A stretch of DNA of 35,705 nucleotides, from positions 6,670-42,374 of IMG/VR virus record IMGVR_UViG_3300030085_002781; one strand, written 5' to 3'. Position numbers and translations under genes: made by a program. Below the pieces are notes generated by a model, which saw only the letters and a list, made by a program, of their open reading frames with translations, searched no databases and was not told the DNA's origin. Each line of letters starts with the position of its first letter. Position 1 is the stretch's first letter. Source of the stretch: a virus. Below, one piece after another: positions 1-35,705 of the stretch.

Positions 1-10
1 ACTAAGTATG

Positions 11-40
11 AAGGCGAGGGCAAAAACTCTCGCCTTTTTT
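11..40 (+). terminator. Rho-independent terminator
   Basis: A GC-rich hairpin (GGCGAG pairing with CTCGCC around a short A-rich loop) is followed directly by six T residues. The T-run lies only on the plus-strand side, so it ends transcription of a gene lying left of the window. Confidence 0.85.
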
Positions 41-82
41 ATTTTTATGCTTGAAATTCAAACGTAAAAATGTTAAAATACA

Positions 83-90
83 GATAAATA
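83..90 (+). promoter_or_regulatory. T4-type late promoter box
   Basis: GATAAATA differs from the T4 late consensus TATAAATA at one base. If the T4 rule holds (start about 6 nt past the last A), the transcript begins near 96 and leaves a 20-nt leader before the ClpS gene. The same box recurs before several other genes here. Confidence 0.6.
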
Positions 91-115
91 CTATATAGGA
101 TAAGGTATATTAATT

Positions 116-430
116 ATGAATGTACAAAATGAAAGTGTAACAGACGTTGATACGACCTCAAAAGTACACATTGAGGAACCAAAACGATATTACGTTATCA
201 TGCATAATGATGACCAAACTCCTATTGACTTTGTGGTAAAAGTTTTAATAGACTTATATCGACATGACCACCAAACAGCCAGCGACTTAGCACAAAAAAT
301 ACATATAGACCAAAAAGCAGTTGTTGGAATGTATAATTTAGAAATAGCAGAACAGAAGATGGAAGAGACTCACGGAACTAGCAGGGCACATGGTTACCCA
401 TTAACGGTAACCTTAGAACAAGCAGATTAA
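116..430 (+). CDS. clpS: ClpS-like ATP-dependent Clp protease adaptor
   Basis: A 104-residue protein matching the whole ClpS domain. The first ~22 residues are a variable tail. The core starts at YYVIMHNDD and ends with the AHGYPLTVTLE stretch typical of the family. The N-degron pocket residues are present: N31, D32 and a histidine at 63, corresponding to N34, D35 and H66 of the E. coli protein. ClpS hands N-end-rule substrates to ClpAP in the cytoplasm. No phage Clp ATPase or protease is in the window, so it would act on the host enzyme. It sits behind a late-type promoter box; the ribosome site is weak (AGGATAAGG). Family call is firm; which proteins it redirects is unknown. Confidence 0.93.
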   Translation: MNVQNESVTDVDTTSKVHIEEPKRYYVIMHNDDQTPIDFVVKVLIDLYRHDHQTASDLAQKIHIDQKAVVGMYNLEIAEQKMEETHGTSRAHGYPLTVTLEQAD

Positions 431-445
431 CAACAGAGACTCAAA

Positions 446-1138
446 ATGACTTCCTACAAATTTTTACAATATAATACGGACGGTTTGCGCCTTGGATGGG
501 ATGTATTAGAAAAGTTAGCGAGTGATAGCGACTTTATTCTTTTACAAAGATTTCCAAAAGATAAACAAAAAGAATTATGCGAAATAACAGGTAAAGTGTT
601 TACGGCAGAAAGTGTCAGTGCAGATAGTTTTGGACTTGTACTTGCTAGGGCAGAAGGACTAAGTTCTATAGGCAGTGTTGAAACTATGTATTTACCTAGT
701 AGACAATTAGTACAGGCTATAGGAGATAAATGGCAAGGGTGTACTGCATTAAAAGGTACATATAATAGTCAAGTAACTCTTGTGTCTGTTCTTCCTTGTT
801 TCCCAGCAAACGTTGGTGAATATCCAGTAACAATGGAAGATAGCTTAAAAGATATTGATTACTTGCTTAGTAACCTTAAAGATAGCAAAACTATAATAGC
901 TGGAGATTTACATTGGACACCAGAGATATCAGAGGTAAATAGACTAATAGAAAAACACGGATTTAAAAGTTATTTGGATGGACACAAAACTTTTAAAAAC
1001 GGTTCAGGTCAATATATTAATTTAGATAAACTTATAGCAAACTTTGACATTGAAATTTCAGATGTAAAAGTATATACTGATGATAGTATAACTCAAGGAC
1101 ATTTTCCTATTACATATACCATTAGCTGGGATTTATAA
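446..1138 (+). CDS. Endonuclease/exonuclease/phosphatase (EEP)-fold protein, probably degenerate
   Basis: A 230-residue protein with the spaced landmarks of the EEP superfamily: an early QYNTDG, a strand ending ILLQ at 31-34, GDLHW at 153-157 where active enzymes have GD(F/M)N, a LDKLIAN strand near 193-199, and QGHFPIT near 217-223 where SDHxP is usual. The metal-binding Glu that follows LQ in active members is Arg35 here, and the GDxN Asn is His156. It could have lost catalysis and kept a binding role, or the alignment may be imperfect. It lies 15 nt after clpS and 8 nt before a radical SAM gene, so all three are probably cotranscribed. Confidence 0.6.
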   Translation: MTSYKFLQYNTDGLRLGWDVLEKLASDSDFILLQRFPKDKQKELCEITGKVFTAESVSADSFGLVLARAEGLSSIGSVETMYLPSRQLVQAIGDKWQGCTALKGTYNSQVTLVSVLPCFPANVGEYPVTMEDSLKDIDYLLSNLKDSKTIIAGDLHWTPEISEVNRLIEKHGFKSYLDGHKTFKNGSGQYINLDKLIANFDIEISDVKVYTDDSITQGHFPITYTISWDL

Positions 1139-1141
1139 ATA
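1134..1141 (+). promoter_or_regulatory. T4-type late promoter box, exact consensus
   Basis: TATAAATA lies across the stop codon of the preceding gene. By the T4 spacing the transcript would start at about 1147, which is the A of the next start codon. No Shine-Dalgarno sequence precedes that gene, so a leaderless message is possible; chance occurrence in AT-rich DNA cannot be excluded. Confidence 0.5.
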
Positions 1142-1146
1142 GTTTT

Positions 1147-2385
1147 ATGTCAAAAACGTTTTGCCCATTACCTTTCAACCATTTATATATCAAACCTGAT
1201 GGAACAAATTCACCTTGTTGTCGTTTTCGTAATTGGGAAGTAAGTGAAGGTAAAAGTAGAACTAGAACAACTCCAGACAATATAAAAGACTATAATACTC
1301 TTAATGATGTATTAAACAAAAGTAAATGGTTAGGAAGCATTAGAGAAAAAATGCTTTCTAACTCTAAAGTGCCAGGTTGTGAATCTTGTTATGTTGATGA
1401 AAAGAACACTGGTGTTAGTATGAGAACTATGGTTCTTGATGAATGGAAAGATGTAAACATCAATGAATTAAAAGTAACAAATATAGAAATCACATTTGGT
1501 AACTATTGTAATCTTGCATGTAGAACATGTGGTAGTACTTTAAGTACAAGTTGGCAAGAAGATGATAAGATATTAAGTAAGCATTATCCACGTGCATATG
1601 TTCCAGAAAAATTAAATGTCAAGAAAGACTGGAAACCAGAAGATTTTAAAGATATAACTTCACTGAAAATAACTGGAGGGGAACCCTTTCTTCATCCTGA
1701 CTTTCCAAAGTTTTTAGATACAGTTGTTGAAAGTGGTGTAGCAGATAGAATGCTTGTACAGATATTCACAAATGCACATATCATGCCTAAGAAGTATATA
1801 CTTGATAGATTAGCTAAATTTAAACGTGTAGGTATATGGTTAAGTATAGATGGTACACATGAAAAGCAAAATTATATAAGACATTTATCTAAATGGGAAC
1901 AAGTAGAACAGACTACAATATCTTGGTTAAAATTTCAGAATGAAAATCCAGCAGTAGTAATAAACTTTGCACCAACTATTACATTATATAATATTCTAAA
2001 TGTAGAAGAATTGTTTACTTGGTTTTTAGATTTGAGAGATAAAATATTACTAGACCCGTTATATTGGTCTAATTGCACTTTCAATGTTACATCTTGGCCA
2101 ACTTACATAGATATAAAAAACTTACCTGATAAAGAAAACATACGTGATAAGCTGAAAAAGTATAGAGACAAGTTATCACAAAGAGAAGAATACGATACAT
2201 TTATTAAACTCTTTGGCGACATTATAACTAGACTTGATGCACCTAGTGAACAAGAGCAACTAGTAGAGTTTACAAAAATCAATAAAGACCTAGATAAATT
2301 AAGAAACCAAAAATTTACTGAAACTTTTCCTGAATTGTTTTCACAAATAGAGAATATTTGGAATAATAATGATGGAAAATTGTAA
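1147..2385 (+). CDS. Twitch domain-containing radical SAM protein (first copy)
   Basis: A 412-residue protein. The N-terminal twitch-like segment has C6, the pair C24-C25 and a later CxxC (C78, C81), fit to hold an auxiliary Fe-S cluster. The radical SAM core follows, with CNLACRTC (C121, C125, C128) for the SAM-binding 4Fe-4S cluster and a GGEP motif at 177-180. Such enzymes cut SAM to methionine and a 5'-deoxyadenosyl radical. This N-twitch architecture is recurrent in marine phages; its substrate is not known to me. A second copy at 9801 opens with the same MSKTFC residues and cysteine layout. Neighbours include a methyltransferase downstream and, further on, an MTA/SAH nucleosidase able to remove 5'-deoxyadenosine. 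Confidence 0.88.
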   Translation: MSKTFCPLPFNHLYIKPDGTNSPCCRFRNWEVSEGKSRTRTTPDNIKDYNTLNDVLNKSKWLGSIREKMLSNSKVPGCESCYVDEKNTGVSMRTMVLDEWKDVNINELKVTNIEITFGNYCNLACRTCGSTLSTSWQEDDKILSKHYPRAYVPEKLNVKKDWKPEDFKDITSLKITGGEPFLHPDFPKFLDTVVESGVADRMLVQIFTNAHIMPKKYILDRLAKFKRVGIWLSIDGTHEKQNYIRHLSKWEQVEQTTISWLKFQNENPAVVINFAPTITLYNILNVEELFTWFLDLRDKILLDPLYWSNCTFNVTSWPTYIDIKNLPDKENIRDKLKKYRDKLSQREEYDTFIKLFGDIITRLDAPSEQEQLVEFTKINKDLDKLRNQKFTETFPELFSQIENIWNNNDGKL

Positions 2386-2393
2386 TTTTACTA

Positions 2394-2422
2394 TTGACTT
2401 TTAGGATATAATAGTGCATAAT
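2394..2422 (+). promoter_or_regulatory. Sigma70-like promoter
   Basis: TTGACT (2394-2399), a 17-bp spacer, then CATAAT (2417-2422). The predicted start, near 2429, leaves about 20 nt before the methyltransferase gene, which has an AATGAGGA ribosome site. Confidence 0.6.
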
Positions 2423-2448
2423 ACACGTATAGACTAATGAGGATATAA

Positions 2449-3126
2449 ATGAATTTAAAAATCTTACACGAATTAGATAGAGTTCTAAAAAACAACCCAA
2501 GTTTACAATCAAACAAACACACACTTTGCCAGGTTGTGAATGGTGTATTTGACATTGAACTAGAGCAAATTGATAATACAGAGATATATGCTCTAGCAGA
2601 ACAAATCGATAGAGCAGTATTGAAAAATTACTTTGGTAAAGTATGGCAACCAGACGTAAAGAAATTTAAATACAGTGGTCTTGCAATTATAGATGAAGTG
2701 AATGCAATGAACCCTGATAACGTTATTGATATTGGTTGTGGTTATAACGAGTTTAAAGGCAAAATTAAGAATCTAATTGGTATTGATCCATATAATGATA
2801 GAGCGGATATTGATGTACACACACTAGATTATAAACCGGATATTCAATTTGATGTTGCTATATGTTTAGGTAGTATCAATTTTGGTAGTAGCGATAAGAT
2901 ACTTGCTGAACTTGAAAATGTAGTAAACATGGTCAAGTCAGGTGGTAGGTTATATTTCAGAGTTAATCCTGGAATTCAACATGATAGACCAGCGGCCAAG
3001 TGGATTAATTTTTATGATTGGGATCCTGTCTTTATTTCAAATTCTGCACAATATCTTAATTGTGACGTTTTGATATTACGACAAGACGATAATAATAGAT
3101 TCTATTTCGTTTTACGAAAAAAATAA
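2449..3126 (+). CDS. Class I SAM-dependent methyltransferase
   Basis: A 225-residue protein with the SAM-binding signature VIDIGCGYNEF at about 92-102, then IGIDPY (acidic residue at the end of strand 2), DVAICLGS (strand 4) and GGRLYFRVN (strand 5), which is the order of a Rossmann methyltransferase. The first ~75 residues are helical and carry no clear domain. The substrate cannot be read from sequence. It is preceded by its own sigma70-like promoter and followed by the long leader of the transporter operon, so it may form a separate unit. Confidence 0.75.
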   Translation: MNLKILHELDRVLKNNPSLQSNKHTLCQVVNGVFDIELEQIDNTEIYALAEQIDRAVLKNYFGKVWQPDVKKFKYSGLAIIDEVNAMNPDNVIDIGCGYNEFKGKIKNLIGIDPYNDRADIDVHTLDYKPDIQFDVAICLGSINFGSSDKILAELENVVNMVKSGGRLYFRVNPGIQHDRPAAKWINFYDWDPVFISNSAQYLNCDVLILRQDDNNRFYFVLRKK

Positions 3127-3127
3127 G

Positions 3128-3161
3128 CATAAATAATTATATTCGTATTTAAAGATAAATA
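3128..3161 (+). promoter_or_regulatory. Pair of T4-type late promoter boxes before tctA
   Basis: CATAAATA (3128-3135) and GATAAATA (3154-3161) lie in tandem in the gap after the methyltransferase. Using T4 spacing, the second would start RNA near 3167, at the foot of the first stem-loop of the leader. Two boxes in a row suggest strong late expression of the transporter genes. Confidence 0.6.
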
Positions 3162-3164
3162 AAA

Positions 3165-3207
3165 GAAGTACAGAGTTGTACTTCAATCATGTATAGCAGA
3201 GTTGCTA
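3165..3207 (+). promoter_or_regulatory. Twin GAGT-loop hairpins in the tctA leader
   Basis: Stem-loop 1 (3165-3184) pairs GAAGTACA with TGTACTTC around loop GAGT. Stem-loop 2 (3194-3207) pairs TAGCA with TGCTA around the same GAGT loop. CAGAGTTG is thus repeated exactly at 3171 and 3197. They sit 50-90 nt before the start codon and have no T-run, so they are not terminators; mRNA stabilisers or protein-binding sites are possible. Confidence 0.55.
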
Positions 3208-3257
3208 AGGCATGCCAAAATCATCAAACATTTATATAAATTTATAGGAAGTTGACA

Positions 3258-4694
3258 ATGACGGCAATTTTAGCATTACTGGCAGGTATATTATATGGAC
3301 TAATAATAGGAATAATTCCTAGTGCAGGAGCAACTACAGGTTTAGTTGCACTGTTTGGCTTTATTAGTTACTTTGCATACGACCCTTATATTGGTGTTGT
3401 TTTCTTAATGGCTGTAGTCGCCGCCAGTACGACTGGAGATAGTTTCACTGCAATCTTATTAGGTATTCCTGGTGCAAATAGTGCCGCGGCTACCATGGTA
3501 GATGGATTCCCTCTTGCACAACAAGGTAGGGCAGGATATGCCATTTCTGCCGCAGTTACTACTAGTACAGTAAATGGATTACTATGGGGGTGTTTAGTAT
3601 TTTTATTACTGCCTTGGTATACTAATCTTATATACATATTTGGCGTTCCTGAACTGTGGGCATTTACATTACTTGCATTAGCAACTGTAGGCTTCTTAAG
3701 TAATCAATATTGGTTACGTAGTATACTGGCTATCGCATTTGGAATCTTTATAGGAATGGTAGGGGTCAACCCTGATAATAATGAAGCAAGATTAGGCGCA
3801 CAGTATTGGTTCTATTTGGAAGATGGCATACAGATTATGGCAGTCGCCGCAGGATTATTTGCCGTACCAGAACTTACAAGAGGATTGTTTTTAAAACACG
3901 TTACTTCTAATAGTGAAATTCGTAAAGGAGAACTATGGGCAGGTATGAAAGCAAGTTGGGAAAATAGATGGCTTGCATTACGTGGAGGGTTCATTGGTGC
4001 ATTTATTGGGTTACTTCCGGGACTTGGAGGACAAATGGCAGACTGGATGGCATATGGTCAAGCCGTAGCCGCTAATCCAAAAGAGAAATTTGGTAATGGT
4101 AACATCAAAGGTGTTATAGGACCAGAAGGTGCAAACAATGCCCAAAAAGCAACAAGTATGATTACTACTGTTATATTCGGAATACCCGGAGCAAAATTTG
4201 CCGCAATACTTATGAGTTTGTTTATGTATCTAAACATTGAACTAGGTACACCTGATATAGCAGAGGACACTCAATTATTCAAAGCCATGACATTTGGCTT
4301 TTTAGGAGCAACAATAATTGTTGCACTAATTTGTATGTTTCTAATTAAACCAATTAGTAAATTAGCCGCAGTGCCATACAAATACTATTTTCCTGTATTA
4401 TTAGCATTGATAATTTTTACTTCAATGCAATACACAGGTGGCTGGGAAGACCTGGCCATGTTAGCAATATTTTCTTGTATAGGATTTGCTATGCGACACT
4501 TTAGGTTTAGCAGACCTGCTTGTCTAATAGGATACATTCTAGCAGAAAAAGTTGAAGGACTTACACTTCAAATTACAGGACTTTACACTGTAGACACACT
4601 GGTCACTCGACCAATATTCATGACACTTATAGTAATTACTATTGCTATATTTTTATACAGCATACTAAGAAAAGGAAGGATTGATTATGCGTAA
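3258..4694 (+). CDS. tctA: TctA-like large membrane subunit of a tripartite tricarboxylate transporter
   Basis: A 478-residue, near full-length TctA protein that is almost all membrane helices (about 10-12). Both family repeats are present: LLGIPGANSAAATMVDGFP near 67-85 and the later FIGLLPGLGG with PEGANNA and a second FGIPGAK. TctA forms the channel that, with a periplasmic TctC binding protein and small TctB, takes up carboxylates by ion-driven transport. ATG 3258 is chosen over an upstream TTG at 3252 because TAGGAA ends 7 nt before it. TctC overlaps its end by 8 nt; no tctB lies between or beside them. A transporter core in a phage genome is unusual. Confidence 0.92.
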   Translation: MTAILALLAGILYGLIIGIIPSAGATTGLVALFGFISYFAYDPYIGVVFLMAVVAASTTGDSFTAILLGIPGANSAAATMVDGFPLAQQGRAGYAISAAVTTSTVNGLLWGCLVFLLLPWYTNLIYIFGVPELWAFTLLALATVGFLSNQYWLRSILAIAFGIFIGMVGVNPDNNEARLGAQYWFYLEDGIQIMAVAAGLFAVPELTRGLFLKHVTSNSEIRKGELWAGMKASWENRWLALRGGFIGAFIGLLPGLGGQMADWMAYGQAVAANPKEKFGNGNIKGVIGPEGANNAQKATSMITTVIFGIPGAKFAAILMSLFMYLNIELGTPDIAEDTQLFKAMTFGFLGATIIVALICMFLIKPISKLAAVPYKYYFPVLLALIIFTSMQYTGGWEDLAMLAIFSCIGFAMRHFRFSRPACLIGYILAEKVEGLTLQITGLYTVDTLVTRPIFMTLIVITIAIFLYSILRKGRIDYA

Positions 4695-5748
4695 ATTTTT
4701 ACTAACACTAGGCGTATTACTAGGGTTTACAACATCAGCATTAGCTGATTATACAATGATTGTTCCACAAAAACCGGGAGGCGGGACAAGCCAATGGGCA
4801 CAAATTGTGGCCACTGAAATGGAAAAATATTTAGATGGAGAAAAGATTATTCTTAAGCACATTCGTGGTGCAAGAGATATTCCTGGTTTCAACAAGTTCC
4901 ATAATGAACTAAGATTTGACGATAACACACTTATGGTCAGCAATGGAGGAAACGGTATTAGTTTTCTTAATGAAAAAGTAGACTACAACTACAAAGATTA
5001 TGATAGTATTGGTCTAATGAATTTAAATATTATTACTGCGGTATTTGGCGACCACGATCCAAACACAGAAAGAACAAGTTTCAGTGGCGGTGGCGGTAAG
5101 ATTCCTGAGGGAATTGCAATGACACTATTAAAGTGTGGTAACTTGCCAACTATTGAAGCATACGTTTCTTGTTTCAAAGAAAAAGTAAATTGGATTAAAG
5201 GTATGAAAGGTAATGAAAGACGTTTAGCATTTAAACGTGGCGAACTAGACGGTACTAGAGAAAATCCTGCAAGTTTCAAAAAACACGTTCAGCCAGTTAT
5301 TGATAACGGCGAAGCACGTTTATGGTTCCATCATGGTATCTTACAACCAGACGGATCACATGCAGATGATCCAAACTATCCAGGAATTCAAATGGAAGCA
5401 TTATTTGTTGAACTTCACGGTGAACAACCAGATAGTGTTTTATACGATGCATATAAACTTGCAAAATCATTTCGTGATGGTTTACAAAAAGCAATCTGGG
5501 TAAACAAAGGCAATCCAAACAAAGATAAACTTATTGCGGCTTTAGAAAAAGTAGCAAACAACCCTGAGTCAATTAAAAAGATTCAAAAGAAGGTTGGTAA
5601 GTATGAATGGATGCTTGGCGATGCCGGTGATGCACAAGTTGATACATTAATGACGTTTGTTACATCTGATGCGTTAAAAACTCTAGTGCAATTTAATACT
5701 GAGGCATTTGGTATTAAAGCAGTATACAAGTCAGAGTTAGTAGAATAA
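4687..5748 (+). CDS. tctC: TctC-like periplasmic substrate-binding protein
   Basis: A 353-residue protein with a clear signal peptide: MRK start, hydrophobic core, and ALA cleavage motif ending at residue 20. The mature protein begins DYTMIVPQKPGGGTSQWA, the PGGG(T/S)D-type opening of TctC/Bug binding proteins, followed by a body of Venus-flytrap size. It would capture a carboxylate in the host periplasm for TctA. The ATG at 4687 lies within the tctA end (ATGCGTAA) with AAGGAAGGA just ahead, so the two are translationally coupled. The middle (about 85-240) is divergent from typical family members, so the ligand cannot be predicted. Confidence 0.82.
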   Translation: MRKFLLTLGVLLGFTTSALADYTMIVPQKPGGGTSQWAQIVATEMEKYLDGEKIILKHIRGARDIPGFNKFHNELRFDDNTLMVSNGGNGISFLNEKVDYNYKDYDSIGLMNLNIITAVFGDHDPNTERTSFSGGGGKIPEGIAMTLLKCGNLPTIEAYVSCFKEKVNWIKGMKGNERRLAFKRGELDGTRENPASFKKHVQPVIDNGEARLWFHHGILQPDGSHADDPNYPGIQMEALFVELHGEQPDSVLYDAYKLAKSFRDGLQKAIWVNKGNPNKDKLIAALEKVANNPESIKKIQKKVGKYEWMLGDAGDAQVDTLMTFVTSDALKTLVQFNTEAFGIKAVYKSELVE

Positions 5749-6416
5749 TGTCAAACATATTAGTAATTACTGGACCTCAAGGTACTGGTAATCATGTTTT
5801 TAGTAAAGTCTTATCCATGCACAGCAATGTGCATGGCTGGGACCAACTATTACGTGAGTACTGGATTAATCACGATGCGGCACCGTTCAAAGATATTTGG
5901 AACACACCTGAAAACATTGACAAATATGACTGGACAGAACATGAGAACTATGTTCTTAGTGTAAGTGGTCCTTATGTCGATAAAGATAATGGTGTTAGAC
6001 AAACAAAGTATCCTAACTACAAAGAAGTATTACGTAGACTTAATGAAAAAGGTAATTTGCAAGTTGGTATTATTGGCAGAGACCAAAATATTACTGCACA
6101 AAACCAATTACGTAAACGTGGTGTTGAGAGTTTGCATAATTATCTAAATAAGATTGAAGATATTATTGAGTATCGACATACGTTTTTAAGTGTTGAATTA
6201 CTTTACATGTTTAGACATCAGTATGTTAAAAGTCTTGACAATGTATTAGATATTCCTGTAGATTACACCAATGAACGTTTGCACTATATACTTAATAAAG
6301 ATCCAAATGCAAAGTACGTACACTATGTAGAGAAAAGTTGGCTAGATAGACGTAGAAACGATGTAGGACATATGATTGATGGGAGTCTACCTCATATAGA
6401 AAAGGATACTATATAA
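5748..6416 (+). CDS. P-loop, sulfotransferase-like protein
   Basis: A 222-residue protein opening VITGPQGTGNHVFSKVLSMH, where GPQGTGNH (9-16) resembles the phosphate-binding loop of sulfotransferases or P-loop kinases. The following HSNVHGW suits the sulfotransferase pattern (short helix, then substrate region). No Walker B motif is obvious. It starts one base into the tctC stop (TAATG) and ends directly at the next start, so it belongs to the transporter operon. A role in modifying a surface molecule or small metabolite is inference. Confidence 0.5.
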   Translation: MSNILVITGPQGTGNHVFSKVLSMHSNVHGWDQLLREYWINHDAAPFKDIWNTPENIDKYDWTEHENYVLSVSGPYVDKDNGVRQTKYPNYKEVLRRLNEKGNLQVGIIGRDQNITAQNQLRKRGVESLHNYLNKIEDIIEYRHTFLSVELLYMFRHQYVKSLDNVLDIPVDYTNERLHYILNKDPNAKYVHYVEKSWLDRRRNDVGHMIDGSLPHIEKDTI

Positions 6417-7163
6417 ATGAAACACCAAACCAATTGGAACAAAACATTAGCTAACCCTGACGATTATTCTAGTAGTTGGGATTGGACAGTAGCACATAGC
6501 GAATATCATTTTGACGATACAATACAAGATAAGCCGGGCGATTGGTTTGACGTAATTGGTAAGTTTGAAGGTGACTGGAAAGAAGAACGTGATAGATTAG
6601 TCAATTCATGTCACCCTGTAAATTGGGCAACACGTAAACATTTTGCACAAAAGAAAAAAGATCCTGAAATGCTTACACAGGAAGAATATGATATTCAACA
6701 AGCAGGCGGCGATCCAAAAGGATTAATGCTTACTAACAAAAATAGTTTTGCAGATTGGGGAAAAGAATATCCAACACTATATAAAATGATGGATTATTTT
6801 CAACTTACAAGTGATGGTGTTAGTTTAGTAAAGTGGCAAGCACATGTACAAATGACTGGACAAATGTTTAATATGCATATAGATAAATTGTGGGATAGAT
6901 GTCCACAAGATCCGGAACGTATTGTACGTATTACAATCATGTTAGATGATTGGAGACCAGGACACTTTTATATGTACGGAAATTGTATATATGATAAATG
7001 GCGTGCTGGAGAAGTACATGTATTTGATTGGAGTAATGTTCCACATTGTACTGCCAATGCAAGTAGTCACCCAAGACCAGTTTTACAAATGACTGGATTA
7101 AAAACAGAACGTACTAGAGAAATATTGGCAAACTCTAATCCAAACACTGTATTCACAATTTAA
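6417..7163 (+). CDS. 2-oxoglutarate/Fe(II) oxygenase-like (aspartyl/asparaginyl hydroxylase type)
   Basis: A 248-residue protein whose second half looks like a cupin-fold Fe(II) dioxygenase: H154-x-D156 (MHIDKLWD) as the first two iron ligands, H210 in WSNVPHCTAN as the third, and R220 nearby for 2-oxoglutarate. The spacing HxD-53-H and the AGEVHVFDWS strand match the aspartyl beta-hydroxylase-like group. The N-terminal half is Trp-rich and has no assigned fold. It abuts the sulfotransferase-like gene and overlaps the amidinotransferase-like gene by one base, which suggests a shared modification pathway. Substrate unknown. Confidence 0.68.
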   Translation: MKHQTNWNKTLANPDDYSSSWDWTVAHSEYHFDDTIQDKPGDWFDVIGKFEGDWKEERDRLVNSCHPVNWATRKHFAQKKKDPEMLTQEEYDIQQAGGDPKGLMLTNKNSFADWGKEYPTLYKMMDYFQLTSDGVSLVKWQAHVQMTGQMFNMHIDKLWDRCPQDPERIVRITIMLDDWRPGHFYMYGNCIYDKWRAGEVHVFDWSNVPHCTANASSHPRPVLQMTGLKTERTREILANSNPNTVFTI

Positions 7164-8362
7164 TGTTAGTAAACACTAACACTAGTTTTGCACCATTGAA
7201 AAAAACATGGGTAGGTACTTGCTACCCTCCTGAATTTTTTGATTACATTAAAAATACCAAAGTACGTAAACTTACACAACAGATTTGCGAAGAAACACTA
7301 GAAGACTTAGAAACATTTAAAAATACATTGTCTCGATTTGATGTTAAGATTGAGCAACCAGACATTGTTCTAAATTCGCATGATGCAGAACATATGATTA
7401 CTCATGGTAAGGAAATTCCTCGACCTCCACTAAGTCCTCGTGACAACTATCTTGCATTAGGAAACACTTTGTATCGATTTGCAAATGATCCTAGTTATGA
7501 TAGACTGTTTAGTATATACAAACGTAATGGTGCTGATATATTTGACCCTTACAATGATTCAAACGAAGATTTACTACTATCTGATGATGAATATGATAGT
7601 TGGTGGAGTACTCTTGAATCAAGTAGTGATGAACTAACTAAGAAAAACATAATGCACCCATATCAAAAAAGTGATAGTGATAGACGTATTAGAACACATC
7701 TTTATCCTGCGGCTAGTGTAAATAGATGTGGTACTACTATAAACATAGAAAGTTTACCTCAAATGGTACAGGCATGGACCAAAAGCAAATGGAAAGACCG
7801 AGACATACATTTTTCACAAACAAATGGTGGCATGAAAGATGGAAGATTCAGTACACTGCGTAAAGGATTGATACTTGCACTACAAGATTTACCAAACTAC
7901 GATAAAACATATCCTAATTGGGACGTTATTATATTGCCAGGACAAGGCAACTTAGCAATGAAAACAAAAAATAGTCTAAGTGGTCATGCACAAACAAAAG
8001 CCCGATATGCTGATACTTGGTACACTACAGGAGAGTTCGATACAGAACATGAAGATTATATTGACAAGTGGATTAATTATTGGGTAGACTATACTAGAAA
8101 CAATATTGTAGATGTAAATGCTTTTAGTATTGATGAAAATAATGTTATACTAAATGGTTATAATGAACAATTATACTCTAAGTTAGAAGAATATGGTATT
8201 ACTGCACATTTTGTACATTTTAGACATAGATACTTTTGGGATGGCGGACATCACTGTAACACTGTTGATATTGTAAGAGATGATAGTCCTATTGATTACA
8301 TAACAGTGAATAACAAAAAAACAACAACTACAATAGAAATACGAAAGGAAGGCAAATTATAA
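7163..8362 (+). CDS. Amidinotransferase-like (glycine amidinotransferase superfamily) protein
   Basis: A 399-residue protein of amidinotransferase size. Landmarks are PPLSPRDN at about 89-95, KDGRFSTLRKGLIL, and near the C-terminus WDGGHHCNTVD with the presumed nucleophile C365. Relatives move an amidino group from arginine or hydrolyse guanidino compounds. Where I expect the catalytic-His segment GHxDxxF, this protein reads GMKDGRF, so the His may be missing. An altered reaction or a misplaced alignment are both possible. It ends the late unit that begins with tctA; a new sigma70-like promoter starts 3 nt after its stop. Confidence 0.72.
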   Translation: MLVNTNTSFAPLKKTWVGTCYPPEFFDYIKNTKVRKLTQQICEETLEDLETFKNTLSRFDVKIEQPDIVLNSHDAEHMITHGKEIPRPPLSPRDNYLALGNTLYRFANDPSYDRLFSIYKRNGADIFDPYNDSNEDLLLSDDEYDSWWSTLESSSDELTKKNIMHPYQKSDSDRRIRTHLYPAASVNRCGTTINIESLPQMVQAWTKSKWKDRDIHFSQTNGGMKDGRFSTLRKGLILALQDLPNYDKTYPNWDVIILPGQGNLAMKTKNSLSGHAQTKARYADTWYTTGEFDTEHEDYIDKWINYWVDYTRNNIVDVNAFSIDENNVILNGYNEQLYSKLEEYGITAHFVHFRHRYFWDGGHHCNTVDIVRDDSPIDYITVNNKKTTTTIEIRKEGKL

Positions 8363-8364
8363 AG

Positions 8365-8393
8365 TTGACTTTGTGATTTGTATTTGTTATAAT
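8365..8393 (+). promoter_or_regulatory. Sigma70-like promoter, near consensus
   Basis: TTGACT (8365-8370), 17 bp, TATAAT (8388-8393). RNA would start near 8400. The last two bases of the -10 box are the first two of the ATG at 8392, so RNA from this promoter lacks that start codon. Confidence 0.75.
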
Positions 8394-8619
8394 GCTAGTA
8401 AGAATAATTAAATACGCAAGTGCAATTACAATATTGATTGCAATGAGTTTACATGTTGCAGGGATAACACCTTGGAATAGTATACTTCAATTATGTGGCG
8501 CGGCAGGTTGGTGTTATGTGGGGTATAAGTGGAAAGAGAAAGCAATATTACTTAACTTTCTTCCACAGTTTCTAATCATTGTACCAATGCTAATATGGAT
8601 TTATTGGATTAGTAAGTAA
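8392..8619 (+). CDS. Small two-helix membrane protein
   Basis: A 75-residue hydrophobic protein with a first segment at about 5-25, a TPWN turn, GWCYVGYKW in the middle and a second strong helix (about 53-73). It resembles the small TPWN-containing membrane proteins of marine phages, possibly the DUF6552 type. The start is uncertain: the ATG at 8392 overlaps the -10 box of a strong promoter and has no ribosome site; Met18 (8443) lacks one too. It may be made only from read-through transcripts. Function unknown. Confidence 0.6.
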   Translation: MLVRIIKYASAITILIAMSLHVAGITPWNSILQLCGAAGWCYVGYKWKEKAILLNFLPQFLIIVPMLIWIYWISK

Positions 8620-8628
8620 GGAAATAAA

Positions 8629-9342
8629 ATGACAGTAGGTGTAATTTCAGCAATACCAGAAGAATATTCTAAATTGCAGTGGGACGATGAACCCAAAACA
8701 GAAACAATTATCAATAAGATATTTCAGTTTGGCACTATGAATGGTGTGAAAGTTATTGCCGCAGAATGCGGTATTGGTAAAGTTAATGCAAGTATGACAA
8801 CTGCATTACTTCTAGGACATTTTGGTTGTGATAGTATCGTATTTTCAGGTGTTGCAGGTGGGGTTAACCCCAAATACAAGATAGGTGATGTTATAATCGG
8901 AGAACAGATTATTCAACATGATTATGGTGCAATAGTTAATGGGCAGTTAATTAGTGCAATTCCAGGTAGTTTTCCTGGCATGGTTGATGAAGATGAAGAT
9001 GTATCTTATAAGATGTCTAAAGAAATGAGAAAAGCAGTAGACGATGCTATAGGAGATTATGCACACTTTGGTAGAATACTAACAGGCGACACGTATCTTG
9101 CTTGTACAAGAACAAGAGAAATGTTCTATGAACAATTTAAAGCAGATGCAGTTGAAATGGAAGGAGCCGCTATTGCACAAGTATGTTGTAATTGGCATAA
9201 ACCATTTGTGATTGTTAGAGTTCTAAGTGATTTAGCAGGCAACGAATCGCACTTTGACTTTAATGAATTTGTTGATGAAAGTTCTAAAAAGTCAGCAAAC
9301 ATTGTTAACAAATTATTACCAGTACTAGACGCATGGATGTAA
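8629..9342 (+). CDS. mtnN: 5'-methylthioadenosine/S-adenosylhomocysteine nucleosidase
   Basis: A 237-residue protein of typical MtnN length. It has the N-terminal GVISAIPEE with the catalytic-region Glu, CGIGKVNA, FSGVAGG, VEMEGAAIAQV for the ribose-binding Met-Glu, and RVLSDLAG with the catalytic Asp. MtnN hydrolyses methylthioadenosine, S-adenosylhomocysteine and 5'-deoxyadenosine to adenine plus the sugar. The last is the inhibitory by-product of radical SAM enzymes, two of which flank this gene. AAGGAAATAAA precedes the ATG. Confidence 0.93.
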   Translation: MTVGVISAIPEEYSKLQWDDEPKTETIINKIFQFGTMNGVKVIAAECGIGKVNASMTTALLLGHFGCDSIVFSGVAGGVNPKYKIGDVIIGEQIIQHDYGAIVNGQLISAIPGSFPGMVDEDEDVSYKMSKEMRKAVDDAIGDYAHFGRILTGDTYLACTRTREMFYEQFKADAVEMEGAAIAQVCCNWHKPFVIVRVLSDLAGNESHFDFNEFVDESSKKSANIVNKLLPVLDAWM

Positions 9343-9343
9343 T

Positions 9344-9351
9344 CATAAATA
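9344..9351 (+). promoter_or_regulatory. T4-type late promoter box before the HIT gene
   Basis: CATAAATA ends 8 nt before the next ATG. T4 spacing puts the RNA start near 9357, two bases ahead of the start codon, and no Shine-Dalgarno is present. This is a second possible leaderless late message. Confidence 0.5.
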
Positions 9352-9358
9352 CAATGTT

Positions 9359-9808
9359 ATGATAGAAAAGTTTGAAGATACACCTTTTGAGAAAAATAAT
9401 CAATCTACAGTAGCAGATGATTTTTATTATAGAGTTTATGAAGACAAATGGCCAGTATGCGATGGTCATCTATTATTTGTACCTAAAGAAAATAGCGTAA
9501 AATTTATTACAATAACTTTACAAGCAACTGTCCAATATGGAGAGAAACTTGTGGAAGAAGGAAAGATAGACGGATATCATTTTGGAATGAATATGAGAGA
9601 GCCTGCAGGACAATCTGTAATGTGGCCTCATGTTCATTTTATGCCAAGAAAACAAGGAGACATAGAAGGGTTTCCTGGTAGTGTAAGATTTGCAGTTAGA
9701 AATGGTAGAGGTCCAGCATACTATTTAAATCACCCAGACTTCAAAGAAGAATATGCAGATTTACATCAACATGTTATAGATGAAGAAGGCTTCATACGAG
9801 ATGAGTAA
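9359..9808 (+). CDS. HIT-family nucleotide hydrolase
   Basis: A 149-residue protein with the HIT landmarks: WPVCDGHLLFVPK near 31-43 and WPHVHFMPRK near 89-98. H91 and H93 keep the first two histidines of HxHxH, including the usual nucleophile (H93); the third position is Met95. The family hydrolyses or transfers nucleotides from AMP-linked or dinucleoside polyphosphate substrates. Activity is likely but may be changed by the lost third His. The end overlaps the start of the second radical SAM gene (ATGAGTAA), so the two are coupled. Confidence 0.8.
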   Translation: MIEKFEDTPFEKNNQSTVADDFYYRVYEDKWPVCDGHLLFVPKENSVKFITITLQATVQYGEKLVEEGKIDGYHFGMNMREPAGQSVMWPHVHFMPRKQGDIEGFPGSVRFAVRNGRGPAYYLNHPDFKEEYADLHQHVIDEEGFIRDE

Positions 9809-11255
9809 AACTTTCTGTATTGCTCCTTGGCACGATGTACATGTAATAACAGACGGAACTTTTAAAGGTTGCTGTGTTATGAGTAATGGTGAACAAGAAG
9901 GCAGATTGTGTAATAACGGAAAACCATTAACAGTTGCAGAAGCAGGAATCAAAGGTGCAATAAATTCAGATACAAGTAAACAATTACGTTTAGATATGCT
10001 TAATGGCAAATGGCATACTAATTGTAAACGATGTAAAGACGAAGAAGACTCTGGTATGCGAAGTATGAGACTTCTATATGAAAGTAGATGGGTTGATAAT
10101 AAACAGTTTACTTTTGAAGATGCACAAAAAATAACAAATCCAGAAACAGGCGAACTATCAGAAGACCATACTCCTTTTTATTATGATATTCAATTAGGAA
10201 ACTTATGTAATCTTAAATGTAGAATATGTAGTCCTATTGTTAGTTCTTCATGGATACCTGATTACATGAAGATGATGAAATTAGGTGATAAAGCAAAGAT
10301 AAAAGTAAGAGACGGATTTGATATTGAAGTAGAACATTTACAAGGTAAAAAATATAATATAACTCCTAATCCATTTGCATGGGCAGAATCAGATAAGTTC
10401 TGGGAGCAGATGTCTAGTATTAAATCTAAAATAGATAGATTATATCTTATTGGTGGCGAACCAATGATGATACACAGACACTTTAAGTTTTTAGAAGAAT
10501 GTGTAGAAAGTGGTGATGCAAAAAATATCATATTACAATATGATACTAATTTAACAAATATACCTCAGAAAGTTATGGGATACTGGAAAGAGTTTAAGTT
10601 TGTTGAAATAGGTTTTAGTATAGATGGTAAAGGCAAACAATTAGAATACATGAGACACCCTGTAAAATGGGATCACATGTTGAGAAATATAAACAGAATG
10701 GAAGAGTTTGCAAAACAAAATGATAATATAAAATTATACGATTCTGTAACTATTAGTATGTACAATGTTTTACATATACTTGATTATATTGAATGGAAAG
10801 TAAAAGCAGGATATCATGATTATAATTATCTATTCCAATATCATGACCAACACTTTGGTACACACCCATTACATGTTCCTAGATTTTTAAATTTAAGAAC
10901 GATGCCAGCATCAGCAAAAATAGAAGTAGCAAAAAGATATAATGAATGGCGTGATAAAATGTTGCGTTGGTGTGATGATATTGATAAATGTAGACGAGGT
11001 CATTATTCATACAGAACAACATTAGATAGTCTTAGAAACGCAATCAATGGATTTGTTGATAATCATATTGCATTTTTTAATCAGAACGATAACTCTAAAG
11101 ATATGTATAGATTTTGGAGTTTTACAAATGATTTAGATGAAGTAAGAGGTGAAAGTTTCAAAGAAGTATTTCCAGCAGAATGGGAATTATTCAGTGATTA
11201 CAAAGAAAAACCTCAGTGGAAATTTCTACCTACAGAGACATTTTACGAGGAATAG
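9801..11255 (+). CDS. Twitch domain-containing radical SAM protein (second copy)
   Basis: A 484-residue protein. ATG 9801 is preferred to one at 9780 because it gives the MSKTFC opening shared with the protein at 1147 and is preceded by GAAGAAGG. The twitch-like part has C6, C24-C25 and a CxxC (C75, C78). The SAM-cluster motif is CNLKCRIC (C136, C140, C143) and GGEP is at 218-221. It is longer than the first copy, mainly between the cluster motif and GGEP. The two look like paralogues, perhaps acting on different targets in one pathway. Substrate unknown. Confidence 0.88.
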   Translation: MSKTFCIAPWHDVHVITDGTFKGCCVMSNGEQEGRLCNNGKPLTVAEAGIKGAINSDTSKQLRLDMLNGKWHTNCKRCKDEEDSGMRSMRLLYESRWVDNKQFTFEDAQKITNPETGELSEDHTPFYYDIQLGNLCNLKCRICSPIVSSSWIPDYMKMMKLGDKAKIKVRDGFDIEVEHLQGKKYNITPNPFAWAESDKFWEQMSSIKSKIDRLYLIGGEPMMIHRHFKFLEECVESGDAKNIILQYDTNLTNIPQKVMGYWKEFKFVEIGFSIDGKGKQLEYMRHPVKWDHMLRNINRMEEFAKQNDNIKLYDSVTISMYNVLHILDYIEWKVKAGYHDYNYLFQYHDQHFGTHPLHVPRFLNLRTMPASAKIEVAKRYNEWRDKMLRWCDDIDKCRRGHYSYRTTLDSLRNAINGFVDNHIAFFNQNDNSKDMYRFWSFTNDLDEVRGESFKEVFPAEWELFSDYKEKPQWKFLPTETFYEE

Positions 11256-11283
11256 TATTATACGCACTTAATATGAAAATACT

Positions 11284-11291
11284 GATAAATA
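11284..11291 (+). promoter_or_regulatory. T4-type late promoter box
   Basis: GATAAATA lies 33 nt before the lipase start. Predicted RNA start is near 11297, leaving a 28-nt leader that contains the ribosome site TTAGGAGA. Confidence 0.6.
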
Positions 11292-11324
11292 GTCGTAGTT
11301 ATCTAATAACTTAGGAGACGGACT

Positions 11325-12335
11325 ATGATGGTATTTTTGATGAGATATTTTATAAAATGGGTAATTCAAGGGTGGATACTAGCCCGTATTGCAAAAAGAG
11401 TAAGAAAGTGGCTAGTTAAGAAATATAATTTAGAAGGAAAATTCAAAGAAACAGTAACGACTAAAAAAGATATCGATTGGAAGAAGATTAAATGGTATGC
11501 TGAATTAGCCAGTTACATATATAAAGAAAACGATGATATAAAGAAAAAATATAAAAGCATTGATAAAGATATCTACATCAATGAAATAAATGAAATCAAG
11601 TATTGCGTAATATCAGATAAAGCAAACCAATCATATTACATATCTATCAGAGGTACTAAGAATTCTCACAATGCAATGCAAGATATTAATTTCTTCAAAG
11701 ACAAAAGTTTTAGATTACAAATAGAATTACACACAGGTTTTCACAGAACTGCCGAAATGATAGCAGATGATATCATGGGTAGATTAGATAAAACATGGGA
11801 TGTAACAGTCACAGGTCATAGTTTAGGTGGCGCAGAAGCACTTATCGTAAGTTGGTACTTAGACTATGCAGGATTTAAACTTGCAGAATGTATCACATAC
11901 GGTCAACCTAAAGTAACTGACTCACACGGAATAAGAAGTATGCGTGGTAAAATTAAACTTACACGTGTTGTGAATGAAACTGATGTTGTTGCATTAGTCC
12001 CACCAGCTGGTACACATAGACACAGATACGCACATGGTGGTACTTTAATCAAGTTATTAGACCATGGTAAATACTGTCACTTAGAAGAACCAGATAGTTT
12101 AAACTTTGGAGTAAACAGTTTCTGGTTGTTTGCGGCAAGAGAAGACTTTTCATTTTGGGAAGTAGGTAAAGAGTTACCAGACCATTACATGACAAGTTAT
12201 ATAGAGAATATTAATAAAATCATCAAAGACGGTGATGAAGTAAAATTCAATGAGAGACTAAAATGGATCGAAGACCACGGAATGTTAGGGGAGTTTACTA
12301 GAAATAAAAAGAAGAAAGGTAAGGGTAAAAAATGA
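11325..12335 (+). CDS. Class 3 lipase-like alpha/beta hydrolase
   Basis: A 336-residue protein with the lipase nucleophile elbow GHSLGGA (164-170, Ser166), an upstream ISIRGT strand that provides the oxyanion region, a downstream ETDVVALVPP carrying the candidate acid, and DHYMTSYI near the C-terminus matching the catalytic His of class 3 lipases. The N-terminal 20 residues are hydrophobic and then basic, suggesting membrane attachment. The Lys-rich tail is unusual. It may act on host membrane lipids near lysis; it lies just upstream of the endolysin and behind a late box. Confidence 0.85.
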   Translation: MMVFLMRYFIKWVIQGWILARIAKRVRKWLVKKYNLEGKFKETVTTKKDIDWKKIKWYAELASYIYKENDDIKKKYKSIDKDIYINEINEIKYCVISDKANQSYYISIRGTKNSHNAMQDINFFKDKSFRLQIELHTGFHRTAEMIADDIMGRLDKTWDVTVTGHSLGGAEALIVSWYLDYAGFKLAECITYGQPKVTDSHGIRSMRGKIKLTRVVNETDVVALVPPAGTHRHRYAHGGTLIKLLDHGKYCHLEEPDSLNFGVNSFWLFAAREDFSFWEVGKELPDHYMTSYIENINKIIKDGDEVKFNERLKWIEDHGMLGEFTRNKKKKGKGKK

Positions 12336-12568
12336 AAAAAATAATTGAGATGGATCATTTGCAAAAAGCAGAATCATCTTGGTTCAAGCATTGGTATATG
12401 GCACTTTACTATAGTGGCATTGCTATATTATCGGGACTACTTGGCATAATACATGCTTTTATCCCACCACTGTTTGGATTTCTTCCATACAAGTTAGCGA
12501 AGAAAGTAACAGACGGTACAGAAAAAAACTTTCCAGGTTGTCTTATAGATGACAAAGAAAAGAAATAG
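12332..12568 (+). CDS. DUF6356-like small membrane protein
   Basis: A 78-residue protein starting inside the lipase stop (ATGA). It has an amphipathic start with a WFKHW motif, one long hydrophobic segment (about 27-50) with GIIHAFIPPLFGF, and a polar tail. This order resembles DUF6356 membrane proteins. Its place between a lipase and an endolysin would suit a lysis accessory or holin-like role, but that is inferred from position only. Confidence 0.6.
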   Translation: MKKIIEMDHLQKAESSWFKHWYMALYYSGIAILSGLLGIIHAFIPPLFGFLPYKLAKKVTDGTEKNFPGCLIDDKEKK

Positions 12569-12577
12569 GCGAAGATT

Positions 12578-13018
12578 ATGTACGAGTACAGATGTAAAAT
12601 ATTAAGAATCGTAGATGGCGATACGGTTGATGTTGACATTGACTTGGGCTTTGGAGTGTGGATGCACAGAGAACGTGTTCGTATAATGGGCATTGATACT
12701 CCTGAGTCAAGAACAAGAGACCTCACTGAAAAGAAGTTTGGACTAGCGGCTAAAGAGTTTGTAAGATTTCTAATGCCAGTAGGTTCAAGTCAGATTATAA
12801 TGACACACAAAGACAAAACAGGCAAATTTGGTAGAATACTAGGCGACTTTAAAATTTGGGATAAAGATAAAGAAGACTATGTAACATTTACTACAGTAAT
12901 GTTAGATAATCATCATGCAGTCAAATACGACGGTCAATCTAAAGAAGATATCAAAGAAGCACACTTGAAAAACAGAGAATGGCTAATTAAAGCTGGCCAG
13001 GTAAAATTGGAGGACTAA
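12578..13018 (+). CDS. Staphylococcal nuclease-like protein
   Basis: A 146-residue protein with the SNase (OB-fold) pattern: IVDGDTVDVDIDLGFG (metal-binding Asp residues), RERVRIMGIDTPESR (catalytic Arg and Glu region), and KTGKFGRILGDF matching the second conserved Arg segment. It has no signal peptide, so it would act in the cytoplasm, possibly in host DNA breakdown. Similar proteins are common in marine T4-like phages. It is 2 nt from the endolysin gene. Confidence 0.85.
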   Translation: MYEYRCKILRIVDGDTVDVDIDLGFGVWMHRERVRIMGIDTPESRTRDLTEKKFGLAAKEFVRFLMPVGSSQIIMTHKDKTGKFGRILGDFKIWDKDKEDYVTFTTVMLDNHHAVKYDGQSKEDIKEAHLKNREWLIKAGQVKLED

Positions 13019-13020
13019 AC

Positions 13021-13473
13021 ATGGCTTTTAAATTAAGTAAACGTAGTCTAGCAAGACTAGAAGGCGTTGATGAAAGAATGGTAAGAGTTGTAAAGACAGC
13101 TATATCAGTTTCTAAAATCGATTTCGGGGTTATCCAAGGGTTAAGAACTATTGAAGAACAACGAGAATTGGTAGCCAAGGGAGCATCGCAAACTATGAAG
13201 TCTAAACACTTAGATGGTTTAGCAGTAGATGTTATGGCATATATCGGTAGCAGAGGTTCATGGGAACTAAAACTATATGATGATATTGCTGATGCTTTTA
13301 AAATTGCGGCAGAAGAAGAAGACGTACAAGTACGTTGGGGTGCGGCATGGCATATTAGTGATTTACGTGAATGGGACGGAACCATGCAAGATGCTATGGA
13401 CGCCTATATCGATTTAAGAAGGTCACAAGGGCGTAGGCCTTTCATTGATGGACCACATTTCGAATTAATGTAA
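13021..13473 (+). CDS. M15-family peptidase, endolysin
   Basis: A 150-residue single-domain protein of the VanY/M15 type. Zinc ligands are visible as SKHLDGLAVD (H63, D70) and PHFEL at the C-terminus (H146); QGLRTIEEQ is the usual upstream motif. These enzymes cut peptidoglycan cross-link peptides and act as phage endolysins. There is no signal peptide, so export would need a holin. AAAATTGGAGGAC precedes the start. It is the last gene before a bidirectional terminator. Confidence 0.92.
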   Translation: MAFKLSKRSLARLEGVDERMVRVVKTAISVSKIDFGVIQGLRTIEEQRELVAKGASQTMKSKHLDGLAVDVMAYIGSRGSWELKLYDDIADAFKIAAEEEDVQVRWGAAWHISDLREWDGTMQDAMDAYIDLRRSQGRRPFIDGPHFELM

Positions 13474-13500
13474 AAAAATAAGGGAGCGTTCTGCTCCCTT
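13474..13500. terminator. Bidirectional terminator
   Basis: GGGAGC (13482-13487) pairs with GCTCCC (13493-13498). An A-rich run precedes it and a T-rich run follows it, so it can end both the plus-strand endolysin unit and the converging minus-strand genes. Confidence 0.85.
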
Positions 13501-13502
13501 TA

Positions 13503-13643
13503 TTATTTCCCTTGACCGTTATATTTTTTATATTGTCTTCTTTTATTTTTATTTTTCGGTCTAGTTCTATTTGAATGTCCTATTGAAGTTCTTTTCTTAG
13601 GCCCTCTTTCGTGTGCGGTAGTGTTAGGATTATACCTCGCCAT
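13503..13643 (-). CDS. Small basic protein, 46 residues
   Basis: An open frame opening MARYNPNTTAHERGPKKRT and continuing Lys/Arg/Asn-rich to the stop. AAAGGAAAT lies just ahead of the ATG, and the frame fills the gap between the terminator and the next minus-strand gene. The strongly positive charge suggests nucleic acid or ribosome binding. No family recognised. Confidence 0.6.
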   Translation of the reverse strand: MARYNPNTTAHERGPKKRTSIGHSNRTRPKNKNKRRQYKKYNGQGK

Positions 13644-13659
13644 ATTTCCTTTCTAGTAA

Positions 13660-14076
13660 TTACCACTTCCTACAAGACCAATATCTTGCTTTAGTCTTTG
13701 GACCTGGATTATCACAGTTATGTCTAGCCCTGAAAGATTTTCTTCTTGCAGGATTAGATTTTTTAATCTTCATGTTTGGATCACCAAAGCTAACTTTGAT
13801 AACATTGCCTTTATCATTCTTTACGTAAACCTTAAATTTCTTTACATCACCACGCATTGGTTTGTTTAGTTTAACTTTACGTCCTTGATACTCAGCTTCA
13901 AACATATCGTTTTCATCTTCTGAGAAAGCTAGATAACCAAATTCTTCATGAAAATCTTGGTCATCTTCAATCACAACTTCATTCGTGACAGTTTCGCTAT
14001 TGATAGTTTCTTCATCACGTATTGCGTCAACTATAGAATCACGCAATCTTTTCATTTCTTTTGCTAGTTCGCTCAT
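13660..14076 (-). CDS. Virion-associated candidate with basic Cys/Trp tail
   Basis: A 138-residue protein. The N-terminal half is acidic and helical (MSELAKEMKRLRDSI, then many Asp/Glu). The C-terminal half, from about residue 70, turns basic and ends in a compact tail (NPARRKSFRARHNC, then KTKARYWSCRKW). I recognise this tail type from marine T4-like phage proteins; no enzyme motif is present. The acidic-then-basic layout would suit a prohead core or DNA-contacting protein. It overlaps the next upstream gene by one base. Confidence 0.65.
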   Translation of the reverse strand: MSELAKEMKRLRDSIVDAIRDEETINSETVTNEVVIEDDQDFHEEFGYLAFSEDENDMFEAEYQGRKVKLNKPMRGDVKKFKVYVKNDKGNVIKVSFGDPNMKIKKSNPARRKSFRARHNCDNPGPKTKARYWSCRKW

Positions 14077-14324
14077 TATACTCTTCCTTGTCTACGTGGA
14101 TCGCCCCATACTTGACGAGCATTTACACGTATAAATGGTTTGTTTGTTTCCTTATCGTTTGGATTAGGAATTGTTAATACTACATTACGCCCCTCTTTCC
14201 ATGCTATTCTTTGGTTAAGGCTACGTCTAAACGCATATCCCGGGTCCTGTTTAGTTGAACTTTTCATTGGACTACCTACTATGCCTTTAGAGATATACTT
14301 TTCTCTAGATTTTTTCTTTCCCAT
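14076..14324 (-). CDS. Small basic protein, unknown function
   Basis: An 82-residue protein, Lys/Arg-rich throughout, opening MGKKKSREKYISKG and containing YAFRRSLNQRIAWKEG and VNARQVWGDPRRQGRV. There is no membrane segment or metal motif. Its start overlaps the end of the upstream zinc-ribbon-like gene by 20 nt. Probably a structural or nucleic-acid-binding protein expressed late with its neighbours. Confidence 0.6.
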   Translation of the reverse strand: MGKKKSREKYISKGIVGSPMKSSTKQDPGYAFRRSLNQRIAWKEGRNVVLTIPNPNDKETNKPFIRVNARQVWGDPRRQGRV

Positions 14325-14520
14325 TTTTATCCCTTACTTTTGTACAGTCTGCACATCGGCAACTGTCACATATTTTAACTTCTCTATACTCTCCACCGTC
14401 AATAGCATAGTCTTTAAATGTTGCATACTTAGGACCACCGCAGTGAGAAGTATGACCGCAATTCTGACAACAGGTCTGCGTAGTTTTTGTACTAGGCGAC
14501 TCTATTATCATTTCTGGCAT
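14305..14520 (-). CDS. Small zinc-ribbon-like protein
   Basis: A 71-residue protein with two Cys clusters: CCQNCGHTSHCGG near 17-29 and CDSCRCADC near 51-59. Paired CxxC knuckles this far apart could bind one or two zinc ions. Its start and the upstream stop share TAATG. Function unknown. Confidence 0.6.
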   Translation of the reverse strand: MPEMIIESPSTKTTQTCCQNCGHTSHCGGPKYATFKDYAIDGGEYREVKICDSCRCADCTKVRDKNGKEKI

Positions 14521-14717
14521 TACTTACTTCCTATGTAACCTGCTATGATGCCTATCAATCCTGTTAGAGCCATTTTCATAAGAGTGATAACACTTTCATC
14601 AACTGGTCTATTTTCTTGTAGTGCAACATAATAATCACCGATGATGATAACACCTAGTAGTACTAGTACACCAGCAACTAAAACACAAATTATTAAATCT
14701 TTTAAATTCTTTATCAT
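14520..14717 (-). CDS. Two-helix membrane protein, holin candidate
   Basis: A 65-residue protein with two hydrophobic helices (about 8-28 and 45-62) separated by a polar loop containing ENRPVDES. This size and hairpin layout fits small phage holins, and the endolysin is 1.2 kb away on the other strand. It could equally be another small membrane protein; no family signature is seen. Confidence 0.55.
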   Translation of the reverse strand: MIKNLKDLIICVLVAGVLVLLGVIIIGDYYVALQENRPVDESVITLMKMALTGLIGIIAGYIGSK

Positions 14718-14721
14718 GACA

Positions 14722-15261
14722 TTACTTCTTTGGATGATTGTTTACGTTCTTTGCTTTTCCTCTTCTGTTCTTGTTAGGATCATTTTTTCTTTTTCTTTTT
14801 ACTGCATTAGCGATTGCTTTCTTTCCACCACTTGCACGTAATGAAGCCGCCCTTGCTTTTGATAGACATTTTGGTTTACCTTCACCTGGTTTTGAGTCCC
14901 CACATTTACCAATACGTTCGCCTTTTGTATTGTAACGATCCCAACCGCCACCACCTGCTCCGCCTTTTTTACCTTTACCAAACCAAGCACGTAGGTCTTC
15001 ATCTAATATACTTTCTTTTTTGATTGTTACATCATTGCCGTGTTGTTTACGTAGTTTGTGCCAAGCAGACCTAGCCTCATTTTCTTCTTTGTGTCTGGAT
15101 ACTTCTTTACCTTTAAGACTTATAATATAATCTTCATCTAGTACGCTTTCTTTTTTAACACAGTTAGGAACAGTTTTACCGAACATCTTTTTCATGCCCT
15201 TCTTTTCGTATCCCTTCCAGCACTTTTCAAAAAGTTTATTGTCTATCTCTGTAATTCTCAT
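14722..15261 (-). CDS. Modular basic protein with repeated KKES(V/I)LDED motif
   Basis: A 179-residue protein. ATG 15261 is chosen over one at 15297 because it follows the upstream stop (TAAAATG). In order: a CWKGYEKKGMKKMFGKTVPNC module near 11-31, KKESVLDED, a second copy KKESILDED, a Gly-rich linker, WDRYNTKGERIGKCG, and a long Lys/Arg tail with LSKARAASLRASGGKKAI. These modules recur in marine phage proteins. Both repeats contain L-D-E, which fits the (L/I)xE cleavage rule of the T4 prohead protease gp21. A processed prohead core protein is a reasonable inference. Confidence 0.65.
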   Translation of the reverse strand: MRITEIDNKLFEKCWKGYEKKGMKKMFGKTVPNCVKKESVLDEDYIISLKGKEVSRHKEENEARSAWHKLRKQHGNDVTIKKESILDEDLRAWFGKGKKGGAGGGGWDRYNTKGERIGKCGDSKPGEGKPKCLSKARAASLRASGGKKAIANAVKRKRKNDPNKNRRGKAKNVNNHPKK

Positions 15262-15262
15262 T

Positions 15263-16258
15263 TTACTTCTTCTTTGAATTGCCCCAATTTGAAGCACCTA
15301 CTTTACGACACTTAACTAAGGCACCTGATGCATATGCACTAGGCCAAACTTTGTATCTTGATTTCACTTTATGATAACAAGCATCTTTCTCACCAGCCGC
15401 TTCATCGAATTGTTCTTCTGTCAATGCTTCTGATTTTTCAATGCCTTCCATTTGATAGTAATCATCTTCTGGTTTAATCTCTGGTGCGATTTCAACTGTT
15501 TGATTTACAATTTCTTCTACTGTATTCATATCTGCACCATCTTCAATATATAATGTTCCTTTGTTAAAGAAAGCATTTATATCATGTTGTTGTAGTGCAT
15601 GAATGATTGCACCTTCATAACCTTCATCAATTTGTTCTTTTTCTTCTGATAAAAAGCCTTTTAGTTTTTCTTCTGGAATATGTTTTAATAATTCATCTAT
15701 AGCAGTGTAGTCGCCCATTTTAACATCTTGCATTATTTGTGTAGCTACTTTTTTAAGTAACTCTAAATTGTGACCGTCTACATCTTCTGTTTTCATACCA
15801 GTATAGTCATTGTCAAGTTTTTGAAATTCTTCATAAGACATGTACATATCAGTGTCAGGGTCATAATACTTGCCTTCTTTTGGATCATAGTAAACTACTT
15901 TACCACTTAGCGTAGAGAAAGGACCTTCTAACCCATCACGTGCTTGATATTTTTCTTTATCAATAGATGGTAGAACTTTATAACCTTCTTGTATACTTTC
16001 ACCGTCCATATAATCTGCGACAGTTTGTAAGTATTCTTCTGCTAATGTGATTTTAGATGCAACCCAACCCTCAAGACCTTCTTGTTCTGTTAAGTCTTTA
16101 AGATGTTTTGCGATTCTTACTGAACTTTTAACACTTGATAATAATTGAGACTTTGCCATACTAACTTCATGGTCTGTATGGTTTACGTCTTCTGCATCGT
16201 GTTCTACTACTTTTGTAGCATTCTCAACGATTTTTTTCCAATTTCTTATATCTGACAT
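15263..16258 (-). CDS. Virion/prohead candidate with Cys-rich KVWPSAYASGALVKC tail
   Basis: A 331-residue acidic, mostly helical protein: helical regions at about 1-90, a Tyr/Asp/Gly segment near 115-140 (KVVYYDPKEGKYYDPD), then more acidic helices. It ends in a basic module, DACYHKVKSRYKVWPSAYA followed by SGALVKCRKVGASNWG. This module is widespread at the C-termini of marine phage proteins. Several LxE sites (LTE, LAE, LSE) could be gp21-type cleavage points. It is the first gene of the minus-strand block, with AAAGGAAATAGTT ahead and a late box 53 nt upstream. Confidence 0.68.
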   Translation of the reverse strand: MSDIRNWKKIVENATKVVEHDAEDVNHTDHEVSMAKSQLLSSVKSSVRIAKHLKDLTEQEGLEGWVASKITLAEEYLQTVADYMDGESIQEGYKVLPSIDKEKYQARDGLEGPFSTLSGKVVYYDPKEGKYYDPDTDMYMSYEEFQKLDNDYTGMKTEDVDGHNLELLKKVATQIMQDVKMGDYTAIDELLKHIPEEKLKGFLSEEKEQIDEGYEGAIIHALQQHDINAFFNKGTLYIEDGADMNTVEEIVNQTVEIAPEIKPEDDYYQMEGIEKSEALTEEQFDEAAGEKDACYHKVKSRYKVWPSAYASGALVKCRKVGASNWGNSKKK

Positions 16259-16280
16259 AACTATTTCCTTTAAAAAAACA

Positions 16281-16309
16281 TTGACTTTTCTTAATGTTTA
16301 ATATATAAT
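16281..16309 (+). promoter_or_regulatory. Sigma70-like early promoter, near consensus
   Basis: TTGACT (16281-16286), 17 bp, TATAAT (16304-16309). RNA would start near 16316 and read into the long plus-strand polycistron from 16344. It directly abuts an oppositely oriented late box. Confidence 0.8.
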
Positions 16310-16310
16310 G

Positions 16311-16318
16311 TATTTATC
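16311..16318 (-). promoter_or_regulatory. T4-type late promoter box for the minus-strand block
   Basis: On the minus strand this reads GATAAATA. RNA would start near 16305 and give a 47-nt leader before the gene starting at 16258. The box sits on the expected start site of the early promoter on the other strand. Confidence 0.6.
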
Positions 16319-16343
16319 TTTATAGTTAACGGAGAAGCATGGA

Positions 16344-16610
16344 ATGACACACGAATTCAAATTTAAATTCACAAATCGTGACCAATTCTACGGTATTGTC
16401 AGGCTCTTGAATGCAGAATGTGGCAAGGGTAATTGGACTATCAGAGGCAAGGTGTTGAAAGGTCTTAAACGTATTGAACAAACATATGGTACACTTATCG
16501 CTGGATATACACCATACGTTGAAAAAACAGTTGTTGTGCCTGAGAAACACAAGCACATAGAGTCTATGTTACTGTTTATCTATAAAGATGATAGTGTAAA
16601 GAATGAATAG
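16344..16610 (+). CDS. Conserved-type small protein, unknown function
   Basis: An 88-residue protein opening MTHEFKFKFTNRDQFYGIV and carrying LLNAECGKGNWTIRGKVLK in the middle. A preceding ATG at 16339 closes after two codons, so 16344 is used; GGAGAAG lies ahead. First gene of the early polycistron. No catalytic motif is seen. Confidence 0.65.
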   Translation: MTHEFKFKFTNRDQFYGIVRLLNAECGKGNWTIRGKVLKGLKRIEQTYGTLIAGYTPYVEKTVVVPEKHKHIESMLLFIYKDDSVKNE

Positions 16611-16731
16611 AATAAGAGACTTTATATGGTGGTATAAACACTTGACTTCTCAGGGTCATGGATATATCATCTGTATAGATTATGCGTGGTACAATAGTAA
16701 ACATTATGATAGAGACGGAACGTATAAATGA
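16603..16731 (+). CDS. Small 42-residue protein
   Basis: An open frame opening MNRIRDFIWWYKHLTSQGHG, rich in Trp and Tyr. It overlaps the upstream gene by 8 nt (ATGAATAG) and the next gene by 4 nt (ATGA), the junction style of this operon. A possible internal promoter lies within it. Function unknown. Confidence 0.5.
   Translation: MNRIRDFIWWYKHLTSQGHGYIICIDYAWYNSKHYDRDGTYK
16642..16670 (+). promoter_or_regulatory. Possible internal sigma70-like promoter
   Basis: TTGACT (16642-16647), 17 bp, TATCAT (16665-16670). It lies inside a small gene and could boost expression of the GIY-YIG and uvsE genes. Confidence 0.4.
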
Positions 16732-17126
16732 TTAAAGATTCTATAGAGTTTGCTATAGATAAAAGACTTAGGAGAGAGAACATCACTCCTAAAGCCCTAG
16801 ACTTGTACGAGTCTTGGAAAGATAGTTTCAAAGGACACAAAAGAAAAAGAGGTGTCTATGTAATATTTGATAATGATAATGTCATTTATGTTGGAAAGGG
16901 CTTCTTTACTGCACGTAATACTAGTCATTACAATAAAGCAATAAACAAAGCGAAATACAATCCAAAGGGTTGGATTTGGTTAAAAGAAAACTATAATTAT
17001 AGTATTGACAACTGGCAGTTATATATGATAGAATTGGATAGTGAAGTAGATATAACATTTATGGAAGGTGCATTGATTAAAGATTTCATGCCCTTGGCAA
17101 ACGATGAGGTATACAATGACAGGTAG
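16728..17126 (+). CDS. GIY-YIG domain endonuclease-like protein
   Basis: A 132-residue protein with RGVYVIF (41-47) and VIYVGKG (52-58), the GIY and YIG strands, ARN soon after (Arg63), and E113 in FMEGALIKDFMPLAN with N125. This is the full set of family landmarks. The N-terminal 40 residues are helical. GIY-YIG enzymes cut DNA in repair, restriction or homing. No intron or split gene is near, so a repair or host-degradation role fits better; the UvsE repair gene follows directly. Confidence 0.78.
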   Translation: MIKDSIEFAIDKRLRRENITPKALDLYESWKDSFKGHKRKRGVYVIFDNDNVIYVGKGFFTARNTSHYNKAINKAKYNPKGWIWLKENYNYSIDNWQLYMIELDSEVDITFMEGALIKDFMPLANDEVYNDR

Positions 17127-18129
17127 AGTTGGTTTTGCATGTAAGTACATGTATGAGGATCAAAATCTAAAACCTAAACAACTTAAAGAAGTTCAACAAC
17201 CTCTTAACTTTCGAGGTACCACTATCAAATGGTTACGTGAAAATCAATCACTATCACAAGAAAAAGTTTACGAACTAATCATTCACAACCTAGATGCTAC
17301 AGAAAGACTCGTTGACTATGTAAGTAGTTTACCAATACAACAACGTATGTTACGACTTGGCAGTGATATGTTGCCAGCATATACAGAACCTACATTTGGG
17401 CATCTATCAAAAACAAATTACATTACAACAATCATTGCTGACCGACTAAATACCATTGGTGAAAAGGCTAGAGCAAACGATGTACGTTTGTCAATGCACC
17501 CTGGTCAGTTTTGTGTTCTCGCATCAGATAATCCTGATATCGTAGAACGAAGCATAGAGGAGTTTGAATATCATGTGGATATCGCAAGGTGGCTGGGCTA
17601 CGGCAGAAAATTTCAGGACTTTAAAATCAACGTCCACATATCGGGTCGTCAAGGTCCAGAAGGCATCAAAGCAGTACTCCCACGACTCTCGCAAGAGGCG
17701 AAAAATTGTATCACAATCGAAAACGAAGAAAACGCCTGGGGTTTGGATTCTTGCTTAGAACTTGAAAAACATGTTGCACTAGTACTTGACATACATCATC
17801 ACTGGTGTCACAGTGGTGGAGAATACATTGAGGTAAACGATGATAGAGTTAAACGTATTATTGATAGTTGGCGTGGTGTTAGGCCTGCTATGCATTATTC
17901 TGTTAGCAGGGAAGATTATATCACGGGACATAGAACGGACGTTAGACCAGATTTTCAAAATCTTCTAACGCAAGGTTACAAAAAAGCAAAACTTAGGGCG
18001 CATTCCGATTACATGTGGAATACGGCTGTAAACGAATGGGCAGGCACGTTTCGTAAAGACTTTGATATCATGGTCGAAGCAAAATGTAAAAACTTGGCTA
18101 GTATCCCATTTGAGGAGGAAACACGATGA
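17116..18129 (+). CDS. uvsE: UV damage endonuclease UvsE/UVDE
   Basis: A 337-residue TIM-barrel protein. Family motifs in order: RVGFACKYM at the start, FRGTTIKWLREN, MLRLGSDMLP, MHPGQFCVL, INVHISGRQGPEG, ENEENAW and DIHHHWCHSGG; the last four carry His/Glu/Asp metal ligands. The enzyme nicks DNA 5' of UV photoproducts and other lesions, useful to a phage in surface water. ATG 17116 is preferred to 17104 because GAGG sits 6 nt ahead and homologues begin near RVGFA. It overlaps the GIY-YIG gene end and shares ATGA with the next gene. Confidence 0.92.
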   Translation: MTGRVGFACKYMYEDQNLKPKQLKEVQQPLNFRGTTIKWLRENQSLSQEKVYELIIHNLDATERLVDYVSSLPIQQRMLRLGSDMLPAYTEPTFGHLSKTNYITTIIADRLNTIGEKARANDVRLSMHPGQFCVLASDNPDIVERSIEEFEYHVDIARWLGYGRKFQDFKINVHISGRQGPEGIKAVLPRLSQEAKNCITIENEENAWGLDSCLELEKHVALVLDIHHHWCHSGGEYIEVNDDRVKRIIDSWRGVRPAMHYSVSREDYITGHRTDVRPDFQNLLTQGYKKAKLRAHSDYMWNTAVNEWAGTFRKDFDIMVEAKCKNLASIPFEEETR

Positions 18130-18395
18130 CCTATTACTTAATGGTTGCACTTATGACAGTTATAAATGTTGAAGAACAAAAATTTGATAAATCATTGTAT
18201 GTATTTCAGCAACCATATTTTTATGACATGCAAGAATGTATCGAACATGTGAACAATGATTTAGATACTATCTTTGCTCATTTATATGTAAACTACGGAC
18301 CAGCCGCTCAACCAGACCAAATATACTGTGTTGACTCTGCGAAGTTAGAAAAATTTATGGCTGATAGAAATAATTTTGAAAAGAAAGATGAATAA
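18126..18395 (+). CDS. Unknown small protein with hydrophobic N-terminus
   Basis: An 89-residue protein. Residues 1-14 are hydrophobic (MTYYLMVALMTVIN), and the rest is soluble with two Cys, at about 38 and 78. The start shares ATGA with the uvsE stop. Possibly exported or membrane-attached; the hydrophobic stretch is short for a full signal peptide. Confidence 0.6.
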   Translation: MTYYLMVALMTVINVEEQKFDKSLYVFQQPYFYDMQECIEHVNNDLDTIFAHLYVNYGPAAQPDQIYCVDSAKLEKFMADRNNFEKKDE

Positions 18396-18558
18396 AGAAA
18401 CAATTATATATACAGACAAAGAAAGAATATGGTGTATGGGTGAGGACTTAGACCACCCTAAAGTATTTTATACTGTACCTGAAAAGGGTACGGTTACTTG
18501 TTTGTATTGTAATATACAGTATACCAGAGACAAACAATATCAAAAGAAAGAGAGTTAA
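18388..18558 (+). CDS. Small zinc-finger-like protein
   Basis: A 56-residue protein. ATG 18388 is used because AAAAGAAAG sits just ahead. It carries C16, a DHPKVFY stretch with His23, and CLYC (C38, C41), an order resembling the CHCC-type zinc finger. It overlaps the preceding gene by 8 nt. Probably a small metal-binding protein; partner unknown. Confidence 0.6.
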   Translation: MNKETIIYTDKERIWCMGEDLDHPKVFYTVPEKGTVTCLYCNIQYTRDKQYQKKES

Positions 18559-18559
18559 T

Positions 18560-18931
18560 ATGAAAAAGTTTGTAGTAGATTGTTGGAATCATGTAATGGA
18601 CGCAGAAGTAAATCCATTGAGACATATTCCAGACTTACAAGTTAGACATATGATAATGCAAGTGTTAGCATTCATGTGGTCAGGTGTTTTCGCTATTGCT
18701 ATTGCAGATAGTGTTTTGGCATTTGGTATCAGTGCCGTTGTTCACATACTTTTTATTGGCGCAGTTGTTGTAACTGTTGGAACATTTAAAGTAGCAGAAA
18801 GACAACCATGGCGTTTCGGTTCATATCATTCATATGGAAGAAGTAGAGGTTACGTTGTATACAGGGACGCACAAGGTAATCCTTATAAAGTGCCATTGGA
18901 TAAAGATGATCCTGGTGGAGAACATGAATGA
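18560..18931 (+). CDS. Membrane protein with two helices, unknown function
   Basis: A 123-residue protein. A soluble N-terminus with NPLRHIPDLQVRHMI (about 18-32) is followed by two adjacent helices (about 33-52 and 55-77), then a Tyr/Arg/Gly-rich tail. I recognise the RHIPDLQVRHMIMQ region as a recurrent type in marine myoviruses, without a known role. GAAAGAGAG lies ahead of the start. An inner-membrane location is inferred. Confidence 0.65.
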   Translation: MKKFVVDCWNHVMDAEVNPLRHIPDLQVRHMIMQVLAFMWSGVFAIAIADSVLAFGISAVVHILFIGAVVVTVGTFKVAERQPWRFGSYHSYGRSRGYVVYRDAQGNPYKVPLDKDDPGGEHE

Positions 18932-19125
18932 AATACATCGATTGGGTTAAAAGAAGGATAAGTAGTTTAACAGATAAAAAAGTTATCGACTTTCCTGAGA
19001 CCCATGAAATGATAGAAAGAAAAGTAGTCACGGAACAAAGAAGACAAAAACGAAAAACAAAGCATGTTTCGAAAAGGAAGGGAAGAGTAGACCATAGAAC
19101 TAACAGACCTGGAAAGAGAAAATGA
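18928..19125 (+). CDS. Small Lys/Arg-rich protein
   Basis: A 65-residue protein whose second half is almost all Lys, Arg, His and polar residues, ending NRPGKRK. It shares ATGA with its neighbours on both sides. The charge suggests RNA or DNA binding. No family recognised. Confidence 0.55.
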   Translation: MKYIDWVKRRISSLTDKKVIDFPETHEMIERKVVTEQRRQKRKTKHVSKRKGRVDHRTNRPGKRK

Positions 19126-19268
19126 AGAAACATGAATTACAGAAACAGAAAGAAAAACTAGAAGAAGTGATTAGAGTTTGTGAAATAGAAAAAGTAGCAG
19201 ATAAAATAATTGAAATTCAGCGAAAAAGACTTGCTGAAATTCAGGAGAAGTTAAATGAAATCGTTTAA
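19122..19268 (+). CDS. Small coiled-coil protein, 48 residues
   Basis: An open frame opening MKKHELQKQKEKLEEVIRVC with a Leu/Ile/Val heptad-like pattern running to the end, so a single coiled-coil helix is likely. It overlaps its neighbours by 4 nt and 14 nt. Function unknown. Confidence 0.5.
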   Translation: MKKHELQKQKEKLEEVIRVCEIEKVADKIIEIQRKRLAEIQEKLNEIV

Positions 19269-19434
19269 TATAGAATTAAAAGTTGGTGACAAAATTAATC
19301 TTGGCAGATTCAAGAATGTTCGTTCAGAGATTAAAGATATAAAAGTTGATGAATATGGACAGCCTGTTATCGTTACTACAAAAGGTGAAAAGAAAGCACT
19401 AAGTTTTAGATTGATAAAGTTAGATAAAGCATGA
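19255..19434 (+). CDS. Small beta-rich protein, 59 residues
   Basis: An open frame opening MKSFNIELKVGDKINLGRFK and ending ALSFRLIKLDKA. It has AGGAG 6 nt before the ATG and an ATGA junction with the next gene. The GDKI...GRFKN layout resembles small phage proteins of unknown role with an SH3-like barrel, but this is only an impression. Confidence 0.55.
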   Translation: MKSFNIELKVGDKINLGRFKNVRSEIKDIKVDEYGQPVIVTTKGEKKALSFRLIKLDKA

Positions 19435-19667
19435 GAGCAAATTTAAAACAGTTAATTGAAATTGCAAAAGAGTCCACTATATCAGATCCTATTGATTGGG
19501 ATAAAATAAACTTGAACGAAGATACAGTTTATGAAATGATTGGTCTTAGTGTAATTGAAATGATGGCTAAAATTGAAAACGATAAAAACCGGGACGTATT
19601 ATTGGCGGCTTCAATACTAAAACTCACAGTAGAGAACTTTGCATTGAATTTAAAAGATAAGGTATGA
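19431..19667 (+). CDS. Small helical protein, unknown function
   Basis: A 78-residue, mostly helical, mildly acidic protein ending ILKLTVENFALNLKDKV, a C-terminal pattern I associate with small conserved cyanophage proteins. It overlaps both neighbours by 4 nt (ATGA). No catalytic or metal motif. Confidence 0.6.
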   Translation: MRANLKQLIEIAKESTISDPIDWDKINLNEDTVYEMIGLSVIEMMAKIENDKNRDVLLAASILKLTVENFALNLKDKV

Positions 19668-19834
19668 CGGATTTACAATTACATTGTTGCAAGAATTTGA
19701 ACATAATCAGAGAAGAAGTTAAATTAGAACGTAATGGTTTTGAGTTTAAAGTACATATTACTTATTGCACTGGTTGTGGTTCAATAAAACATGGAACAAC
19801 AGGAATACAAGATGGCAAAAAAGTACGCAATTAA
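19664..19834 (+). CDS. Small zinc-ribbon-like protein, 56 residues
   Basis: An open frame opening MTDLQLHCCKNLNIIREEVK with a Cys pair (C8-C9) and CTGC (C36, C39), spaced like a zinc ribbon. It shares ATGA with the upstream gene and overlaps the next one by 23 nt. Function unknown. Confidence 0.5.
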   Translation: MTDLQLHCCKNLNIIREEVKLERNGFEFKVHITYCTGCGSIKHGTTGIQDGKKVRN

Positions 19835-20003
19835 ACTACGTGCATTAGATGGAGACTTTATCTGGATAACAGAAGATACAAAGAATTGTATGGACTTGCG
19901 TATTCAGTTGTTCGACACAAAAGCAGATGCAGATAAGTTTGCTGATATTTGGAGAATAAGAGGCAAAGAAGATATGGTAGAGGTAGTAGAATACAATGGC
20001 TAA
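19812..20003 (+). CDS. Small protein, unknown function
   Basis: A 63-residue protein beginning MAKKYAIKLRALDGDFIWIT. ATG 19812 is chosen over one at 19791 because AGGA lies ahead and the predicted strand starts there. It contains FDTKADADKFADIW, typical of small phage proteins that modify values by position in a beta-alpha fold. It overlaps the next gene by 8 nt. Confidence 0.55.
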   Translation: MAKKYAIKLRALDGDFIWITEDTKNCMDLRIQLFDTKADADKFADIWRIRGKEDMVEVVEYNG

Positions 20004-20226
20004 AAAATACATACACGTTAACCAACATAAGATAAGAGCAAACAAAAAGCATGGCACAAATGAACCAGTAATAACAATCAAGCATGGTAAAACAAATACG
20101 TATTGTCATGAAGTTAAAATAAATGGCGACTCAGTTATTAGATATGGAGGTAATGATAAACCTCTTCTTTCTTGTGGTGCTAGAGTTGTAATTGAAACAG
20201 AAGCAGAAATCGAGGTAATAAAGTAA
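19996..20226 (+). CDS. Conserved marine-phage small protein
   Basis: A 76-residue protein with VNQHKIRANKKHGTNEPVIT near 8-27, then YCHEVKINGDS and KPLLSCGARVVIET. I recognise this layout as very common in T4-like cyanophages and pelagiphages; the function is not known. It is beta-rich and has two Cys. The stop shares its last base with the next start (TAATG). Confidence 0.7.
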   Translation: MAKKYIHVNQHKIRANKKHGTNEPVITIKHGKTNTYCHEVKINGDSVIRYGGNDKPLLSCGARVVIETEAEIEVIK

Positions 20227-20423
20227 TGCAAGAATGGATGTCACCAATTCGTAAAAAGTATTTTAAGATTATACAAAATCTTACAAACAATGCTGATATA
20301 TTCAGTAGAATGTATACAGAAACAGGTGACAAAGGTGCCTTGAATGCATATAATCATTACGTAAAAGAAATTAAAGATATTAAAGAAAAAATAAAAACAC
20401 AAGAAGCAAAGGATAACAAGTGA
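20226..20423 (+). CDS. Small helical protein, unknown function
   Basis: A 65-residue helical protein opening MQEWMSPIRKKYFKIIQNLT with a Lys/Glu-rich, probably coiled C-terminal helix. It is coupled to both neighbours by TAATG and a 4-nt overlap. Confidence 0.55.
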   Translation: MQEWMSPIRKKYFKIIQNLTNNADIFSRMYTETGDKGALNAYNHYVKEIKDIKEKIKTQEAKDNK

Positions 20424-20611
20424 CACGATGGTATGATTACATAGCGGCATTTTTTGTTGCTGATATGATATTGATGAATGTAAAATTACTACTAGTTGCT
20501 CAAAATACTGTTGGTATAATCTTTGCTATTTTTGGTGTTTATGCATGGTGGTATATTTGGAATGACTTTTATACCAATTTTAGAATCAAACAAGAAATGG
20601 GTAAAAGATGA
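20420..20611 (+). CDS. Small two-helix membrane protein
   Basis: A 63-residue protein opening MTRWYDYIAAFFVADMILMN, with two hydrophobic segments (about 5-27 and 31-48) and a basic tail. The WYDYxxAFxVAD opening is familiar from small marine-phage membrane proteins. Role unknown. It overlaps the dehydrogenase gene by 4 nt. Confidence 0.6.
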   Translation: MTRWYDYIAAFFVADMILMNVKLLLVAQNTVGIIFAIFGVYAWWYIWNDFYTNFRIKQEMGKR

Positions 20612-21333
20612 TTTTAGTTGTTGGTTGTGGTTTTGTAGGAGAAACAGTAGCAAAGTCACTTGAAGAAAATGATATAGAAGTAATTAGAATAGATCCAAAA
20701 TATAACGACAACAAAATCTCAGACTATCCTGATGTTAAAGATGCCATAGTTGCAGTTCCTACTCCTACAGTAGACGGAAAATGTGATGATAGTATTATTA
20801 GAACTGTTTTACAAGAATTAGGTGATAGAAGAATACTACTAAAATGTACAGTAGCACCTGACTTGTTATCAAAGTATCCTGACAATGTAACATACTGCCC
20901 TGAATTTTTAAGAGCAAAAACATCTAAACAAGATTGGGATAATCAAAAATTTATGGTACTTGGTGGCAAAGAAATGGATTGCTATTTCTGGTCACAGACG
21001 TTTTCGTATTTGGGTATTGACTTTATGCAAACTGATAGAAATACGGCTAGTATGGTTAAGTATGTTCACAATACTTGGTTAGCAACAAAAGTAGCATTTT
21101 TTCATGAAATATTTTCTAAACTTGACAAATCTTACAATCATGATAGTATGATAGAAATATTAAGCATGTTTGAGAACATTGGTCCTAGTCATATGCAGGC
21201 GCCTAATGATGAAGGTAAACTTGGTTATGGCGGTCATTGTTTTCCTAAAGATACACAAGCATTTTTAGAATACTCAAATAGCGAAATATTAGAACGAGTA
21301 ATAGAAGTTAATAATAAATTGAGGGACAAATGA
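20608..21333 (+). CDS. Short UDP-glucose/GDP-mannose dehydrogenase-family protein
   Basis: A 241-residue protein with the N-terminal NAD-binding GCGFVG (about 6-11), the central helix region TASMVKYVHNTWLATKVAFF, and the catalytic motif GYGGHCFPKD with Cys211. Full enzymes are about 390-450 residues and carry a third, C-terminal UDP-sugar-binding domain that is absent here; the frame ends naturally without signs of decay. It may still oxidise a UDP-sugar, work with a partner, or have another substrate. Family call is firm, activity uncertain. Confidence 0.82.
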   Translation: MILVVGCGFVGETVAKSLEENDIEVIRIDPKYNDNKISDYPDVKDAIVAVPTPTVDGKCDDSIIRTVLQELGDRRILLKCTVAPDLLSKYPDNVTYCPEFLRAKTSKQDWDNQKFMVLGGKEMDCYFWSQTFSYLGIDFMQTDRNTASMVKYVHNTWLATKVAFFHEIFSKLDKSYNHDSMIEILSMFENIGPSHMQAPNDEGKLGYGGHCFPKDTQAFLEYSNSEILERVIEVNNKLRDK

Positions 21334-21866
21334 CAACACACGCAACAATCGACTTAGAAACATTAAGTACGAAACCAGATGCAGTATTGCTAACTATAGG
21401 TGCAATTAAATTTGATCCCTTTACAAGTGACCCACCTTATAGCGAATTTTATTATAGAGCAAATGTTGATGAACAAACTGCAATAGGCAGACATGTTGAA
21501 GAAGGCACTTTAGAATGGTGGTCTAGACAACCTGACGAAATTGTTAAAGAAGCATTGTCTGATGAAAACAGACATCCAGTTAGAGAAATTTTAAAAGAAC
21601 TAAACAAGTATCTTGTTGGTGTAGATAGAATTTGGTGTCAGGGTCCTGTATTTGATATTGCAATATTAGAAAATTTATATAGACAATTAGATATGCATTG
21701 GAATTGGGCGTTCTATAATATTAGAGATAGTAGAACTTTGTTTAGTCTTATGCCAAGAGACCCTAGAAAAGATATAGAATTTGCGGCCCACAACGCATTA
21801 GAAGATTGTAGGATTCAAAGTATCTGTGTCCAGAAAACTTTGAGACACTTAGGTATTACTCAGTAA
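21330..21866 (+). CDS. DEDDh 3'-5' exonuclease
   Basis: A 178-residue RNase H-fold exonuclease. D8 and E10 (TIDLETLS), D109 (GPVFDIAIL), H154 and D159 (AAHNALEDC) make the full DEDDh metal set. The ETLSTKPDAVLLTIGAIKFD opening is typical of the phage group of this family. Likely acts in DNA or RNA trimming. It ends one base before the stop of the converging gene, with no terminator between. Confidence 0.9.
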   Translation: MTTHATIDLETLSTKPDAVLLTIGAIKFDPFTSDPPYSEFYYRANVDEQTAIGRHVEEGTLEWWSRQPDEIVKEALSDENRHPVREILKELNKYLVGVDRIWCQGPVFDIAILENLYRQLDMHWNWAFYNIRDSRTLFSLMPRDPRKDIEFAAHNALEDCRIQSICVQKTLRHLGITQ

Positions 21867-22349
21867 TTACCATCTTCCTTGGCCTTTACCTACAAGCCAA
21901 ATAATAAAACCAATGATTAACGCCATTACAGATGCAAGTGCTATACCTATAGTCCATTCTAGGATTTTTTGTTTTCTTTCTTCTGCGGCATAAACTGCCG
22001 CTTTGCGTTCTCTACGCATTCTTGCTTCTATTTCAACGATTTCTTTCCATGCTGAAGGCCCATAAAACAAACTAATATGAGAACGTAATTCTTCACGCAT
22101 TTCTTTTGCCTTTTGTTGGTGTCCCCAAACCTCTAAGGCGTTCTGTTCAACTTGGCTTGCACCAAATATCTTCTTAAACATTGGAGGATTTTCTGCTTGT
22201 CTGTGTGCAAAATCTAAATCACTCATTGACGTTGCCCACGTTTGTAAGGTGCCTGCCATGTCATGCAAACTTTTACCTGTGTCTATAGCCGATTTGATGC
22301 CACGATATGCGGCGGTTGCCATTCCTATGGCGGATACTGGATCTATCAT
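21867..22349 (-). CDS. Membrane-anchored helical protein of marine phages
   Basis: A 160-residue protein. An N-terminal MIDPVSAIGMATAAYRGIKS stretch is followed by a long charged helical region (about 30-125) with AEERKQK, then one transmembrane helix near the C-terminus (about 130-153). I recognise the type from T4-like marine phages, where its role is not established. ATG 22349 is preferred to the GTG just before it; GAGGAGAGGG lies ahead. A consensus late box 28 nt upstream suggests a virion or lysis role. It is alone on the minus strand between early plus-strand units. Confidence 0.68.
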   Translation of the reverse strand: MIDPVSAIGMATAAYRGIKSAIDTGKSLHDMAGTLQTWATSMSDLDFAHRQAENPPMFKKIFGASQVEQNALEVWGHQQKAKEMREELRSHISLFYGPSAWKEIVEIEARMRRERKAAVYAAEERKQKILEWTIGIALASVMALIIGFIIWLVGKGQGRW

Positions 22350-22376
22350 CACCCTCTCCTCATCCGTACTCTTTGT

Positions 22377-22384
22377 TATTTATA
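22377..22384 (-). promoter_or_regulatory. T4-type late promoter box, exact consensus
   Basis: Reads TATAAATA on the minus strand. RNA would start near 22371, a 22-nt leader before the gene at 22349. It lies back to back with an early-type promoter on the plus strand. Confidence 0.65.
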
Positions 22385-22391
22385 AAAAAAC

Positions 22392-22420
22392 TTGACATTT
22401 GGTATCTTTGGTGTTATACT
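22392..22420 (+). promoter_or_regulatory. Sigma70-like early promoter
   Basis: TTGACA (22392-22397), 17 bp, TATACT (22415-22420). RNA would start near 22427, ahead of TTAGGAGT and the gene at 22446. Confidence 0.8.
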
Positions 22421-22445
22421 GTTTCAACATAATTAGGAGTAAAAC

Positions 22446-22907
22446 ATGAGTATGCACTTAGTGGGTCCGTACATGACCACAACTAGTTACAAGAAACGTA
22501 AGAAGAAAAAACTTACGTTAGGTAAGATGGAAAAATATCAAGAGCAAATGCGTGAACACAACAAGTTTATGAAACGTATAGGTGCTCCAGAACAAGTTAT
22601 GAATTTACAAGAATACATTGCATATGCACAAGGTAATCATAAGCCTAAAGTTGAACCACGTGCAGTTAGTTTGCCCTGGCATGAAACAGGAAATGCGTTT
22701 GAACGTACACCTGATTTGCCTAGTGCATCTAGTGAAAAAAGTTTTGCTCCAGCAACTAAGAAACCTTCTATGCAATACACAGGTGAACGTAGACTTGTAG
22801 GCATTGCTACAATGCATAAATCAAATATGGTTCCTGTATTTGCTGATGAAGATGATGTCAATGGTTCTAAAGCCGCAACTGATATTGCACAAATGAGGCG
22901 TAACTAA
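22446..22907 (+). CDS. Conserved marine-phage protein of unknown function
   Basis: A 153-residue protein opening MSMHLVGPYMTTTSYKKRKK and ending with VGIATMHKSNMVPVF and a final AATDIAQMRR. I recognise this layout as one of the most frequent hypothetical proteins in T4-like cyanophages and pelagiphages. The N-terminus is very basic and the middle is Pro/Ser-rich and probably disordered. A strong early promoter and TTAGGAGT precede it, so it is likely made in quantity early in infection. Confidence 0.75.
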   Translation: MSMHLVGPYMTTTSYKKRKKKKLTLGKMEKYQEQMREHNKFMKRIGAPEQVMNLQEYIAYAQGNHKPKVEPRAVSLPWHETGNAFERTPDLPSASSEKSFAPATKKPSMQYTGERRLVGIATMHKSNMVPVFADEDDVNGSKAATDIAQMRRN

Positions 22908-23044
22908 TGAATACTCATTTTAAATGGCTAATGATATTTGCTTTAGCAACTGTTATTGGATTGTTTGTATATCAAGAAACTCACATTGAAAACAACTGTA
23001 CAGATGATGGTTGTCCTAGTTTTTATGAAAGTGAAAATGAATGA
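22907..23044 (+). CDS. Small single-helix membrane protein, 45 residues
   Basis: An open frame opening MNTHFKWLMIFALATVIGLF: one hydrophobic helix, then an acidic tail with CTDDGC. It starts on the last base of the upstream stop (TAATG) and shares ATGA with the next gene. The two Cys could form a disulfide if the tail lies in the periplasm. Confidence 0.55.
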   Translation: MNTHFKWLMIFALATVIGLFVYQETHIENNCTDDGCPSFYESENE

Positions 23045-23331
23045 AAAAAGTATGGAGTGTGACTATAAGCGGTAAGAACGATTGTGTTGTAATGACAGAT
23101 GAAGAAGCAATGGTCATTACTCTAAAGTTTTCACCAGATATTGAAATTACTGATATGACAACTAAGCATGGTATAAAGCCAGAGCATTTGCATCAAGAGA
23201 ATCGTAGGGCTCAATTAGAAGACGAAAGACGAAATATATTTTTTGAAAAATTTGAAGGTATCGGTGGCTTTGGTGGATATGCTAAAGTTGATTGGACTTT
23301 CGAAGACTTATTAGAAATGGAGGCAAAATGA
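23041..23331 (+). CDS. Small protein, unknown function
   Basis: A 96-residue protein with an N-terminal beta strand (VWSVTISGKNDCVVMTDEEA), a charged middle (ENRRAQLEDERRN) and a Gly/aromatic C-terminal part (GGFGGYAKVDWTFEDLLEM). No family recognised. Coupled by 4-nt overlaps to both neighbours. Confidence 0.6.
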   Translation: MKKVWSVTISGKNDCVVMTDEEAMVITLKFSPDIEITDMTTKHGIKPEHLHQENRRAQLEDERRNIFFEKFEGIGGFGGYAKVDWTFEDLLEMEAK

Positions 23332-23438
23332 AACGTTTATCACCAAAAGGCAGAATTAGAAATATCAAATCTGCTAAAAAGCAAAACAAAAGACGTTTAA
23401 CTTTTAAAGCAAAGAAAAAGGCTGAACGAAACGCATGA
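23328..23438 (+). CDS. Small very basic protein, 36 residues
   Basis: An open frame opening MKRLSPKGRIRNIKSAKKQN and continuing Lys/Arg-rich to the stop. GGAGG is placed just ahead of the ATG, and both junctions are ATGA overlaps, which supports translation. Probably nucleic-acid binding; role unknown. Confidence 0.5.
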   Translation: MKRLSPKGRIRNIKSAKKQNKRRLTFKAKKKAERNA

Positions 23439-23836
23439 AACAACAACGATACAGAATATATGGAATAGGTGTGGATATTTGTAATGTCACACGTATGTTT
23501 GATAAACTTGAAAGCAATGGCGACAAGTTTGCAAAAAAGATACTTACTCCCGGAGAGTATGTAAAATATTCTGCTATCAAATTGAAACATCAAAAAGCAC
23601 AATACTTAGCAAAGTGTTGGGCAGTAAAAGAGGCTTTTGTAAAAGCACTTGGAACAGGATTTACAAAAGATTATAGTTGGAGTACAATAGAATACTTTTC
23701 TCCAATTGGGACATACGGGACCGCACATCCTCAAGTAAGATTAAACAAAAGACTTGAAAACAAAATTGTGCATCTTAGTGTAAGTGACGAAAAAGAAAAT
23801 GTCATTGCATATGTAACTATAGAGGAAGTATTATGA
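23435..23836 (+). CDS. acpS: Holo-acyl-carrier-protein synthase (AcpS-like phosphopantetheinyl transferase)
   Basis: A 133-residue protein of normal AcpS length. It has GIGVDI with the metal-binding Asp14, KFAKKILTPGE, and LAKCWAVKEAFVKALGTGF with Glu66. AcpS moves 4'-phosphopantetheine from coenzyme A to a carrier-protein serine, switching on fatty-acid and related synthesis. No carrier protein is encoded in the window, so the host ACP or a carrier elsewhere in the phage genome is the likely target. It lies in the run of coupled early genes. Confidence 0.9.
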   Translation: MKQQRYRIYGIGVDICNVTRMFDKLESNGDKFAKKILTPGEYVKYSAIKLKHQKAQYLAKCWAVKEAFVKALGTGFTKDYSWSTIEYFSPIGTYGTAHPQVRLNKRLENKIVHLSVSDEKENVIAYVTIEEVL

Positions 23837-24126
23837 TTAATAATGTAATAGATTTTAACAAATATCGTAAACCCGATAATGTTAATCCACATAGTATCAT
23901 TGATGAAATGGTAATAAATTTTATGAAAGATACTATTCAAAATGTTCAGACAGTGGACATAAATGCCGAAGATCCAGATATTGCTGATGGCGTTGTTGCG
24001 TTAGCAATGTTGTTTAGGGCTATGGTAGAGAGAGAATATGGTATTGACAATCACTTACAAAATATGTTAGATATCATGACAGAGGAACTTAGTAAAAATA
24101 AACCAAGGGATAATAATGATGAATAA
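23833..24126 (+). CDS. Small acidic helical protein, unknown function
   Basis: A 97-residue protein opening MINNVIDFNKYRKP, then helical with ADGVVALAMLFRAMVEREYG and a disordered polar end. I associate this sort of protein with small conserved phage genes, without a known role. Overlaps acpS by 4 nt and the next gene by 11 nt. Confidence 0.6.
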   Translation: MINNVIDFNKYRKPDNVNPHSIIDEMVINFMKDTIQNVQTVDINAEDPDIADGVVALAMLFRAMVEREYGIDNHLQNMLDIMTEELSKNKPRDNNDE

Positions 24127-24667
24127 TACACTAATGTCATTCAAACTTGACACAACTGATAAATATGATGCATCAAATAACAGTGAGAACAATAATAATA
24201 TGGATTTTATATCAGCAAAAGGTCGAGTAGAAATCGCAGACAAAATTACTGAAACGTTAGACAAGAAGCCTGAAATTTCAGACCGTATTCAAGCGGCACG
24301 ACAACAAGGTGGGTTAGAAGAAAACGAAGAACTTCTTACTGCTTTAGATGATATGCAAATGTTAGATATGGAACTTAACAGACTTCAATCTATTCTTGAT
24401 TCTGCAACAGTTATTGAACCTTTACCAAAAGGCAAAAAGAAAACTGTGACATTTGGTTGTCATGTAAAGTTGGAAAACTTGGATAATGGTAATAAAACAA
24501 AATATCAAATTCTAGGGGAATTCGAATCAAATCCATCTGAAGGAACTATCAGTTATAAGTCTCCTTTAGGTAGAGAATTAATTGGCTGTAAAAAGGGCGA
24601 TGTTATAGCAATTATGCGTCCTGCAGGCGATATTGAGTACGAAATCCTTGACATTTTTGTACCTTAA
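24116..24667 (+). CDS. GreA/GreB-like transcription factor
   Basis: A 183-residue protein. After a ~30-residue Asn-rich lead it has the Gre coiled coil (about 37-97) with tip ARQQGGLEENEEL, then the C-terminal FKBP-like domain: VTFGCHVKLE, YQILGEFE and ISYKSPLGRELIGCKKGDV. GreA enters the RNA polymerase secondary channel and uses two tip acids to trigger transcript cleavage (D41 and E44 in E. coli). Here the first is Gly66 and the second is kept (Glu69). It could therefore bind polymerase without normal cleavage. Start ATGATG; either Met fits AAGGGA. Confidence 0.82.
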   Translation: MMNNTLMSFKLDTTDKYDASNNSENNNNMDFISAKGRVEIADKITETLDKKPEISDRIQAARQQGGLEENEELLTALDDMQMLDMELNRLQSILDSATVIEPLPKGKKKTVTFGCHVKLENLDNGNKTKYQILGEFESNPSEGTISYKSPLGRELIGCKKGDVIAIMRPAGDIEYEILDIFVP

Positions 24668-24671
24668 AAAC

Positions 24672-24699
24672 TTGACAAATAGGCGATTCGTGCTATATT
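24672..24699 (+). promoter_or_regulatory. Sigma70-like promoter
   Basis: TTGACA (24672-24677), 16 bp, TATATT (24694-24699), just after the GreA-like gene. RNA from about 24706 would carry AAAGAGAGG and the SleB-like gene. Confidence 0.75.
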
Positions 24700-24725
24700 A
24701 ATAGAGTAATAAAAGAGAGGCAGAA

Positions 24726-25412
24726 ATGATAAAACTACTTAAAGCATTAGGCAATGGAATTGTGACACTTTTTAACCTTGTAGTCACAGGATCTATCATT
24801 GCTTTTACGGCGTTTGCGGCTGGTACTACAATCATGTCAGGAGATGATGAACTTCATCTTAATCAAAGTGTTGAAGTTATTGTTCCTGCTATGCCAGACA
24901 CATCAAGTCGTGTTGACATCGAATATTTTCTAATAGACCCACACAAATATGAGCAAGAATTTTGTCTAGCACAGAATGTCTTTTTTGAATCAAGTGTTGA
25001 TAACAAAGCAGGCATGGCGGCAGTTGCAGATGTAACACTTAATCGTGTTAAAGATTCAAGATATCCAAATACTGTATGTGAAGTTGTTTATCAAGCGATT
25101 ATGAAAGAAAGCTGGAAAACAAAACAATATCCTGATTTACCTGAGAGTGAACGTAAGTATATTCCTGTAAGAAACAAATGTCAGTTTAGTTGGTATTGTG
25201 ATGGTAAATCTGATGATATACCTATAGGTGCAGAAAATTGGGTTAAAGCACAAATGGTTGCATGGGAAATGATGCACAATGGTACACTACGAGGTATCTC
25301 AGATGGGTCAACTCATTATCACGCAACTTATGTAAAGCCTGTATGGCGAAAAGATATTGGTATGACTTTAGTTGGTCGAATTGGTAGTCACATTTTTTAT
25401 CGATGGAACTAA
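24726..25412 (+). CDS. SleB-type cell wall hydrolase, membrane-anchored
   Basis: A 228-residue protein with an N-terminal transmembrane or signal-anchor helix (about 13-35) and a Hydrolase_2 domain from about 78: CLAQNVFFESSVDNKAGM with the catalytic Glu, VADVTLNRV, CQFSWYCDG, THYHATYVKPVW and a final RIGSHIFYRWN. These enzymes cut peptidoglycan glycan strands. Its early-type promoter, separate from the lysis genes, hints at a role other than final lysis, such as wall remodelling or superinfection effects; this is inference. Confidence 0.88.
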   Translation: MIKLLKALGNGIVTLFNLVVTGSIIAFTAFAAGTTIMSGDDELHLNQSVEVIVPAMPDTSSRVDIEYFLIDPHKYEQEFCLAQNVFFESSVDNKAGMAAVADVTLNRVKDSRYPNTVCEVVYQAIMKESWKTKQYPDLPESERKYIPVRNKCQFSWYCDGKSDDIPIGAENWVKAQMVAWEMMHNGTLRGISDGSTHYHATYVKPVWRKDIGMTLVGRIGSHIFYRWN

Positions 25413-25420
25413 AAAAGTCA

Positions 25421-25449
25421 TTGACTTTAAACACCGAAATGTGTATAAT
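25421..25449 (+). promoter_or_regulatory. Sigma70-like promoter, near consensus
   Basis: TTGACT (25421-25426), 17 bp, TATAAT (25444-25449). RNA would start near 25456 and cover the 81-residue gene and guaC. Confidence 0.8.
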
Positions 25450-25489
25450 CTAATTATAATGTAGTTTGCTAACGAAGAGGATTTATGAA

Positions 25490-25735
25490 GTGGCAAAACA
25501 AACTAAAGGTCGTAAGGGCCGTAATCTCTCTGCTTCTGTTGAAGAGGCGGTTAAACTTCTCAAGCCTTATCGGGGCCGTGATGGCATCTATTCGATGTTT
25601 TCAAAAAACGATAGGGGAGATTACACCGAAATCGGTGTATACAACTACAACACAAAACGGTATGCACTGTATCGGAGTGACATGGTAGACTCTGCATCAG
25701 TTACCGAGTTTAAGGAGGTTATTAGTGGGCAGTAA
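25490..25735 (+). CDS. Small protein with a GTG start, unlike its neighbours in codon use
   Basis: An 81-residue protein opening (V/M)AKQTKGRKGRNLSASVEEA and containing GRDGIYSMF, YTEIGVYNYN and RYALYRSDMV. GTG 25490 is chosen because AGAGG lies 9 nt ahead. An ATG at 25485 opens a different frame giving a Leu-rich, unlikely product, and a longer in-frame version would need a TTG near the RNA start. Codons such as CTC, CGG and GGC are more frequent than in surrounding genes, hinting at recent acquisition. Function unknown; the stop lies inside a hairpin that controls guaC. Confidence 0.6.
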   Translation: MAKQTKGRKGRNLSASVEEAVKLLKPYRGRDGIYSMFSKNDRGDYTEIGVYNYNTKRYALYRSDMVDSASVTEFKEVISGQ

Positions 25736-25756
25736 TGTCCACTAATCTTTATTATG
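25712..25756 (+). promoter_or_regulatory. Split ribosome-binding site with bridging hairpin before guaC
   Basis: AAGGAGG (25712-25718) lies 35 nt before the guaC ATG, too far to act directly. Between them ATTAGTGG (25721-25728) pairs perfectly with CCACTAAT (25739-25746). Folding this stem leaves only about 9 unpaired nt between AAGGAGG and the ATG, an ideal spacing. T4 genes 25 and 38 use this device. The upstream stop codon lies in the loop, so translation of that gene would open the stem. Confidence 0.7.
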
Positions 25757-26932
25757 CATATTGAACACGAAGTAAAATTAAATTATGACGATGTACTAAT
25801 CAGACCAAAACGTTCTACATTGGGTTCAAGAAAAGAAGTAGATTTAGAACGAGGGTTCACCTATCCTAATTATGAACCCTATCCTGATAACAATCCTGAT
25901 TTGCTTCCTAAAGGTTATCCTGCAGGTCCATACGTAGAGAAACACTTTCGGGGTGTTCCTATTATGGCAAGTAACATGGACGGTGTAGGTACTTTTGAAA
26001 TGGCTGATGAATTAGCAAGTCAAAAAATAATGACTTGTCTAGTGAAAACGTATTCTGTAAATGAATTAGTAAGTTATTTTGATATAATGCCGACGGCTAG
26101 AAAAGAATATGTTGCAATGAGTATAGGCATAACTCAGAATGATGAAGACAAATTTAGAGCGGTATACGAACAAGTAGGTGATAAACTTAAGTATATTTGT
26201 ATCGATGTCGCTAACGGTTACTCAGAACGTTTCTGTGACTTTGTAAGACGATTTAGACAGTGTTATTCTAATCTTGTTATCATTGCAGGTAATGTAGTTA
26301 CTGCTGACCAGACGCAGGAGTTAATCTTAAATGGAGCAGATATCGTTAAAGTGGGTATTGGTCCTGGTTCAGTTTGTACTACAAGAATTCAAACAGGTGT
26401 AGGTTATCCTCAACTTAGTGCAGTGATTGAGTGTGCAGATGCGGCTCATGGTCTTGGAGGACATATCATTGCTGATGGTGGCTGTACTTGCCCTGGTGAT
26501 GTAGCAAAAGCATTTGCCGGAGGAGCAGACTTTGTTATGCTTGGTGGAATGTTAGCAGGTCATGATGAAGGTGGTGGTAAAGTTGTTACTAAACATATCG
26601 CTACAGGTGGGGCATACAAAACACCAGAAGGAACATTTATTCCTTATTTTGAAGAACAGAATTTTATTCAGTTTTATGGCATGAGTTCAGATGCGGCAAA
26701 TCAAAAACACTTTGGTGGTTTAAAAGACTATCGTGCAAGTGAAGGTCGTGAAGTGCTTGTACCATATAGAGGAAAGGTAGCAGATACAATACAAACAATT
26801 CTTGGAGGTATTCGTTCTACTTGTACATATGCAGGTGCAAAAAGGTTGAAATATCTTTCAAAATGTGCTACATTTGTAAGAACAAATACGCAATATAATA
26901 AAACGTATGAAAGTACAACAACAAAAATGTGA
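25754..26932 (+). CDS. guaC: GMP reductase
   Basis: A 392-residue IMPDH/GMPR barrel. The opening [19 protein letters not shown] is characteristic of GMP reductase, as is [20 protein letters not shown] with catalytic Cys208, followed by [19 protein letters not shown] and [11 protein letters not shown]. It lacks the CBS domains of IMP dehydrogenase. An extra loop of about 25 residues sits near 40-65. The enzyme reduces GMP to IMP with NADPH, recycling guanine nucleotides towards adenine, which suits an AT-rich phage. The N-terminus matches homologues, so the ATG at 25754 is right although it lacks an adjacent ribosome site. Confidence 0.93.
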
Positions 26933-26933
26933 T

Positions 26934-27182
26934 ATGAAAACATATAAAGTAGACATAGCGAAAACGAAGACTAACCCAGGCGTTGGTCTTCCTTATTCTA
27001 TTGTAGCACAAGTTGTTCCTGTTGAAGAATGTAATAATGACATTATGAAGAAATTCAGGAAAGACTTAGTAAAAAGATATGCTCAAAAAGATATTTCATG
27101 TCACATAGATAACTATACAAGAATCGCAACAATCAATTTTAGAAATGAAGAAGATTGTGCAGATTTCTTAATGAGGAACTAA
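26934..27182 (+). CDS. Small protein, unknown function
   Basis: An 82-residue protein opening MKTYKVDIAKTKTNPGVGLP. It starts 1 nt after the guaC stop; an upstream ATG at 26907 would overlap guaC by 26 nt and is less likely. Alternating beta and alpha segments, ending FRNEEDCADFLMRN. No family recognised. Confidence 0.6.
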   Translation: MKTYKVDIAKTKTNPGVGLPYSIVAQVVPVEECNNDIMKKFRKDLVKRYAQKDISCHIDNYTRIATINFRNEEDCADFLMRN

Positions 27183-27418
27183 TGGAAATAACACAAGGTA
27201 TATGGAACGTGCTAAAAAGTCTGATTAAAGGGTCTTCTTTGACTCTTGCACTTATATATACGTGTGGTCATATCCTTATCGCTATGACAGTTGTTACTGT
27301 AATGACTGGTGCTAGTCTATGGGAAGCAGGAGCAGTAGCACTTGTTGAACCAGCTATCAATGGCGTTTGGTTTTATGTGCTACATCGTATATGGAAGTCG
27401 TTCAATGAAAATAAATGA
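27182..27418 (+). CDS. DUF2061-like membrane protein
   Basis: A 78-residue protein starting on the last base of the upstream stop, after ATGAGGAAC. It has two hydrophobic helices and the ordered features of DUF2061: KSLIKGSSLTLAL, a VMTGASLWEAGAVALVEPAI stretch and FYVLHRIWKSF near the end. An upstream in-frame ATG at 27155 lies inside the preceding gene and is rejected. Function unknown; membrane location expected. Overlaps sufE by 14 nt. Confidence 0.7.
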   Translation: MEITQGIWNVLKSLIKGSSLTLALIYTCGHILIAMTVVTVMTGASLWEAGAVALVEPAINGVWFYVLHRIWKSFNENK

Positions 27419-27800
27419 ATGGGCAGATAATTTAAATCTTTTTGAAGACGGTACTGAAAGATTAACATATCTCGTAGAACTTGCAAAAAAGTCTACGACA
27501 TTGCCACGTGAACTTAGGACAGACGATAGACTCGTTGGTGGGTGTATTAGTCAGATATGGATTGACGTGGGTGTAGTTGATGATAAAGTAAAAGTTTACT
27601 ATGACAGTGATGCCATGATTACAAAAGGTATTACAAGTATTGTTGCTGATTGTTTTTCAGATATTTCAGTTGAAGAAGCAAAACAAATCAAGCATGATGA
27701 TTTTCAAAGTCTAAATATACAACAACTACTAACACCTCAACGTAGAAACGGATTAGGAAATTTAATTGAAACTATAAGACAAAAGGTACATGTATTATGA
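27405..27800 (+). CDS. sufE: SufE-like sulfur acceptor for Fe-S cluster assembly
   Basis: A 131-residue protein of normal SufE length. The key segment is DRLVGGCISQIWID, matching VxGCxSxVWL, with sulfur-carrying Cys47. The later ITKGITSIVADCFSD and the C-terminal LTPQRRNGLGNLIETI also fit. SufE accepts sulfur from the cysteine desulfurase SufS and passes it to the SufBCD scaffold. No other suf gene is in the window, so it would feed host machinery. The two radical SAM proteins encoded here each need Fe-S clusters. Confidence 0.88.
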   Translation: MKINEWADNLNLFEDGTERLTYLVELAKKSTTLPRELRTDDRLVGGCISQIWIDVGVVDDKVKVYYDSDAMITKGITSIVADCFSDISVEEAKQIKHDDFQSLNIQQLLTPQRRNGLGNLIETIRQKVHVL

Positions 27801-28492
27801 CAATACTTGTATGTGGTGATAGCTTTGCGGCAGAAATGTGGAGAGAAAATCCTTGGTGTAAATACCTTGAACAATATATGAAAGAAAAAGTTGAAAATTA
27901 TGCTGAGGCAGGAACCGCAATAGAATTTAGTTACGATAGATTATTATCTAACTATGAACCTGGAAAATATTCATCTGTTATATTTTTAGTTACTTTACCT
28001 GGTAGACATTTTTTAAAGAAAGGTGAAAAAGATAATTTATCGTATCATCAAAGTGCAGAAGATTCAGTAGTACATAACAAAGAACATAGTAAGTCCAATA
28101 CATATTGGAAAAAAGAAACAACTAATAATGACTTTAAAATTTTTCAAGGATTAGAACTTGCAAATATAGAATATCCAGAATGGGATAAATGGAAAGAAAA
28201 AGCAATAACAGATAGTGTAAAAAGTATAGTAAAAGAAAAATTATTGTTACTTGATGTTAAAACTCAAATGATGAAAATACAAAACATTGATATAGATAGT
28301 CTTGGTATAAATTATTATTTTGATTTAGAAACAAAATATAGACCAAATCATATGAGTATAAAACAAAGTAAAGAATTTGCTTATTATGTTAAAGAATATC
28401 TAGTAAATGATTTTGATATAGATAAGATTTTTTTAAAAACTGAAAAGTATTTTACAACATCAATAAATAGAAAGGAAGCAGGACTAAAATGA
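27797..28492 (+). CDS. SGNH/GDSL hydrolase-like protein
   Basis: A 231-residue protein opening MTILVCGDSFAAEMW, where GDSF is the block I nucleophile motif. Near residue 190, RPNHMSIKQSKEFA resembles the block V histidine, though the usual Asp two residues before the His (DxxH) is not clear. Blocks II and III (Gly, Asn) are not obvious. Relatives remove acyl groups from sugars or lipids. It lies directly before a cytidylyltransferase, so work on an activated sugar or polyol is possible. Confidence 0.6.
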   Translation: MTILVCGDSFAAEMWRENPWCKYLEQYMKEKVENYAEAGTAIEFSYDRLLSNYEPGKYSSVIFLVTLPGRHFLKKGEKDNLSYHQSAEDSVVHNKEHSKSNTYWKKETTNNDFKIFQGLELANIEYPEWDKWKEKAITDSVKSIVKEKLLLLDVKTQMMKIQNIDIDSLGINYYFDLETKYRPNHMSIKQSKEFAYYVKEYLVNDFDIDKIFLKTEKYFTTSINRKEAGLK

Positions 28493-28899
28493 AAATAGGA
28501 TTTACGTGTAGTTCATTTGATTTGTTACATGCGGGCCATACTCTGATGCTTGAAGAAGCAAAAGCACAATGCGATTATCTTATTGTTGGTTTACAAACTG
28601 ATCCAACTATTGATAGGCCAACTAAGAACAAACCAGTACAAACGGTAGTAGAAAGATATCTACAATTACGTGCATGTAAATATGTAGATGAAATTATTCC
28701 ATATGCAACAGAACAGGATTTAGAAGATATCTTATCAGGTATGCATATTGACGTTAGAATACTTGGTGTAGAATACAGAGACAAAGATTTTACAGGTAGA
28801 GATATTTGTAAAAAACGTGAAATAGAAATACACTTTAATGAACGAGACCATAGATTTAGTTCAAGTGATTTGAGAAAAAGGGTTTGCGAGAATCAGTAA
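28489..28899 (+). CDS. Cytidylyltransferase-like protein (TagD/glycerol-3-phosphate type)
   Basis: A 136-residue protein with CSSFDLLHAGHTLML, the HxGH nucleotide-binding motif (H14, H17), ERYLQLRACKYVDEIIPY in the middle, and RFSSSDLRKR at the end, standing for the RTxGISTT motif. This is the full nucleotidyltransferase fold at normal length. It would couple CTP to a phosphate compound such as glycerol 3-phosphate, giving a CDP-activated precursor. Similar genes are frequent in marine T4-like phages. Exact substrate unproven. Confidence 0.83.
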   Translation: MKIGFTCSSFDLLHAGHTLMLEEAKAQCDYLIVGLQTDPTIDRPTKNKPVQTVVERYLQLRACKYVDEIIPYATEQDLEDILSGMHIDVRILGVEYRDKDFTGRDICKKREIEIHFNERDHRFSSSDLRKRVCENQ

Positions 28900-29057
28900 T
28901 GAGAGTTTTTCTTTTAATACTGGTATTGTTATTAAGTAGTTGTGCCAGTACACAAACAGAAAAACAAAAAGAAGACAGAAAGAAATTAACAATCATACGT
29001 ACAATTGGTTGTGTAGTAGTACCTACTTTACCTACGTGCATATTGCCGGGAAAATAA
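28899..29057 (+). CDS. Small lipoprotein, 52 residues
   Basis: An open frame opening MRVFLLILVLLLSSCASTQT: a short hydrophobic signal ending in the lipobox LSSC, so Cys15 would be lipid-modified. The mature part is Lys/Glu-rich, then IGCVVVPTLPTC with two further Cys. It starts on the last base of the upstream stop and touches the next ATG. It could be an o-spanin-like or superinfection-related lipoprotein; there is no direct proof. Confidence 0.6.
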   Translation: MRVFLLILVLLLSSCASTQTEKQKEDRKKLTIIRTIGCVVVPTLPTCILPGK

Positions 29058-29825
29058 ATGGCTATAATAAAAGAAAAAGTATTAGAAGTAAAACATTATA
29101 CAGATAGGTTATTTCATTTCAAAACAACACGTGATCCAGGAACAAGATTTCGTGATGGTGAGTTTTTGATGATAGGACTTGAAGTAGATGGCAAACCTTT
29201 ACTAAGAGCATATTCAGTTGCATCACCAAACTATGAAGAATATATGGAGTGGTTTTCTATTAAAGTACCAAACGGACCATTAACCAGCAAACTTCAACAT
29301 ATAAAACCAGGTGATGAAATTATTACAAACACAAAATCAGTTGGAACTTTGGTTATGCCAAATGTAAAACCAGGTAGAAATCTTTATATGTTGGCAACAG
29401 GAACTGGTGTAGCACCTTTTATGAGTTTAGTAAGAGGTCTAGAAACATATGAAGACTTTGATAACGTCATTTTAGTGTGGGGTACTAGAGTACAAAAAGA
29501 ACTTGCGTATAAAGAATTCTTAGAAGGATTAAACGAACATGAAATATGGGGCGAGATTACACAGGGTAAATTTAAATTCTATCCTACAGTAACACGTGAA
29601 GAATTTGAAAATACAGGCAGAGTTACAACTGCTATGTATGAAAATAAAGTACAAGATAAACTAGGGTTACCAAAACTAGATAAAGAACATGATAGAGTTA
29701 TGATTTGTGGTTCTATTGAAATGAACTTAGAACTAAAAGAATACTTAGAAGGTCTAGGTTTTACAGAAGGTAATAATAGAGAACCCGGTGAGTATGTATT
29801 AGAAAAGAGTTTTGTAGAAAAATGA
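29058..29825 (+). CDS. fpr: Ferredoxin/flavodoxin-NADP(H) reductase
   Basis: A 255-residue protein with the FAD-binding RAYSVASP, GPLTSKL, the NADP-binding LATGTGVAPFMSL, VWGTRV and MICGSIEMN, and the C-terminal YVLEKSFVEK found in the bacterial Fpr subclass. It moves electrons between NADPH and ferredoxin or flavodoxin in the cytoplasm. Reduced flavodoxin or ferredoxin is the usual electron source for radical SAM enzymes, and two are encoded in this window. It follows the lipoprotein gene with no gap and shares ATGA with the next gene. Confidence 0.92.
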   Translation: MAIIKEKVLEVKHYTDRLFHFKTTRDPGTRFRDGEFLMIGLEVDGKPLLRAYSVASPNYEEYMEWFSIKVPNGPLTSKLQHIKPGDEIITNTKSVGTLVMPNVKPGRNLYMLATGTGVAPFMSLVRGLETYEDFDNVILVWGTRVQKELAYKEFLEGLNEHEIWGEITQGKFKFYPTVTREEFENTGRVTTAMYENKVQDKLGLPKLDKEHDRVMICGSIEMNLELKEYLEGLGFTEGNNREPGEYVLEKSFVEK

Positions 29826-30595
29826 AGTATCATTTAGGATATTATGGTGGCGCCGCTGGAGACTTTGTAAGAGGTCTAATAGTATCTGGACTAAGAGACC
29901 TTACATCTAAATTTCAAGATGATAAACTTTTAGTAAAGTTCTCTAAAGAATGGAAACCTGTAGTTACAATACTGCCTAGTGGAAAGGTTGAAGTTACTGG
30001 ACCAATAGAGATAGATGATGATAGATACAGAGGAATTCAATTAGGTCATAATATAGGAAAACCAATAAATCAGGTAAAAAGATATTTGCTTAAATGTCAA
30101 AAGGAAGGCATTGATTTTCAAACATATCTTATAGATAAAGCAAGAATTGAATATGGTAGAAAAAATGGTTGGCATAGTAAAACATCTATATCAGTTGGTC
30201 ATGAACATATAAATTTTATTCATACATTTAATAATTTAAGTGAATGGCATCACCATATACGTGAACGTAGAAAAGTTGATAAGATAATTTATATAACAAT
30301 TAATACTATGGCAGAAGCAAATCAACGTTGGATTAATAATTCTCAAAAAAATGATCCAGAAGATAATAGAAGACTTCCAGATGATAACAGACAACTAATA
30401 CATCTAGAAGAACATCAGGAAATACATAATATACTAGTAAAAGAAAAACATGAAAATGATATTATTTTTCCATTCAAGTACATTTATAAAAAAGAATACT
30501 TAAGAGAATGGATAAGAAAAGAATTTGACTGGAATGATAGGTGTTATGACGCATTATACGATGCTTGGTATAATAAACAAGATGTTATAATTTGA
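29822..30595 (+). CDS. Uncharacterised protein, GGAAGDF type
   Basis: A 257-residue protein opening MKYHLGYYGGAAGDFVRGLI. The Gly-rich turn lacks the Lys/Ser of a true P-loop. The middle is His-rich (GHEHINFIHTF, WHHHIRERRK). The end FPFKYIYKKEYLREWI resembles the last part of sulfotransferase-like phage proteins. I do not recognise a family. It may be a distant member of the group seen at 5748 and 30862. It overlaps fpr by 4 nt; a 31-nt gap follows. Confidence 0.5.
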   Translation: MKYHLGYYGGAAGDFVRGLIVSGLRDLTSKFQDDKLLVKFSKEWKPVVTILPSGKVEVTGPIEIDDDRYRGIQLGHNIGKPINQVKRYLLKCQKEGIDFQTYLIDKARIEYGRKNGWHSKTSISVGHEHINFIHTFNNLSEWHHHIRERRKVDKIIYITINTMAEANQRWINNSQKNDPEDNRRLPDDNRQLIHLEEHQEIHNILVKEKHENDIIFPFKYIYKKEYLREWIRKEFDWNDRCYDALYDAWYNKQDVII

Positions 30596-30626
30596 TAAGT
30601 AAGTAAGTGAAAGGACTAAAAATATT

Positions 30627-30869
30627 ATGAAAGCAATCGTATATAGTAAAAACGCATGTGGATATTGCGTACAAGCAAAGAATTTATTAAAAATGAAAGG
30701 CGTTGAGATTGAAGAATACAATATTCAACTTGACGATGATGCACGTGCAAAGTTATTCGAAGAATGTTCTAAAGTGAATGTTGTTCCAAGAACTGCACCT
30801 CAGATTTGGTTAGATGAACAATACATCGGTGGATTTGAAGAACTAAAGAGGCATTTTGATAATGCATGA
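30627..30869 (+). CDS. Glutaredoxin
   Basis: An 80-residue protein with the thioredoxin fold of a class I glutaredoxin: SKNACGYCVQAKNLL with active-site C11 and C14 (CGYC in place of the common CPYC), then VPRTAPQIWLDEQYIGGFEEL, holding the cis-Pro and GG glutathione-binding motifs. It would reduce disulfides using glutathione, for example in ribonucleotide reductase, or help carry Fe-S clusters. It overlaps the next gene by 8 nt. Confidence 0.92.
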   Translation: MKAIVYSKNACGYCVQAKNLLKMKGVEIEEYNIQLDDDARAKLFEECSKVNVVPRTAPQIWLDEQYIGGFEELKRHFDNA

Positions 30870-31491
30870 ATATACTTTCTTAGTAGGTGCTCCCGGTTCT
30901 AGATGGTCTGGCGTAGCACAGATTATTACAAAAAACTTTGATTATAATACGTCAGACGAAACAGACTGGCGACTTTATAAACATGGAAAGTTTTCAGGAC
31001 ACAAGGGTGCCTATTGGGGACCAGGTATGGAACTTGGTCATGAGTTTCACAGACTAGAATCTTTTTATGGAAATAATATAAAAAGTTTTAGAGAAATGTG
31101 TGATAGAGCATTTGATGATAAAAACTCAAAAACAAAAATGATTAAATGCCATCAGTTTGCTTATAACTTAGATTGGCTACACGAAAATATACCTAATTCA
31201 AATATACTGCTAGTAAAACGTGGCAATCAAGAATGCTTTGATTGGTGGAAACAAGCAGGCGGTTGGGATATATCATATCCAAATTATCAATGGTATGTAG
31301 ATGACCATCATATGTTACATTATATCGAAGCAGAAAATAAACTTGCCAATGATTTTATTGAATATTTTGCTGATGATTGGGAAAACCTAACAGATGAATG
31401 GTTAGAAGAAAAGTTCGGAAAACACAACATAAAACTAGACAAAGAGAAATATCATGACGTAAAAGTATGTCTAGTAAAAAGTAAGCAATAA
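30862..31491 (+). CDS. Sulfotransferase-like P-loop protein
   Basis: A 209-residue protein opening MHEYTFLVGAPGSRWSGVAQ; GAPGSRWSG resembles the sulfate-donor-binding loop of sulfotransferases. KMIKCHQFAYNLDWL and NILLVKRGNQECFDWW fit the second conserved region (Arg and Ser/Glu after the strand, donor 3'-phosphate contact). ATG 30862 is used rather than a TTG at 30856. It ends 5 nt before a new promoter. Target of modification unknown. Confidence 0.58.
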   Translation: MHEYTFLVGAPGSRWSGVAQIITKNFDYNTSDETDWRLYKHGKFSGHKGAYWGPGMELGHEFHRLESFYGNNIKSFREMCDRAFDDKNSKTKMIKCHQFAYNLDWLHENIPNSNILLVKRGNQECFDWWKQAGGWDISYPNYQWYVDDHHMLHYIEAENKLANDFIEYFADDWENLTDEWLEEKFGKHNIKLDKEKYHDVKVCLVKSKQ

Positions 31492-31495
31492 AAAC

Positions 31496-31523
31496 TTGAC
31501 AATTCGTAAAATAATGTTATATT
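31496..31523 (+). promoter_or_regulatory. Sigma70-like promoter
   Basis: TTGACA (31496-31501), 16 bp, TATATT (31518-31523). RNA starts near 31530, with a strong TAAGGAG site before the gene at 31548. Confidence 0.75.
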
Positions 31524-31547
31524 TGTTATTAAATAATAAGGAGATTT

Positions 31548-31883
31548 ATGTACGAATTTGAAAATGACGATATGATAGATTTTGAAGGTGTCGAACTTCA
31601 AGGCTATGTTGAATCAACATATGACGAATTAGTTGACATATTTGGAGACCCAACAATAGGTGAAGACATGACAGATGCAAAATGGGTTCTTCAATTCAAA
31701 ATGCCTTTAGACGAAGAAGGGTACTCAGAAGATTGTGAGTATGTAACTGCAACAATACACAAAGAAGATGAATGGGATGATGACAATATACCAGACGGAA
31801 TATATAGGTGGCACGTATCAGGGTTTGACGAAGACGCCGTACACTGTGTTAGAACTGTGATGGGCGCCGATGAAGAAGACTAA
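31548..31883 (+). CDS. Acidic marine-phage protein, unknown function
   Basis: A 111-residue, very acidic protein. STYDELVDIFGDPTIGEDMT and AKWVLQF near the middle, then YRWHVSGFDEDAVHCVRTVM near the end, recall a small phage family with a conserved Y(D/E)xLVxxFGxP motif; its role is unknown. The acidity could mimic nucleic acid. Own early-type promoter and a strong ribosome site suggest high early expression. Confidence 0.65.
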   Translation: MYEFENDDMIDFEGVELQGYVESTYDELVDIFGDPTIGEDMTDAKWVLQFKMPLDEEGYSEDCEYVTATIHKEDEWDDDNIPDGIYRWHVSGFDEDAVHCVRTVMGADEED

Positions 31884-32070
31884 GAAGCCACACTTTTTAT
31901 ATCTTGTAGAACACAAGAATAAAATCACAAACAAAATTGAAAGCGAATTAAAATTAATGACAGAAGTTGAGGCAAGTCATTTAGCCTTAACAGAAGACAT
32001 GGATGTTTGGAATTGCCATCAAGCATTAGACATAGATCCCGAAATGCTAGACGTTGACGTTTTAGCATAA
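31870..32070 (+). CDS. Small protein, unknown function
   Basis: A 66-residue protein opening MKKTKKPHFLYLVEHKNKIT, with a beta-alpha layout and an acidic end. It overlaps the upstream gene by 14 nt. Its last codons contain a promoter-like element for the RNA that follows. Confidence 0.55.
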   Translation: MKKTKKPHFLYLVEHKNKITNKIESELKLMTEVEASHLALTEDMDVWNCHQALDIDPEMLDVDVLA

Positions 32071-32083
32071 CACAATATATAGT
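32054..32083 (+). promoter_or_regulatory. Sigma70-like promoter for a candidate small RNA
   Basis: TTGACG (32054-32059) with TATAGT at 18 bp (32078-32083) or TATATA at 16 bp (32076-32081). RNA would start near 32090, just before the structured segment and well clear of any open frame. Confidence 0.5.
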
Positions 32084-32089
32084 AATATT

Positions 32090-32220
32090 ACTTTCCCGAT
32101 AGTTTTTGTAAATAATAGTGCAGTCCTCGTGACTGCACTTTAGTACGGTGCTCCCTGCACCGTTCTCTAGTCCTCTTCGCCAACTGACCCGGTAGTAGCA
32201 ATACTATCGGGTCTTTTTTT
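32090..32220 (+). ncRNA. Candidate structured small RNA, about 130 nt
   Basis: A non-coding segment between a promoter-like element and a terminator. Stem 1 (32117-32139) pairs AGTGCAGTC with GACTGCACT. Stem 2 (32145-32163) pairs ACGGTGC with GCACCGT. The terminator stem is at 32186-32213. In addition, CCCGATAGT (32095-32103) is a perfect complement of ACTATCGGG (32203-32211), the 3' arm of the terminator. The RNA can thus close into one long stem holding both hairpins, or form the terminator. I do not recognise a known RNA family. Confidence 0.6.
32186..32220 (+). terminator. Rho-independent terminator
   Basis: A 12-bp stem (GACCCGGTAGTA with TACTATCGGGTC, one G-U) closed by a GCAA tetraloop and followed by seven T residues. 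It separates the small RNA from the putA leader. Confidence 0.9.
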
Positions 32221-32478
32221 GTCTATTTTGAACTGCTTTTTAGTTAAAACAATAAATATTTGCATGGGAACGTTAAGTTTTCTATGCTTAATAGAACTTA
32301 TATTTAATCACGTGCCCAACACTAAACTCATTAAGTTGAGTACAAGATTTCGAAGTCCCTTCTCTTTGTGAGGTGCTATCAAGTCTCGAGGCATTATTGT
32401 GTACACGCAATAGCAACAGAGAGGTCTTCTATTCAGATTAAAGAGGGGTCTTAGACCCCTCACACTGAAACGGCAAAC
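32221..32478 (+). other. Non-coding structured leader upstream of putA
   Basis: About 260 nt with no convincing open frame. It holds an AATAAATA late-like box (32251-32258), a hairpin TAAGTT-CTAT/ATAG-AACTTA with a 2-nt bulge (32274-32300), a small ACTCA/TGAGT hairpin, TATTGTG pairing with CGCAATA around TACA, and a strong GAGGGGTC-TTA-GACCCCTC hairpin (32443-32461) without a T-run. It could be a separate RNA or a long regulatory leader; no riboswitch class is recognised. Confidence 0.45.
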
Positions 32479-32486
32479 GTGATTCG

Positions 32487-32494
32487 AATAAATA
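32487..32494 (+). promoter_or_regulatory. T4-type late promoter box before putA
   Basis: AATAAATA in the context CGAATAAATACT. T4 spacing places the RNA start near 32500, 21 nt before the chosen ATG of putA. Confidence 0.5.
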
Positions 32495-32520
32495 CTATTA
32501 GTTTATTAAAGCAGAAGATT

Positions 32521-35373
32521 ATGAAATGTTATCCACATAACGACTATTATAGAGCAGACGAAGAAGATGTAGTTTCAAAACTATTGATTGCCACTCGTCC
32601 ATCTAAACAAGACCGCCTGGAAGTTTTCAACCAGGCTAATGAACTACAGGCAAAAATCAACGATAAACATTATCTTACAAAAATAATGCAATCGTATGAC
32701 ATGAGTGCGCCAGAAGGAATGGCACTTATGACATTATGCGAAGCATTACTGCGAACACCCGATCCTGCAACACAAGATGAATTAATAAAAGATAAATTAA
32801 CTAACGCACAATGGGATAATTTATCTGACAAAAGTTTTTATTCAAGAGCAACAAGTTTAGCATTAACAAAAGCACAAATGTTTTCTGCTTATGAAGGCAT
32901 TGTAGCAAGACTTGGTTGGCCAGCAGTTAGAAAAATAGTAAAAGAAATGGTTAAAGTTTGTGGTAACATATTTGTTATGGGCGATACTATTCATAATGCA
33001 CAAGCAAACAAGAAACCAGATTACTTATATAGTTTTGATATGCTAGGAGAGGCGGCAACTAATTGGGAAGACGCAAACACATATTACGAAAAGTATATGT
33101 ATGCCGCAAAACAATTCGAAGATTCAATATCAGTAAAGTTAAGTGCAATTCATCCTAGATATGAACTCAAAAATCATAAAGAAGTAATTCATACTATGGT
33201 ACCAAAGTTAGCCGCTTTGGCTAGAATATGTGAAGAAAACAACACAACATTGTTTATAGATGCTGAGGAAACTCGTAGATTAGACATCAGTATTATGGTT
33301 CTTGAAGAATTACTAAAAACATACAAATTTAAAGATAACACAATAGGAATAGCACTACAGGCTTATCAGAAACGTGCATTTTGGGTTATTGATACTCTAC
33401 AGACTATATCAGATAGCATAAGCACTAAAATCGCTGTACGGCTTGTTAAAGGTGCATATTGGGACACTGAAATTAAAACGGCTCAACAGGAAGGTCTAGA
33501 TTATCCAGTATTCACAAGAAAAGAACACACAGATATTTCTTATATAGCATGTACAAGAAAACTATTACATTGTAAAAATATCACACCTGCGTTTGCTACA
33601 CATAATCCATATACAGTTTCGGCAGTGATGTACAGTGTAAATTGTTGTGAAGAAATGAAAGAAAAGAAAATAGAATTTCAAAAACTATATGGTATGGGTG
33701 ATGGTCTTTTTGATAAATTAGTCAAAGATTATCCTGTAAGAGTATATGCGCCAGTAGGCGAGTACAAAGATTTACTTGCATATTTAATTAGAAGACTGTT
33801 AGAAAATGGTGCAAACACAAGTTTTGTTTTCAATCAAGTTGTTACAGATCCATTTATAGAATACAAACAAGATAAAGAAAAGTTACCAGCATGGAATGAA
33901 TTATATCCAAATAGAAAAAATAGTAAAGGTTATGATTTGACAGATCCTGCTATGATTGATTACATGTTAGATTCCCCACCACATACAGAACCTGATGAAG
34001 AAATGCTTTCAGTAGAAGATACGATTTCTGTTTTACACAATTATCAAACAACATGGGCGAACACACCATTTGAAGAAAGAAAAAGAATTTTACTTGCATG
34101 TGCAGACAATTTAGAAGATGAAATAACAAGTGCGGCAAATAGACTTGTTCATCATGCTTTTAAAACTTATCCTAATGCAGTTGCAGAGATAAGAGAAACA
34201 GTTGACTTTATAAGATACTATGCCGACCAAGCAGAATTACTTTATCATAGACATGTAAGACAAGGATACACAGGTGAACATAATAGTACAGAATATCATG
34301 CAAGAGGAACTTGGATGGTTATTTCACCATGGAACTTTCCGTATGCAATTTTTGTTGGACCGATTGCGGCCGCATTGTTAACAGGAAATACTGTACTAGC
34401 CAAACCAGCACCACAGACTTTAGAGATTGCGAAAGTTATATTAGCAAGTATGCATCACGTTGGAGTTCCAGTAGATGCACTACGTATGTGTAATCCAGAC
34501 ATAGATGAAGCCGCAAAAGCAGTTAAAGATGAAAGAATTTCAGGTATAACGTTCACAGGTTCACATAAGAGTGCAAAAGCAATACAAAGACTTATTGCAG
34601 AACGTGATGGTGCAATCATTCCTTTTATTGCAGAGACAGGTGGTATAAACTGTATGATTGCAGACTCTACTTGTTTACCAGAACAATTAGTACAAGACGT
34701 AACGCATGGTGCGTTTGATAGTGCAGGACAAAGATGTTCAGCAACTAGATATCTATTTGTTCAAAAAGAAAACTCAGATACAGTTTTACATATGTTAAAA
34801 CATAGAATTAAAATTATAACACTTGGACATTCAGAAGATTTGAATACAGATGTGTCACGTGTTATTGATGGCGAAGCGTTTAGAAAGATACAAGAAAGAA
34901 TTGCTAGACTAGAAGAAAACGAAGAACTGATTGCAACAAAATCTCGTAATGGTAAAAACTTACCAAAACTAATTGTACCTCCTAGTGCATATCTCGTATC
35001 AGATTATAAAGAATACTTTGATGAAGAAATCTTTGGTCCATTGTTACACGTTTATGTGTATGAGAAAAATGAACTAGAAGATATTTTAGATTTCATAAAC
35101 AATAGTAAATTTGGTCTTACGTTAAGTGTTCATTCACGTGTTAGTTCTTTTTATGATAATATAAGCACTAAAATGAAAGTAGGAAATATTTACATCAATA
35201 GAGACCAAATAGGTGCAGTAGTTGAAACACAACCTTTCGGAGGATATGGATTAAGTGGTACAGGACCAAAAGCAGGTGGACCAAACTATCTAATGCCTTA
35301 CGTATGGGAAAAGCACATCAGTACAAACACAACTGCCATTGGTGGTGACGTTTTGCTATTGACTTCTAAGTAA
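32521..35373 (+). CDS. putA: Bifunctional proline dehydrogenase / P5C dehydrogenase PutA
   Basis: A 950-residue protein oxidising proline to glutamate in two steps. The FAD proline dehydrogenase barrel (about 130-450) shows YSFDMLGEAA, KLSAIHPRY, DAEETRRLD, LVKGAYWDTEIK and ATHNPYT. The aldehyde dehydrogenase part (about 510-940) shows WNFPYAIFVGPIAAAL, FTGS, AETGG with the general-base Glu, SAGQRCSATR with the nucleophile Cys, and EEIFGP. There is no N-terminal DNA-binding domain, so it is the short, non-regulatory type. ATG 32521 is used: a GTG at 32479 lies upstream of the late box. No neighbouring gene belongs to the pathway. Confidence 0.93.
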   Translation: MKCYPHNDYYRADEEDVVSKLLIATRPSKQDRLEVFNQANELQAKINDKHYLTKIMQSYDMSAPEGMALMTLCEALLRTPDPATQDELIKDKLTNAQWDNLSDKSFYSRATSLALTKAQMFSAYEGIVARLGWPAVRKIVKEMVKVCGNIFVMGDTIHNAQANKKPDYLYSFDMLGEAATNWEDANTYYEKYMYAAKQFEDSISVKLSAIHPRYELKNHKEVIHTMVPKLAALARICEENNTTLFIDAEETRRLDISIMVLEELLKTYKFKDNTIGIALQAYQKRAFWVIDTLQTISDSISTKIAVRLVKGAYWDTEIKTAQQEGLDYPVFTRKEHTDISYIACTRKLLHCKNITPAFATHNPYTVSAVMYSVNCCEEMKEKKIEFQKLYGMGDGLFDKLVKDYPVRVYAPVGEYKDLLAYLIRRLLENGANTSFVFNQVVTDPFIEYKQDKEKLPAWNELYPNRKNSKGYDLTDPAMIDYMLDSPPHTEPDEEMLSVEDTISVLHNYQTTWANTPFEERKRILLACADNLEDEITSAANRLVHHAFKTYPNAVAEIRETVDFIRYYADQAELLYHRHVRQGYTGEHNSTEYHARGTWMVISPWNFPYAIFVGPIAAALLTGNTVLAKPAPQTLEIAKVILASMHHVGVPVDALRMCNPDIDEAAKAVKDERISGITFTGSHKSAKAIQRLIAERDGAIIPFIAETGGINCMIADSTCLPEQLVQDVTHGAFDSAGQRCSATRYLFVQKENSDTVLHMLKHRIKIITLGHSEDLNTDVSRVIDGEAFRKIQERIARLEENEELIATKSRNGKNLPKLIVPPSAYLVSDYKEYFDEEIFGPLLHVYVYEKNELEDILDFINNSKFGLTLSVHSRVSSFYDNISTKMKVGNIYINRDQIGAVVETQPFGGYGLSGTGPKAGGPNYLMPYVWEKHISTNTTAIGGDVLLLTSK

Positions 35374-35387
35374 AAATCTTATATAAT
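35359..35387 (+). promoter_or_regulatory. Sigma70-like promoter, near consensus
   Basis: TTGACT (35359-35364), 17 bp, TATAAT (35382-35387), starting inside the end of putA. RNA from about 35394 carries ACGAAGAGG and the MazG-like gene. Confidence 0.8.
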
Positions 35388-35413
35388 TGTAGAAATAAAC
35401 GAAGAGGATTAAA

Positions 35414-35705
35414 ATGTCGCAAGTAGACTTAAATAAGTATAAAGAATTTGTAGAAAAAGTAACATCACTGCAAAGTAACGAAACAGGTTCACTTACTGAA
35501 CAACTACATAAGTTAGAAGCAGATAGTGATGTTAACATGGCTTTATTGCTAACAGGCAGTATTGGTATTGCAAGTGAAGGAGGCGAGTTTGCTGAAATTG
35601 TTAAGAAATGCATATTTCAGGGTAAACCACTTGATAGCGAGACTATCTTTCACGCTAAACGAGAACTTGGTGATATTATGTGGTATTGGGTTAATAGTTG
35701 TCGTG
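35414..35705 (+). CDS. mazG: MazG-like nucleotide pyrophosphohydrolase (partial, runs off the window)
   Basis: The first 97 codons of a gene cut by the window end. GIASEGGEFAEIVKK supplies the ExxE part of the metal-binding helix and KRELGDIMWYWVN the later ExxD helix, the pattern of MazG/dUTPase-like all-alpha pyrophosphohydrolases. Such phage enzymes split (d)NTPs or related nucleotides to monophosphates. GAAGAGG precedes the ATG, and a near-consensus promoter lies just upstream. Confidence 0.8.
   Translation, partial: MSQVDLNKYKEFVEKVTSLQSNETGSLTEQLHKLEADSDVNMALLLTGSIGIASEGGEFAEIVKKCIFQGKPLDSETIFHAKRELGDIMWYWVNSCR

Follow-up and report, generated by a model that had tools for sequence, protein, structure and literature searches.

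A conserved small RNA gene with a putative T4-type late promoter in marine jumbo phages and their relatives

Several phage-encoded small RNAs (sRNAs) have been described, among them OOP, Sar, IpeX, 24B_1 and CfrI, and most of these belong to temperate phages or coliphages or are cis-antisense RNAs (reviewed in PMC12197685). The same review describes no sRNA from a jumbo phage, and the word 'jumbo' is absent from its text (PMC12197685). Among bacterial sRNAs, AbcR1/2 expose a single-stranded anti-Shine-Dalgarno (anti-SD) motif between stem-loops (UUCCCCUC) and carry another in a loop (PMC8844928), and the Caulobacter sRNAs SisA-D have in common a 10-mer with an anti-SD signature (PMC12559287). 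In phage T4, late transcription starts about one helical turn downstream of an 8-bp TATA box, which constitutes the late promoter (PMC2988020). Here we describe a non-coding RNA gene of ~100 nt, at ~32117-32220 on the + strand of a 35,705-nt stretch of viral DNA (hereafter, the window), that constitutes a new family of phage sRNA, itself a known kind of molecule.

The window spans positions 6670-42374 of a virus record of 42,374 bp. Relatives of 60 of its 74 called ORFs were found in a marine record of 342,607 bp (G001; median identity 74%), and 32 ORFs had relatives in a second record of 342,181 bp (G010; median identity 59%). Proteins shared between either of these and a third relative, G011, had median identities of 47-51%, and overall protein identity among the RNA-carrying phages spanned ~33-74%. 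Both G001 and G010 encode a T4-type major capsid protein as well as a gp55-type late sigma factor (phrog_12791, E 3e-80) close to a gp47-like gene; the search for gp55 found none in the 42-kb fragment, G011 or other partial records. G001 and G010 are jumbo phages within the T4 superfamily, and the window's contig is a relative of marine T4-like jumbo phages of ~342 kb. Permuted (two-piece) tmRNAs were predicted by ARAGORN in G001 (281184-281530) and G010 (185943-186373), with tags ANDNYQPEMAMAA and ANTNAAPAMAKLAA, which suggests an alphaproteobacterial-type host or origin. ARAGORN also predicted tRNAs with a CTA anticodon ('Pyl', probably amber suppressors) in G010 (132737-132811) and G011 (121642-121718), making stop-codon recoding possible in these phages.

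Genes around the sRNA locus encode a flavodoxin-reductase-like protein, glutaredoxin and PutA. The putA gene likely starts at the ATG at ~32521, where ATGAARTGTTATCCACATAA is conserved in relatives, and its product is full-length and bifunctional, with PRODH, P5CDH and DNA-binding-domain matches. Elsewhere, the window encodes a TctA-family transporter (3252-4694), IMPDH (25754-26932), the UV endonuclease UvdE (17104-18129) and two radical SAM proteins (1147-2385, with a SPASM domain, and 9780-11255) near methyltransferase-like and unknown genes.

A first-pass annotation of the window had proposed a candidate small RNA in non-coding DNA that contains two hairpins followed by a terminator. Both folding and a terminator scan bore out this architecture for 32108-32220, and the terminator is intrinsic and strong. 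The minimum free energy of the segment 32093-32222 was -47 kcal/mol, versus -25 ± 3.3 for shuffled sequences (z = -6.6). As shown in Table 1, a 16-nt linker separates the second hairpin from the terminator. Within the linker, CCUCUUC had an unpaired probability of at least 0.94 in all five homologues described below, and the GCCAA part was partly paired in G010 (0.42-0.71). RNAalifold proposed possible extra ACU/AGU pairs between 32137-32139 and 32169-32171, through which the first linker bases may close hairpin 2. Rfam returned no family match for the window at the gathering score; relaxing the search to E values up to 5 gave no alpha-r family, and weak non-alpha-r matches appeared only at E > 1. 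According to ARAGORN and Rfam, the segment itself matches no tRNA, tmRNA or other Rfam RNA.

Table 1. Features of the sRNA locus in window coordinates.
Feature	Position	Strand	Observation
CCCGATAGT 'switch' arm	32095..32103	+	lineage-specific, outside the conserved RNA
TAAATA box, putative T4-type late promoter, context NTAAATA[C/A/T]	32109..32114	+	invariant in 5/5 homologues
Hairpin 1 (AGUGCAGUC / GACUGCACU)	32117..32139	+	4/7 modelled pairs double-changed, 100% paired, n = 5
Hairpin 2 (ACGGUGC-UCCCU-GCACCGU)	32145..32163	+	compensatory double changes in 6/7 pairs
Invariant linker UAGUCCUCUUCGCCAA, proposed seed CCUCUUCGCCAA	32168..32183	+	same in 5/5 homologues
Intrinsic terminator, stem 32186-32197 / 32202-32213 and U7	32186..32220	+	terminator scan, fold
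RNA2, second conserved structured segment between terminator and putA	32350..32470	+	separate element
putA (proline dehydrogenase / P5C dehydrogenase)	32521..35373	+	Pfam Pro_dh 1.5e-81, Aldedh 1e-82

Searching with a 17-mer from the linker recovered the RNA in G001 (identical in G002), G010 and G011 (identical in G012). A relaxed pattern led to L201/L203, contigs of 49,967 bp and 39,733 bp. The homologue set thereby consisted of five distinct sequences: the window, G001, G010 (L020), G011 and L201. Only AGTCCTCTTCGCC and CCCG were fixed in the pattern that found L201; neither hairpin contributed to the query, nor did the TATATAAATA box, the U-run or the surrounding genes. A covariance model (R1) built from the first four sequences alone scored L201 at 47.5 bits (E = 2e-12). 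Moreover, the L201 locus is orthologous because its neighbours (MscS-like, p120, p108 and p228) match G011, G001 and G010 at 32-56% identity. When the 17-mer was compared with ~85,000 species genomes, there were four matches, all without flanking RNA elements. Matches to CCCTGCA..CTCTAGTCCT outside the family were likewise devoid of RNA elements and resembled coding sequence, and further matches to R1 and a second model, R2, near major-capsid genes proved to be ordinary terminators. The sRNA was not found in any cultivated phage searched.

Aligning the same locus across related phages, a check proposed in the first-pass annotation, revealed that the stems are conserved. All 25 pairs were intact in every member of the four-sequence alignment, with double changes in 7 of them. 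Adding the fifth sequence raised the number of pairs with compensatory double changes to 12 of 25, distributed over all three helices, while 99.2% of pair cells stayed intact. Shuffled alignments had 4.3 ± 1.5 double changes, with none reaching 12, and slid controls had at most 3. The alignment fitted to the model (A6) is biased towards the structure, and a plain MAFFT alignment (A3) gave the same answer. Changes in the terminator preserved pairing among homologues, and L201 has a different stem. The order of elements is common to all five homologues: TAAATA box, hairpin 1, hairpin 2, single-stranded linker, and terminator with U-run. In a comparison of G001 with G011, the linker was the best-scoring match in non-coding DNA, ahead of tRNAs. 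Covariation over five phage lineages strongly supports a small RNA.

The locus had also been credited with its own promoter and terminator, of which the terminator stands and the promoter requires reassignment. The sigma70-like promoter originally named (TTGACG-18-TATAGT, 32054-32083, a 10/12 match) is at chance level, as the region contains 29 sites of this class versus 26.2 ± 4.6 in shuffles, and its -35 element is absent from the aligned relatives. What is conserved instead is the TAAATA box, a promoter by sequence, which lies 2-4 nt 5' of hairpin 1 in all five homologues. ATAAATA and TAAATAC were the top enriched 7-mers 5' of ORFs in G001 and G010, ATAAATA was the top 7-mer in G011, and both were enriched 6-14-fold in the non-coding DNA of G000, G001 and G010. 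Given this enrichment of a TATAAATA-like box 5' of ORFs in G000, G001, G010 and G011, and the gp55-type sigma factor of G001 and G010, the sRNA promoter is most likely of the T4 late type rather than sigma70, and expression of the sRNA is predicted to be late. The distance from box to start in T4 would place the RNA 5' end at ~32117-32122. A separate, recurrent early-type promoter (AAAACTTGACA-N-CGAATCRTG-TATATTA, with the conserved spacer motif CGAATCRTG) occurs at window positions 24666-24720, in many copies in G001 and G010, and once in G011, followed by leaders with a AAGAGAGG Shine-Dalgarno sequence.

Our preferred reading, to which we assign a probability of roughly 50%, is that the phage makes a free-standing late sRNA acting in trans, for which the CU-rich, anti-SD-like linker provides the seed. 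Host RNA polymerase with the phage gp55-type sigma factor probably transcribes the sRNA late from the TAAATA box, and its terminator would end the transcript. The two hairpins would constitute an interchangeable scaffold. The exposed linker, with core CCUCUUCGCCAA, most likely targets Shine-Dalgarno regions by base pairing in trans, with UUGGCGAAGAGG as the ideal partner, and pairing would block translation of host and/or phage mRNAs. We infer action in trans, and anti-SD pairing is proposed by analogy to the AbcR and Sis sRNAs: the CU-rich motif is exposed, and CCUCUUC complements GAAGAGG. This pairing mechanism is the weakest step of the explanation, and protein binding is its main rival.

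Target searches gave marginal evidence at best. Duplex energies with phage ribosome binding sites were no better for the linker than for shuffled linkers. Among ortholog groups of phage genes, 11 had conserved targets at ≤ -13 versus 5.3 expected, and 15 of 200 shuffles gave counts equally high. Across 398 Pseudomonadota genomes, complementary sites, identical 16-mers and homologues were found only at control level. The linker had no overall preference for early genes: the difference was significant only in G010, and shuffled linkers gave an equal one. The single matches AAGAGGACTAAATG (G001) and GGTGAAGAGGACT (G010) were unconserved between orthologues. Pairing with tmRNA gave no signal, and pairing with RNA2 gave a signal in one genome only.

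An invariant 16-mer exceeds the usual seed length, and the linker could instead be a protein-binding site. The linker would then be recognised by the ribosome or by an RNA-binding protein of host or phage origin, which the RNA would titrate or recruit in place of pairing with mRNA. Such a decoy would explain why 16 single-stranded nucleotides do not vary at all among the homologues, and why no pairing target was found in the phage and Pseudomonadota genomes scanned. However, we recognised no known protein-binding site in the linker, and hairpins, linker and terminator with U7 are the ordinary anatomy of a base-pairing sRNA. We consider protein binding the strongest competitor, at odds well below those of the trans-acting sRNA.

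Gene order around the RNA bears on whether it might be a cis-acting leader, as in the attenuator or riboswitch suggested in the first-pass annotation. The order is dCMP deaminase, RNA and MazG in G011; dCMP deaminase, RNA, RNA2 and putA in G010; a 66-aa ORF, RNA, RNA2 and putA in the window, with MazG-like sequence following at the window's end; and p120, RNA and PRA-PH in L201. PRA-PH belongs to the same superfamily as MazG. A ligand, protein or ribosome might thus control termination ahead of the downstream gene (MazG or PRA-PH, both all-alpha NTP pyrophosphatases, or a putA-MazG operon), an idea favoured by the MazG-superfamily gene directly 3' of the RNA in G011, G012 and L201 and by the MazG-like sequence after putA. 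Yet, RNA2 and putA are what comes next in three lineages, two of which have further ATAAATA boxes, and the G011 MazG gene has its own TTGAAA-17-TATAAT 3' of the terminator. There is no conserved anti-terminator or alternative pairing, the terminator is 99% formed, and conservation falls on an unpaired linker instead of an aptamer-like core. The sRNA is retained although its flanking genes vary, and it is independent of its neighbours. We therefore regard a cis-acting leader as unlikely.

Less probable still is that the RNA is merely the upstream gene's terminator with incidental hairpins that stabilise a 3' UTR. A strong terminator does lie 3' of an ORF in every case, but the upstream genes differ, the TAAATA box is fixed immediately 5' of hairpin 1, and conservation of the linker exceeds any requirement of a terminator.

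The bistable fold originally envisaged, a switch or end-closed RNA, depends on CCCGATAGT, which is indeed an exact 9-nt complement of ACTATCGGG in the terminator's 3' arm. In the base-pair probabilities of the predicted ensemble, this pairing accounts for ~0.8% versus 99.2% for the terminator stem. The 9-mer is found in no homologue, only in this contig, and the late promoter would place it upstream of a transcript of ~100 nt (~32117-32220). The switch is already refuted as a conserved feature, and we give it almost no weight. A short coding gene reading through the linker is equally implausible: frames of ~15-26 codons are open across the linker in four of five homologues, but no frame is conserved, the frame that begins with the 5' ATG/GTG at hairpin 1 runs into a stop codon both in the window (GTG CAG TCC TCG TGA) and in G010/L020 (ATG TAG), the L201 frame lacks a start codon and is interrupted by TAA just 5' of the linker, and there are neither synonymous third-position changes nor a Shine-Dalgarno sequence.

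RNA2 was found in G000, G001 (~325105-325230), G002 and G010 (complement of ~116830-117000), and its pattern had no match in the two MazG-only relatives. It reads GAAGYCCCUUCU ... AGAGGUCUUCUA, followed by a hairpin of variable sequence within a short outer stem. The stems of RNA2 appear to covary, and the window copy had no Rfam match. RNA2 could be a leader of putA.

The RNA has 12 pairs that covary and a 16-nt linker that does not change, although protein identity between the phages is often no more than 35-55%; this marks it as more constrained than nearly all of their other non-coding DNA. More tentatively, and with less confidence than in the trans-acting sRNA itself, we suggest that this is an ancient, vertically inherited late sRNA of T4-like jumbo phages of marine bacteria, whose frozen anti-SD seed mimics host anti-SD sRNAs and, at the onset of late transcription, reprograms how host mRNAs or early mRNAs of the phage are translated. 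If true, the T4-type late transcription switch would be tied to post-transcriptional control with a defined seed. The covariance models R1 and R2 can be used to annotate the sRNA in other viral genomes.

Compared with known systems, the RNA is like OOP, Sar, IpeX, 24B_1 and CfrI in being a phage-encoded non-coding RNA. A weak covariance-model alignment to SdsR/RyeB (RF00111) extended over the 5' hairpin, linker and terminator, and membership was rejected at 16.9 bits versus a gathering score of 38 (E = 2). SisA-D are similar in their anti-SD signature but are chromosomal. AbcR1/AbcR2 (alpha-r15) and NfeR1 of rhizobia are trans-acting sRNAs of similar size (NfeR1, 115 nt; PMC8844928), and AbcR1/2 likewise expose a CU-rich anti-SD motif between stem-loops. 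Their motifs are UUCCCCUC / CUCCUCCC in contrast to the phage seed, the covariance model did not place the RNA in the AbcR/alpha-r15 family, and Rfam gave no match. Unlike these sRNAs, the one described here is phage-borne, has a T4-late-type box and would act on putative targets. The likeness to T4 late transcription lies in the TATA box and, in G001 and G010, the gp55-type sigma factor; whereas T4 late transcription classically drives late mRNAs, here its predicted product is a small RNA.
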